Assembly (NCBI GenBank): GCA_017474515.1
Contig: JAFVHN010000068.1
Coordinates: 1 to 47,099, forward strand
Direction of reading: 5' to 3'
Origin: Prevotella sp.
GTDB lineage: Bacteria; Bacteroidota; Bacteroidia; Bacteroidales; Bacteroidaceae
DNA length: 47,099 bases
Of the stretch, positions 1 to 47,099 are shown piece after piece (position 1 is the first letter of the stretch; every line of letters starts with the position of its first letter). A program made the position numbers and the translations under genes. The notes below the pieces were generated by a model that was not told the DNA's origin, did no database searches, and saw only the letters and a program-made list of their open reading frames with translations.

Positions 1-650
1 CCCATATATACGGAATAGGAGCCGTGTGAAAACGTTCTGGAGCTGTAGTTGTTGAAGGTGATGGGATCTGTGCCGTCGCTAAGCGTCACTTTCGACAAGT
101 TGGAACATTCGTAGAAAGGCATGTCGCCCACATAGGTTACCGATGCCGGGATGGTAATCTCGGTAAGCGATGAACCACGGAACATCTCGTACGGCACGGT
201 CTGGGTGCCCTCGGGGATGACGAAGGCCCCACTTATTTTCGAATAGGCGAAGCAGGCATTGCCGAAAGATGTGACGTTGGGACCGGCAGTGAATACTAAC
301 GACCCGGCCTCGGAGCCCACACTATTGAAGGCGTTTACGCCGATGGATGTCACACCGGTGCCGATTTTAAGCGATGCCACTTTCGTACAGCCATTGAACA
401 TGCCGTCGCCAACTTCCGTCACCTTGTTGCCGATGGTCACTGCCGTGGCCTTCGGGAACGGTGAATAGGTATAGTTTTCGCGTTCTACGTTTCGACCCAT
501 ATATACGGAATAGGAGCCGTGTGAAAACGTTCTGGAGCTGTAGTTGTTGAAGGTGATGGGATCTGTGCCGTCGCTAAGCGTCACTTTCGACAAGTTGGAA
601 CATTCGTAGAAAGGCATGTCGCCCACATATGTTACCGATGCCGGGATGGT
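1..650. repeat. Near-identical internal duplication inside the BspA-like gene
   Basis: Bases 1-155 and 496-650 match at 154 of 155 positions (the difference is at 135/630), with an offset of 495 bp (165 codons). The intervening 340 bp are not repeated inside the window. The duplication keeps the reading frame. Because the first copy starts at the window edge, the repeat may continue further to the left. Confidence 0.95.
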
Positions 651-923
651 GATTGCGGTGATTTGAGCGGCCCTGAAGGCTTGATTGCCAATTTCCGTGA
701 CGTTGTAGGTCACGTTTTCTTCACTTGTCACTTTGGCAGGAATGGAGATGGCACCCGTGTAGTTGGCGGCGTTGCCGTTGATGTTGGTGCCGCCGTTGAA
801 GGTTACCACCTTGACCGTGTTATCGCCGGTGACTTCATACCTTATTCCGCCTGACAGGAATGATTGCGCATGCACGGCCATGGCCGCCAAGGCAAATAAT
901 AGCAGAGATAGTTTTTTTTTCAT
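1..923 (-). CDS. BspA-like leucine-rich-repeat surface protein, N-terminal part (runs off the window)
   Basis: The reading frame starts at an ATG at 923 and stays open to base 1, so only about 307 N-terminal residues are present. It opens with a lipid-export type signal peptide (MKKKLSLLLFALAAMAVHAQ). The rest is made of BspA-type LRR_5 units with motifs such as AITIPASVTYVGDMPFYECS and VTEIGNQAF. BspA family proteins are exported and often mediate adhesion; that role is family knowledge and not visible here. A 155-bp stretch (496-650) recurs at 1-155 with one mismatch, so the protein has near-identical internal repeats about 165 residues apart. A TAnnTTTG box (1115-1122) lies 190 bp upstream, and a 10-bp repeat array falls in the predicted leader. 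The C-terminus, where a T9SS tail would be expected, is outside the window. Confidence 0.85.
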   Translation of the reverse strand, partial: MKKKLSLLLFALAAMAVHAQSFLSGGIRYEVTGDNTVKVVTFNGGTNINGNAANYTGAISIPAKVTSEENVTYNVTEIGNQAFRAAQITAITIPASVTYVGDMPFYECSNLSKVTLSDGTDPITFNNYSSRTFSHGSYSVYMGRNVERENYTYSPFPKATAVTIGNKVTEVGDGMFNGCTKVASLKIGTGVTSIGVNAFNSVGSEAGSLVFTAGPNVTSFGNACFAYSKISGAFVIPEGTQTVPYEMFRGSSLTEITIPASVTYVGDMPFYECSNLSKVTLSDGTDPITFNNYSSRTFSHGSYSVYM

Positions 924-990
924 AATTTTTGTTTTTTAGGTTAATGATATTTTTTTCGGTTTTTAAGCGGGGAATTTCCTTGAGCTTTTT

Positions 991-1090
991 GGGTTTTCCT
1001 AGGTTTTCCTGGGAGGTCCTAGGTTTTCCTAAGATGTCTTAGGGTTTCCTAGGAGGTCCCAGGATTTCCTAAGAGGTCTTAGGGTTTCCT
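991..1090. repeat. 10-bp-period CCTAGG-type array
   Basis: Ten consecutive 10-bp units follow the pattern (A/G)GGTTTTCCT or AGGAGGTCCT, with junctions reading CCTAGG, CCTAAG or CTTAGG. The period is exactly 10 with no slippage. The array lies between the predicted promoter of the BspA-like gene (1115-1122) and its start codon (923), so it would be transcribed as the leader of that mRNA. Related arrays are at 25691-25753 and 34711-34800. Confidence 0.9.
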
Positions 1091-1114
1091 TGGATTTTTA
1101 TATTTTCCAGTTTG

Positions 1115-1122
1115 CAAAATTA
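1115..1122 (-). promoter_or_regulatory. Promoter -7 box for the BspA-like gene
   Basis: TAATTTTG on the minus strand matches the Bacteroidetes -7 consensus TAnnTTTG. Transcription would begin near 1108, giving a leader of about 185 nt that contains the 10-bp array. No clear -33 TTTG was found. Confidence 0.55.
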
Positions 1123-1259
1123 AATATAAATAAGAATTTGCGCGTTTAATAAAAAGAAATAAAATGTATCATTTTATGAAAAAGGCTATCAAAACGGGAA
1201 AATCTTTCATTTTTCGTGATATGATACAATTTTACGCTTTCAGAAACGATAGAAGTTCG

Positions 1260-1267
1260 TATCTTTG
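1260..1267 (+). promoter_or_regulatory. Promoter -7 box for the AraC-type regulator
   Basis: TATCTTTG matches the Bacteroidetes -7 consensus. It ends only 5 nt before the ATG at 1273, so the mRNA would be almost leaderless, or translation starts at a later methionine (codons at 1306, 1309 or 1321). Confidence 0.55.
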
Positions 1268-1272
1268 CAACG

Positions 1273-2442
1273 ATGTTCAACCTGACGTTTTTTGCCTCGT
1301 TGCCCATGATGGTTTGCGCCATGTGGACCGTTGTTCTCGCGCTGGACTACCTGCGCCTGCGTAGCGCCGTCCACCTGCGGTTGTGTGTGTTCTTGCTGGC
1401 GGCCACTTTGCTCTATGGTGGCCATTATGTTTTTTTCCTCCACGATGTGAGCCTTATTCCGCTTACCGATACGGTTTACGTCTGTTGCAACTTGATTGTC
1501 TATCCCCTCTACCTTATTTATATTGTCCAGCTCACCGACGGCCATGCAGACCGTCGGCAATGGCTGTTGCTGCTGCCTGCCGCCGTGATGGGCGTGGTGA
1601 TCGGCGTGCTCTATGTGCTGATGGACAAAGCCCAGACGCAACTTTTCATCCATCACTACCTTTACGAGAGCAGCGTGGCAGAGCTGTCGGGCCTTGCTCT
1701 GTGGCAAGCCTATGCCCACGGCTTTGGCAAAGTGCTGTTCCTGTTGTCGGTGGCCGTGTCGTGTTGGCTGGGCTATCGTCACCTTCACCGTTTCGTTTTG
1801 CGCATCCTTGCCTTCTACGCCGACCCTGAGGGCCGCACGCTGAAGCCCGTTCGCATCACGCTGACGCTCCTTTTGTTCACGTCGCTGGTGTCGGTGGTGT
1901 TCGGCATCATCGGCCGTCACCTTTTCGACGAAGTGCCGTGGCTGTCGGTGCCCTCGCTGGTGTTCTCGTCGCTCCTTTTCGCCATCGCCTACATGGGCCA
2001 CCTGCCCATCTTCTCGTGCGCAGACCTTGAGCGCGACATGCAGCCCGCCGCGGAGCCTCCTGCCGAGTTGCCGTTGCCGGAAGTCCCTGTGGAAGTTCCC
2101 CGGCCTGCCGAAGAACCGGAACCTGACGCCGTGCCGTCGAAGATAGTGCTTGTGGCCGAGGAAATCAGGGTGCTCATGGAGCGCGACCAGTTGTTCCTGA
2201 AGAACGACTTGCGCTTGAACGACTTGGCTCAGCAGCTGGGCACCAACGGCAAGTATGTGTCGATGGCCGTGAACACCCATTTCGGCTGCTCCTTCTCCGA
2301 GTACATCAACAACCTGCGCATTGCCTACGCCCGCCAGCTGATGAAGGACAATCCGAAGATGACCATCGTGGAAGTTGCCCATAAGTCTGGCTACACTTCG
2401 ATGGCCTCGTTCTATCGTAACCTGAAAAGCCGGGTGGAGTAG
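1273..2442 (+). CDS. Membrane-anchored AraC-type transcriptional regulator
   Basis: The 389-residue product has a hydrophobic N-terminal half (residues 1-260) with about six or seven membrane segments, a Pro/Glu-rich linker (about 262-292), and a C-terminal AraC-type DNA-binding domain (about 298-389). The second helix-turn-helix shows the usual pattern TIVEVAHKSGYTSMASFYRNLK, split here as TIVEVAHKSGYTSMAS followed by FYRNLK. Proteins of this build are common in Bacteroidetes and are thought to sense something at the membrane and regulate transcription directly; the ligand and targets are unknown. It is divergent from the BspA-like gene at 923, which makes that gene a plausible target (inference). 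The start is uncertain because the -7 box sits just 5 nt upstream of the ATG. Confidence 0.85.
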   Translation: MFNLTFFASLPMMVCAMWTVVLALDYLRLRSAVHLRLCVFLLAATLLYGGHYVFFLHDVSLIPLTDTVYVCCNLIVYPLYLIYIVQLTDGHADRRQWLLLLPAAVMGVVIGVLYVLMDKAQTQLFIHHYLYESSVAELSGLALWQAYAHGFGKVLFLLSVAVSCWLGYRHLHRFVLRILAFYADPEGRTLKPVRITLTLLLFTSLVSVVFGIIGRHLFDEVPWLSVPSLVFSSLLFAIAYMGHLPIFSCADLERDMQPAAEPPAELPLPEVPVEVPRPAEEPEPDAVPSKIVLVAEEIRVLMERDQLFLKNDLRLNDLAQQLGTNGKYVSMAVNTHFGCSFSEYINNLRIAYARQLMKDNPKMTIVEVAHKSGYTSMASFYRNLKSRVE

Positions 2443-2477
2443 GGGTGAAGGGTTAAACGCTTCCTATCAATTATATT

Positions 2478-2835
2478 TCGACGCGATAAGTGCCGACGCT
2501 GTAGGAGCCGACGCTTCAAGCGTCGGCTCCTACAGCGTCGGATTCTAATTTGTCGGCTCTTAATGTTTTACCTTCCAAATTATATATACTCCGACGCTTG
2601 GAAGCGTCGGCTCCTAATTTGTCGGAACTTTCGATTATACTCAGACGCTATAGTTACCGACTAAGAGCCGACGTTTCCAAGCGTCGGAAATCTCATCATG
2701 TAATACTTCGACGCGATAGGAGCCGACGCTTCCAAGCGTCGGACTAATTAAATATACCCCGACGCTTGGAAGCGTCGGCTCCTATTGCGTCGGCTCCTAA
2801 TGTCATACATTTCATTAATATATACCCCGACGCTT
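2478..2835. repeat. Cluster of GACGCTT/AAGCGTC palindromes
   Basis: This gap between the AraC-type gene and the secreted protein gene is filled with palindromes of the type CCGACGCTTggAAGCGTCGG (2591-2610, 2668-2687 with one change, 2723-2742, 2759-2778). The largest is 2493-2541, with perfect 24-bp arms around a single base. Copies are linked by GGAGCC/GGCTCC and TATATACTCC-like spacers. The same unit occurs at 27520-27539 and 27564-27583. The hairpins probably also end transcription of the flanking convergent genes. Confidence 0.9.
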
Positions 2836-2847
2836 GCCGTTTCCGGC

Positions 2848-4740
2848 TTATTTCACCACGACCTTGCGCACGGTGCCGTCGGTCATCCTTACGATGTTCA
2901 GTCCGTGCACCTTTCCTTGCCTGCCGTCTGTAGAGAACCACTTGGCGGTAGCCGTTGTTTGCAAGGTGTTGATGCGTGTGGGCATTGTGGAGCTGCCTGC
3001 TGGAATAATGACGTCGTCCACAATCTCGTAGTCGATGCCCGATGCCACGGGTTCTGCCGCGGTGAGCGTCACCACGATGGGCTCTTCCATCAGGCATCCG
3101 TCAACGCTGACCAGCACCTCGTAGCTGCCCATGGGCACGTTCTCGAATCGGTAGCTGCCGCTGGCGTCGGTTTGCTGTGTGGCCACTACGCCGCCGTCTT
3201 TCTCCTTGAGCAACACGTTAAAGGAGTCGTAGCCGCGCATGAACATGCTTTCTGCCTGCATGGTGGCCGTCACCACGCCCTCAATGACTCCGTTGCCGGT
3301 GAGTGGGGGCGGTGTGGGCAGCATGTCGATGGTGTAAACCGCGTAGTTCCAGTCTTCGTCCATTTCGGGGAACACGGTGTATCCTTCCGACCATATCGGT
3401 GCGCTGGGATAGTAGGTGTCGAGCGTGCCGTCCACGGCCATGGCCTTCAGGTAATATCCGCTTCCCACCGTCATCATCTCGTCGATGTAGATGTCTTCCT
3501 CGCTTTCGGGGTCGGTCACTGCGGCGCCTTTAAACACGATGTTTCCGTCGATGTCGGGTCCCCACGCCTCTACTGTTGTAGCCACGGGTGCGCCAGCAAC
3601 TTCAGCTTTTATGCCGAGGGGCATGTAGTAGCGGTCAATCATTATCTGGCACTCGCGGAACCAATTGATTTCTTCTTCCTCTCCGTCGCCGTCCCAGTCT
3701 TCAAAGAAATTGTACACGAAACAGATGAAAACGCCGGGGTTCAGGTTCTCCACGACGCCCAAGTCGAAGGTGCTGCTGTCGCCCTTGAACTTGTATTGTC
3801 CGGCCTTCAGCTGGCTGATTTCAAGCGTGCCAACGGGTCCTTCGCCCTCCTCATAATATGCGTTTTCCATGTTCATGTAGAGGTCGTTGACGTCCAGGGC
3901 GTATTCGGTGTTGAGAATGAAACCGTCGTTGCCGATGTATGCCAGGCCAGCCTTGACGGGGAATTTTACCATGCTGATGGGGAAGTTGGCCACGAAGTTG
4001 CAATGTGTGCCGTCGCCTGAAACCTGCAGAATCAACACATATCCAATGTCGTCGATGGTCGGCACGTAGTGGAGCATGGTGGCGCCTTGTATGGGCGTCT
4101 GTTCTCCGGTGTTGGGGTTCTTTCGCAGCCACTGGTATTTGTAATAGCCGTCTTCCATGGAGAGGTCGTTGGTTTTGCCGGTGGCATAGTCGTAGTTGGT
4201 CACAAAGACGTTGATGGTGCCCACGATGTCGTTGCCCACCAGGCCGTATTCGTCGTAGTCGGAGCGCCACCACGAGGTGTATTTCGAGATACAGTTGCCC
4301 GATGATGGGAAGGAAACCTCCACCTCGTTGGTGTATTTCCCTTGAAATTCGCCTTTCAAGTACTGCATCTTGTAGGTTCCGGGGTCATCGACCTCGTATG
4401 CCACGGAGTTGCTGGCCAACGTTGCTATGCGGCTCCATCCGCCGTTGCTGTTTTTCTTCAGCAGGGCGTAGTAGGCCTCTGCGGTCTCGGTGGCGTCGGC
4501 GTAATGGCCGTAGGTGAGCGTAGCGCACCATCTGTAACTGTTGCCAGCCGAAACGCTGTAGCCGATGTTGTCGATCAACAGTGCCGGCACCACGTTCTCC
4601 TGTGCCGGAGCGATGGTGGGGAATGCTGGCAACTGCCCCATTGAGCCGGGCTCTTCCACGGGTTGGGGTGAGGGTGGCTGTGCAAGGGCTGTCATGGCCC
4701 CTGTCAGCACTAAAGCAATGATAAGTAATGTTTTTTTCAT
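2848..4740 (-). CDS. Secreted Ig-like/CNA-B-like protein with a T9SS-type tail
   Basis: The 630-residue protein starts with a signal peptide (MKKTLLIIALVLTGAMTALA). Its middle contains Ig-like stretches typical of Bacteroidetes surface proteins: YKYQWLRKNPNTGEQ, then GATMLHYVPTIDDIGYVLIL. A region near residues 500-575 resembles a carboxypeptidase-regulatory or CNA-B fold (SYRFENVPMGSYEVLVSVDG). The last residues, GLNIVRMTDGTVRKVVVK, look like a type A T9SS sorting tail, so the protein is probably exported across the outer membrane and surface-attached or released. No catalytic motif was recognised. A TAnnTTTG box at 4818-4825 gives a leader of about 70 nt. Function is unknown. Confidence 0.8.
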   Translation of the reverse strand: MKKTLLIIALVLTGAMTALAQPPSPQPVEEPGSMGQLPAFPTIAPAQENVVPALLIDNIGYSVSAGNSYRWCATLTYGHYADATETAEAYYALLKKNSNGGWSRIATLASNSVAYEVDDPGTYKMQYLKGEFQGKYTNEVEVSFPSSGNCISKYTSWWRSDYDEYGLVGNDIVGTINVFVTNYDYATGKTNDLSMEDGYYKYQWLRKNPNTGEQTPIQGATMLHYVPTIDDIGYVLILQVSGDGTHCNFVANFPISMVKFPVKAGLAYIGNDGFILNTEYALDVNDLYMNMENAYYEEGEGPVGTLEISQLKAGQYKFKGDSSTFDLGVVENLNPGVFICFVYNFFEDWDGDGEEEEINWFRECQIMIDRYYMPLGIKAEVAGAPVATTVEAWGPDIDGNIVFKGAAVTDPESEEDIYIDEMMTVGSGYYLKAMAVDGTLDTYYPSAPIWSEGYTVFPEMDEDWNYAVYTIDMLPTPPPLTGNGVIEGVVTATMQAESMFMRGYDSFNVLLKEKDGGVVATQQTDASGSYRFENVPMGSYEVLVSVDGCLMEEPIVVTLTAAEPVASGIDYEIVDDVIIPAGSSTMPTRINTLQTTATAKWFSTDGRQGKVHGLNIVRMTDGTVRKVVVK

Positions 4741-4817
4741 AAGTTATTTTTTTTTGTTATTATTATGGTTGACACAAATTAGGGCCGCGGTTCGTGCCCG
4801 CAGTCTCTTTCAATTTG

Positions 4818-4825
4818 CAAAGATA
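4818..4825 (-). promoter_or_regulatory. Promoter -7 box for the secreted Ig-like protein
   Basis: TATCTTTG on the minus strand matches TAnnTTTG and lies 78 bp upstream of the ATG at 4740. Confidence 0.6.
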
Positions 4826-4920
4826 GGTGTTTTCCCCTTTCCCGGCATCTCAAAACATGAAAATGTGTATGTCAAAACAAGAAAAACAGGTCCTGCGGGG
4901 GCCTGTTTGATGGTGGGTAG

Positions 4921-5128
4921 TTTTTATGAAAAATCTTGACAAAATCGGCGGTTTTCGGCCGTTTTTGTAAGTGGTTGATAATCAGCTCGTTTAAAAAGGC
5001 AAAAAGTTTGACCGCAAATTTCGGGGAGAGAATTGGCAAATCTCTCCTCTCAAATTGCCAAATCTCTCCCCGAAAATTGCGGTCAAACCTTTTGGCGTTT
5101 GCCGATTTTTATGAAAAATCTTGACAAA
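4921..5128 (+). repeat. 185-bp structured repeat unit, copy A
   Basis: A 23-bp direct repeat (4921-4943 and 5106-5128, containing GAAAAATCTTGACAAA) is spaced at exactly 185 bp. Counting from the G of GAAAAATC (4928), a GTTGATAATCAG motif is at offset 46, the left hairpin arm (GTTTGACCGCAAATTTCG) at offset 78, and the right arm ends at offset 160. The arms (5006-5030 and 5064-5088) pair at 24 of 25 positions, and the loop holds two CAAATCTCTCC-type units. Copies B and C share all of these offsets. It lies 17 bp past the tyrS stop codon. Confidence 0.9.
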
Positions 5129-5145
5129 CCGTGGCCTTTCCGGCC

Positions 5146-6441
5146 TTATTGCACGGTGACAAGATAGTAGTTTTTCTTTCCGCGCTGCACCAGCAGGTAT
5201 TTTCCGCCGAGCAACTGCTCCTCGCCCACCGTGGCGTTGGCGTCGGAGAGTTTCTCCTTGTTGATGCTCAGTGCTCCGCTTTTGCAGAACTCGCGAATTT
5301 CTCGCTTTGAGGGGAACACCGGTGCCACCGTTGTGAACAGCTCAATGGCCGGTTGTCCCAGCTGGTCGCGTCCCACGGTGAATTGTGGCACTCCGTCGAA
5401 GACGTCGAGGAATGTCTGCTCGTCGAGTTTCTCGAGCGACTCCTTGGTGCTCTTTCCGAAGAGTATTCCCGAAGCCTCCACGGCCATGTCGAGCGCCTCG
5501 CGCGAGTGTACCATCACCGTCACCTCCTCGGCCAGTCGGCGCTGCAGTGTGCGGCGCCCGGGGTCGGCCTTGTGCTCTGCCACGAGTGCGTCGATGGTTT
5601 CCTTGTCGAGCGAGGTGAAGATTTTGATGTAGCGCTCGGCGTCGTCGTCGCTCACGTTGAGCCAGAACTGGTAGAACTTGTAGGGCGTGGTGCGCTTAGG
5701 GTCGAGCCAGATGTTTCCGCTCTCGGTCTTTCCGAACTTCTTTCCGTCGCTCTTGGTGATGAGGGGGCAGGTCAGTGCGAAGGTTTCCACGTCGTTGCCC
5801 AGTGTGCGGCGGATGAGCTCGGTGCCGGTGGTCATGTTTCCCCACTGGTCGTTGCCTCCGAGCTGTAGTTTCACGCCCTTGTGCTGGTAGAGGTAGAGGA
5901 AGTCGTAGCCCTGCAGGAGCTGGTAGGTGAACTCGGTGAAGGAGAGTCCGTCGCGTGCCGTGCCGTTGAGCCGCTGCTGCACGCTGTCCTTGGCCATCAT
6001 GTAGTTCACGGTGATGTGCTTGCCCACCTCGCGTGCGAAGTCGAGGAAGGTGAAGTCCTTCATCCAGTCGTAGTTGTTCACCATTTCGGCGGCGTTGGGC
6101 TCCTTGGAGTCAAAGTCGAGGAACTTTGCCACCTGTTGTTTTATGCACTCCTGGTTATGGCGCAGGGTGTCGTCGTTGAGCAGGTTGCGCTCCTGGCTCT
6201 TTCCCGATGGGTCGCCGATCATGCCTGTTGCTCCTCCCACGAGGATGATGGGCTTGTGGCCGCAACGCTGCAGGTGTCGCAGCATCATGATGCCGCAGAG
6301 GTGGCCAATGTGCAGCGAGTCGGCGGTGGGGTCGGTGCCCAAATATGCGGTCACCATTTCTTTTTGCAGTAGTTCTTCTGTGCCCGGCATGATTTGGGCC
6401 AGCATTCCGCGCCAGCGGAGTTCTTCTACGAAGTTCTTCAT
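5146..6441 (-). CDS. tyrS: Tyrosyl-tRNA synthetase
   Basis: The 431-residue protein joins tyrosine to tRNA-Tyr using ATP in the cytoplasm. It is a class I synthetase: the HIGH signature is at residues 44-47 (SLHIGHL), and the KMSKS-equivalent loop is KFGKT at 235-239. [10 protein letters not shown] (about 193-202) is typical of bacterial TyrRS, and the C-terminal part (about 365-431) looks like an S4 RNA-binding domain. The length is normal for the bacterial enzyme. It is the last gene of the minus-strand cluster beginning at metK, 135 bp after yidD. That gap holds a 9-bp inverted repeat (GGCGGTTC/GAACCGCC type) but no clear promoter. Its stop codon is next to 185-bp repeat copy A. Confidence 0.97.
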
Positions 6442-6576
6442 GTTCTTTTTCTGTATCTGTTTGGAATTATTTCTTAGGGTTCAAAAAGTTCTTGGGGGGC
6501 GTTTTACTTGTTTTCGGCGGTTCTGTTGTTGTCAGAATGGTTGAGGTCGTGAACCGCCGTTGTTCTTTACCTGTTC

Positions 6577-6828
6577 TCACGGCACCGGGTCATATCCCGA
6601 ACCTCCCCAGGGGTGGCATCTCAGGATGCGTTTCACGGCGAGCCATAGTCCCTTCAGCGGTCCGTGCTTGATGATGGCCTGGCGTGCATATTCCGAGCAG
6701 GTGGGTGTGAATCGGCACGACGGGGGCGTGAGCGGCGAGATGACCTTTTTGTAGAACAGTATGGGCAACAACAGCATCCATGTGAATGCTTTCTCAACGG
6801 CCTTGCCCGCTTTTTTCAGCCCTTCCAT
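6577..6828 (-). CDS. yidD: Membrane protein insertion efficiency factor YidD
   Basis: This 83-residue protein belongs to the YidD family, small inner-membrane-associated proteins that help YidC insert membrane proteins. The family core is clear: [20 protein letters not shown], followed by CSEYARQAI, then [17 protein letters not shown] at the C-terminus. The N-terminal half is amphipathic or hydrophobic. The gene begins one base after the rnpA stop codon, so the two are translationally close; rnpA-yidD linkage is common in bacteria. The length is normal. Confidence 0.95.
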
Positions 6829-6829
6829 G

Positions 6830-7213
6830 TCAGATTTTCCCTCCTATGCGCTTGAGCAGGTTTCTTACGCGTGCCGCCACGGTGGCACTGTCGTAGAGCC
6901 TTGCGTCCATCCACACGAAGGCCATGTCAATGGTTTTCCCCTGTGGCACGTCGAGCCTGTCCTTGGCCAGTCGGTAAGCCTCGCGCACCTGTCGTTTCAC
7001 GCGGTTGCGGTCCACGGCTTTTTTCAGCAAGCGTTTTGGCACGCTTACCATGATGCGCGCCAATGGTTGGTCGCCCTGCCTGTCGTTGGCGGCAAAGACC
7101 ACTCTCAGCGGAAAGGCGGTGAGCGAATGGCTGTTGCTGCCGTCGAAGAGCTGCGCGGGGGCTTTTCTCCCCTTTATGCGCTCTCGCTTTCCGAGGGTGT
7201 GGCCGGCGGGCAT
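6830..7213 (-). CDS. rnpA: Ribonuclease P protein component
   Basis: The 127-residue basic protein is the protein subunit of RNase P, which trims the 5' leader from pre-tRNAs together with the RNA subunit (rnpB, not seen in this window). The family signature is present: [20 protein letters not shown], followed by REAYRL, matching the conserved KR..A..RN..KR..RE motif that contacts RNA. The N-terminal [19 protein letters not shown] matches the usual start of the mature fold. The gene is 27 bp after hemD and abuts yidD. Confidence 0.95.
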
Positions 7214-7240
7214 GGTGAAAATGTGTGTGGGATGTGTGGG

Positions 7241-7990
7241 CTATGCGTTGACTTCCGAGAGGTATGCCTTCAGTGCGCCCGTCATGGAGGGGTATTTGTC
7301 GGTGGGGGCTTCCACCACCACGTTGAGGCCGGCCTCGTGGGCAGCCTTTGTGGTTGACGGGCCGAATGTGGCCACCACCACCTCGTCGTTCTTTGCCGTT
7401 CCGAAGGTTTTCATGAAGGCGTTGATGCCCGAAGGGCTGAAGAACACGCACATGTCGCAGTCGAAGTTCTCGCGCTCCTCGTCGGTGAAGTCGTTGCTCA
7501 CCGTGCGATACATCACGCACTCCTGGTGCTGCAGCTTCTTTCCGTCGAGCATCTGGCGCACGGAGTCGTCGTGAACGTCGCTCATGGGGATGAGGTAGCG
7601 CTCGTTCTTGTGTTTCACCATCGAGGGCAGCAGGTCGGCAATCTTCCCCGTCTGCCCGAAGAACACCTTGCGTTTGCGATATTGCACGTACTTCTGGATG
7701 TAGAGGGCTATTTGCTCGGTCACGCAGAAGTACTTCATGTCTTCTGGCACTTCCACGCGCATTTCCTTGCACAGCTTGAAGTAGTTGTCGATGGCATGCC
7801 TGGAGGTGAACACCACGGCGGTGTGGTTGGTGATGCTTATCTTCTGCAGGCGGAACTCACGGCTCGACAGGCCCTCTACCTTGATGAACGGGCGGAACAG
7901 CAGTTCCACGCCATAGTTTTCGGCAATGTCGAAATAAGGCGACTTGTCACTGGCCGGACGAGGCTGCGAAATCAATATCTTCTTTACCAT
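7241..7990 (-). CDS. hemD: Uroporphyrinogen-III synthase
   Basis: The 249-residue protein is assigned to the HemD family, which closes and rearranges hydroxymethylbilane to uroporphyrinogen III, the branch point to heme and corrinoids. Family features include the N-terminal ILISQPRP, TAVVFTSRHAIDNYF (about 58-72), and CVFFSPSGINAFMKTF followed by the late VVVATFGPSTTKAAHEAGL. Sequence conservation in this family is low, so the call also rests on position: the gene follows DUF4271 by 7 bp and precedes rnpA, an arrangement I recall from many Bacteroidetes genomes. Confidence 0.88.
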   Translation of the reverse strand: MVKKILISQPRPASDKSPYFDIAENYGVELLFRPFIKVEGLSSREFRLQKISITNHTAVVFTSRHAIDNYFKLCKEMRVEVPEDMKYFCVTEQIALYIQKYVQYRKRKVFFGQTGKIADLLPSMVKHKNERYLIPMSDVHDDSVRQMLDGKKLQHQECVMYRTVSNDFTDEERENFDCDMCVFFSPSGINAFMKTFGTAKNDEVVVATFGPSTTKAAHEAGLNVVVEAPTDKYPSMTGALKAYLSEVNA

Positions 7991-7997
7991 GAAAGCG

Positions 7998-9053
7998 TTA
8001 AATATTTATTTTCAAATAGTCCACTATTGTTGCCATCATCCCCACCAGCGAAAGGAGGGGTACGATTTCGAGGGTGCAAAAGTACAAAAAAATTTGCAAA
8101 GGCGCCGCATTTTGTCGGAAAAAGATAATCCAACACTTATAAAATGTCAATATTTTGACGATTGTTAATACTATGGCCATGTAAATGAGCGACGTTTCCA
8201 CGCTGAGGTCGAAGTAGCTCTGAAGCATGACCAGGGGGAACAGCGCCACGCCTTCTGCCGAGGTGAGCAGCATGACGGCCTTCAGCCATTGCGTGTTCTT
8301 CTTGGTGTCGAAGAAAATGATGTTGATGAGGGAATACAGAAGCACCTTCAGCACCATGTATCCCACGATGCATCCGAAAAAGATGAGCACCAGCATGTAT
8401 GGCGACTCCAGGGCAAAGGTGTCGGCCACCACGTCGTGTACATAAATAAAGCTGAAGATGGCCAGCAGCAGGCAGGTCAGCAGGCTCATGAAAATGAGGA
8501 ATCGCAGCTCGCCGGTGGTTTCGCCGACCTCAAACACGTTTTCGCTGCGCGGTATGCGGAAGAACGTGGATGCCTGCCGCAACATATAGGAGCGTGTGCG
8601 CGAGAAGGCCACCACGGCCAGGATGAAACATGCCAGCAGGATGCCGGTCATCACGTCGTCGGAACGGAAGCTGAAGGGCAGGGGGTCGCCCGACACGCCG
8701 CCCCGCGCCCGGCTTGTGGTGAAGCGCGAAAGGCTGTCCGTGTGGAAAAAGGAGTTGAAGAACTCTTCGTCGTAGATGGTGCTGTCGGCCTTCAGCCACG
8801 GAAAGGCCATGGCGTGGCCTGAGGAATCGGCGGGCGCCGTTGCCGCCGTTTCCACGATGGAGTCGTTGCTCAGCGTGTCGGTACTGACGGAGTCGGTCGT
8901 GGTGACCGCCGGTTGCGCCGGGCGCGGCTTGGGGCGCGGTGCAGCCTTGCCGGCAGCCTTCGTGGCCACCGGCTGAGCCTCGGGCTCGGCCTCGGGCGGC
9001 GGTGCCGCCGGTGCGGATTGTTGTATAGAGTCCTGCGGAAAACGGAGCGTCAT
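7998..9053 (-). CDS. DUF4271-type membrane protein
   Basis: The 351-residue protein has a low-complexity Pro/Ala-rich N-terminus (about 15-90) and a C-terminal two-thirds with about six hydrophobic segments (for example VMTGILLACFILAVVAFS and YMLVLIFFGCIVGYMVLKVL). This layout, together with its position between metK and hemD, fits the DUF4271 family found across Bacteroidetes. No function is known to me; linkage to hemD, rnpA and yidD suggests an envelope or membrane role but does not show one. It begins 53 bp after metK and overlaps the general operon direction, with 7 bp to hemD. Confidence 0.75.
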   Translation of the reverse strand: MTLRFPQDSIQQSAPAAPPPEAEPEAQPVATKAAGKAAPRPKPRPAQPAVTTTDSVSTDTLSNDSIVETAATAPADSSGHAMAFPWLKADSTIYDEEFFNSFFHTDSLSRFTTSRARGGVSGDPLPFSFRSDDVMTGILLACFILAVVAFSRTRSYMLRQASTFFRIPRSENVFEVGETTGELRFLIFMSLLTCLLLAIFSFIYVHDVVADTFALESPYMLVLIFFGCIVGYMVLKVLLYSLINIIFFDTKKNTQWLKAVMLLTSAEGVALFPLVMLQSYFDLSVETSLIYMAIVLTIVKILTFYKCWIIFFRQNAAPLQIFLYFCTLEIVPLLSLVGMMATIVDYLKINI

Positions 9054-9106
9054 CGGCCTTCAGGAGTTGGTGAAATAAAAGAATGAGCCGGCCAGCGGCG
9101 GGGGTG

Positions 9107-10372
9107 TCACCCCTCCAGTCCGAAGGCGCGGCGAATGTCGTCCACGCGGTCCAGTTTCTCCCAGGTGAACAGCTCCACTTCCACGGTCTTGGTTTCGTGG
9201 TAGAAGCTGGTGAAAGTCTTTTCCACCACCTCGTTCTTGCGTCCCATGTGTCCGTAGGCGGCGGTCTCCAGGTACATGGGTTGGCGAAGCTTCAGCGAGC
9301 GTTCAATGGCCTTGGGGGTGAGGGTGAACAGACTGGGAATCTTTTCGGCAATCTCGCCGTCGCTCATGTTCACATGGCTTTTGCCGTAGGTGTTCACATA
9401 GATGCTCACGGGCTTGGCCACGCCGATGGCGTAGCTGAGCTGCACCAGCATCTCGTCGCTCACGCCGGCCGCCACCATGTTCTTGGCAATGTGGCGTGCG
9501 GCATAGGCTGCCGAGCGGTCCACCTTCGACGAGTCTTTCCCCGAGAAAGCGCCGCCGCCGTGTGCACCTTTTCCGCCATAGGTGTCAACAATGATTTTCC
9601 TTCCCGTCAGTCCCGTGTCGCCGTGGGGCCCGCCGATGACGAACTTGCCCGTGGGGTTCACATAATAATGTATGTCGTGGTCGAAGAGCCTGAGCACCTT
9701 CTCCGAGTGAATCTGCGCCTTCACGCGGGGGATGAGAATGTTTATCACGTCCTCGCGTATCTGTGCCAGCATCTGCTCGTCGTCGTCGAGGAACGGGTCG
9801 TGCTGCGTTGACACCACGATGGTGTCGATGTATTGCGCCACGCCCTCGTCGCTGTATTTCACCGTCACCTGGCTTTTGCTGTCGGGGCGCAGGTAGGTCA
9901 TCACCTTTCCCTCGCGCCTGATGTCGGCCAGTGTCTTCATCAGCAGGTGTGCCAGGTCGAGGCTCACGGGCATGAAGTTTTCGGTTTCGTTCACGGCATA
10001 TCCGAACATCATGCCCTGGTCTCCTGCGCCCTGGCTGTCCTCATCCTCGCGGTCCACGCCCTGGTTGATGTCTCCGCTCTGCTCGTGAATGCTGGTGAGG
10101 ATGCCGCACGAGTCGCCGTCGAACTGGTATTCCGACTTCGTGTAGCCTATTTTGTTGATGGTCCGGCGGGCAATGGTCTGAAGGTCGATGTATGCCTCCG
10201 AGCGCACCTCGCCCATGATGACCACCTGCCCTGTGGTTACAAAACTCTCTATGGCGCAGCGTGCCTTGGGGTCGTAGGCCAGGAACTGGTCGAGCAGTGC
10301 GTCGCTGATTTGGTCGGCCACTTTGTCGGGATGTCCTTCCGAAACCGACTCTGATGTAAACAAATATGCCAT
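9107..10372 (-). CDS. metK: S-adenosylmethionine synthetase
   Basis: The 421-residue enzyme makes S-adenosylmethionine from methionine and ATP. Hallmarks are [18 protein letters not shown] near the N-terminus, the [10 protein letters not shown] loop, and the phosphate-binding [15 protein letters not shown] loop. An upstream ATG at 10432 is in frame, but the ATG at 10372 is preferred. It gives the usual [17 protein letters not shown] start, has AAGGAG 8-10 nt upstream, and leaves room for a leader after the promoter at 10447-10477. It is the first gene of the minus-strand cluster running to tyrS. No SAM riboswitch was recognised in the roughly 68-nt leader. Confidence 0.97.
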
Positions 10373-10446
10373 GTTTTTTCTCCTTTTTATTGAATGATGT
10401 CTGCCCTTAGCCGATGCCCGTGTCGGGGTCATCGCTAAAGCGGCTG

Positions 10447-10477
10447 CAAAGTTACGGATAAACGAGCGAAATGCAAA
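10447..10477 (-). promoter_or_regulatory. Promoter for metK and the downstream cluster
   Basis: Minus-strand TTTG (10477-10474), 19 nt, then TAACTTTG (10454-10447): a full Bacteroidetes -33/-7 pair. The predicted start near 10440 gives a leader of about 68 nt and excludes the ATG at 10432 as a likely start with a ribosome-binding site. Confidence 0.75.
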
Positions 10478-10525
10478 AGGAAAACTTGTTTTTCTTTTTA
10501 TTCTTTCAGTGCTTGGACTTTTGCT

Positions 10526-10570
10526 GGGACTATTGTCTGAACTCCAGAACTTCTGTAACTCCTGAACTCC
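10526..10570. repeat. AACTCC-type array, single-arm copy
   Basis: The sequence ACTATTGTCTGAACTCC is followed by further AACTTCTGT and AACTCCTG units at 8-9-bp spacing. It is one arm of the element found with both arms at 15573-15671 and 16164-16281. Confidence 0.8.
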
Positions 10571-10575
10571 ATTAA

Positions 10576-10624
10576 CTACAGTAAACTCCGAGTTTCACCA
10601 TGGAAAAACTCGGAGTTTCTGTAG
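10576..10624 (-). terminator. Hairpin downstream of the 1113-aa BspA-like gene
   Basis: The arms CTACAGAAACTCCGAGTTT and AAACTCGGAGTTTACTGTAG (minus strand) pair with one bulge around a 10-nt loop, 30 bp after the stop codon. There is no T-run after it, so it is either a non-canonical terminator or a 3' stability element. Confidence 0.5.
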
Positions 10625-10655
10625 CTTAGAGCTCTTTAAAGCGTTGAAAATGTGT

Positions 10656-13600
10656 CTAATATCTCACCTTTCTTCCGTTCACCACGTAGATGCTTCCGTG
10701 CTGCGGGTGCATTACGCGCTGGCCTTGCAGGTTGTAGTACACCTTTACGGCTCCTTCTTCGTCCACCTTGTCAACGCCTGTTGGAATATTGTCCATGCGC
10801 TGGAACTTGTTGTTGTCGAAGAAATATCTCCAGCCGGCCAGCGGCCGGTACTTGAAATAAGAGTCGTTGTCGGGAATCCAGAGCACGCAGTCTGTGCCGA
10901 TGCCCGAGAAGGCGTTTGCGTCGAGGTCAGCAGGATTGGAAATATGGGATTTTATCTTCTTCATATGTTCGGTATCTAAGAATGCTTCGGCTTCGACGGT
11001 GAAAGTTGTGTAGTCGGGAATGACGAGGGTGGTGAGGCCACTGCAAAGGAAGGCTTTCTCACCAATGGAGAAATGGTCGGTCGTACTGGGAAGGGTGAGG
11101 GTGGTGATCGGACATTTACCGAAGGCAAAGGCACCGAGAGAGGTGCATGTGGTGCCGTCGGCAGTATTGGCAAAGCGCACCGTTTTCAGGTTGGGGCAGT
11201 TGTAAAAGGCATAATCCGCAACGTTGTGGGTAAGGGTGACCTCACTGAGGGCGGATTGATAGAACTGGCTGCCGTCTGTGACGTAATAGGAGTTTTTCTC
11301 TTCGTTAGTATAGTAAACGTGGGAATGGCCGGCCGTGAGGTGCAGCCCCTTTGCCTCGTTGTAGATGACATTAGTCAGGTTGCCGCAATTGTAGAAGGCC
11401 TTGTCCCAGACCTCTATTACCCTTTCGGCCTTCGAGAGGTCGATGGTCTCGATGTTGTCGTCGTCCATGAACGCCTCTTTGTTAATGACGCATACGGGAT
11501 ATTCCACGCCGTCAACCTCATAGCTGCCCTTTGGCAGGGTGAGGCGGGACTGGTTGTTTCCATCGGCCCTGCCGGTAATGCCGAGGCATTTTTTGTCGTA
11601 GCCGGCATCGCCCTCGAGCACGGTGTACTTGAATGTGTCGTCGCTGATTGTTTTGCCGAAGGAGGTAAAGGTCATGTTGAGGAAATTATTCCACAGTTCG
11701 TGGCCGGGTGAGGTCCTGATGGTGTAGTAAACGTTGTATTTGGGAACGTAAAGCGGTATTTCTTCGATGGGTGTGCCCTGGAACACTTCCCTCCAGTTCT
11801 CCGACAATACTATCGGTTCGTCGAATTCCACCTGGAATCGTTTCAGGCCGGTAAGCCCCGCGAAGGCATAGTTGCCAATGCCGTTGCCATTGACCATTGG
11901 CGGCAGCACGAAGTATTTCAGGCTGGAGCATCCCTTGAAGGCCTTCTCGCCGATGTTGGTGATATAGTTTTTGGTGCCGAAGTATGCTTCCTCCAGCTGT
12001 GTGCTGCCGGCGAATGCCTCATTACCAATGACATAGAAGTAGGATGTAAAGACATCGGTTATCTTGAACGACTTGAGGTTGCTGTTCTTGAAGGCCCTGT
12101 CGGCGATGCCCGTTATGTAATATCTCTTACCGCCCCTTCGTAAGTACATTTTTGTGATGTTGATGTCGGTGATGTTGCTGTTGAGCTGTCGCGAGATGAC
12201 GCACCTGCCGTCGGAACCGGCATTGTCTTGCGTGACGAGGTAGTACACTTCGTTGTCGTGGATTTCCAAGTCCTTGAGGCCGTTTTCCACCGACACGTCG
12301 ATGGCGAAGCGCTCAATCCATTTCTTGTTCACGTATTTCTGCCAGGTGCCGTTGGGAATGCGCAGTACGCTCTGGTCGCTTTCCCATTTTGCCATTTCGG
12401 CAAACTCCTCGCTGCTGAGCTCAAACGGGTTGGTCATGTTGGCCGTCACGTCAACAAGGTTGTAGCAGTTGGCGAACACGGGGCTGTCCATCGTCTGCAG
12501 CGAGGCAGGGAGCACCACCGAGTTGATTTTTGTTCCGCTGAAGGCATCGCGTTCCAGCCTGGTGGTGTTGTTGGTAAAGGAAACGTTTTCCAGGTTGGTG
12601 TTGTAGAAAGCACGTAGGCCCACGTTTTTGAGATTTTCGACGGTACTCAGTTTGTCGCAGCCTATGAAGGCTTCCATCCCTACGTCGATGCCACTTTGGC
12701 TGCCATAAACCATTCTCAGCTCCTTGCTATTGTAGAATGCGTTGGAGAACAGGGTGATGGGGCAGTCGTATTGGCTGTCGGGGCAGAATTGAATCACTTT
12801 CACTGCGCTCCCCGTGAATGCATTCGTTAATACAGTGAACGACGTGCCGCCGGGGTTGATGGAGAGCCATTCCAGCTTGGTGTTGTTCTTGAAAGCGTTG
12901 GAGTCGATGCCCGCACAAACGTAGGTGACACCGTTGAAGGTGAAGCTATCGCTGCCTTCCGTCGGGCTGAACGTCTTTTGAACAATGCTGTTCTCGCTAA
13001 ACGCTGACTGGCCCGCAATGGCGAGGTTGTTGGAGTAGGATTGCATAACCCTGTAGAGCAGTTCGCCGTCGGAAAGGATGCAATCGGTCATCGATGAACT
13101 GACTTTATTGAAGAACGCCGCCCATCCCTTGTCGTTGTACTTGCTCGTCGCGCTCGAGGGAACCACCAGCGTGCAATCGTCGGCAGGCTGGAACATATTG
13201 GTGGCGGCATCAAAGGGGTTGGAGATCTTGCTCACCACGGTGTGCAGCTCAGGACAATTGGAAAAAGCGGCAAAGCCGATGCTGGTCACCGTGGCGGGCA
13301 GCACAATCTGGCAGAGGCCCGAATACGAGAAAGCCTGCGATTCGATGGTCACCAATTGGGGAAAGTCGAAGGAGCGCAGCTGCTTGGCCCTAAGGAAGCA
13401 GTAGGCGCCCACGGACGTAGCCAGGGGAGCGTTGAGGCTCTTGATGTTGCTGTCGGAGAATGCCGAGCCGGGCAGCGCGGTAACTTTCGGCAGGCTCAGC
13501 GTTTCCAGTTCGGTGGTGTTGCTGAAGCATCCCTGGCCCAACGTGGTGATGTTGCTCAGGTCGATGGAGGAAATGTTGCTGCCTGAGAAAGCAGACGACT

Positions 13601-13997
13601 TTAACTCTGTGCATGAACTGGGCAGCAGCACGGTGCCGTTGTAGCTGAATGTGGTTGTGCTGAACGCAGAACTGCCCACGTAGGTGAGCGAAGTGGCTTT
13701 CCTCAGGTCGATGATGCCCAGGCCGGTCTTGTTCTTGAAGGCATCGCTGAAAACGCCCTCGATAATGTAAGTTGTGGAGTTGTAGGTCACCTTGTAGGAT
13801 GACAAAGTCAGGTCGCCGCCGGTGTACGAGTCGGCAGGTTTCAGCAGGAGGGCATAGTTGTGGTTGGTTTCCTTGTAGAGGCGGAAGGTGAAGCCGTCCA
13901 TGTTCACCTCGCCGACAACCGCGGCGCACATGGCCGTTTGCAGTTGTGGAAGCATCATCACCGCAAGCAGTAATAAAAGGTAGCGTGTCTGTTTCAT
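10656..13997 (-). CDS. BspA-like leucine-rich-repeat secreted protein with T9SS-type tail
   Basis: The 1113-residue protein has a signal peptide (MKQTRYLLLLLAVMMLPQLQ) and then long runs of BspA-type LRR_5 units, with repeated motifs such as IGEKAFKGCSSLKYFVLPP and LTYVGSSAFS spaced about 22-24 residues apart. Repeat blocks are interrupted by non-repeat segments near residues 300-370, 590-640 and 780-850, dividing the protein into three or four LRR modules. The end (VYYNLQGQRVMHPQHGSIYV followed by VNGRKVRY) resembles a T9SS sorting tail. BspA relatives bind host or bacterial surface ligands, but the target here cannot be read from the sequence. A complete promoter is at 14044-14074. Confidence 0.9.
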   Translation of the reverse strand: MKQTRYLLLLLAVMMLPQLQTAMCAAVVGEVNMDGFTFRLYKETNHNYALLLKPADSYTGGDLTLSSYKVTYNSTTYIIEGVFSDAFKNKTGLGIIDLRKATSLTYVGSSAFSTTTFSYNGTVLLPSSCTELKSSAFSGSNISSIDLSNITTLGQGCFSNTTELETLSLPKVTALPGSAFSDSNIKSLNAPLATSVGAYCFLRAKQLRSFDFPQLVTIESQAFSYSGLCQIVLPATVTSIGFAAFSNCPELHTVVSKISNPFDAATNMFQPADDCTLVVPSSATSKYNDKGWAAFFNKVSSSMTDCILSDGELLYRVMQSYSNNLAIAGQSAFSENSIVQKTFSPTEGSDSFTFNGVTYVCAGIDSNAFKNNTKLEWLSINPGGTSFTVLTNAFTGSAVKVIQFCPDSQYDCPITLFSNAFYNSKELRMVYGSQSGIDVGMEAFIGCDKLSTVENLKNVGLRAFYNTNLENVSFTNNTTRLERDAFSGTKINSVVLPASLQTMDSPVFANCYNLVDVTANMTNPFELSSEEFAEMAKWESDQSVLRIPNGTWQKYVNKKWIERFAIDVSVENGLKDLEIHDNEVYYLVTQDNAGSDGRCVISRQLNSNITDINITKMYLRRGGKRYYITGIADRAFKNSNLKSFKITDVFTSYFYVIGNEAFAGSTQLEEAYFGTKNYITNIGEKAFKGCSSLKYFVLPPMVNGNGIGNYAFAGLTGLKRFQVEFDEPIVLSENWREVFQGTPIEEIPLYVPKYNVYYTIRTSPGHELWNNFLNMTFTSFGKTISDDTFKYTVLEGDAGYDKKCLGITGRADGNNQSRLTLPKGSYEVDGVEYPVCVINKEAFMDDDNIETIDLSKAERVIEVWDKAFYNCGNLTNVIYNEAKGLHLTAGHSHVYYTNEEKNSYYVTDGSQFYQSALSEVTLTHNVADYAFYNCPNLKTVRFANTADGTTCTSLGAFAFGKCPITTLTLPSTTDHFSIGEKAFLCSGLTTLVIPDYTTFTVEAEAFLDTEHMKKIKSHISNPADLDANAFSGIGTDCVLWIPDNDSYFKYRPLAGWRYFFDNNKFQRMDNIPTGVDKVDEEGAVKVYYNLQGQRVMHPQHGSIYVVNGRKVRY

Positions 13998-14043
13998 GTC
14001 GCTGTTTTTTTTATGATTTAGTTTGGTTTATAGTTTCCATCGG

Positions 14044-14074
14044 CAAAATTACGATTTTTATTTGTATATACAAA
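14044..14074 (-). promoter_or_regulatory. Promoter for the 1113-aa BspA-like gene
   Basis: Minus-strand TTTG (14074-14071), 19 nt, then TAATTTTG (14051-14044). The predicted leader is about 40 nt. Confidence 0.7.
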
Positions 14075-14133
14075 CGTTTCTGTGGTATTTTTTGCAAAAA
14101 TCGTCATCGCGACCAGCTGAAAGGTCATTCAAG

Positions 14134-14196
14134 AATCTCTAGTTTTTCTAGAATCTCTAGATTATCTAGAACCTCTAGAAAATATAGACTCTCTCG
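14134..14196. repeat. 9-bp-period CTAG array
   Basis: Seven 9-bp units, most ending in CTAG (AATCTCTAG, TTTTTCTAG, AATCTCTAG, ATTATCTAG, AACCTCTAG, then two decayed units). It resembles the CCTAGG arrays elsewhere but with period 9 and different flanking letters. It lies upstream of the BspA-like promoter and just past the terminator of the RNA candidate. Confidence 0.85.
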
Positions 14197-14212
14197 CCCT
14201 TTAAATTCGCCC

Positions 14213-14244
14213 AAAAAATAGGCCCTACCCTCACGGGCAAGGCC
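14213..14244 (-). terminator. Intrinsic terminator of the small-RNA candidate
   Basis: A 10-bp stem (with two G-T pairs) closed by a GTGA tetraloop is followed on the minus strand by TATTTTTT. No protein gene on the minus strand ends here, which is the main reason to infer a separate transcript. Confidence 0.8.
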
Positions 14245-14508
14245 ATTTCTGAAAAAAGCTATTTACTTATAATCTTACTGTTATATGATGATGAAAATCA
14301 TTATCTTTTATTGTTGGGGGAGGGCGTCGGAAGTCCGCCTCGTTGTCGCCGCGGCATTCGTTTTCCCAAGTGAGTCCCCGTTCGCTCCAATCCTCAGAGA
14401 TGTCAGACGTGTGCCGCCGGTGCGGTTTTTCGGGACGTAGTAAGAAGGCGCGGGCCTGTTCTTTTTTTTTGATTTGATGAGTGCCTTTTAATGGCAGATT
14501 GTTTGTTT
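14213..14508 (-). ncRNA. Candidate small RNA of about 295 nt
   Basis: A minus-strand -7 box (TAATTTTG, 14522-14515) would start a transcript near 14508. A strong intrinsic terminator (14244-14213) would end it: arms GGCCTTGCCC and GGGTAGGGCC, a GTGA loop, then TATTTTTT. The body from about 14475 to 14320 is much richer in G and C than its surroundings and can form local hairpins. No reading frame with ATG, GTG or TTG fills it; one frame is open for about 75 codons with no start and ends just before the terminator. It does not show tmRNA, SRP RNA or RNase P RNA hallmarks that I can recognise. 6S-type or another conserved Bacteroidales RNA is possible. Confidence 0.55.
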
Positions 14509-14514
14509 CGTGTG

Positions 14515-14522
14515 CAAAATTA
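14515..14522 (-). promoter_or_regulatory. Promoter -7 box for the small-RNA candidate
   Basis: TAATTTTG on the minus strand matches the Bacteroidetes -7 consensus. The -33 region is weak (a TTTA-like match at a longer spacing). Confidence 0.5.
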
Positions 14523-14682
14523 CGGCTTTTTGTAAATCCGGACGTGTAAATTTTGTCAGATAACTATCACTTATTGATATTTTTAGACTATTTGGGTTGA
14601 ATTTTATATTTTTTCACACTTTTTCGGGCTCTTTTCCGCCCTTTCATCCTCTTTTTTTAGTGGGTAAGCAGTGGTATAGGAA

Positions 14683-14887
14683 TTTTGAAAAATCTTTACA
14701 AAACGGGCATTTTTTCGGTATTTTTGTAACTCGTTGATAATCAGCGGCCTCAAAATCGCCCGGAGTTTGACCGCAAATTTCTCTCCTCAAACTTCAAGAT
14801 TTCTCTCCTCGATCTTCAAGATCTCTCCCCGAAATTTGCGGTCAAGCTTTTCTATACTTTTATTTTCTTTTGAAAAATCTTTACAAA
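14683..14887 (+). repeat. 185-bp structured repeat unit, copy B
   Basis: The direct repeats TTTTGAAAAATCTTTACAAA (14683-14702 and 14868-14887) are spaced at exactly 185 bp. GTTGATAATCAG is at offset 46 from the G of GAAAAATC (14687), the left arm GTTTGACCGCAAATTTC (14765-14781) at offset 78, and the right arm (14831-14847) ends at offset 160. The loop holds two TCTCTCCTC..CTTCAAGAT units of 20-21 bp. Confidence 0.9.
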
Positions 14888-14931
14888 TTGTTTCCTGGAG
14901 GCCCCTTCCTTCAGCCCCTTTCCGGCAGGGC

Positions 14932-14959
14932 GGGCCGGCGGTTCGGCCCCTTGTTTTTT
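14932..14959 (+). terminator. Terminator-like hairpin after repeat copy B
   Basis: GGGCCG, a 6-nt loop, CGGCCC, then CTTGTTTTTT. No plus-strand protein gene lies upstream, so if it works it would end a transcript running through repeat copy B. Confidence 0.4.
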
Positions 14960-14989
14960 AAAGAAACTTTAACATAAAAATCTGCCCTT

Positions 14990-15006
14990 GTGAACCTAAT
15001 GTTCAC
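14990..15006. promoter_or_regulatory. Palindromic operator candidate
   Basis: GTGAAC-CTAAT-GTTCAC is a perfect 6-bp inverted repeat with a 5-nt centre. It covers about -41 to -25 relative to the start predicted from the -7 box at 15017-15024, where a -33 element would normally be; no TTTG is found there. Confidence 0.45.
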
Positions 15007-15016
15007 TAACGGGCCG

Positions 15017-15024
15017 TACCTTTG
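15017..15024 (+). promoter_or_regulatory. Promoter -7 box for the RteC-like gene
   Basis: TACCTTTG matches TAnnTTTG. The predicted start near 15031 gives a leader of about 87 nt before the ATG at 15118 and rules out a start at 15022. Confidence 0.6.
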
Positions 15025-15117
15025 CAGCACATTCAGGAAGCTTCCGCGACAAAGCCCACACATTATTATATATATAGTGGGGCATTTATTCAATTAACCT
15101 TTAATAATAGTATTACA

Positions 15118-15555
15118 ATGAGTGCAACGATTAAGATTTTGTATGGCGAGCGCGAGGCGCTCGACCATGCCCTGCAACAACAACACCTCCACGACGTGCG
15201 CCAACGGCTGGTGGCCGAGGTGGAGGAACTGATGACCCATTTGCCCTTCGAGGGGCTGTATTGGAAAGGAACGGTCACCGACCTGATGGAGGCCCTGTAT
15301 ATGGCCTTCCGCTACGGGCGGCTGTTCGACATCGACGGCCATCCCCGCACCTTCACCTCGGTGGCCCGCCAGTGCTCAGCCATCCTGAACCGTTCCTGCC
15401 CCAGCAACCCTACGGCCAAGGCGGCTCGGGGAGCACAGCGCAAGGGCGTTCAGGAAAGCCCGTTCATGGTGAGATATGAGCGCATGGTGGAGCGCAACCC
15501 GCTTCGCCACCCCTTCACCGAGCTGGTGGGCGGACTCTACAGCATGGCGGCATAG
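15118..15555 (+). CDS. RteC-like small protein (tentative)
   Basis: The 145-residue protein (MSATIKILYGEREALDHALQ at the start) contains WKGTVTDLMEALYMAFRYGR at about 49-68 followed by a helical segment. This resembles the C-terminal domain of RteC, a regulator of Bacteroides conjugative elements, where a W..S/T..L.E..YA motif precedes a winged-helix-like region. The match was judged by eye and is weak. The frame extends upstream to 15022, but that start would lie inside the promoter, so 15118 is preferred. It is followed by an M15 peptidase gene 132 bp later. Small regulator-like proteins next to cell-wall hydrolases occur in degraded mobile elements, but nothing else of such an element is present. 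Confidence 0.5.
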   Translation: MSATIKILYGEREALDHALQQQHLHDVRQRLVAEVEELMTHLPFEGLYWKGTVTDLMEALYMAFRYGRLFDIDGHPRTFTSVARQCSAILNRSCPSNPTAKAARGAQRKGVQESPFMVRYERMVERNPLRHPFTELVGGLYSMAA

Positions 15556-15572
15556 AGAATAATTCAATATTG

Positions 15573-15671
15573 TTGGAGTTTAGGAGTTTAGACGTTAGTT
15601 GTCTAAGCAAATAAAACCATCGCGTCAAGAACTATTGTCTAAACTCCTACACTCCTCAACTCCTACACTCC
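15573..15671. repeat. Inverted array of 8-bp AACTCCTA-type units, copy upstream of the M15 gene
   Basis: The left arm (GGAGTTTAGGAGTTTAGAC) and the right arm (ATTGTCTAAACTCCTACACT and onward) are complementary over about 18 bp, with an inner GTCTAA. The right arm repeats with an exact 8-bp period (AACTCCTA, CACTCCTC, AACTCCTA, CACTCCTT). Confidence 0.85.
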
Positions 15672-15687
15672 TTAAATTAAAAAAAAC

Positions 15688-16137
15688 ATGGAAAACACAA
15701 ACGAAAAAGAGGTGCGCCTTTCGGAGCACTTCACATTGAGAGAAATGATACAGAGCGGCACCGCCCTGAGACTCCACATCGACAACACGCCCGACGCGTA
15801 TGCCGTGGAATGTCTGCGCCTGTTGTGCCGCCAAGTGTTGGAACCGCTTCGCCGGCGCTTCGGCGTCATCCGCGTCACCAGCGGCTACCGCTGCCTGGCC
15901 CTCAACCGCGCCGTGGGCGGAGCCGCCCGCAGCCAGCACATGCGTGGGCAGGCCGCCGACCTGCACGTGTCGTCGCCGGAGAACGGGCGCAAGATGTTCG
16001 ACTACATCCGCCAGAACCTCGTCTTCGACCAGCTGTTCCTTGAGCACAGCAAGGCCCGCAGAACCTGGTGGATTCACGTCAGCTACCACCCCGTGACGGC
16101 GAAGAACCGCCTCACATCTTCCACGATAGAGGTGTAA
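15688..16137 (+). CDS. Peptidase M15-family protein (D-Ala-D-Ala carboxypeptidase-like)
   Basis: The 149-residue protein fits the Peptidase_M15_3 type of zinc peptidase that cuts D-Ala-containing peptidoglycan cross-links. The metal-ligand pattern is complete: SQHMRGQAADLHV supplies His84 and Asp91, and TWWIHVSY supplies His130. LSEHFTLREMIQSGTA at the start is the usual N-terminal segment in Bacteroidetes and phage versions. No signal peptide is seen, so export would need a holin, lysis or another route, as in phage endolysins. The gene sits between two inverted-repeat elements (15573-15671 and 16164-16281). Whether it acts with the RteC-like gene is unknown. Confidence 0.85.
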   Translation: MENTNEKEVRLSEHFTLREMIQSGTALRLHIDNTPDAYAVECLRLLCRQVLEPLRRRFGVIRVTSGYRCLALNRAVGGAARSQHMRGQAADLHVSSPENGRKMFDYIRQNLVFDQLFLEHSKARRTWWIHVSYHPVTAKNRLTSSTIEV

Positions 16138-16163
16138 GAACCTCAACTATCTCAAGTTGATGT

Positions 16164-16281
16164 AGTTCAGGAGTTACAGGAGTTCAGGAGTTCAGACAAT
16201 ACTTCCAACCTCTGCAAACTGACAAAGGGAAGCTTTCAGAACTATTGTCTGAACTCCTGTAACTCCTGAACTTCTGTAACT
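16164..16281. repeat. Inverted array of AACTCCTG-type units, copy downstream of the M15 gene
   Basis: The left arm (16164-16201) and right arm (16241-16281) are near-complementary over about 38 bp around a 39-nt loop; both are made of AGTTCAGG/AGTTACAGG units ending at GTTCAGACAATA. It may serve as the terminator hairpin of the M15 gene. It shares ACTATTGTCTGAACTCC with the copy at 10526-10570. Confidence 0.9.
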
Positions 16282-16387
16282 CCAAGAAGTTGAGTGAATG
16301 CGGAAATTGAAAAAGAATACTGTCGGGGGGTGGGGTAGGTGGGGCTGATGGGTTTTGCGGTGCACTTCTGTAAAAGTTCAAAAAAGA

Positions 16388-16419
16388 TTTGGCTTTTCGC
16401 TCCTTTATTTGTACATTTG
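16388..16419 (+). promoter_or_regulatory. Promoter of the vapD-type operon
   Basis: TTTG (16388-16391), 20 nt, then TACATTTG (16412-16419). The predicted start is near 16426, about 27 nt before the ATG at 16453. Confidence 0.75.
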
Positions 16420-16452
16420 CAAACGAAATAAAAAGAAGTGGAGGACAAAGAA

Positions 16453-16629
16453 ATGAAAACAGGAGACAATGTGCTTATTTCGCCCGAGGTGACGCATAAA
16501 GACGAATGGACCTTGGGGTCGGTGATAGAAGTAGAGGCCAATCCGTTTGTGGGCACTGTCATAGCGGCCAAGACGGCTGACGGGGAAATCTATTTCGAGA
16601 AGGAATGTCTGTTCAAACCTGCCGTCTGA
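16453..16629 (+). CDS. Small protein upstream of vapD, possible VapX-like antitoxin
   Basis: The 58-residue protein (MKTGDNVLISPEVTHKDEWT at the start) has a compact beta-rich look, similar to small SH3-like folds, and no membrane segment. The ATG at 16453 is chosen over a GTG at 16438 because GGAGGA sits 7-8 nt before it and the promoter start is near 16426. It ends 4 bp before the vapD-type gene, so both are surely co-transcribed. In Haemophilus, vapD is preceded by a gene of similar size, vapX, for its antitoxin. The antitoxin role is inferred from position and size only. Confidence 0.6.
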   Translation: MKTGDNVLISPEVTHKDEWTLGSVIEVEANPFVGTVIAAKTADGEIYFEKECLFKPAV

Positions 16630-16633
16630 ACTT

Positions 16634-16915
16634 ATGTTTGCCATCAGCTTTGACATGGTCATTGCAGACCTTAAGCAGCATTATGGAGAGCCGTACCACG
16701 GTGCCTACTGGGACATCAAGCAGGTGCTGGTGCAGCATGGATTCTACTGGGTACAGGGAAGCACTTATATGACCAATACCGATGACCTTTCAAAACTTTT
16801 CTTGGCCATTGATGCTTTGAAGAAAATTGACTGGTTTAGTAAGTCCGTGCGCGACATTCGCGGTTATAAAGTGGAGAACTGGTCAGATTTTACCGAACTG
16901 GTAAGAAACGGCTGA
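16634..16915 (+). CDS. vapD: VapD-family endoribonuclease (toxin)
   Basis: The 93-residue protein matches the VapD family, small ferredoxin-fold ribonucleases related to Cas2. The N-terminal MFAISFDMV supplies the conserved Asp7, and the C-terminal SVRDIRGYKVENWSDFTELV is almost the family signature. In between, VQGSTYMT and DLSKLFLAIDALKKIDW fit the QGS and helix regions. Known VapD proteins cut RNA and act as the toxin of the VapXD pair, aiding persistence in host cells (family knowledge). It lies 4 bp after the small protein at 16453 and 135 bp before a tRNA-Gln gene. Confidence 0.88.
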   Translation: MFAISFDMVIADLKQHYGEPYHGAYWDIKQVLVQHGFYWVQGSTYMTNTDDLSKLFLAIDALKKIDWFSKSVRDIRGYKVENWSDFTELVRNG

Positions 16916-17003
16916 CCATAGGTCATGTCTGCAAGAATGTGAGACATTTCTACAACGCTTGAACCTTCTTGCGGGCATCATGGAAACATTTCTTAAAAAA
17001 TTA

Positions 17004-17035
17004 TTTGGCCGTTCAACCATTTTTCCGTACCTTTG
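17004..17035 (+). promoter_or_regulatory. Promoter of tRNA-Gln
   Basis: TTTG (17004-17007), 20 nt, then TACCTTTG (17028-17035). Transcription would start near 17042, just before the mature tRNA at 17051. Confidence 0.8.
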
Positions 17036-17050
17036 CACCCGAAAAACGAT

Positions 17051-17121
17051 TGGACGATGGTGTAATGGTAACACTACAGGTTTTGGTTCTGTCATTCCCG
17101 GTTCGAATCCGAGTCGTCCAA
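17051..17121 (+). tRNA. tRNA-Gln (anticodon UUG)
   Basis: The cloverleaf can be drawn by hand: acceptor TGGACGA/TCGTCCA, D arm GTGT-AATGGTA-ACAC, anticodon stem ACAGG/TCTGT with loop TTTTGGT (anticodon TTG), and T arm with TTCGAAT. The discriminator is A and CCA is not encoded. It reads CAA (glutamine) codons. It has its own promoter and an intrinsic terminator. Confidence 0.93.
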
Positions 17122-17135
17122 CACACCCCTCAATG

Positions 17136-17167
17136 CCAATCTGCCCAACCCGGCAGATTGGTTTTTT
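17136..17167 (+). terminator. Intrinsic terminator of tRNA-Gln
   Basis: CCAATCTGCC, a 6-nt loop, GGCAGATTGG, then TTTTTT. Confidence 0.9.
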
Positions 17168-17198
17168 ATCACCCTGAAAAACATTGCAAACGACGCTT

Positions 17199-18005
17199 AT
17201 GGCAAAAAGATTATTGGTTGTTCCCGACGTGCATGGCCGGACTTTCTGGAAAGAGCCGGTCAGGAAGTACATGGGCCTGGTGGACAGAATGGTCTTCCTG
17301 GGCGATTATCTTGACCCCTATCGCGACGAGGGGGTGGAATACACGCCGGAAGGCTTGTATGAGAACCTTTTGGAAATTATCGCGCTGAAGACGGAAAACC
17401 CCGGGAAGGTCATCCTGCTGAAAGGCAACCACGACCAGCACTACAGCTCGGAGATTTTCTATGAGCAGGCCTGCGGCACACGGTGCGACATGCGGAACTG
17501 GCATAAATACCACGAATTGTTCCAGGAGAACCGGGCATTGTTCCAGCTCGCCCACTCCGAGCCGTTGAAAGGCACCACCTATGTGTTCACCCATGCCGGC
17601 CTCACCGACTATTGGCTCAACAAGGTGAATGCCAAGGTGTGGCATCAGCCCGACGGAGAGGTTTCCTTGACCGACCCCGCCCTCATCGACAAGCTCAACC
17701 AGCTCGACGACGACGGCCTGGGGCAACAGATGTTGTCGGTGGTGGGCCACCGACGCTCATGGCTCGGCGAGAAAAGTGGCAGCGTGCTATGGGCCGACAT
17801 AGCAGAGCACCCGCTGCCGCATGCCCCGAAGGTTTACGGACTGGACCAGGTGTTCCAGGTGTTCGGCCATACACGGCTCGACGGCCAGGCCACCGACATG
17901 GTGGCGTTTGACCATCTGGCAATGATCGACACCCAGCAGTGCTTCATAATCGACGAGGCCGGGGCCGGGGCCATTGTGCCGGTGAAGGATTATCAGCAGG
18001 GCTGA
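17199..18005 (+). CDS. Calcineurin-type metallophosphoesterase
   Basis: The 268-residue cytoplasmic protein has the complete metallophosphoesterase motif set: D-x-H in VVPDVHGR (Asp10, His12), GDYLD (35-39), GNHD (76-79), the FTHAGL motif in the middle and FGHTRLDG near the end. It therefore binds two metal ions and hydrolyses a phosphoester; the substrate (protein, nucleotide or other) cannot be told. A TTG at 17184 is in frame, but the ATG at 17199 gives the standard MAKRLLVVPDVHG start. It follows the tRNA-Gln terminator by 31 bp and converges on the flavoprotein gene, with 11 bp between the stop codons. Confidence 0.88.
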   Translation: MAKRLLVVPDVHGRTFWKEPVRKYMGLVDRMVFLGDYLDPYRDEGVEYTPEGLYENLLEIIALKTENPGKVILLKGNHDQHYSSEIFYEQACGTRCDMRNWHKYHELFQENRALFQLAHSEPLKGTTYVFTHAGLTDYWLNKVNAKVWHQPDGEVSLTDPALIDKLNQLDDDGLGQQMLSVVGHRRSWLGEKSGSVLWADIAEHPLPHAPKVYGLDQVFQVFGHTRLDGQATDMVAFDHLAMIDTQQCFIIDEAGAGAIVPVKDYQQG

Positions 18006-18016
18006 GGCCGTTCTCC

Positions 18017-18763
18017 TTACCTGATGAAGTTCATGAAGAGCGGCCTCTCGCTGCGCTGGGGCGCGGTGGGCTCGCCGTCGCGGTGAATCTTTTTCAGCAT
18101 CCACGCCATGTTGGTGGCCAGGGTGCGCATGGTCTGCATGCCCTCGGTGTCGCGTTTCACCTCGCCTTTTCCGGCACCGTAGGCAATGTTCCAGTACTGC
18201 GAGGTGACCACGGGCATGTTCATCATCTCGAACATCATGTTCATGGTCTGAAGGGTGGCGGTGGCTCCTCCGCGCCGGCATACGGCCAGTGCCGCCGCCG
18301 GCTTGTTCTGCACCAGGTGGCCGGCCGAGAAGAACAGGCGCTGCATGAGGGCCAGAATGCCGCCGTTGGGCTGGCCGTAATAGACCGGCGTGCCCACGAC
18401 GAGGGCGTCGGCGATGGCCATTTTCTTGACCACCTCGCCATAGACGTCGTCGTCGAACACGCACCCCTGTCCGCCGTTTTGCCGGCATCCGCCGCAGTTG
18501 ATGCACATGTGAACGTCGGCAGTGCCTATCTGCACTATTTCGGCCTCCACGCCTTCCTTTTGCAACTGCATCTCAATCTCTTTGAGGCAACAAAATGTGT
18601 TGCCGTCGGGCCGGGGACTGCCGTTGATGAGCAACACGCGGGGCACCTTGCCGCCTGCCGGACTTTCTCCGGCGGCTGTTGAGAACATGGCCGACATGGG
18701 ACCGGCAACGGCGGTGCCGGCGGCGGCCAAAGCCGCCTTCTTGATGAAATCTCTTCTGTCCAT
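18017..18763 (-). CDS. Tat-signal NAD(P)H-dependent flavin oxidoreductase
   Basis: The 248-residue protein begins with a likely twin-arginine signal (MDRRDFIKKAALAAAGTAVA), so it is probably folded with its cofactor and exported to the periplasm. The next domain is a flavodoxin-like NADPH-dependent FMN reductase: LLINGSPRPDGNT (about 45-56) binds the FMN phosphate, and VVGTPVYYGQPNGG (about 122-135) is the second flavin loop. CINCGGC (Cys87, Cys90, Cys93) resembles iron-sulfur flavoproteins. The ATG at 18763 is chosen because the upstream in-frame ATG at 18805 would fall on the -7 box. It diverges from a Fur-family gene, which suggests redox or metal control (inference). Confidence 0.82.
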   Translation of the reverse strand: MDRRDFIKKAALAAAGTAVAGPMSAMFSTAAGESPAGGKVPRVLLINGSPRPDGNTFCCLKEIEMQLQKEGVEAEIVQIGTADVHMCINCGGCRQNGGQGCVFDDDVYGEVVKKMAIADALVVGTPVYYGQPNGGILALMQRLFFSAGHLVQNKPAAALAVCRRGGATATLQTMNMMFEMMNMPVVTSQYWNIAYGAGKGEVKRDTEGMQTMRTLATNMAWMLKKIHRDGEPTAPQRSERPLFMNFIR

Positions 18764-18802
18764 AATTGTCAGTAAATATGCTAAAAACGTTAAATCTGAC
18801 CA

Positions 18803-18810
18803 CAAATATA
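18803..18810 (-). promoter_or_regulatory. Promoter -7 box for the flavoprotein gene
   Basis: TATATTTG on the minus strand, about 40 bp before the ATG at 18763. It is separated by only 22 bp from the divergent -7 box of the Fur-family gene. Confidence 0.6.
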
Positions 18811-18832
18811 GCGATTATCGGCAAAATGTCAG

Positions 18833-18840
18833 TATATTTG
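18833..18840 (+). promoter_or_regulatory. Promoter -7 box for the Fur-family gene
   Basis: TATATTTG, predicted start near 18847, about 38 nt before the ATG at 18885. Both divergent promoters fit in a 38-bp A/T-rich stretch where one repressor could cover both. Confidence 0.6.
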
Positions 18841-18884
18841 CACTTAACTTTCAGATTATTTATGATTTATCACTTCTTTCAGAT

Positions 18885-19325
18885 ATGCACCACGAGATGA
18901 CCGACGAAGAGGCGCTGCAGCAGGCGGGCATCCGCATGACGGCGGTGCGGTTGCTGATTTGGCGCGAGGTGCGCCACGGCTTTTGCGACGCCTTCAACCT
19001 GGCCGACCTGGAGCGCCGCCTGCCCACGGTGGACCGCTCCACGCTCTTCCGCACGCTGACCTTGCTCACCGACGCCCACCTGCTTCACGAAATCGACGAC
19101 GGCTCGGGAACGCAGAAGTATTGCGTGTGCCATGTTGACGACACGCGCCACTGCCTCGGACACGTTCACCTGAGCTGCAGGAAATGTCACCGCACCTTCT
19201 GCCTCAACAATGTGCGCATCCCCCAGGTGCCGCTGCCCGAAGGCTTTTTGGCCGAGGAGTCGGAATATATCGTCAAGGGCGTGTGCTACGACTGCGCGAG
19301 TAAAAGTGAAAGAGTGGGAAAGTGA
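18885..19325 (+). CDS. Fur-family metal- or peroxide-responsive repressor
   Basis: The 146-residue protein has the Fur-type winged helix (about 8-85), including MTAVRLLIWREVR and RLPTVDRSTLFRTLTLLTDA, the recognition-helix region of the family. The dimerisation domain contains two zinc-type cysteine pairs, CRKCHRTFC and CYDC, and a DTRHCLGHVHLSC segment with His ligands. Whether it responds to iron, zinc or peroxide cannot be decided from the sequence. The ATG at 18885 is used because the promoter lies at 18833-18840. It diverges from the flavoprotein gene and is followed by a terminator. Confidence 0.85.
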   Translation: MHHEMTDEEALQQAGIRMTAVRLLIWREVRHGFCDAFNLADLERRLPTVDRSTLFRTLTLLTDAHLLHEIDDGSGTQKYCVCHVDDTRHCLGHVHLSCRKCHRTFCLNNVRIPQVPLPEGFLAEESEYIVKGVCYDCASKSERVGK

Positions 19326-19326
19326 G

Positions 19327-19363
19327 AAAGTGAAAAGGTAAGAAAACGCCTTTTCACTTTTTT
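19327..19363 (+). terminator. Intrinsic terminator after the Fur-family gene
   Basis: AAAGTGAAAAGG, a 10-nt loop, CCTTTTCACTTT, then further T's. The stem is a perfect 12 bp. Confidence 0.75.
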
Positions 19364-19373
19364 CTTCTTTTTG

Positions 19374-19404
19374 TTTGGAATATCCATTATTTTTTATATA
19401 TTTG
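19374..19404 (+). promoter_or_regulatory. Promoter for the 817-aa BspA-like gene
   Basis: TTTG (19374-19377), 19 nt, then TATATTTG (19397-19404). The leader is about 45 nt. Confidence 0.75.
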
Positions 19405-19455
19405 CAGGCGAAAAGTATTTGTAAATAATAATTTATCAACTAAAACACCTGAGAT

Positions 19456-21909
19456 ATGAAAACCTTTTACGCAAATAGTCTGCATGCACTGCTGCTTGCG
19501 GTGCTGCTTATGGGCCTCTGCCAGACGGCAGGTGCCGACACGAAGCCCGAGGGGAACACCATATCGTTCACCGCAACGGTCAATGGGGCAAAGTTGTGTT
19601 TCACGGGTGAGCAATCCTATAATGGTCATTACAATGCCATGCTTGAGGGCTTTGCCGAAGATGCCAACTTCAGCGGCGTGCTCCACATTCCCGGCACCGT
19701 CACTTATGGCGGCATCACCTACAACATCATCAGAATCAGCAGCTTTTCCTGGAGCAACAACATCACGGGGCTTATCATCGACCGCATTTCCACCATCCAA
19801 GGCAATGCCTTCGCTCACTGTCAAAACCTGGCGTTTGTACAAATCAACGCATTCTTTCATGCTGACGACGGATTTGACTATGACAATTGCGGCCTCTATT
19901 TCCATGCTTTTAACGACTGTCCTGCCCTTACCGAGCTGAGAATACCGCGAAGAGCCAGCTTGCAGTACAACCAATCGCCGAAAGAATGGCCTAAGTTTTA
20001 CCGAATCGATGCACAAGCCTTCGTCGGTTGTAACAACCTGAGCAGCATCGTCGTCAGCGACAACGACCCCAGCCTGGACGATGCCTTTTATACAAGCGAC
20101 GGGGTGCTTTATTCGAACGGTGGCACCACAAAGAAACTTGTGATGTATCCGCCGCAAAAGAAAAGCACCTCGTTCACCATCCCCTCCAAAGTGAACAGAT
20201 TGGGAGCTTATGCCTTTCTCAGAAACAGTTACATCCAGAAAGTGACTGTCCCCGACGGCATTGAGGAACTTTCACAAGAGCTTTTTGCCAACTGTTCCAG
20301 TTTAAAGACAGTGACTCTGCCCAACAGCATCAAAATTATTGGAAGCAGCACGTTTGAGAATTGTTCAAGCTTGCAGAGCGTGAAGTTGCCTTACTATCTT
20401 GAGCACATTTATTATCAAGCGTTTAAAAACTGCAACAGCCTGACATCAGTGACGGCCAAGAACCCCGTGGCGCCTTATTGCGACGACACTGCCTTTTTGG
20501 GCCCGGAGTCGCAAATCGACCTCGTCGTCCCCCGGGGGGCCGATTATCACTTGTATGACCCGTGGAAGCGCATGAAAAGCATTACCCAGAGCGACGATGT
20601 ATTGCAGAAATACGGCATCCGCGTGCTTGGCACCGAGGTGACAGAGGTAAATTACAAGGATGTGCTCAACAACGGCGGCAAGGTGCGCTACGACAGAAAT
20701 GGCGGCATACTGACGCTGAACCACTTCAGCATTTCTTATTCTACCGGCAACGTCCCGGCCATTGAGAATTACGGCGTTGACGACCTTTACATCACCGCCG
20801 TCGGCGAGTGTGTCATTACCGCCAACAACAATTACCCGCTCCTTTTAAAGAAATCCACCACCATCATGGGCGACACGCTGACCGTGTCAGGCCTTTACGG
20901 CGTCGTCGGCTGGTCGTCGGTGATGCTGGCGAACGACGTTTTCTTAGCCAGCGCCACCAACCAGTTGTTCTTCGTTCCCGATCTGACCATCTTAGGCAAC
21001 TGTGGTTTCATAGGGGCATTGGGAGATAATGCCACGGTGGGTTACATCGGCGCCCTCACCCTTGGCGGGGGCTGCAGCCTGGTGCCGTGGTATTCCGGAC
21101 ACAATCTGACCTACGACAGTGAGGCCGGCACCATCCTCGACAACGGCGAGGAAATGGCCGGAGGAAGCTACTTCTCAGTGGGCATGCCGTTCCCGCTCTA
21201 CTATTGCGGCATACACTTGTCAACGGCCACCAACTACTTGTTTAAAGACATGTTCCAGGTGGTGCCGGGACTTGATGGCGGATATATATTGAAAGGATTT
21301 TTATATGGATTTACCACCGACCAGCCAGTGCTGAGAAGCTATCAGGCCGGACTGGAGCTTGACCTGGAAGGCGACAGCTACGTTTCGTCCAGCGGGTCGC
21401 CGGCCATCGTCATTGATGGCAACGCCACCTTCGGCGGCACGGGTACGTTGAGAGTGAACAGCCCCGACGACGCCGGCATCTACGTCAGGCTCGGCAGCCT
21501 GTACATCGAAAACATCGACTTGGAAATAACAGGAAAGACGGCGGGCGTGAAGGGCCTGGTGAAATACGGCGACACCTATGTGGCAAACTTGATACTGAGC
21601 AACGTGGCAGGCACCATCCAGGCCACCGAATCGGGCCGTCCTTCCATTGAGACCTTCAGAACGCTGACTATCGAAGATTGCTTTGTGGTCAACGACGCCA
21701 ACTTCAACACCGCCACGCACAGCGTTGACGCAGGGAAAATAGTGTTGAGCCGCGAATTCCCCATCCCCACCGCCATAAGTAAGCCTTCCACCGCCCAGCC
21801 CACCGAATGGTACGACCTGCAGGGCCGCCGTGTGGCCACGCCTCAGCCCGGCCACATCTACATTGTGCGCATGGCCGACGGCACCACGCGCAAGATGATG
21901 GCGCCATAG
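19456..21909 (+). CDS. BspA-like secreted protein with a C-terminal beta-solenoid and T9SS-type tail
   Basis: The 817-residue protein starts with a signal peptide (MKTFYANSLHALLLAVLLMG). Residues about 35-390 carry LRR_5/BspA-type units (LKTVTLPNSIKIIGSSTFEN, LTSVTAKNPVAPYCDDTAF). From about 390 on, the sequence changes to Gly/Asp/Asn-rich strands (GNATFGGTGTLRVNSPDDAG) that look like a beta-solenoid. The end has the two-part T9SS tail: TEWYDLQGRRVATPQPGHIY and then IVRMADGTTRKMMAP. It is probably exposed at the cell surface; no enzymatic motif was found. It has its own promoter and terminator. Confidence 0.88.
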   Translation: MKTFYANSLHALLLAVLLMGLCQTAGADTKPEGNTISFTATVNGAKLCFTGEQSYNGHYNAMLEGFAEDANFSGVLHIPGTVTYGGITYNIIRISSFSWSNNITGLIIDRISTIQGNAFAHCQNLAFVQINAFFHADDGFDYDNCGLYFHAFNDCPALTELRIPRRASLQYNQSPKEWPKFYRIDAQAFVGCNNLSSIVVSDNDPSLDDAFYTSDGVLYSNGGTTKKLVMYPPQKKSTSFTIPSKVNRLGAYAFLRNSYIQKVTVPDGIEELSQELFANCSSLKTVTLPNSIKIIGSSTFENCSSLQSVKLPYYLEHIYYQAFKNCNSLTSVTAKNPVAPYCDDTAFLGPESQIDLVVPRGADYHLYDPWKRMKSITQSDDVLQKYGIRVLGTEVTEVNYKDVLNNGGKVRYDRNGGILTLNHFSISYSTGNVPAIENYGVDDLYITAVGECVITANNNYPLLLKKSTTIMGDTLTVSGLYGVVGWSSVMLANDVFLASATNQLFFVPDLTILGNCGFIGALGDNATVGYIGALTLGGGCSLVPWYSGHNLTYDSEAGTILDNGEEMAGGSYFSVGMPFPLYYCGIHLSTATNYLFKDMFQVVPGLDGGYILKGFLYGFTTDQPVLRSYQAGLELDLEGDSYVSSSGSPAIVIDGNATFGGTGTLRVNSPDDAGIYVRLGSLYIENIDLEITGKTAGVKGLVKYGDTYVANLILSNVAGTIQATESGRPSIETFRTLTIEDCFVVNDANFNTATHSVDAGKIVLSREFPIPTAISKPSTAQPTEWYDLQGRRVATPQPGHIYIVRMADGTTRKMMAP

Positions 21910-21980
21910 CAGGCCCGTCGGCCATTGTCAGAGCTTCCGAAAACGGCATTTAAAGCGCATCATGTATTAATCTTATTTAA

Positions 21981-22017
21981 ATCGTATCGCTTTTCTGCGG
22001 CGATACGATTTTTTTTT
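21981..22017 (+). terminator. Intrinsic terminator overlapping the kduI promoter region
   Basis: ATCGTATCGC, a 9-nt loop, GCGATACGAT, then eight T's. The T-run ends 2 bp before the kduI -7 box, so the hairpin covers the -33 region of the next promoter. Confidence 0.88.
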
Positions 22018-22019
22018 CG

Positions 22020-22027
22020 TAATTTTG
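22020..22027 (+). promoter_or_regulatory. Promoter -7 box for kduI
   Basis: TAATTTTG matches the consensus; predicted start near 22034, about 21 nt before the ATG at 22055. The -33 position falls inside the preceding terminator stem and shows no TTTG. Confidence 0.6.
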
Positions 22028-22054
22028 CGCTTGAAACAAATCAAAAGAGAAGAA

Positions 22055-22897
22055 ATGAAAACAAGTTATGAGGTGAGATACGCCGCGCATCCCGACGATG
22101 CGAGGGCGTACGACACGTCGCGCCTTCGCCGCGATTTCCTGATAGAGACGCTCTTCGTGGCCGACGAGGTGCACTTGGTCTATTCCATGTACGACCGCAT
22201 GGTAGTGGGCGGCGCCATGCCCGTGGACGAGGTGCTGCCGCTGGAAGCCATCGACCCGCTGAAAGCACCCTTCTTCACCACGCGCCGCGAAGTGGGCATC
22301 TTCAACGTCGGAGGGCCGGGAACGGTCACCGTGGGCGACGAGCACTACCACCTGGACTACAAAGAGGCGCTATACATCGGCCGCGGCGACCGCGAAGTGA
22401 CCTTCGCCAGCGACAGCCCGCAGGCGCCGGCACTCTTTTACCTCAACTCCACCACCGCCCACGCGCCGTTCCCCACGCGCAAGGTGACCAAGCAGGATGC
22501 CGTGGTGGCGCACATGGGAAGCCTGGAAATGTCTAACGAGCGCAACATCAACAAGATGCTGGTCAACCAGGTGTTGCCCACCTGCCAGCTACAGATGGGC
22601 ATGACCGAGCTGGCGCCGGGCAGCGTGTGGAACACCATGCCCGCCCACGTCCACTCGCGCCGCATGGAGGCTTATTTCTATTTCGAGCTTCCCGACGACC
22701 AGGCCATCTGCCATTTCATGGGCCAGCCGCAGGAAACGCGCCACATCTGGATGGCCAACCGCCAGGCCGTCCTCTCGCCAGAATGGAGCATCCACTCCGC
22801 CGCCGCCACCCACAACTACACCTTCATCTGGGGAATGGGAGGCGAAAACCTCGACTACGGCGACCAGGACTTTTCGCAAATCTGCGATTTGCGATAG
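22055..22897 (+). CDS. kduI: 5-dehydro-4-deoxy-D-glucuronate isomerase
   Basis: The 280-residue cytoplasmic enzyme converts 5-keto-4-deoxyuronate, made from unsaturated galacturonate or glucuronate, to 3-deoxy-D-glycero-2,5-hexodiulosonate in pectin and glycosaminoglycan use. The cupin zinc site is intact: HVHSRRME gives His198, His200 and Glu205, and SIHSAAATHNY gives His247, close to the numbering of the E. coli enzyme. HLVYSMYDRMVVGGAMPVDE is also a family marker. An in-frame TTG lies upstream at the promoter, so the ATG at 22055, with AGAGAAG before it, is preferred. KduD is next but one, after an inserted four-helix-bundle gene. Confidence 0.96.
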   Translation: MKTSYEVRYAAHPDDARAYDTSRLRRDFLIETLFVADEVHLVYSMYDRMVVGGAMPVDEVLPLEAIDPLKAPFFTTRREVGIFNVGGPGTVTVGDEHYHLDYKEALYIGRGDREVTFASDSPQAPALFYLNSTTAHAPFPTRKVTKQDAVVAHMGSLEMSNERNINKMLVNQVLPTCQLQMGMTELAPGSVWNTMPAHVHSRRMEAYFYFELPDDQAICHFMGQPQETRHIWMANRQAVLSPEWSIHSAAATHNYTFIWGMGGENLDYGDQDFSQICDLR

Positions 22898-22898
22898 T

Positions 22899-23394
22899 TA
22901 TGAGTTTTGAATGATGAGTTATTACCAATAGAATATTGGGCTAATCATTTCAAAACAAGACAATGGCCAGGCGTTTTAAGAGGAAAAGCCAATGGAAAAT
23001 AGAGGCAACAGCATAATAAGGAAAAAGGCGATGGATTTCTCTGTGAGAATGTACCACCTGAACGATTATCTGATAAAGCAGAGGAAATATGCCATTGCAG
23101 ACCAAGTGTTCAGGTCCGGGACTTCTATCGGTGCCAATGTCTCAGAAGCCATCAGGGCTGAATCGGAATCGGATTTTGTACACAAGTACTCAATTGCAAT
23201 GAAAGAAGCCGAGGAAACCCTTTATTGGTTAGAATTGATATATAAAGTGGACTTGCTTGATGAAAAACTTTATCACTCACTCCAAAACGATTGTGAAGAA
23301 CTGATAAAATTGGGCACGTCAACAATACTTACCATGTTACGGAAAATCAAAGCTGCAACAGCTGATAATCATAATTTATAACTCAAAACTCATA
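22899..23394. repeat. 12-bp inverted repeats around the gene inserted between kduI and kduD
   Basis: TATGAGTTTTGA (22899-22910) and its complement TCAAAACTCATA (23383-23394) bracket the four-helix-bundle gene. The left copy starts 2 bp after the kduI stop codon; the right one ends 5 bp before the kduD start codon. Confidence 0.85.
22992..23381 (+). CDS. Four-helix-bundle (S23/IVP-type) protein
   Basis: The 129-residue protein belongs to the four-helix-bundle family first seen in 23S rRNA intervening sequences. The family markers are LIKQRKYAIADQVFRSGTSI, then GANVSEAIRAESESDF and AMKEAEETLYWLELIY. Its molecular role is not established. Members are found scattered in genomes and inside rRNA, which suggests mobility. 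Here it lies between kduI and kduD, bordered by inverted repeats, and is visibly richer in A and T than its neighbours. AGGAAAAGCCA precedes the ATG. It may be read through from the kduI promoter. Confidence 0.88.
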   Translation: MENRGNSIIRKKAMDFSVRMYHLNDYLIKQRKYAIADQVFRSGTSIGANVSEAIRAESESDFVHKYSIAMKEAEETLYWLELIYKVDLLDEKLYHSLQNDCEELIKLGTSTILTMLRKIKAATADNHNL

Positions 23395-23399
23395 GTTAA

Positions 23400-24200
23400 A
23401 TGAAAAACATTTTTTCATTAGAAGGTAAGAATGCGTGGATTACGGGCGCATCTTACGGCATCGGCTTCAACATTGCAAAGGCATTTGTTGCCGCCGGCAT
23501 CAAGAACATCATTTTCAACGACATCAACGAGGCAGCCCTCCAGCGCGGCTTGGACAACTACCGCGAGGCCGGCATCGAGAACGTGAAGGGCTACGTTTGC
23601 GACGTCACCAAGGAAGACGACGTGAAGGCCCTCGTGGAAACCATCCACAAGGAGGTGGGCCAGATCGACATCCTCGTGAACAACGCCGGCATCATCAAGC
23701 GCATCCCCATGCACGAGATGAAGCGCGCCGAGTTCCAGCAGGTCATCGACATCGACCTCGTGGGACCGTTCATCTGCTCCAGCGCCGTCATTCCCGAAAT
23801 GATGGAGCGCCGCGAAGGAAAAATCATCAACATCTGCTCCATGATGAGCGAGCTGGGCCGCGAGACCGTCAGCGCCTACGCCGCCGCAAAGGGTGGCCTG
23901 AAGATGCTCACGCGCAACATCTGCTCGGAGTATGGCGGGTACAACATCCAGTGCAACGGCATCGGCCCGGGCTACATCGCCACGCCGCAGACGGCACCCC
24001 TCCGCGAGCGCCAGCCCGACGGCAGCCGCCATCCCTTCGACTCCTTCATCTGCGCCAAGACGCCCGCCGGACGCTGGCTCGACCCGAGCGAACTGGGAGG
24101 CCCCGCCGTCTTCCTCGCTTCCAAGGCTTCCGACGCCGTCAACGGACATGTGCTCTATGTGGACGGTGGCATCCTCGCCTACATCGGCAAGCAGCCCTAA
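23400..24200 (+). CDS. kduD: 2-dehydro-3-deoxy-D-gluconate 5-dehydrogenase
   Basis: The 266-residue short-chain dehydrogenase reduces the KduI product to 2-keto-3-deoxygluconate with NAD(P)H. The SDR features are complete: TGASYGIG (15-22), NNAG (94-97), and the catalytic Ser147, Tyr160 and Lys164 (SAYAAAKGG). RHPFDSFICAKTPAGRWLDP fits the KduD/gluconate 5-dehydrogenase group, and linkage to kduI settles the choice. It ends at a strong bidirectional terminator. No KDG kinase or aldolase gene is in the window, so the pathway is completed elsewhere. Confidence 0.93.
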   Translation: MKNIFSLEGKNAWITGASYGIGFNIAKAFVAAGIKNIIFNDINEAALQRGLDNYREAGIENVKGYVCDVTKEDDVKALVETIHKEVGQIDILVNNAGIIKRIPMHEMKRAEFQQVIDIDLVGPFICSSAVIPEMMERREGKIINICSMMSELGRETVSAYAAAKGGLKMLTRNICSEYGGYNIQCNGIGPGYIATPQTAPLRERQPDGSRHPFDSFICAKTPAGRWLDPSELGGPAVFLASKASDAVNGHVLYVDGGILAYIGKQP

Positions 24201-24217
24201 GCCACTGCTGCCGTATC

Positions 24218-24261
24218 ACACAAAAAGAGGTGACTCCAGTGCGGGTCACCTCTTTTTGTGT
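24218..24261. terminator. Bidirectional terminator between kduD and HU
   Basis: ACACAAAAAGAGGTGAC and GTCACCTCTTTTTGTGT form a perfect 17-bp stem around a 10-nt loop, with U-tracts readable on both strands. It serves the convergent kduD and HU genes. Confidence 0.93.
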
Positions 24262-24290
24262 CTGCTGTAAATACTTTTTTCAAGCAGGGC

Positions 24291-24560
24291 TTACAGGGCG
24301 CCTGCCAGATCGGCACTGGCCTTGAACTTGACAACCTTCTTGGCCTCAATCTGAATCTTCTCCTTCGTGGAGGGGTTAATGCCCTCGCGAGCCGGACGCT
24401 CATTCACGCTGAATGTTCCGAAACCGATCAGGGCAACCTTGTCGCCTGCAATCAGGGCTTCCTTCATGGCCTCGGTGGCAGCCTCAAGAGCCTTCTTGGC
24501 GTCAACCTTCGTGATTTGCGCCTTGCCTGCAATCTTGTCAATTAATTCTGTCTTATTCAT
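24291..24560 (-). CDS. hup: HU-family DNA-binding protein
   Basis: The 89-residue protein is a standard-length bacterial HU. It begins MNKTELIDKIAGKAQITKVD, and carries IGFGTFSVNERPAREGINPS, the arm region with the Arg/Pro that inserts into the DNA minor groove. HU bends and compacts DNA and supports recombination and replication. It has a full promoter (24614-24644). Other HU or IHF paralogues may exist outside the window, so the exact symbol is provisional. Confidence 0.95.
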   Translation of the reverse strand: MNKTELIDKIAGKAQITKVDAKKALEAATEAMKEALIAGDKVALIGFGTFSVNERPAREGINPSTKEKIQIEAKKVVKFKASADLAGAL

Positions 24561-24613
24561 AATAAAGAGATTAAAAAAAAGAAACTTTTCGTTATACGGG
24601 TTGAATTTTTTCG

Positions 24614-24644
24614 CAAATTTAGTCTAAAGTATTTATATTACAAA
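24614..24644 (-). promoter_or_regulatory. Promoter of the HU gene
   Basis: Minus-strand TTTG (24644-24641), 19 nt, then TAAATTTG (24621-24614). The leader is about 47 nt. Confidence 0.75.
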
Positions 24645-24726
24645 CAAAAAAGTGAAAAAAGTGAAGAAAATGATGAAAAAAAGTGTGTTTGTGCCCTTTT
24701 TTTAGGTCTATAAGGATTATTTTTCG

Positions 24727-24734
24727 TAATTTTG
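24727..24734 (+). promoter_or_regulatory. Promoter -7 box for the rhomboid gene
   Basis: TAATTTTG, predicted start near 24741, about 28 nt before the ATG at 24769. Confidence 0.55.
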
Positions 24735-24768
24735 CGCCGTTTAAGAACCACAATAAGAAAAAGATACA

Positions 24769-25686
24769 ATGCGCACCATTCCCCCCGTAACGAAGAACCT
24801 TCTCATCATCAACATACTGATGTATGTGGCCACCGAGGTGCTTGTCCGCACCGGCGTGGACCTTCGCGACATTCTCGGCCTCCATTTCTTCCTGGCCCCC
24901 GATTTCAAGGTCTATCAGTTGATTACCTACATCTTCATGCACGGCGACCTCACGCATATTTTCTTCAACATGTTCGCTTTGTGGATGTTCGGATGCGTCA
25001 TCGAGCGCGTGCTGGGATCAAAGAAATTCCTCATCTACTTCCTTGTATGCGGCATCGGCGCCGGCATCATCCAGGAGGCCGCGCAGTTTGCCAACTACAG
25101 CATTGATAACCTCGCCGCCTATTCCACGGTGAACTACGACGGCGAAGTCATTGCCATGAGCGACTACCTCAACAAGTGGACCACGGTGGGCGCCTCGGGA
25201 GCCATCTACGGCATCCTGCTCGCCTTTGGCATGCTCTTCCCCGAGGAGCGCATTTTCATCTTCCCGCTCCCCATTCCCATCAAGGCCAAGTGGTTCGTGC
25301 TCATCTATGCCGCCATAGAATTGTTCTTCGCCCTCAACCAGACGGGCGACGGCGTGGCCCATGTGGCCCACCTCGGAGGCATGTTCTTCGGATTCCTCCT
25401 CATTCGCTACTGGCAGCACCATCCCGGCAGCGCCGGCTTCGGCACCGGTGGCGGCCGACAGTTCTTCGACAACATGCGCTCCAGCTGGGAGAAGCGCTCG
25501 CACAAGCCGGCCGGCCCCTCCCGTCCCGCCGACCCCACGCCTCAGGAAACCGACTGGGAATACAACGCCCGCAAGAAGGCCGAGCAAGACGAGATAGACC
25601 GCCTTCTCGACAAAATCCGCATGAGCGGCTACGACAGCCTCACCGACCAGGAGAAGCGCCGCCTCTTTGAAAGCGGAAAAGATTAA
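24769..25686 (+). CDS. Rhomboid-family intramembrane serine protease
   Basis: The 305-residue membrane protein has about six hydrophobic segments. The catalytic pair is clear: Ser143 in VGASGAIYG and His201 in VAHVAHLGG. The HGDLTHIFFNMFAL segment (58-71) supplies the conserved His and Asn of the oxyanion region. Rhomboids cut transmembrane segments of other proteins; the substrate is unknown. A soluble, charged C-terminal tail follows (about 220-305). It is upstream of an EEP-family gene, 96 bp away, a pairing I recall from other Bacteroidetes; the two are probably co-transcribed. Confidence 0.93.
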   Translation: MRTIPPVTKNLLIINILMYVATEVLVRTGVDLRDILGLHFFLAPDFKVYQLITYIFMHGDLTHIFFNMFALWMFGCVIERVLGSKKFLIYFLVCGIGAGIIQEAAQFANYSIDNLAAYSTVNYDGEVIAMSDYLNKWTTVGASGAIYGILLAFGMLFPEERIFIFPLPIPIKAKWFVLIYAAIELFFALNQTGDGVAHVAHLGGMFFGFLLIRYWQHHPGSAGFGTGGGRQFFDNMRSSWEKRSHKPAGPSRPADPTPQETDWEYNARKKAEQDEIDRLLDKIRMSGYDSLTDQEKRRLFESGKD

Positions 25687-25690
25687 ACCC

Positions 25691-25753
25691 TTAAGAAGCC
25701 CTAGGAAATCCTAGGAAAACCTAGGAAAACCTAGGCCCTCCTAGGAAAACCTA
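25691..25753. repeat. 10-bp-period CCTAGG-type array between rhomboid and EEP genes
   Basis: Six units such as CTAGGAAAAC follow each other with an exact period of 10. It lies in the 96-bp gap between two co-directional genes, so it would be transcribed. Read on the other strand it has the same GGTTTTCCTA form as the array at 991-1090. Confidence 0.9.
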
Positions 25754-25782
25754 TCAATAAAAACTAAAACCCCAAAAAACCA

Positions 25783-26871
25783 ATGCCCCTCCACCGCGCC
25801 CTCCGGCGAACAATCACCCGCGCAGCCGTTATCATCAACGTCGCCGCCGCGGTCGCCATGCTCGTGGCGGGCTGGTCCGACAGGCTCTATCCCCCGCATT
25901 TCCCCGTGCTGGCAAATGCCGGATTGCTTTTCCCACTCTTCATCGTCTTCAACCTCCTTTTCCTCGTGGCATGGACGCTGGCCAAGTCGTGGCGAGTGCT
26001 CATCCCCGTGGCGGCCTTTGCCGCCTGCCTGCCGCCCATACGCAGCTATTGCCCGCTCAACCGCCCGCAAGAGCCGCCGAACAAAGGCGTCAGAATCATG
26101 AGCTTCAACGTGGCCAATTTCCATTATCCCGGCCCCCATGCCGACGAATCGCCCTTTCCCGCCCTCACCTATATCGGCGAGAGCGGCGTACACATCGCCT
26201 GCATTCAGGAGGCATGGATGAACAAGCAGAAACTCGACATCCTGAGAAAATACTTCCATCACGTGGAGGCACATCGCACGCCCAACCTCCACGAAAACCT
26301 CGTCATGGCATCACAATTCCCCATTCTCGGCTCAGAGGGCATCGAAACGGGCGGGGAGATGAACGGCTGCGTGGCCTTCCACCTGCTCGCCGGAACCGAC
26401 ACCCTCACCGTCATCAACTGCCACCTGCTCAGCTACGACCTCACCATGGAGGAGCGCGGACATTTCTCCGACATCATCAGCGGAAAGACCAAAGGCGACA
26501 GCGCACGAAGCAAAATGGCCTTCCTGCTGAGGAAAACGGCCCGCGCCACCATAGAACGCGCACCCCAGGCCGACGCCTTGGTGGACTATATCACCGCCCA
26601 CCCCAACCGCCTCTTCGTGGTGTGCGGCGACTTCAACTCGTGCCCAAATTCCTACGTCCTCTACCGCCTGCGCCAGGTGCTCACCGACTGCTATGTCGAG
26701 ACGGGCCTCGGGCCGGGGTGGTCGTTCAACCGCTTCAACATCAACGTGCGCCTCGACCACATGCTATGCAGCCCAAGCCTGCGGCCCTTCGGATGCAAGG
26801 TGGACCGCACCGTCAACCATAGCGACCATTACCCCATCAGTTGCTGGCTGAAAAAACGCAAGAAGCAGTAA
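25783..26871 (+). CDS. Membrane-anchored endonuclease/exonuclease/phosphatase-family protein
   Basis: The 362-residue protein has three hydrophobic segments in its first 90 residues, and then an EEP (DNase I-like) domain. The motifs are MSFNVANFHY, the acidic QEAW, VVCGDFNSCP, and the C-terminal VRLDHMLCS and NHSDHYPI, containing the catalytic Asp/Asn/His set. EEP enzymes cleave phosphodiesters in nucleic acids, lipids or other substrates; which one applies here cannot be read. The topology places the catalytic domain on one side of the inner membrane. It follows the rhomboid gene, and no separate promoter is seen. Confidence 0.88.
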   Translation: MPLHRALRRTITRAAVIINVAAAVAMLVAGWSDRLYPPHFPVLANAGLLFPLFIVFNLLFLVAWTLAKSWRVLIPVAAFAACLPPIRSYCPLNRPQEPPNKGVRIMSFNVANFHYPGPHADESPFPALTYIGESGVHIACIQEAWMNKQKLDILRKYFHHVEAHRTPNLHENLVMASQFPILGSEGIETGGEMNGCVAFHLLAGTDTLTVINCHLLSYDLTMEERGHFSDIISGKTKGDSARSKMAFLLRKTARATIERAPQADALVDYITAHPNRLFVVCGDFNSCPNSYVLYRLRQVLTDCYVETGLGPGWSFNRFNINVRLDHMLCSPSLRPFGCKVDRTVNHSDHYPISCWLKKRKKQ

Positions 26872-26937
26872 CCCCCTATACCTAATTATATTATATAAGA
26901 GACCGCTATCAGGTGGATAACAACATAGGTGAAAATT

Positions 26938-27141
26938 GGTAAAAAATCTTGACAATTTTGCCGATTTTTCACCCGTTTTGTAACTTGTTGAAAATTAGCG
27001 ACTTGCAAATCACCCCAGGTTTGACCGCAAATTTCGCACCTCAAACTGCCAAATCTCTCCCCTCAAACTGCCAAATCTCTCCCCGAAATTTGCGGTCAAA
27101 CCTTCCCGGGTACATGAAATTTTATGAAAAATTTTGACAAA
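26938..27141 (+). repeat. 185-bp structured repeat unit, copy C
   Basis: The direct repeats (AAAAAATCTTGACAAT at 26941 and GAAAAATTTTGACAAA at 27126) are again 185 bp apart. A GTTGAAAATTAG motif is at offset 46. The hairpin arms are perfect over 20 bp (AGGTTTGACCGCAAATTTCG, 27017-27036, against 27084-27103) and start and end at the same offsets as in A and B. The loop is an exact 22-bp tandem repeat (27039-27060, 27061-27082). Confidence 0.9.
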
Positions 27142-27175
27142 ACTCCGCGTCAGGACTGCATTAGGAGCCGACGCA

Positions 27176-27473
27176 TCCCGTTCTGCCGAATTTGCAATTC
27201 GGCAGCATTGAGTATAAGCATTTGAAATGCGAGACAACGTTTTCTCGGATTACAAATCCTGATACTCGCTCCAGTCGAATTGCAAATTCGCCTGAACAGA
27301 GGTAGGACTGCATTAGGGCCGACGCGTTAGGAGCCGACGCCTCCCGTTCTGCCGAATTTGCAATTCGGCAGCATTGAGTATAAGCATTTGAAATGCGAGA
27401 CGACGTTTTCTCGGATTACAAATCCTGATACTCGCTCCAGTCGAATTGCAAATTCGCCTGAACAGAGGTAGGA
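27176..27473. repeat. Tandem pair of 132-bp composite palindromes
   Basis: Bases 27176-27307 and 27342-27473 are identical at 131 of 132 positions, with an offset of 166 bp. Each unit contains CTGCCGAATTTGCAATTCGG, GAGTATAAGCATTTGAAATG, then GGATTACAAATCCTGATACT and CGAATTGCAAATTCG, so the whole unit is a large imperfect palindrome. Between them are fragments of the GAGCCGACGC family. Confidence 0.93.
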
Positions 27474-27480
27474 ACCGACA

Positions 27481-27583
27481 CTATAGGAGCCGACGCTATA
27501 GGAGCCGACGCTATAGGAGCCGACGCTTCCAAGCGTCGGAGTAAATAAAAATCAAAAGTTAGTCCGACGCTTGGAAGCGTCGG
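27481..27583. repeat. 15-bp tandem repeat plus two GACGCTT palindromes
   Basis: CTATAGGAGCCGACG occurs three times in a row (27481-27525) and runs into the palindromes 27520-27539 and 27564-27583, each of the form CCGACGCTT-NN-AAGCGTCGG. The family is the same as at 2478-2835. Confidence 0.9.
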
Positions 27584-27712
27584 CTCCTATCGCGGCTCCT
27601 TTCTACGTTCTGTTGAATTTGCGAATACCGCTGAACACCCCCCATCTCCCCCCTCTTTTTAAAAAAAATGCACTTTTCTTGCCCGAAATTTTATAATATG
27701 TGGAAAAATGTG

Positions 27713-27720
27713 TAACTTTG
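27713..27720 (+). promoter_or_regulatory. Promoter -7 box for secDF
   Basis: TAACTTTG matches TAnnTTTG. The leader of about 95 nt to the ATG at 27822 is longer than for most genes here; no known riboswitch was recognised in it. Confidence 0.6.
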
Positions 27721-27821
27721 CACGCCTTTTTGCCGCATTTTCCCAAAAATGTGGCCTAAAGCCCGTATATGGGCATCGGCACCGACATCGCAAATCGATA
27801 AATCAAACATAATAAACAAAA

Positions 27822-30800
27822 ATGCAAAACAAAGGAATTGTCATTTGCGTAGCCGTCCTACTGACGCTCGCAAGCATCTTCTACCTCAGCTTCTCGTTGG
27901 CCACGAGCTACTACGACAGGGAGGCAGCGAAGATTGAAGACCCCATCAAGCAGCAGGATTACAAAGATTCTGTCAAGTACTTGGGCATCTACTCTTACCA
28001 AAAGTGCCTTGAAACGCAGATCGGACTCGGTCTCGACCTCAAGGGCGGCATGAACGTCATCCTCGAAATCAGCGTCCCCGACGTTATCGAGACACTCGCC
28101 GACCACAAGACCGACCCCGCCTTCGTCAAGTCAATGAAGGAAGCTAAGAAAGAAGAGGAGAAGAGCCAGAAGGACTTCATCTCACTCTTTATCAACGCCT
28201 ACAAGACCAATGCCCCGGGCCACCGCCTGGCCGAAATCTTCGCCACTCAGCAGCTCAAGGGAAAAGTCTCCACAACAAGCACCGACGCCGAGGTGGAAAC
28301 CGTGCTCCGTGAGGAGGTACAGGCCGCCATCGACAACTCGTTCAACGTGGTGCGCAACCGTATCGACAAGTTCGGCGTCGTTCAGCCCAACATACAGAAA
28401 CTCGAAGGTCAGGAAGGCCGACTCATGGTCGAAATGCCCGGCATCCGCGAGCCCGAGCGCGTCCGCAAGCTCCTCCAGGGCTCCGCCAACCTCGAATTCT
28501 GGGAAACCTATAACAGCCAGGAAATCACCCCGCTCCTCTCGCAGCTCGACCAGCAGCTGGCCAACATCACTTCCAACGACGTGAAGACCGACTCCGTCTC
28601 TGCCGACAAGAAGGCCGAGGCTGAAAAGAAAGCCGAAGAGCCCGAAAAGAAGGCCGAGGCCGCTGAGAAGAAGGACGAGAAGGCCGACACCGCAAAGGCC
28701 AAGCTCGAACTGAAGAAAGACGCCACCAAGGCCGCTCCCGGCACCCAGAACACCGAGGAGCAGATGGAGCAGCTCAAGAAGCAGCACCCCTTGCTCGCAA
28801 TCCTCCAGCTCGCTCCCCAGGGCAGCCTCGCCATCGTGGGTTATGCCAACGTGCGCGACACCGCCGATGTCAACAAGGCCATCTATGGCGAACAGGCCAA
28901 GCGCATCCTGCCCACCGACCTCAAGCTTATGTGGGGCGCAACACCTGCCGACGGCAGCAAGAACGTCTTTGAGCTCTATGCCATCAAGGCCAGCGGAAAC
29001 AACGGACGCGCACCCCTCGAGGGCGACGTCATCGTGGACGCAAAGGACGAGTTTGAGCAGCTCTCAGGCCGACCCAGCGTCAGCATGAGCATGAACAGCG
29101 AGGGCGCACGCCGATGGGCACAGCTCACCAAGCAGAACGTGGGCAAGGCCGTGGCCATCGTGCTCGACGGAGCAGTATATTCCGCTCCACGCGTCAACTC
29201 GGAAATCACCGGAGGCAACTCCCAGATTACCGGTAACTTCACCATCGAGACCACCAAGGACCTGGCCAACACCCTGAAGTCCGGTCGTATGCCCGCACCC
29301 GCACGCATCGTGCAGGAAGAAGTGGTGGGTCCCACACTCGGCGCACAGTCCATCCAGCAGGGTATCATGTCGTTCATCATTGCCTTCGTGCTCCTCATGC
29401 TCTACATGATTTGCATGTACGGCTTCATTCCCGGAATGATGGCCAACTGCGCCCTGTTGCTCAACCTGTTCTTCACGCTGGGCATCCTGACCTCCTTCCA
29501 GGCCGCACTCACCATGTCGGGTTTGGCTGGTATCGTGCTTACCCTCGGTACGGCCGTCGATGCCAACGTGCTCATCTATGAGCGCATCAAGGAAGAAATG
29601 CGCTCTGGAAAGGGCATCAAGCAGGCACTAAAGGCCGGTTATGCCAACGCCTTCTCGGCCATCTTCGACTCCAACCTTACGTCGTTGATTACGGGCATCA
29701 TCCTGCTCTACTTCGGAACAGGCCCCATCAAGGGCTTTGCCACAACGTGGATTATCGGTATCATCTGCTCGTTCTTCACGGCAGTGTTCATCACCCGCAT
29801 CGTTTTCGAAAGCAGGCACAACAAGGACAAGTGGCTCAACCTGAAGTTCTACACCAACTTCTCGAAGAATCTCATGCAGGGCCTCCACATCCCCTTCATG
29901 TCGTTCTATAAGAAGACCGCCGTCTTCGTGGGCATCGCCATCGTGGTGTTTGCCGCCAGCTTCCTGTTGCGCGGACTGAGCAAGAGCATCGACTTCACCG
30001 GTGGCCGCAACTATGTGGTGACCTTCGAGAACCCCGTGCAGCCCGAGGAAATCCGCACCATCCTGGCAGAGGCCTTCCCCGAGTGCAACACCGGTGCCAT
30101 TTCCATCGGTACCGACAACAAGACCATCCGTATTTCCACCAACTACAAGATTGAGAGCAACGAGCCCACCGCCGACGACGAGGCCGAGAGCATCCTCTAC
30201 AAGGCCCTGAAGGAAAAGGGACTGGTCAAGCAGGCCGACATCGACGCCTTCAAGAACCCCGACATCCGCGAGGGTGGCTCCATCATCAGCTCGACAAAGG
30301 TGGGACCGTCGGTGGCAAAGGACATCACGCATAACGCCATCATCAGCGTGCTCATAGCTCTGGTGGCCATCTTCCTTTACATCCTGCTCCGATTCCGCAA
30401 CATCGCATTCTCAGTGGGCTCTGTGGTGGCACTGGCCATCGACACCATCATCGTGCTCGGACTCTATTCGCTGCTCTGGGGCATCGTGCCCTGGTCGCTC
30501 GAAATCGACCAGGCATTCATCGGTGCCATCCTTACCGTGGTGGGTTACTCCATCAACGACAAGGTGGTGGTCTTCGACCGCATTCGTGAAAACCTGCGCC
30601 TGCACCCCAAGCGCGACAAGCAGCAGCTCTTCAACGAGAGTATCAACCAGACGCTCGCACGTACCGTCAACACCTCCGTTTCCACGTTGATCGTGCTCCT
30701 TTGCATCTTCATCCTCGGCGGTGCCAGCATCCGCAGCTTCGCATTCGCACTCATCCTGGGTGTCGTCTTTGGAACGCTCTCGTCAATCTTCATCGCTTCG

Positions 30801-30863
30801 CCCGTGGCTTACCTCGTCATGGGACGCAGAATCAAGGAAGTTCCCGAAGAGAGGGCGGAATAA
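27822..30863 (+). CDS. secDF: Fused protein-export subunit SecDF
   Basis: The 1013-residue inner-membrane protein combines SecD (N-terminal) and SecF (C-terminal), which use the proton gradient to help the Sec translocon export proteins. SecD marks: LGLDLKGGMNVILEI (about 68-82), the P1 periplasmic domain, and GLAGIVLTLGTAVDANVLIY with the conserved Asp and Asn. SecF marks: SIDFTGGRNYVV (about 721-732), and AILTVVGYSINDKVVVFDRI with its own Asp. The fusion is usual in Bacteroidetes. A Lys/Glu/Ala-rich low-complexity insert (about residues 255-310) interrupts the SecD periplasmic part. An intrinsic terminator follows. Confidence 0.96.
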   Translation: MQNKGIVICVAVLLTLASIFYLSFSLATSYYDREAAKIEDPIKQQDYKDSVKYLGIYSYQKCLETQIGLGLDLKGGMNVILEISVPDVIETLADHKTDPAFVKSMKEAKKEEEKSQKDFISLFINAYKTNAPGHRLAEIFATQQLKGKVSTTSTDAEVETVLREEVQAAIDNSFNVVRNRIDKFGVVQPNIQKLEGQEGRLMVEMPGIREPERVRKLLQGSANLEFWETYNSQEITPLLSQLDQQLANITSNDVKTDSVSADKKAEAEKKAEEPEKKAEAAEKKDEKADTAKAKLELKKDATKAAPGTQNTEEQMEQLKKQHPLLAILQLAPQGSLAIVGYANVRDTADVNKAIYGEQAKRILPTDLKLMWGATPADGSKNVFELYAIKASGNNGRAPLEGDVIVDAKDEFEQLSGRPSVSMSMNSEGARRWAQLTKQNVGKAVAIVLDGAVYSAPRVNSEITGGNSQITGNFTIETTKDLANTLKSGRMPAPARIVQEEVVGPTLGAQSIQQGIMSFIIAFVLLMLYMICMYGFIPGMMANCALLLNLFFTLGILTSFQAALTMSGLAGIVLTLGTAVDANVLIYERIKEEMRSGKGIKQALKAGYANAFSAIFDSNLTSLITGIILLYFGTGPIKGFATTWIIGIICSFFTAVFITRIVFESRHNKDKWLNLKFYTNFSKNLMQGLHIPFMSFYKKTAVFVGIAIVVFAASFLLRGLSKSIDFTGGRNYVVTFENPVQPEEIRTILAEAFPECNTGAISIGTDNKTIRISTNYKIESNEPTADDEAESILYKALKEKGLVKQADIDAFKNPDIREGGSIISSTKVGPSVAKDITHNAIISVLIALVAIFLYILLRFRNIAFSVGSVVALAIDTIIVLGLYSLLWGIVPWSLEIDQAFIGAILTVVGYSINDKVVVFDRIRENLRLHPKRDKQQLFNESINQTLARTVNTSVSTLIVLLCIFILGGASIRSFAFALILGVVFGTLSSIFIASPVAYLVMGRRIKEVPEERAE

Positions 30864-30892
30864 TCCTCGCCTCTTCAAATCAATAACTTTCA

Positions 30893-30931
30893 GGCATCAT
30901 CCGCACCTTTTCGCGGATGATGCCTTTTTTT
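30893..30931 (+). terminator. Intrinsic terminator of secDF
   Basis: GGCATCATCCGC, an 8-nt loop, GCGGATGATGCC, then seven T's. The stem is a perfect 12 bp. Confidence 0.92.
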
Positions 30932-30991
30932 ATGCAAACACACAAAAATGAATCCTCCTGCCACTGTTCTCTTTGAAACGAATAGTCTTGT

Positions 30992-31098
30992 TTTTTTGAA
31001 ACGAATTATCCTAATATATTTTTAATTATTTTTGATTAATTATTCACATTCGTTTCAAGGGAAATTAAAAAACAATTAGGATAATTCGTTTCAAAAAA
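30992..31098. repeat. Perfect 24-bp inverted repeat with GAAACGAAT motifs
   Basis: TTTTTTGAAACGAATTATCC and 4 further bases (30992-31015) pair perfectly with 31075-31098 around a 59-nt A/T-rich centre. GAAACGAA or its complement occurs at least seven times between 30970 and 31305, including two copies within a TTCAAAATAAAAGACTCTTC tandem at about 31250-31295. Confidence 0.9.
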
Positions 31099-31116
31099 CA
31101 TTCCTTCGCCTGCCGT

Positions 31117-31215
31117 GAATATAAGGATTTGTAATCCGAAACAAGCATTACACATTTATTTCGCATTGCAAATGCTGATACTCAATTCTGCCGAATTGCA
31201 AATTCGGCAGAACGG
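31117..31215. repeat. Composite palindrome, single copy
   Basis: This carries the same modules as 27176-27473: ATATAAGGATTTGTAATCC, CGCATTGCAAATGCTGATAC, and CTGCCGAATTGCAAATTCGG. The first arm is shortened. Confidence 0.85.
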
Positions 31216-31385
31216 GAAAATAATTAAAAATATATTAGAATAATTCGTTTCAAAATAAAAGACTCTTCGCTTCAAAATAAAAGACTCTTCGTTTCAAAAA
31301 CCCTCCCTTTAACCCCGTTTTTCTTTCAAAAAGTTTCAAAAACTTTAAAAAATCTCCCTTTTTCTTGCATTTTGTCGCTTTTTTC

Positions 31386-31416
31386 TTGCATATTTCCATA
31401 AAAAGCCGTAATATTG
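31386..31416 (+). promoter_or_regulatory. Promoter for the choice-of-anchor-J gene
   Basis: TTG (31386-31388), 20 nt, then TAATATTG (31409-31416), one change from the -7 consensus. The leader is about 35 nt. Confidence 0.5.
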
Positions 31417-31457
31417 CAAAAATTTTCTAATTTCTAATTTCTAAATTTATAATGTGT

Positions 31458-33650
31458 ATGAAAAAATCATTACTTATTACATTGCTCGGAGTGCTTAGCA
31501 TCTCCTTGGCAAATGCGCAGACAAACCCGACTTTGGTTAGTGTCGCTTCAACTAATGCCACCATTAGTTGGTCGTCTGCAACAGGTGACGTAGCTTTGCT
31601 TGATCCCGCCGGCAGTGCTGACGCAATCGCTTTCTTTGCTGACTTTGAACAAGGCATTGATGAGGGATGGACTACCTATGATGCCGACGGAGACGGCTAT
31701 AACTGGGAGACAAGAGATGCAGATGTCAGTTCAAACGACACCAACTGCCTCACGTCTGCCAGTTATTTGAATAGTACTGGTGCCGCCTTGACACCCGACA
31801 ACTGGCTGTTCACTCCTCAGATTGAGTTGGGCGGAACGATGACTTTCACTGCCTGGGGACAGGATGCTGACTGGGCAGCAGAACATTTTGCTGTTTATGT
31901 CTGCACGGCTGATGAAATTGATTATGAGAATTTCAGCGAGGACAATTTTGTAGAAGTTTTGGAAGAAACAGAAGCAACTGGTGATGTGACAACCTATACT
32001 GTTGACCTTAGCGAGTTCGCTGGCCAGAACGGTTATGTTGCCTTCCGTCACTTCAACTGCACCGACATGTTCTTCTTGAACATCGACGATGTGATAATTA
32101 CAAAAGCCGGTGCCTCCGCATGGACTATTTTCGAAAATGTAGCCAGCCCTTACACCATTACAGGACTTACACCGCTGACTTCCTATGCCGTAAAGGTACG
32201 GGCTACGTCTAATGCCGCCTGGTCAGATCCCATTACCTTCGTGACCTTGGATCCTTATGCTGCTCCTTGGGATGTTATGGCTGACAACATTACCGCAAGC
32301 ACGGCAGACATCTATTGGGAAGCAAACGACAATGTCACTTCCTTCAATGTTAAGTATGCTAGAGGTTTAATTGATTCTTTTGAAAATGGTCTTGGCAATT
32401 GGACGACCTTAGATGCTGACGGCGACGGCAAGAACTGGGGCTTAACCGAATATCCAAACAACGGTTCTTATGCCGCATCTTCAGCCAGTTATAGCGGTGG
32501 AGCCCTGACACCCGACAACTGGCTTATTTCACCGAAAGTGGAACTTGGAGGCTCGGTTTCCTTCTGGTATAGTGGCTATAGTTCTTGGCCAGAGGAGGTC
32601 TTTACTGTGTATGTGTCAACAACAGGAACAGACCCAAGCGACTTTGTAGCCGTGACAGAAGATATTACAGCTACTAGTGAATACCAATTGCTTGAAGTTG
32701 ACTTGAGCAACTATTCAGGCGAGGGATATATTGCCATTCGTCACCATGACTGCACCGACCAATATTATCTGTTCATAGACGATGTCACCATTATGGGTCC
32801 GGCAACTATTATCACTTCCTCTGAGAAACAAGCAAGTCTTGAGAACCTGGAATCCTTAACACAGTATGTCGTTCAAGTGCAGGCCGTTTACGATGATCAG
32901 CATGTGACTGCATGGACCGAACCTTACATATTTACCACTGTTGGTGATATCGTTCTTTATGCTAATGACGTGAACAACCAAAACATGGCTGTTTTAACTC
33001 CTCAAGATGGTAATGAGGTTCCATCTGTTATGATTGATGGCCTTATTCTTAATAACGACGGATTATATCATCCTATCTGTCTGCCCTTCAGCCTTACCGC
33101 TGACGAGCTGGCTGATTCGCCCCTTGCCGGAATCACCTTGAAGGTGCCGACCTCATTCGTTGAAGAAGAGGGTGAGTCAAAGGTTTACTTTGAAGATGCT
33201 ACCGAAATCGAGGCCAACCGCGTGTACTTCTACAAGTTGACAGGAGCCCCCATCAGGAGCCCGAAGTTCGAGAATGTTACCATTGAATCGGAGAGGGCCG
33301 AATATTCCAATGCTATTACTGAAGATATGTATGACATCAGCGTATATGGCTTGTACACAGTAAGTTATAGTTCTAGCTTCCCGATTTATGCCTACGATGA
33401 CGAGAACCAATTCTTCTATCAGTGCAGTTCTTATGCTACTCAGCCTTTCACTGGACATTTGATGTTCTACAATGAAGCTGAGGAAGTGACAGCTGTCTTC
33501 GAAACAGAATCTGACATTCCCACTGGCATCAGCGAGGTGACCACCAAGAGCAATGGCACATGGTTCAACGCTCAGGGTGTGAAGCTCAATGGCAAGCCCG
33601 CTCAGAAGGGCATCTATGTTAGCAATGGAAAGAAATTCGTGGTGAAATAA
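31458..33650 (+). CDS. Secreted choice-of-anchor-J / fibronectin-III protein with T9SS-type tail
   Basis: The 732-residue protein begins with a signal peptide (MKKSLLITLLGVLSISLANA); an ATG two codons earlier (31452) is also possible. It has two choice-of-anchor-J-type domains (about 55-220 and 300-450): each has DADGDGYNW or DADGDGKNW, then LTPDNWL, and ends at RHFNCTD or RHHDCTD, then IDDV. Fibronectin-III-like segments (YTITGLTPLTSYAVKVRATS) lie between and after them. The end, FNAQGVKLNGKPAQKGIYVS plus NGKKFVVK, is a clear T9SS tail. Anchor-J domains usually bind carbohydrate or protein in adhesins and proteases; no protease domain is here. Its base composition is lower in G and C than its neighbours. 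Confidence 0.88.
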   Translation: MKKSLLITLLGVLSISLANAQTNPTLVSVASTNATISWSSATGDVALLDPAGSADAIAFFADFEQGIDEGWTTYDADGDGYNWETRDADVSSNDTNCLTSASYLNSTGAALTPDNWLFTPQIELGGTMTFTAWGQDADWAAEHFAVYVCTADEIDYENFSEDNFVEVLEETEATGDVTTYTVDLSEFAGQNGYVAFRHFNCTDMFFLNIDDVIITKAGASAWTIFENVASPYTITGLTPLTSYAVKVRATSNAAWSDPITFVTLDPYAAPWDVMADNITASTADIYWEANDNVTSFNVKYARGLIDSFENGLGNWTTLDADGDGKNWGLTEYPNNGSYAASSASYSGGALTPDNWLISPKVELGGSVSFWYSGYSSWPEEVFTVYVSTTGTDPSDFVAVTEDITATSEYQLLEVDLSNYSGEGYIAIRHHDCTDQYYLFIDDVTIMGPATIITSSEKQASLENLESLTQYVVQVQAVYDDQHVTAWTEPYIFTTVGDIVLYANDVNNQNMAVLTPQDGNEVPSVMIDGLILNNDGLYHPICLPFSLTADELADSPLAGITLKVPTSFVEEEGESKVYFEDATEIEANRVYFYKLTGAPIRSPKFENVTIESERAEYSNAITEDMYDISVYGLYTVSYSSSFPIYAYDDENQFFYQCSSYATQPFTGHLMFYNEAEEVTAVFETESDIPTGISEVTTKSNGTWFNAQGVKLNGKPAQKGIYVSNGKKFVVK

Positions 33651-33678
33651 TTCCTCTCTTAGCATAGCTATAATGAAG

Positions 33679-33716
33679 GGGCACCGTGCCGGCTGGCACG
33701 GTGCCCTGCTTTTTTT
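33679..33716 (+). terminator. Intrinsic terminator after the choice-of-anchor-J gene
   Basis: GGGCACCGTGCC, a GGCT loop, GGCACGGTGCCC, then TGCTTTTTTT. It also separates this gene from the convergent xerD. Confidence 0.93.
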
Positions 33717-33747
33717 GATGATTCGTTTCCGGAAAAGGAGTTTTTGG

Positions 33748-34659
33748 TCAAAGGTTTTTGTTGGCCTTTATGTTGCGTGGGTGGTGGTTGAGGATTTCCT
33801 CGCGGAGGGTGTGCGTGTCGATGTGGGTGTAGATTTCAGTGGTGCCGATGTCCTCGTGCCCCAAGAGCGCCTGAATGACGCGCAGGTCGGCGCCCCCTTC
33901 GAGCAGGGCCGTGGCGAAGCTGTGGCGGAAGGTGTGGGGCGAGATGGTTTTATGGATGCCGGCGGCCTCTGCCGTCTGCTTCACCATGATGAGCACCATG
34001 GTGCGGGTGAGGTGTGCGCCCCGGCGGTTGAGGAACACGTAGTCTTCTTCCCCCCGTTTGATGTTGCTCATCTGGCAACGCACGGCGAACCACAGGTCGA
34101 GCTCCTTGAGGGCTTTTGCCGAGATGGGCACCAGGCGCTCCTTGCGCCCTTTTCCCTCCACGCGCAGGTATTGCTCGTCGGCGTAGAGGTTCGAGAGTTT
34201 CAGCGTCACCAGTTCCGTTACGCGAAGTCCGCAACTGAAGAGCACCTCAATGATGGCGCGGTTGCGGTGGCCCTCCCATTTTGTGAGGTCGATGGCCTGT
34301 TCCAGCATGTCCACCTCTTTCACCGATAGCACCTCTGGCAGGTGTTGCCCTATTTGCGGGCTTTCCAGCAGTTCGGTGGGGTCGTCGTCGCGCCATCCGT
34401 CGAGCAGAAGGAAGCGGTAGAAGGTTCTCACTCCGCTGAGGATGCGGCATTGCGACCGCGGGGCTATTCCCACGTCGTGGAGTGACGCGGCGAAGTGCTG
34501 AAGGTTCTCCAGCTTGGCCTCCAAGGGCGAGATTCCCTCGCCGCTCAGGAATTCGAGGAGGCGGTCCACGTCGCGGCGGTAGGCGTCAACGGTGTTGGGG
34601 GTGAAGTTGCACTCCAGCTTTAAATAGCGGCGGAAGAGGTCGGGGAGGGGAGGGGGCAT
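33748..34659 (-). CDS. xerD: Tyrosine recombinase XerD
   Basis: The 303-residue protein is of normal length for XerC/XerD, which resolve chromosome dimers at dif. The N-terminal SAM-like core-binding domain (about 5-90) is followed by the catalytic domain with all active-site residues: Arg146 (GLRVTEL), Lys170, His242 and Arg245 (HTFRHSF), His268 (GHEDI) and Tyr277 (IYTHI). It is not next to an obvious mobile element, and full conservation favours the housekeeping role. XerD rather than XerC is chosen by overall look and is less sure. It follows the pectate lyase gene with a 10-bp array between them. Confidence 0.9.
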   Translation of the reverse strand: MPPPLPDLFRRYLKLECNFTPNTVDAYRRDVDRLLEFLSGEGISPLEAKLENLQHFAASLHDVGIAPRSQCRILSGVRTFYRFLLLDGWRDDDPTELLESPQIGQHLPEVLSVKEVDMLEQAIDLTKWEGHRNRAIIEVLFSCGLRVTELVTLKLSNLYADEQYLRVEGKGRKERLVPISAKALKELDLWFAVRCQMSNIKRGEEDYVFLNRRGAHLTRTMVLIMVKQTAEAAGIHKTISPHTFRHSFATALLEGGADLRVIQALLGHEDIGTTEIYTHIDTHTLREEILNHHPRNIKANKNL

Positions 34660-34710
34660 GAAAAGTGAAAAAGTGATAAGTGAAAAGTGAAAAATTGAAA
34701 AGGCGAAAAT

Positions 34711-34800
34711 CCTAGGGTTTCCTAGGAGGTCCTAAGAGTTCCTAGGGCTTCCTAGGAGTTCCTAGGTTTTCCTAAGAGTTTTAGGGCTTTCTTTGGGCTT
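34711..34800. repeat. 10-bp-period CCTAGG-type array between pectate lyase and xerD
   Basis: Nine units such as CCTAGGGTTT, CCTAGGAGGT and CCTAAGAGTT keep an exact period of 10. The last two units overlap the 3' end of the pectate lyase gene (stop codon at 34781-34783), so the array supplies its final codons. Confidence 0.9.
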
Positions 34801-37800
34801 TTTTCTCTATTGTTACGGTGCCGTCGGCGTGGGTTTTGCGGATGATGAGGAGGCCCGGGGCCGATGGGGCGGTGCGCGAGCCGTTAATGGTGAACTGCTC
34901 GGTGCGCACCACGTCGCTTGCCGACCGGTGGTTGACGATGCCGGTGGCCGAAGCCACGATGAGGCGGCCCGTGGTGGCCAGTTGCGAGGTGTCCCAGCAA
35001 AGGCCGTCGGCCGGTTCCGCCGGAACGATGGCGTCGAAGTTCCCGCTGATGGCCTGCGCGTTGAGGATGTTATAGCTATCGCCCTCCGCCGGTGTGCCGT
35101 TGAGCATGATGATGCGCAGCGTGCCGTTGGCGGTGAGCGTTCCCTGGCAAGCCAGTTTGTCGCTTTCTTTCGTGTTGGCATCAACCTCCATGGCCAGCGT
35201 AGCGCCTTGTTTCAGGTTCACGCTGTTTCCCACGGTGAACGTTCCAAGGCCATTGTCGCCCGGTGAGAGCGTTGCGCCGCTTTCCACGATGACGGGAGCC
35301 AGTGTCGAGCCCGTTCCCGCCAGCGTTGCCCCTTCGGCCACGGTGTATGCCCCCGGCGTGAAGTAAGTTCCGGTGTGGTCCTTGTCCTTTTGGTGAACGC
35401 CGTTTTGCGTCAGTGTTCCACCGCTGATGAGCGTTGTTCCGCGGTATTTCTGGGCTCCGGTGAGCGTCCAGTTTCCGTCGCCCTCCTTCACCAGGCTGGT
35501 GGTTCCTATGCGGCTGGTGTGCTCAATGCCGTTGGTGATTTTCCCGTTGAAGGTCTCGTCGGTGCCGAGTGCCCCGACGTGCCATGTCACCTTTCCCCCG
35601 TCTTTCTTTACGAAGCAGCAGGCCAGCGTTGCCTGGCCGTCGCCCGCAAGTGCTCCGATGTGATATTCCTTGCTATTGGAGCCCGCGCGCATCTCGAAGG
35701 CCCCATCGAGCACGAGCCTGCCGTTGGGAATGCCCCCGTAGGTGGCGTTGTCGATGTAGAATTGCGTGCCGTCGGAGGCTTTTTTCTTTGCCGTCACCGT
35801 TCCGAAGAAGTTGCTCCAGTCGCCTTGGAAGAACTCCCTCACAAATTCTATCTCCACGGTGAGGTTTCCCGTTCCGCTGACGCTGTTTTTCACGTTTGTC
35901 CGTTTTCCGATGTCGAGGAAACTTTCTTTGTCGCCCCTCACCACGATGGGGAAGTTGAGGTATCCCTCGGCCTCGCTGTCGCCGCCCGTGGTGCGGAATC
36001 GTCCGCCCTCCAGTATGAGCGTTCCGTTAATGGCGGGCATGTTTCCCAAGAGGTCTTTTCCGCGAAGCTCATAGGTGCCGCCCCTTACGATGGTGTTTCC
36101 CGTGTATGAGTGTAGCCCGTATGCCTGCGACAAGGTGCCTTCGCCGTCCTTCACCAGCGTTCCTTCGCCGCTCACCTGTCCGGTCAGCGTGAGCGTTGCC
36201 GCCGGGTTGCTGACGTTGACGGTGGTGGTTCCCTGCAGTGCCGCCTCGCGGTTGGTCGATGCCGACGGGCCGGTATAGTTGACCGTTCCGCCGTTCCAAA
36301 TCCAGGTTTGCGCCGTTCCTATCGACGACGGCATTCCTCCGTTGGCGATTTTCCCGATGTTCAGCGTGCCGTTCCAAAGCACCGTTCCGCCGGCGTAGGT
36401 GTTGTTGTCGTCGAGTTGCAATGTTCCCTCTCCGGCCATGTTCACCGAGCCCTGTCCTGCTATGACGCCGTTGAAGTGGTAGTCGGCGTTGCCTTTCACC
36501 ATGATTGCCTCCGGGCTCACTTCCTCGGGTATGATGATGTCGCCCGTCTGGCCGTTTCCGTCGAAGAGCACTCGGCTATTGTCGTGGTAGTTGCCTTCTT
36601 TCCAGTTGGCGTCGGTGGTGTTCCACAGGTTCGACGTTGCCCCCGTCCACGTCAGGTCGGGCATGTATGAGTCGGGGTCGATGGCGTCCACCATGGGGGC
36701 CTTTGTCTTTGCCGTGAGCTGGTTGCTGTATTCCGAGTAGGTGTCGCCGTAGAAAGCCCTCACGCGGAACGAGTATTGCGTGCTTGGCGTCAGGTTGACC
36801 ACGGTGAATTGGTCGTCGGCTCGCGGCAGCAACGTGCGGCCTATTTCCTGCCAGTTGCCGTCGATGAGCTGTTCTATGGCGTAGCCCTCCTCGTGGTCGG
36901 TGAAGTCGCGCCAGCGCAGGGTGATGGTTTCCTGGGTGCTCTCGATGGCCTTCAGGGCCATGGGCGTTTTCAGGAAATATTGCGACTGCTCTTTCCCAAT
37001 GCTATTGATGTAGTGCTCGATGTTGGCATATCCATCGTCGGCTATTGTCATGGCGTCGTCGGCCTGCGGGTTGGTACCGTTCTGCTGTTCCCACCAGTCG
37101 GGCATGCCGTCGCCGTCGCTATCGGTGCGGTTGTCGTCGGAACCTGGCCACAGGTTCCATGTGGTGGGTGCTCCGATGTCGAGGTCAGCCTCGTTGCTGA
37201 TGATTTCTCCCTCGTTGCCCAGCGATTTCAGGTCGCTGATGAGCATCCAGTCCAGTGGGTCGCGGTAGGGCAGCGATGCGCCCACGTTGTCCTTCAGCTG
37301 GTCCAGCACGGCGATGGCCCCGATGGTTGGCAGCTCGGGATAGTCGTAAGGCTGTTCTTGGAAGGTGGGCCCTCCGCCGAACTCGTCGCGGCTGATAGCC
37401 CTGGGGTTGAAGACGCCGTTGTGGTCGCCGTCGAGCATGTTGTCGTGGGCGTAGATGTTATATCGTGCGTTGGCCCCGCTGAAGGCGTTTTGCTTTCCCG
37501 TGGGCCCGGTGATGAAGAGGTTTCCCACGGCGTTGGCGTAGGATGTTCCCTCCGAGTCGCCGCCCATGATGTATGCCGCCGTTTTCCAGTTATACACGAT
37601 GTTGTTGACATACTGGTGGCGGCCCTTGAACTTGGGGTTTCGCGTGTCGTTGTGTATGTAAAGTGTCCGGAAGATGGTGACGCGGTTGTCGGTCTGTATG
37701 AGTCCGCCTGCCGAGTGCCCCATCAGTCCCTGTCCTATGATGCAGTTCTGCACGGTGATGTCCTGCGGGTTGCTTCCGCTGATGGAGAACACCTCGTCGC

Positions 37801-38281
37801 GTCCCCATGCGAACGAGCAGTGGTCGAAAATCATGTTCCTTCCGCTGCTGATGCCGGCGGCGTCGGAGTCGTGGGTGCCCACTGCTCCCTGCCTGACGCG
37901 GAGGTAGCGGCAGATGGTGTTGTCGGCATTGCTGAATGAAATGCCGTTTCCGTAGATGGTGACGCCCTCTCCCGGTGCCGTCTGTCCGGCAATGTAGATG
38001 TTTGCCGCCACGCTGATGCGCGAGGTGATGCGTATGACGCCTGCGACGTCGAACACCACGATGCGGTTGGGCTTGCTCACGGCGTCGCGGAAGGAGCCAG
38101 CGCCCGTGTCGTTGAGGTTGGTGACGTGATAGACGGTGCCCGTCCGCCCGCCGGTGGCAAAGCGTCCGAAACCCTCGGCACCTGGGAAGGCGAGGGTCTG
38201 CGACATGGCCGACAGGGGAAGGAGGAACATGGCGAGGCTGGTTGCCGCCGACTTGAAGATGGAAAGACGTGGGTGCTTCAT
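34781..38281 (-). CDS. Secreted pectate lyase with fibronectin-III and autotransporter-type repeats
   Basis: The 1166-residue protein has a signal peptide ending near residue 28. Residues about 29-420 form a pectate lyase beta-helix of the Bacteroidetes PL1 type: LAFPGAEGFGRFATGGRTGT, YIAGQTAPGEGVTIYGNGIS, and FDHCSFAWGRDE. DSDGDGMPDWWEQQNGTNPQ (about 400-420) looks like a calcium-binding thrombospondin/dockerin-type loop. A fibronectin-III domain follows (about 450-535), and from 545 to 1110 there are autotransporter-associated beta-strand repeats (NTYAGGTVLWNGTLNIG, TLSQAYGLHSYTGNTIV). The tail is T9SS-like. It should cut polygalacturonate by beta-elimination outside the cell. Full promoter at 38330-38361. 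Confidence 0.88.
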   Translation of the reverse strand: MKHPRLSIFKSAATSLAMFLLPLSAMSQTLAFPGAEGFGRFATGGRTGTVYHVTNLNDTGAGSFRDAVSKPNRIVVFDVAGVIRITSRISVAANIYIAGQTAPGEGVTIYGNGISFSNADNTICRYLRVRQGAVGTHDSDAAGISSGRNMIFDHCSFAWGRDEVFSISGSNPQDITVQNCIIGQGLMGHSAGGLIQTDNRVTIFRTLYIHNDTRNPKFKGRHQYVNNIVYNWKTAAYIMGGDSEGTSYANAVGNLFITGPTGKQNAFSGANARYNIYAHDNMLDGDHNGVFNPRAISRDEFGGGPTFQEQPYDYPELPTIGAIAVLDQLKDNVGASLPYRDPLDWMLISDLKSLGNEGEIISNEADLDIGAPTTWNLWPGSDDNRTDSDGDGMPDWWEQQNGTNPQADDAMTIADDGYANIEHYINSIGKEQSQYFLKTPMALKAIESTQETITLRWRDFTDHEEGYAIEQLIDGNWQEIGRTLLPRADDQFTVVNLTPSTQYSFRVRAFYGDTYSEYSNQLTAKTKAPMVDAIDPDSYMPDLTWTGATSNLWNTTDANWKEGNYHDNSRVLFDGNGQTGDIIIPEEVSPEAIMVKGNADYHFNGVIAGQGSVNMAGEGTLQLDDNNTYAGGTVLWNGTLNIGKIANGGMPSSIGTAQTWIWNGGTVNYTGPSASTNREAALQGTTTVNVSNPAATLTLTGQVSGEGTLVKDGEGTLSQAYGLHSYTGNTIVRGGTYELRGKDLLGNMPAINGTLILEGGRFRTTGGDSEAEGYLNFPIVVRGDKESFLDIGKRTNVKNSVSGTGNLTVEIEFVREFFQGDWSNFFGTVTAKKKASDGTQFYIDNATYGGIPNGRLVLDGAFEMRAGSNSKEYHIGALAGDGQATLACCFVKKDGGKVTWHVGALGTDETFNGKITNGIEHTSRIGTTSLVKEGDGNWTLTGAQKYRGTTLISGGTLTQNGVHQKDKDHTGTYFTPGAYTVAEGATLAGTGSTLAPVIVESGATLSPGDNGLGTFTVGNSVNLKQGATLAMEVDANTKESDKLACQGTLTANGTLRIIMLNGTPAEGDSYNILNAQAISGNFDAIVPAEPADGLCWDTSQLATTGRLIVASATGIVNHRSASDVVRTEQFTINGSRTAPSAPGLLIIRKTHADGTVTIEKKAQRKP

Positions 38282-38329
38282 ATTCAGGATTGTTGATGAT
38301 TAGTGATAAGCAGATGTATATATTTTGTG

Positions 38330-38361
38330 CAAAATTACGAAGAAAAGCAGAAACTGGCAAA
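38330..38361 (-). promoter_or_regulatory. Promoter of the pectate lyase gene
   Basis: Minus-strand TTTG (38361-38358), 20 nt, then TAATTTTG (38337-38330). The leader is about 42 nt. Confidence 0.75.
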
Positions 38362-38452
38362 TTGCGGGGGAAAATAATTAAGTGAAGAGTGAAAAGTGAA
38401 GAGTGAAGAATTATAAAGTGAAGAGTGAAGAGTGAAGAATTTGCTGCCGCCA

Positions 38453-38737
38453 CCTGTTCCGGCGAATTTGCAATTCGCCGGACGTGAGTATAAGAATTTT
38501 TAATTCGCAAAAGTGCATTCCGTGTGACTTTCCCCTTTTTTCGCATTACAAATGCTTATACTCAGAACTGCCGAATTCGGAAATTCGGCAGAACCTGTTC
38601 CGGCGAATTTGCAATTCGCCGGACGTGAGTATAAGAATTTTTAAATTCGCAAAAAATGCATTCCGTGTGGCTTTTCCCTTTTTTCGCATTACAAATGCTT
38701 ATACTCAGAACTGCCGAATTCGGAAATTCGGCAGAAC
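38453..38737. repeat. Tandem pair of about 141-bp composite palindromes
   Basis: Units 38453-38593 and 38594-38737 are nearly identical, differing by small A and T insertions or deletions. Each has CGGCGAATTTGCAATTCGCC, GTGAGTATAAGAATTTTTAA, then CGCATTACAAATGCTTATAC and CTGCCGAATTCGGAAATTCG. The layout matches 27176-27473 and 31117-31215, but the letters differ in parts. Confidence 0.92.
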
Positions 38738-38760
38738 CGAGAGAAAAACGGTAAGTCCTG

Positions 38761-38829
38761 CCAGTCCAGACCGCATCCGACTGCAGTCGTTTTGCGGTTT
38801 GGACTGCAGTCGGATGCGGTTTGGACTGG
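38761..38829. repeat. 28-bp-arm hairpin with CTGCAG centre
   Basis: Arms 38761-38788 and 38802-38829 (containing CCGCATCCGACTGCAGTC) match at 27 of 28 positions around a 13-nt loop. No T-run follows. A terminator hairpin is 14 bp further on. Confidence 0.9.
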
Positions 38830-38842
38830 AGTAGGATGCAAA

Positions 38843-38888
38843 AAGTAATTGAAAAGAGCCGCCACGGGGCGGCTCTTTTCAATTACTT
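38843..38888 (-). terminator. Terminator of the 446-aa secreted protein gene
   Basis: A perfect 21-bp stem (arm core TTGAAAAGAGCCGCC), 4-nt loop, then TTTTTGC on the minus strand. It lies about 150 bp after the stop codon at 39038. Confidence 0.85.
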
Positions 38889-39037
38889 AGTTATGAATTA
38901 TGAGTTATGAGTGATGGCGGCGGCACATTTTTCACCTGTCTTGCGGACGTGATACATCACGTCCCTACATGAGGCGGAAGGGGATGGCGCAGCAAATTCT
39001 TCAATCTTCACTCTTCACTCTTCACTTTAAGAAGGGT

Positions 39038-40378
39038 TTATTTCACCACGAACTTCTTGCCGTTGTGGATGTAGATGCCCTTCTGCGGGTTGGCCACGCG
39101 CACGCCCTCAAGGGTGTACCAGGCGTTGTCGGCCTGCGTTTCGTTCACCGTCTGGATGGCGGTCGGCTCAGTCTCCTCGGCAGGTGTGGGAATGAGCTTC
39201 AGGGCTGTGATGACCAGTCCGTGGCCCACCACCTTAATAGAGCCCTGCTGTCTGAGGATAGACAGGTCTTCGGGTCCTACCAGGAACTCATAGGATGTTT
39301 CATTCTGAGCGAATCCCAGGAGTTCGTTTCCGTTATCATCTGTGAATGCGCGCTCGCTGGCAGCCGGTGTGGGCAGGTGTGTCCACCATCCACCCATGAA
39401 CTGTGCAATCCAGTAATTGTCGCCTTCATCTTCGAACGTAGCGCATACGAACTCAAACTTGAGGCTTGCACCCTTTGTCATGGTGGCAATCTCTGAGGGC
39501 TGGAAAGTGTAGGCGAAGACGTTCACTTCACCATTTTCGGGATCTTCGTTCCATCCGATAGGTCCAAATTCCCCTTCCCAGAGCACATATTCATCCTGGG
39601 GGTCATCGGAAATGATGGCTTCGCCTTCAACCAATGCCACCACCCTCACCGTGCAACCGCCGGCCTGTACGACCAGTCCGCCAGCAACCAGCGCATCGTA
39701 ATATTCCGGCGTGATGCGTATGGTGGCCGTCTTTGCTTCGTTGTCGATGACGTACTCGTCGGGGTATTCACCAGAATTGATTTTGATGCCGTCCCATCCG
39801 CCAAAGAAGAGCTGGAGGAAGAAAGCCGATGTCATTTCGGAGAAGCGGAACTGAATGTAGTCGCCGGCTTTTGCGTTGAGGAAAGAGTTGCCCTCAATGC
39901 TGAAATTGATTCCCCAAGAGTCAGTGTCGGGGAATGTTGTGTTTCCAATCCAAATGGCTCCTGTGAGGTCATATTCCTGCTCTACTTCACGATAGACCAG
40001 CTTGGTGACGACGGCACCAGCACCCGACACCCAGAATCCGTTCTGCATGACGTCTATCATGTCTTGCGTAACGGTGAAGACGGCTTCATGCGGAAACTCC
40101 GACACACTCCAGAGACCATAGCCTCCGCAGGCATTATCCCAGGCAGCACCTTTGAAGGTTATTTGCGGCCATGCGTCGGCGTCTGTAGTTCCCGAAACGG
40201 TGACAATCAGCTCGTCGCCCACCTTCAGCATGGCGCCAACGGTAGCATCTTGAACGGTAGCGTTCTGGCTGCCCCAACTCACTTCCACGCCCTCTGCGTC
40301 TTCCCAGAGCACGGTTTCTGCTGCATTGGCCATTGAGCACAATGCAAAAGCAAAGATACTAAGTAGTAATTTCTTCAT
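39038..40378 (-). CDS. Secreted protein with tandem beta-sandwich-like domains and T9SS-type tail
   Basis: The 446-residue protein has a signal peptide (MKKLLLSIFAFALCSMANAA). Three similar segments of about 110-140 residues follow (about 22-130, 135-255 and 265-395). Their shared pattern is VLWEDAEG or VLWEGEFG near the start, a central LKVGDELIV or LKFEFV, and VTKLVYR or ITALKLIP at the end. This looks like repeated carbohydrate-binding-type beta-sandwiches, an inference from pattern only. The end, LEGVRVANPQKGIYIHNGKK plus FVVK, is a T9SS tail almost identical to that of the choice-of-anchor-J protein. No catalytic motif was found. Its promoter box is at 40451-40458. Confidence 0.85.
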   Translation of the reverse strand: MKKLLLSIFAFALCSMANAAETVLWEDAEGVEVSWGSQNATVQDATVGAMLKVGDELIVTVSGTTDADAWPQITFKGAAWDNACGGYGLWSVSEFPHEAVFTVTQDMIDVMQNGFWVSGAGAVVTKLVYREVEQEYDLTGAIWIGNTTFPDTDSWGINFSIEGNSFLNAKAGDYIQFRFSEMTSAFFLQLFFGGWDGIKINSGEYPDEYVIDNEAKTATIRITPEYYDALVAGGLVVQAGGCTVRVVALVEGEAIISDDPQDEYVLWEGEFGPIGWNEDPENGEVNVFAYTFQPSEIATMTKGASLKFEFVCATFEDEGDNYWIAQFMGGWWTHLPTPAASERAFTDDNGNELLGFAQNETSYEFLVGPEDLSILRQQGSIKVVGHGLVITALKLIPTPAEETEPTAIQTVNETQADNAWYTLEGVRVANPQKGIYIHNGKKFVVK

Positions 40379-40824
40379 AATTTTTGGTTTTTAAATTTAT
40401 AAAATTAGGTTAACTTTTTTGTTTACTAAGGATATTTTGACAAACCGTTGCAAAGATAGGCATAATAAAAGAAACACATTTATACTTTTTTGCTCCATTC
40501 TTATACTTTATTCTTTTTAGGGTTAAATAGCGTTAATCCCGCCTGTAACCTCCTCCGGTTATGGCAGAAATATGCTGCAAAGATACGATTATTTTTCAAA
40601 TCACCAAACAAAAAAGTTGATGTTTTGTGCTTTTACACAAAAAGATACGTTTTGACATGGCCGTAATGTATGCTTTTAGGTATAAAATGTATTATCGGCG
40701 GTTTTTGTGTGATGGCCTATGCAACAAACATTACGCCATCGCTATGGAAGGTATGGGGATTTGGTGCTTCGGAAATAGTTACACGCGGGGGCGTGAAACG
40801 TCTTTAAAGTAAAACCCGAGGAAA
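40379..40824. other. Intergenic region between divergent genes
   Basis: This 446-bp A/T-rich gap has two minus-strand TATCTTTG boxes (40451-40458 and 40578-40585), and an imperfect inverted repeat (ATGGCCGTAATGTATG, 40657-40672, against CAAACATTACGCCAT, 40725-40739). No clear plus-strand promoter was found for the gene at 40825. Confidence 0.6.
40451..40458 (-). promoter_or_regulatory. Promoter -7 box for the 446-aa secreted protein gene
   Basis: TATCTTTG on the minus strand; predicted leader about 65 nt. A second identical box at 40578-40585 may give a longer transcript. Confidence 0.6.
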
Positions 40825-43800
40825 ATGAAATACCAGTTCCAGCGCCTTCTCCTTGCGGCGGTCCTGGCGATGCTCTTGCATGCCGCCTTTGCCGCCCCGA
40901 AGCCCAAGAAAGAACTTTTCGTGCCCATGGACTATTCCACCTGCGGCTATCGCGGTGCCGACGTTCCGCTTCCCGTGGTGGCCAACGTGGTGTTTGTGGA
41001 ATGGTCGCCCGGCGATTGCCACTCGCGCCTTCAGCAGGCCATCGACTATGTGTCGGGCCTGAAGGCCGATGCCGAGGGCCGCCGCGGTGCCGTCTTGCTG
41101 GGTCCCGGGCGTTTCGTCGTCGGGCGGCCGTTGCGCATTTCGGCCTCCGGCGTGGTTGTCCGCGGCAGCGGTCCGCAAAGCACCGTGCTGGCCATGAGCG
41201 GCGTGGAGCGCGGCGCCGCCATCTACGTGGAAGGCTCGCCCATCCGCGTGGTTTCCGACACCTTGCGGCTCAGCAGCGACAATGTTGCCGCCGGCTCCGC
41301 CGAACTCCTGCTTGCCGACGGCCATGCGCTGGCGGCCGGCGATGCCGTCAGGATTGTAAGGCCCTGCACGGCCGAATGGATTTCGCATCTCGGCATGGAC
41401 GATTTCGGCGGCGGCCTCGACTATACGGGCTGGAAGCCCACCGACGTGGAGATGGAGTGGGAACGCACGGTGATGGCCGCCTCCGACGGGCGCATCACCC
41501 TCGACGCGCCCCTCACCACCGCCCTTTCTGACGCCTTCGGCGGAGCGTTTGTGATGAAGACCGACCGTCGCGGCGAACTTCGCGAGTGCGGCATCGAGAA
41601 CCTCTGCATCGACGCCTTCGCCGACCAGGGCCCCGACCGCTCGCTTGCCGACGAGGACCACTGCTGGGACGGCATCTGGATGGAGCACGCCTCCGACTGC
41701 TGGGTGCGCCGCGTAAGGTTCGTCCACCTGGCGGGTTCGGCGGTGAACCTTCAGAAACATGTGCGCCGCGTCACCGTAGAGGATTGCATGGCCGTGCAGC
41801 CCGTGTCGGAAATTGGCGGCTGGCGCCGGCAGGTGTTCCTCACCCGCGGCCAGCAGACGCTTTTCCAGCGCTGCCTCTCGCGGCAGGGCATCCACGACTT
41901 TGCCGCCGGCTTCTGTGCCGCCGGGCCCAATGCCTTCGTCCAATGCGAGGGCGAACAGTCGCTGGGGTTCAGCGGCAGCATCGGCTCGTGGGCTCCCGGA
42001 CTGCTCTTCGACATTGTGAACATCGACGGCGGCGACCTCGCCTTCCGCAACCTGGAGCAATTCCAGTTCGGCACCGGCTGGAACACCGCCAACTCCATGT
42101 TCTGGCAATGTACGGCCTCCACCATCTGGTGCTACAGCCCCGACGGCGACAACCGTTGTAGCGGCCACGGCTGCTGGGGCACGCTGACGGGCAACGGCGA
42201 ATGGACGTCGAGCAACGACCATGTGCAGCCGCGAAGCCTCTACTATTCTCAACTGGCCGCGCGCCGTCCCGATGGCGGCACGCCAGCGCCCCACCTGCTT
42301 CCCATGAACACGGCCGCCAGCAGCTCGCCCGCCCCCGAGGAGGCGGCGCTGATGGCCCGCCAGTCGCTCACCGTGCCGCGCCTCACCCTTGAGATGTGGC
42401 TCGACAGCATTCCTTACGAGGCCTCCACCGACCCGTCGGGGCTGAAGCGCCTGAAAGATGTTCCACGCGTGGAAAACGGCCCCATGCAGCCCCGTTTCGC
42501 CGTTTCCGGCGGCTGGCTAACCGCCGGCGGACGGCTCATTACGGGCAACCGCTACGACATTCCCTGGTGGAGCGGGCGCGTGAAGGACAACTTCGTGGCC
42601 CAGGGCGCACGGCCCGCCGTCACACGCTTTGTGCCGGGACGCGAGGGAACGGGGTGGACCGACCGCCTCGACAGTGTGGTGGATTACCTGAAAAGCCACC
42701 ATTTCGCCATGCTCGACCACAACTACGGCCTTTGGTACGACCTGCGGCGCATCGACCACGAGCGCGTAAGACGTGCCGACGGCGACGTGTGGGCACCCTT
42801 CTACGAGCAGCCCTTCGCACGCAGCGGACAGGGCACCGCCTGGGACGGCCTCAGCCGCTATGACCTGGCGCAGCCCAACCGCTGGTATTGGCAGCGCCTG
42901 CGCTCCTTCGCCGACAAGGCCGCCGTGGAGGGCATCCTGCTCTTCAACCATCACTATTTTCAGCACAACATCCTGGAGGCCGGCGCACACTGGGTGGACT
43001 GCCCGTGGCGGCCTGTGAACAACCTTCAGCACACGCCGTTCCCCGAGCCTGTGCCGTTCACCGGCGACAAGCGCATCTTCATGGCCGAGCAGTTCTACGA
43101 CATCCGCAACGACAGCTTGCGCGACCTTCACCGGCAGTACATCCGCCAATGCCTCGACGAGGTGAAAGACCAGCCCAATGCCGTCCACCTGCTCAGCGCG
43201 GAATATACTGGTCCGCTGCATTTTACGCGCTTCTGGCTACAGACCATCGCCGAGTGGGAGGCCGAAACGGGCCGCCATCCCCTTGTGGCGCTGAGCTGCA
43301 CGAAGGATGCGCAGGACAGCATCCTGGCCGACCCTTCGCTGGCCCGCGTGGTTGACATTATCGACATTCGCTACTGGCACTACAACACCGACGGGCTGTG
43401 GGCACCGCCGGCCGGCGGGAACCTCGCACCAAGGCAGTGGATGAGGAAAATGAAAGTGGGAAAAACGGGATGGCGCGAGGCGTGGCAGGCCGTCGGCGAA
43501 TACACGCGGCGGTTCCCCGACAAGGCCGTCACCTTCTTTTCGCAGCAGTATCCCTCCCTGGGCTGGGCCATCCTCATGGGCGGCGGGTCGTTGCCCAATG
43601 TGAACATTGCCGACACGCGCCTGCTGGCCGACCTGCCCAAGATGAGGCCTGTGGACGGCAAGGGGTGCGCAGCGCTTGGAAACTCCGACGTGGGCTACCT
43701 GCTCTATGTGCTTGACAGCCAGGCCAGCATCGACATCGCCCCCGGAAAATACGATATATATAATGTGGAAAAGTCGAACGGCAGCGTGGTGTTGAAAAAG

Positions 43801-43878
43801 AAAAAGGCCTCACTCGCCGGCATTTACGGATTGGCCGACGCCGCAGAGGGCACCGTCGTTTGGTTGCAAAAGAAATAG
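40825..43878 (+). CDS. Secreted beta-helix plus TIM-barrel-like protein of unknown function
   Basis: The 1017-residue protein has a signal peptide ending near residue 24 (LLLAAVLAMLLHAAFA). Residues about 60-440 look like a right-handed parallel beta-helix of the pectate-lyase-superfamily kind: RGAVLLGPGRFVVGRPLRIS, VVVRGSGPQSTVLAMSGVER, VRRVRFVHLAGSAVNLQKHV. Residues about 560-960 form a second domain, rich in Trp, Asp and His (NHHYFQHNILEAGAHWVDCP, RIFMAEQFYDIRNDSLRDLH, HLLSAEYTGPL), that suggests a glycosidase-type (TIM-barrel) fold. I recall Bacteroidetes proteins of this build under a DUF6298 label, but that name is unverified. There is no T9SS tail, so a periplasmic or lipid-free Sec product is likely. 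A plant-polysaccharide substrate is a guess from context. Confidence 0.75.
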   Translation: MKYQFQRLLLAAVLAMLLHAAFAAPKPKKELFVPMDYSTCGYRGADVPLPVVANVVFVEWSPGDCHSRLQQAIDYVSGLKADAEGRRGAVLLGPGRFVVGRPLRISASGVVVRGSGPQSTVLAMSGVERGAAIYVEGSPIRVVSDTLRLSSDNVAAGSAELLLADGHALAAGDAVRIVRPCTAEWISHLGMDDFGGGLDYTGWKPTDVEMEWERTVMAASDGRITLDAPLTTALSDAFGGAFVMKTDRRGELRECGIENLCIDAFADQGPDRSLADEDHCWDGIWMEHASDCWVRRVRFVHLAGSAVNLQKHVRRVTVEDCMAVQPVSEIGGWRRQVFLTRGQQTLFQRCLSRQGIHDFAAGFCAAGPNAFVQCEGEQSLGFSGSIGSWAPGLLFDIVNIDGGDLAFRNLEQFQFGTGWNTANSMFWQCTASTIWCYSPDGDNRCSGHGCWGTLTGNGEWTSSNDHVQPRSLYYSQLAARRPDGGTPAPHLLPMNTAASSSPAPEEAALMARQSLTVPRLTLEMWLDSIPYEASTDPSGLKRLKDVPRVENGPMQPRFAVSGGWLTAGGRLITGNRYDIPWWSGRVKDNFVAQGARPAVTRFVPGREGTGWTDRLDSVVDYLKSHHFAMLDHNYGLWYDLRRIDHERVRRADGDVWAPFYEQPFARSGQGTAWDGLSRYDLAQPNRWYWQRLRSFADKAAVEGILLFNHHYFQHNILEAGAHWVDCPWRPVNNLQHTPFPEPVPFTGDKRIFMAEQFYDIRNDSLRDLHRQYIRQCLDEVKDQPNAVHLLSAEYTGPLHFTRFWLQTIAEWEAETGRHPLVALSCTKDAQDSILADPSLARVVDIIDIRYWHYNTDGLWAPPAGGNLAPRQWMRKMKVGKTGWREAWQAVGEYTRRFPDKAVTFFSQQYPSLGWAILMGGGSLPNVNIADTRLLADLPKMRPVDGKGCAALGNSDVGYLLYVLDSQASIDIAPGKYDIYNVEKSNGSVVLKKKKASLAGIYGLADAAEGTVVWLQKK

Positions 43879-43992
43879 GAAATGCCGTTTTGACAGGGGC
43901 CGGATTGAAGATGAAGCGGCGTGTACTCTTTTTTTAACCTTAAAAAATTATAATATTACGGACTTGTTGCCATGTGAATAAGCAAAAACAAC

Positions 43993-44000
43993 TATCTTTG
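43993..44000 (+). promoter_or_regulatory. Promoter -7 box for the M16 protease gene
   Basis: TATCTTTG, predicted start near 44007. It lies 1 bp before an in-frame ATG at 44002, so that ATG would not be in the mRNA and the gene must start at 44029 or 44035. Confidence 0.65.
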
Positions 44001-44028
44001 CATGAATGTTTTTAAACCAAATAGCTTA

Positions 44029-46863
44029 ATGAAAATGAAAAGATTGTTTGTGGCTGCCGCGTTGATGATTGTCAGCGTGGGTGCAGCCTTGGCGCAGGAG
44101 ATGCAACTGCCCGAAATTCCCATGGACCCTCAAGTGCGCTATGGCAAGCTTGACAACGGCCTCACCTACTACATCCGCCACAACGAATATCCCGAGCGTG
44201 TGGCCAACTTCTACATTGCCCAGCGCGTGGGCTCCATCCAGGAGGAGGAGTCGCAACGCGGACTGGCACACTTCCTGGAGCACATGGCCTTCAACGGCTC
44301 GGACCACTTCCCCGGCAACGGCATCATTGACTACACCCGCACGCTGGGCGTGGAATTTGGCTCGAACCTCAACGCCTACACAAGCATCGACCAGACCGTG
44401 TATCGTGTGTGCGACGTGCCCACCACGCGGCAGTCGGCCCTCGACTCCTGCCTGCTCATCCTGAAGGACTGGAGCAACGGCCTGAAGTTGCAGAAGAAGG
44501 AAATTGTGAAAGAGCGCGACGTGGTGCACAACGAGTGGCGCATGGGTGAAGGCCCCACGCAACGCATGATTCAGCGCGCCCTGCCGAAGGCTTATCCCGG
44601 CTCGAAGTACGGCGAGCGCATGCCCATCGGACTGATGAGCGTCATCGACAACTTCAAACCGAAGACCCTGAAACAATATTACCAGAAGTGGTATCGTCCC
44701 GACAACCAGGCCATCATCGTGGTGGGCGACGTTGACGTGGACCACATCGAGGCCGAAATCAAGCGCCTCTTCGGCGGCATCAAGGTGCCCGCCAACGCCG
44801 CACAGGTGGTGGCCGAGCCGGTGCCCGACAACAAGGAGGCCATCTATATCTTCGAGAAAGACAAGGAGATGCCTCAGAACCTGGCCTTCGTCATGATGAA
44901 GACCGACCCCGTGCCCGACGAGGTGAAGCGCACCGACGCCTACTTCATTCAGTCGTATGCCGTCAGCGTGGCTTCGCGCATGCTCAATGCCCGCTTCAAC
45001 GAGCTGACACAAGACGCCGAGTGCCCCTTCGTGCAGGCCCAGGCCGACTACGGACAGTACCTGCTCTCGAAGACCAAGGACAACTTCGAAATCATGGTCT
45101 ATCCCAAGGAAGGCAAGGATCTGGAAGCTCTGAAGGCCGTCGTCAGGGAGTGCAAGCGCATCAAGGAGCACGGCTTCACCGCCACCGAGTATGAGCGTGC
45201 CAAGGCCGACTATCTGGCATCGGTCGAGAAGCAATATACCAACCGCAACAAGCGCAAGAACGCCGAGTTCGGCGATGCCTACAGGGACCATTACCTTGAC
45301 GCCGAGCCCATCCCCACCATGGAGTACACCTACGAAAAGGTGAACATGTATGTGCCTATGCTCAACGTTGACATCATCAACCAGATGGTGGCCGAATACT
45401 TCACCAACAGCCAGGAAAACCTGGTCGTCATGGAGTGGGCACGCGAGGCCGACGGCCTCAGCTATCCCACCGAGGCACAGATAAAAACCGCCGTGGAGGC
45501 CGCTCAGGCCGAGGCCGTGGAGGCTTATGTTGACAACGTGAAAGACGAGCCCCTCATCACCGAGGAGAATATGCCGCAGAAAGGCTCCATCGTGAAGGAG
45601 AGCGAGAACAAGACGCTGGGCTACAAAGAGTTGAAGTTGAGCAACGGCGCCACCGTCATTCTGAAAAAGACCGACTTCAAGGACGACGAGGTGCGCATGC
45701 AGGCCTTCGCCAAGGGCGGCAAGAGCCTCTACGGCGAGAGCGACTACAGCAACCTGAAGTTCTTTGACGAGGTCATCGGTTATAGCGGCATCGGCAACTT
45801 CTCGAGCACCGAGTTGCAGAAGGCTCTCGCCGGCAAGAATTGCAACGCCGACGCCAACATGGGCCTCACCCGTCAGTATGTGAACGCCCATTCCACGCCG
45901 AAAGACCTGGAAACCATGATGCAGATGGCATACCTCTATTTCACCAACGTCAGCAAGGACGAGAAGAGCTTCGCCAACCTGAAGAGCCAGCTTGAACTGG
46001 CACTGAAGAACCAGCACCTGCAGCCGCAGGCCGTCTTCAGCGACACGCTCACCAACATGATGTATGCCTACAACCCGCGCTTTGCCCAGCCCAAGGTTGA
46101 AGACCTCGACAAGATGGACTACGACCGCATCCTCGCCATTGCCAAGGACCGCTACAAGAACGCCGGACAGTTCACATTCGTCATCGTGGGCAACTTCGAC
46201 GAGCAGGCCATCCGTCCGCTCATTGAGCAGTACATTGCCGCACTGCCCGCCACCGGCGACAAGCCCGACCAGTTCCGCGACGTGCGCACCATGCCCACCG
46301 GTAAGAAGGTGAACCACTTCACCATGAAGACCGACCAGCCCAACGCCATGTCGTACCTCATCTGGATGAACAAACTGCCCTATACGCTTGAGAACATCGT
46401 GAAGATGGACGCCGCCGGACAGCTTCTTTCGCAAATCTACCTGGCCACCATCCGCGAGGAGGAAAGCGCTGCCTATACCTGCGGCGCCGTGGGAGGCTTC
46501 GACCTTAGTGGCACCGACGCAATGGCAAGGCTCATTGCCGTGTCGCAGGGAAATCCCGAGAAGAACGCCCGCGCCGTGGAGCTGCTCTACAAGGGCATTC
46601 GCGACAACGCCCAGAAACTCGACGCCGACGCCCTGCAAAAGGTGAAGGCATATATGCTGAAACAGGCCGACGAGGATGCCAAGAACAACGCCAAGTGGAT
46701 AAACATCATCACCACATGGAAGGACTACGGCCTCGATACCTACACCAACTACAAGAAGACCGTGGAGGCACTCACCCCGCAGAGCATGCAGCAGTTCTTG
46801 CAGACCATGCTCAACTCGGGCAGCCAGATAGAGTGCGTCATGATGCCCGAAGCCAAAGAGTAG
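44029..46863 (+). CDS. M16-family zinc metallopeptidase (pitrilysin/insulinase type)
   Basis: The 944-residue protein has a signal peptide (KRLFVAAALMIVSVGAALAQ) and two M16 halves. The first half has the inverted zinc motif HFLEH (81-85, with Glu84 the catalytic base) and the downstream ERDVVHNEWRM that gives the third ligand. The second half (from about 500) lacks the motif, as is normal for the regulatory half of this clan. Such proteins in Bacteroidetes are periplasmic and degrade peptides; the substrate is unknown. The ATG at 44029 (or 44035) is chosen over 44002 because the -7 box lies at 43993-44000. A terminator follows. Confidence 0.92.
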   Translation: MKMKRLFVAAALMIVSVGAALAQEMQLPEIPMDPQVRYGKLDNGLTYYIRHNEYPERVANFYIAQRVGSIQEEESQRGLAHFLEHMAFNGSDHFPGNGIIDYTRTLGVEFGSNLNAYTSIDQTVYRVCDVPTTRQSALDSCLLILKDWSNGLKLQKKEIVKERDVVHNEWRMGEGPTQRMIQRALPKAYPGSKYGERMPIGLMSVIDNFKPKTLKQYYQKWYRPDNQAIIVVGDVDVDHIEAEIKRLFGGIKVPANAAQVVAEPVPDNKEAIYIFEKDKEMPQNLAFVMMKTDPVPDEVKRTDAYFIQSYAVSVASRMLNARFNELTQDAECPFVQAQADYGQYLLSKTKDNFEIMVYPKEGKDLEALKAVVRECKRIKEHGFTATEYERAKADYLASVEKQYTNRNKRKNAEFGDAYRDHYLDAEPIPTMEYTYEKVNMYVPMLNVDIINQMVAEYFTNSQENLVVMEWAREADGLSYPTEAQIKTAVEAAQAEAVEAYVDNVKDEPLITEENMPQKGSIVKESENKTLGYKELKLSNGATVILKKTDFKDDEVRMQAFAKGGKSLYGESDYSNLKFFDEVIGYSGIGNFSSTELQKALAGKNCNADANMGLTRQYVNAHSTPKDLETMMQMAYLYFTNVSKDEKSFANLKSQLELALKNQHLQPQAVFSDTLTNMMYAYNPRFAQPKVEDLDKMDYDRILAIAKDRYKNAGQFTFVIVGNFDEQAIRPLIEQYIAALPATGDKPDQFRDVRTMPTGKKVNHFTMKTDQPNAMSYLIWMNKLPYTLENIVKMDAAGQLLSQIYLATIREEESAAYTCGAVGGFDLSGTDAMARLIAVSQGNPEKNARAVELLYKGIRDNAQKLDADALQKVKAYMLKQADEDAKNNAKWINIITTWKDYGLDTYTNYKKTVEALTPQSMQQFLQTMLNSGSQIECVMMPEAKE

Positions 46864-46896
46864 GCCTCATTCCGGAAAAAGGCTATCGATACAACT

Positions 46897-46935
46897 GAAA
46901 GCCCCGCCGACAAACACGGCGGGGCTTTCGTTTTT
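46897..46935 (+). terminator. Intrinsic terminator of the M16 protease gene
   Basis: GAAAGCCCCGCCG, loop ACAAACA, CGGCGGGGCTTTC, then GTTTTT. The stem is a perfect 13 bp. Confidence 0.92.
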
Positions 46936-46963
46936 GTATCAAAATACGAACGATTTTGGACCT

Positions 46964-47085
46964 ATAGGTCATTTTGCAGGCTACAACATGCCCGCAGCCC
47001 CGACAAACACGGGGTTGCGGGCATTTCAACTTTTTGGAAGGCAAAATATACTTTTGAAAGCGCTCAATAGGTCATTTTGCAGGCT
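46964..47085. repeat. 19-bp direct repeats bracketing a second hairpin
   Basis: ATAGGTCATTTTGCAGGCT occurs at 46964-46982 and 47067-47085, 103 bp apart. Between them is a hairpin (46988-47002 with 47010-47024) whose centre CGACAAACACGG is identical to that of the terminator at 46897-46935. Nothing coding was seen from 46864 to the window end. Confidence 0.9.
46988..47024 (+). terminator. Second terminator-like hairpin after the M16 gene
   Basis: ATGCCCGCAGCCCCG, loop ACAAACA, CGGGGTTGCGGGCAT; a T-run (TTTTT) comes only 8 nt later, so it may be a weak or backup terminator. Confidence 0.6.
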
Positions 47086-47099
47086 GCGACTTGCAGGGA

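Follow-up and report, generated by a model that had tools for sequence, protein, structure and literature searches.

A high-copy, evenly spaced intergenic element with an IHF-like dyad and a long hairpin in a Prevotella genome

What kind of element recurs between the genes of a Prevotella genome (GTDB Prevotella; labelled G000 in the comparisons) as diverged copies of constant length with a conserved hairpin? The question was raised by three copies in the stretch of 47,099 nt analyzed here, which is called the window as a whole. These three are a small sample, and the family in the same genome is far larger. Among the readings weighed below, we tentatively favour a chromosome-structuring protein-binding site above a mobile element with target immunity.

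Layout of the element and tests of its hairpin

The element is non-coding and about 230 bases long. It consists, in this order, of a direct repeat, an IHF-like dyad of about 33 bp, a hairpin of about 36 bp with a stem of up to 36 base pairs, and a second direct repeat (Table 1). The three window copies were confirmed at the positions reported in the first-pass annotation, between which they align without any gap, and their terminal repeat returns after exactly 185 bp (4921/5106, 14680/14865 and 26935/27120). Two details had to be corrected. The dyad, taken there as uniform, reads GTTGAAAATTAG in copy 3 instead of GTTGATAATCAG, and the start of the element lies further left. Matches to R1, a sequence model of 233 positions built from an alignment of 32 copies (A2), add about 12-30 bases leftward to each window copy and reach a GGTGGATAG-like box. 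With up to two mismatches, the hairpin arm TTTGACCGCAAATTT is found six times in the window, all within the three copies, while 100 shuffles gave 0.25 occurrences on average.

Table 1. Positions of the three element copies, their parts and one candidate binding-protein gene in the window
Feature	Position	Strand	Remark
Copy 1, whole model match	4909..5130	+	R1 match 185.3 bits, E 1.2e-54
Copy 1, left box GGTGGGTAG	4912..4920	+	left end conserved in 88-copy alignment
Copy 1, left terminal direct repeat TGAAAAATCTTGACAAAA	4927..4944	+	
Copy 1, IHF-like dyad, TTTGTAAN5TGATAATCA...	4964..4996	+	core pattern 4964-4985
Copy 1, hairpin left arm	5006..5041	+	
Copy 1, hairpin right arm	5053..5088	+	
Copy 1, right terminal direct repeat	5112..5129	+	185 bp past the left one
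Copy 2, whole model match	14658..14889	+	R1 match 156.3 bits
Copy 2, left direct repeat TGAAAAATCTTTACAAAA	14686..14703	+	
Copy 2, dyad	14723..14755	+	core pattern 14723-14744
Copy 2, hairpin left arm	14765..14800	+	
Copy 2, hairpin right arm	14812..14847	+	
Copy 2, right direct repeat	14871..14888	+	
Copy 3, whole model match	26909..27143	+	R1 match 180.4 bits
Copy 3, left direct repeat	26940..26957	+	
Copy 3, dyad, TGAAAATTA variant	26977..27009	+	
Copy 3, hairpin left arm	27019..27054	+	
Copy 3, hairpin right arm	27066..27101	+	
Copy 3, right direct repeat	27125..27142	+	
HU/IHF-family protein gene, one candidate for dyad binding	24300..24560	-	PF00216 E 2.3e-31

The hairpins are strong, with RNA folding z-scores of -9.42, -5.90 and -5.85 for copies 1, 2 and 3. 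They would suit a structured RNA, an RNA-processing hairpin similar to NEMIS of Neisseria, for which such a role has been proposed, or a two-way transcription terminator; we consider this reading improbable. In A2, 85.0% of the stem cells are paired, compared to 82.2% after shuffling and at most 54.1% after sliding. Two-sided changes, which also speak for an RNA, occupy 56 stem cells vs 36.4 in shuffled alignments; none of 500 shuffles was as high, and the best slide gave 23. However, the number of stem pairs with two-sided changes (13 vs 11.8) is not beyond chance. Five pairs covary at p <= 0.01 among 88 copies, one outer and four inner, and the four inner ones track two loop subtypes. Compensatory changes in the arms, as looked for on the suggestion of the first-pass annotation, are thus present as an excess of changed cells but not in the number of pairs, and the clear covariation is mostly subtype-linked. 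The hairpin structure is thus kept, mainly by conservation of its sequence. Palindrome self-correction by template switching could likewise yield matched stem changes.

A match to a known Rfam family had been named beforehand as evidence against a novel element. At the gathering threshold, no Rfam family matched over the element in the window and 12 loci, where the only matches, to tRNAs and a single SAM riboswitch, lay away from the elements; the window alone gave one tRNA and nothing else. Weak matches of eukaryotic hairpin families over copy 1 fall well under their thresholds and were rejected. This result, like the DNA spacing described below, which an RNA or terminator leaves unexplained, weighs against the RNA reading, and no known Rfam RNA is supported.

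Copy number, completeness and placement in the genome

The genome carries at least 150 copies, a lower bound because all 150 of the 1,743 candidates that were scored in the R1 search matched (weakest E 1.1e-42). At E <= 0.1, 56 matches lie in eight complete contigs (804 of 3,511 kb), namely the window together with seven others from among the larger contigs, already known to hold copies. Scaling to the whole genome gives about 245 copies, perhaps an overestimate because these contigs were preselected as copy-bearing. As many as 55 of the 56 matches span at least 191 of the 233 model positions, and the remaining one, of 27 positions, is truncated by a contig end; besides it, no fragments of the element were found in the 804 kb. 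The terminal repeat (up to two mismatches) and the hairpin arm occur 74 and 94 times inside elements in this sequence and never outside, where inside denotes a model match extended by 40 and 15 bases of flank. The exact dyad core is found 16 times inside and never outside, and with one mismatch 31 times inside and twice outside.

We aligned 88 copies, after three of 91 were dropped for short flanks. Their pairwise identity is 0.687 on average and 0.871 at most, with a median of 0.79 to the nearest neighbour. At this mean divergence of about 31%, gap columns are absent from 66 of the 88; only columns occupied in at least 70% of the copies were considered, which leaves insertions uncounted. The stretch between the left ACAAA and the right end measures 190 or 191 bases in 71 of the 76 measurable copies (of 91). 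More than 1.5 bits of information are held by 85 positions, and 79 low-information columns average just 0.41-0.44 identity. Constant length and kept pairing, on which the first-pass annotation had staked its suggestion of selection on structure, both held in the larger set of copies, where length is nearly constant; spacing and structure support that suggestion, and the support from covariation is mixed.

None of the 91 copies lies in a predicted gene, nor does any of the 56 midpoints among 525 genes predicted in the eight contigs by a simple hexamer method made for this analysis. Elements occur in all orientations to flanking genes. Compared to the expectation from gap length, 82 elements are distributed as 31 vs 23.6 between divergent, 33 vs 41.9 between tandem and 18 vs 16.5 between convergent genes. 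A terminator was rejected and is not supported, as a preference for convergent pairs is absent; this and the variety of orientations also count against the RNA reading at large. The orientation shared by the three window copies is real, but does not extend to the family, which has 28 plus and 28 minus copies in the eight contigs. Neighbours lie on the same strand in 23 of 48 pairs. A replication-strand bias was rejected, with the strand agreeing with GC skew in 29 of 56 elements.

The copies are kept apart from each other, which is a new observation. The 48 neighbour distances in the eight complete contigs have a minimum of 4,867 bp and a median of 11.6 kb, with the largest gaps up to 33.7 kb. 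No pair is closer than 4.5 kb, where 11.1-12.2 are expected from random placement within intergenic gaps, and none of the 3,000 simulations run in either way gave zero. The coefficient of variation of the spacing is 0.57 vs 0.85-0.91 (P 0.0003-0.0007), and four further gap choices gave 10.8-12.3 expected pairs below 4.5 kb. A set of 41 sources, which overlaps with the former and is not independent of it, has a minimum of 4,532 in 50 distances. Among the control repeats, the one other with many loci (48) is not depleted of close pairs (13 below 4.5 kb vs 8.3 expected). Three controls with 11-13 loci gave 1 vs 0.5, 0 vs 0.7 and 3 vs 1.0, and two more had too few. Recombination is unlikely to have removed close pairs, since such pairs are missing in both relative orientations.

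The same spacing could be produced by target immunity, which is described in PMC3562280. The element would then be mobile but non-autonomous, with a putative transposase or recombinase acting on it in trans and insertion barred within about 5 kb of an existing copy, as in Mu, Tn7 or Tn3 near their ends, a reading we regard as possible rather than probable. The copies fit it by lying at scattered unrelated sites on random strands, with placement near to gap length. However, near-identical copies are absent, no terminal inverted repeats are seen in the 32- and 88-copy alignments, and a search for Y1 transposases only did not find a mobilising gene. Target site duplication gave no signal either: in 19,440 offset and length tests on 76 copies, the top z of 5.1 corresponds to 3/76 vs 0.18, with no offset prominent. 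Moreover, decay after mobile insertion should leave fragments and solo repeats or arms, of which the 804 kb hold none except at a contig end. Intergenic copies that are almost always complete and well separated resemble chromosome architecture more than transposon remains. Immunity-guided insertion accounts for the spacing and not for this absence of decay.

Two of these results, on the repeat ends and on target duplication, concern defining features of an ordinary MITE and contradict such an origin from an insertion sequence. The element fits a MITE in size, copy number and intergenic location, and the 155-bp Correia MITE is described with an IHF site as well (PMC2229807). But its terminal repeats are direct instead of inverted in both alignments and the duplication signal is absent, which makes this origin very improbable and not supported, with the search for a parent covering Y1 transposases alone. 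Least probable among the readings considered is a REP or BIME element of a RAYT (Y1) transposase. The element is palindromic, intergenic and high-copy, and the genome has one Y1 transposase. Yet that gene is flanked by a GTAG-type palindrome of its own (GTAGGGACATAC...) without any element copy in the 3.3-kb locus, and a consistent GTAG or CGTC tag is absent from the element by eye. With another palindrome as the cognate repeat beside the RAYT gene, this reading is contradicted and not supported.

The dyad and related families in other genomes

Judged from sequence, the dyad is the widely conserved part of the element, which the first-pass annotation could not see, any more than the spacing along the chromosome or the families of other species. 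Its core, TTTGYAAN5TGATWATCAR, is composed of two halves, each like the IHF consensus. The exact core occurs in 41 of 80 same-genus genomes including the own one, where the reversed control has no hits in any, and in 27 of the 119 genomes at order level, again including the own one, with one control hit. With up to two mismatches, all 12 chosen same-genus genomes exceed the control, ranging from 161 vs 3 (G100) to 21 vs 5 (G285). The reverse half-site YAAN4YTGANW is found in 84 of the 88 aligned copies, compared to 0.9% of shuffles. The IHF consensus WATCAANNNNTTR matches 84/88 copies in relaxed reverse and 63/88 in relaxed forward form. The low number of strict matches, 25/88 (reverse) and 15/88 (forward), counts against a chromosome-structuring role. 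IHF interacts with RIB elements.

In 90 exact hits outside the own genome, complementarity of the dyad spacer bases is no higher than expected, so that the dyad probably acts there like a protein site; this also argues against an RNA or terminator. Within G000, 77 of the 88 copies have a dyad segment that folds better than its shuffled versions, and a structural role is therefore possible, though the palindromic consensus alone may account for the folding. The genome has four HU/IHF-family matches, one of them in the window (Table 1), and such a protein would be one conceivable candidate for binding the dyad.

The palindromes beside dyads vary from species to species. We scored them by 7-mer multiplicity, a measure picked after counts of perfect palindromes (at least three beside 5/68 dyads vs 1/62 controls, at least two beside 27 vs 4) proved too strict at the threshold of three. 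A 7-mer recurring at least four times within 140 bp was found beside 26 of 68 genus dyads vs one of 62 controls 400 bp away, and at least three times beside 44 of 68 vs 5 of 62. The genome G057 has nine copies with another terminal repeat (TGTAAANAAATTTCGCAAT-like) at each end, with a period of 175-177 found automatically in six and by eye in three, for which the program had taken the wrong site. A scan of 383 kb of G057 gave 14 places, with terminal repeats 175-177 bp apart in 10 and a match of the array only in three. A model of this family matched at least 77 distinct places in G057 among the matches listed, 37 in G000, 23 in G289 and 2 in G105, and none in G101, G310, G117, G131 and G082. 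G289 is the nearest sampled relative (86% in tyrS) and has an array of its own, with the dyad recognisable in about two of nine loci. No terminal repeats could be made out by eye in G055 and G003, and they are thus not genus-wide.

Spacing is weaker in G057, with 2 of 49 pairs below 4.5 kb among the matches listed vs 9.8 expected (exponential); in the 383 kb it is 0 of 12, with few pairs and three of 14 places matching the array only. No gap with both flanks matched between G057 and G000 was found among 24 G057 entries, some of them duplicated. For seven of the 13 genes beside G057 elements, the orthologue also adjoins an element in G000 (5/8 from contigs, base 0.21, p 0.013; 2/5 from stretches, base 0.32, p 0.52). 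An earlier form of the test gave 4/5 vs 10/44 (p 0.019), and these tests are small, overlapping and confounded by gap size. At one place (L422, G057:C61:4498), the best matches of the two flanking genes adjoin different G000 elements (C84, C105), as though rearrangement breakpoints coincided with elements.

The family of G000 itself is narrowly distributed. BLAST-level matches come from the own genome alone among 40 genomes, and R1 at E <= 1e-4 matched 16 of 150 same-genus genomes including the own one, the others weakly (best 1.2e-7). It was not found in 54 tyrS loci of relatives, which are, where named, mostly rumen Prevotella assemblies, P. ruminicola among them. The lack of matches in the 39 other genomes at BLAST level and in these loci is in line with mobility. 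Plasmids, phages (queried with one copy, L031) and viral contigs (one exact 21-mer) gave no matches, and neither did the exact gapped pattern in a collection of genome contigs.

Several loci were noted by reading. In 14 of 17 relatives, tyrS is followed by an apparent glutamine tRNA, where the own genome has an element (window 5128-5146). Three near-alike dyad elements lie upstream of an apparent HU-type protein gene in G003 (L065, L078, L173), and the dyad lies upstream of apparently one same gene, mtaB, in four genomes (L089, L091, L101, L105). In other families of the order, G184 has dyads within repeated units of about 157-235 bp carrying GAAATGACCTTTTTGGACCGC (L164-L166), and G178 has a few-hundred-base repeat with the dyad inside and inverted ends AACCCATYTTGCAGC by eye, located at many contig ends (L160-L163).

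A possible role in chromosome structure and relation to published elements

Four features argue for selection acting on single copies: they are nearly complete, their parts keep a fixed spacing, the rest of the element has diverged strongly, and they are evenly placed. In the chromosome-structuring reading, selection would keep one site roughly every 5-34 kb along the chromosome. The two direct repeats about 185 bp apart, the IHF-like dyad near one end and the hairpin between them would position proteins on bent, cruciform-capable, intergenic DNA. The resulting nucleoprotein complex may act as a boundary within the folded, supercoiled chromosome or as an anchor for it, a role proposed for E. 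coli BIMEs. The dyad is common to several Prevotella species, and the palindromes of each, and in G057 the terminal repeat, would presumably fit a fast-changing partner protein. Against this role count, besides the few strict IHF matches, the large gaps, the conservation of the hairpin in sequence as well as structure within the genome, and the non-independence of copies, 38 of 88 having a neighbour above 0.80 identity. The dyad-bearing repeat of G178, with its inverted ends and frequent location at contig ends, speaks for mobility instead.

A broader form of the chromosome-structuring reading would have dedicated, selected boundary elements subdivide Prevotella chromosomes. Complete nucleoprotein units of about 185 bp, at least about 5 kb apart, would share their dyad across the genus, and each species would have repeats and palindromes of its own that co-evolve with a partner protein; some units would adjoin the same genes across species despite differing element sequences. 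Taken together, these claims seem possible to us, though less likely than not. Complete, regularly spaced and strongly conserved intergenic units would be an unusual legacy for mobile repeats. If they shape the chromosome, Prevotella would own dedicated boundary elements, and a determinant of supercoil domains of about 10 kb, a size described in PMC3420936, would become testable through single-site deletion.

The first-pass annotation knew of no named element with such a layout. PINSR of P. intermedia comes close in size, copy number and kind of location, a 188-bp imperfect intergenic repeat described in 2015 with 177 and 184 copies in two strains, lineage-specific within the P. intermedia/nigrescens group, without terminal inverted repeats and published without function (PMC4755523). 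The element is likewise high-copy, intergenic and without terminal inverted repeats, and nearly equal in size and copy number. By size, number and place it is probably of the PINSR kind, compared by description and not by sequence; the section describing PINSR reports no dyad, hairpin, terminal direct repeats or spacing. The widely shared dyad, species-specific arrays and spacing were not found in the open-access literature, and the dyad may offer a handle on PINSR.

E. coli BIME or RIP-RIB elements (REP palindromes plus an IHF site) are likewise intergenic palindromes and proposed supercoil-domain barriers; a BIME is described as impeding supercoil diffusion, and about 600 BIMEs may delimit domains (PMC6907758). 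In contrast, the Prevotella element has no RAYT-type REP hairpin, and has a fixed unit of about 185 bp, terminal direct repeats and regular spacing. The Correia/NEMIS elements of Neisseria are also small and stem-loop forming, the 155-bp form having an IHF site and an almost exclusively intergenic location (PMC2229807), but Correia elements end in inverted repeats of 24 bp and show target duplication, two features that were not found here. The BrickBuilt MITE of Porphyromonas gingivalis, also in Bacteroidales, is similarly intergenic and species-restricted with a repeat array within conserved flanks, but has 19 copies of variable length (84-991 nt), terminal inverted repeats and duplications in three of four intact copies (PMC4596501).

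Other repeats were seen near the element or in the window. The single Y1 (RAYT-like) transposase of G000 (C24:23184-23495, L326) lies between GTAGGGACATACTTTATGTATGTCC palindromes, a REP/RAYT-like pair in Prevotella; a palindrome similar to the flanking one has 12 loci in the 804 kb, and at five of these an element lies within 400 bp. CGCTTCGCTAAATGATAAATGA-like tails follow soon past the right end of several G000 copies (e.g. L126, L135, L154), and of 13 such loci in the 804 kb, nine have an element no more than 400 bp away. The contig starts with a 164-bp direct repeat, 98% identical (window 1-164 and 496-659). Tandem 10-bp repeats of the CCTAGGTTTT type are located at window 967-1119, 25682-25751 and 34700-34812, and clusters of the CGACGCTTCCAAGCGTCG palindrome with TAGGAGC spacers at 2479-2800 and 27476-27600. 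A dispersed palindromic family around AATTTGCAATTCGGC, with tandem duplication at 166 and about 141-143 bp, occupies 27158-27473, 31156-31217 and 38452-38738.
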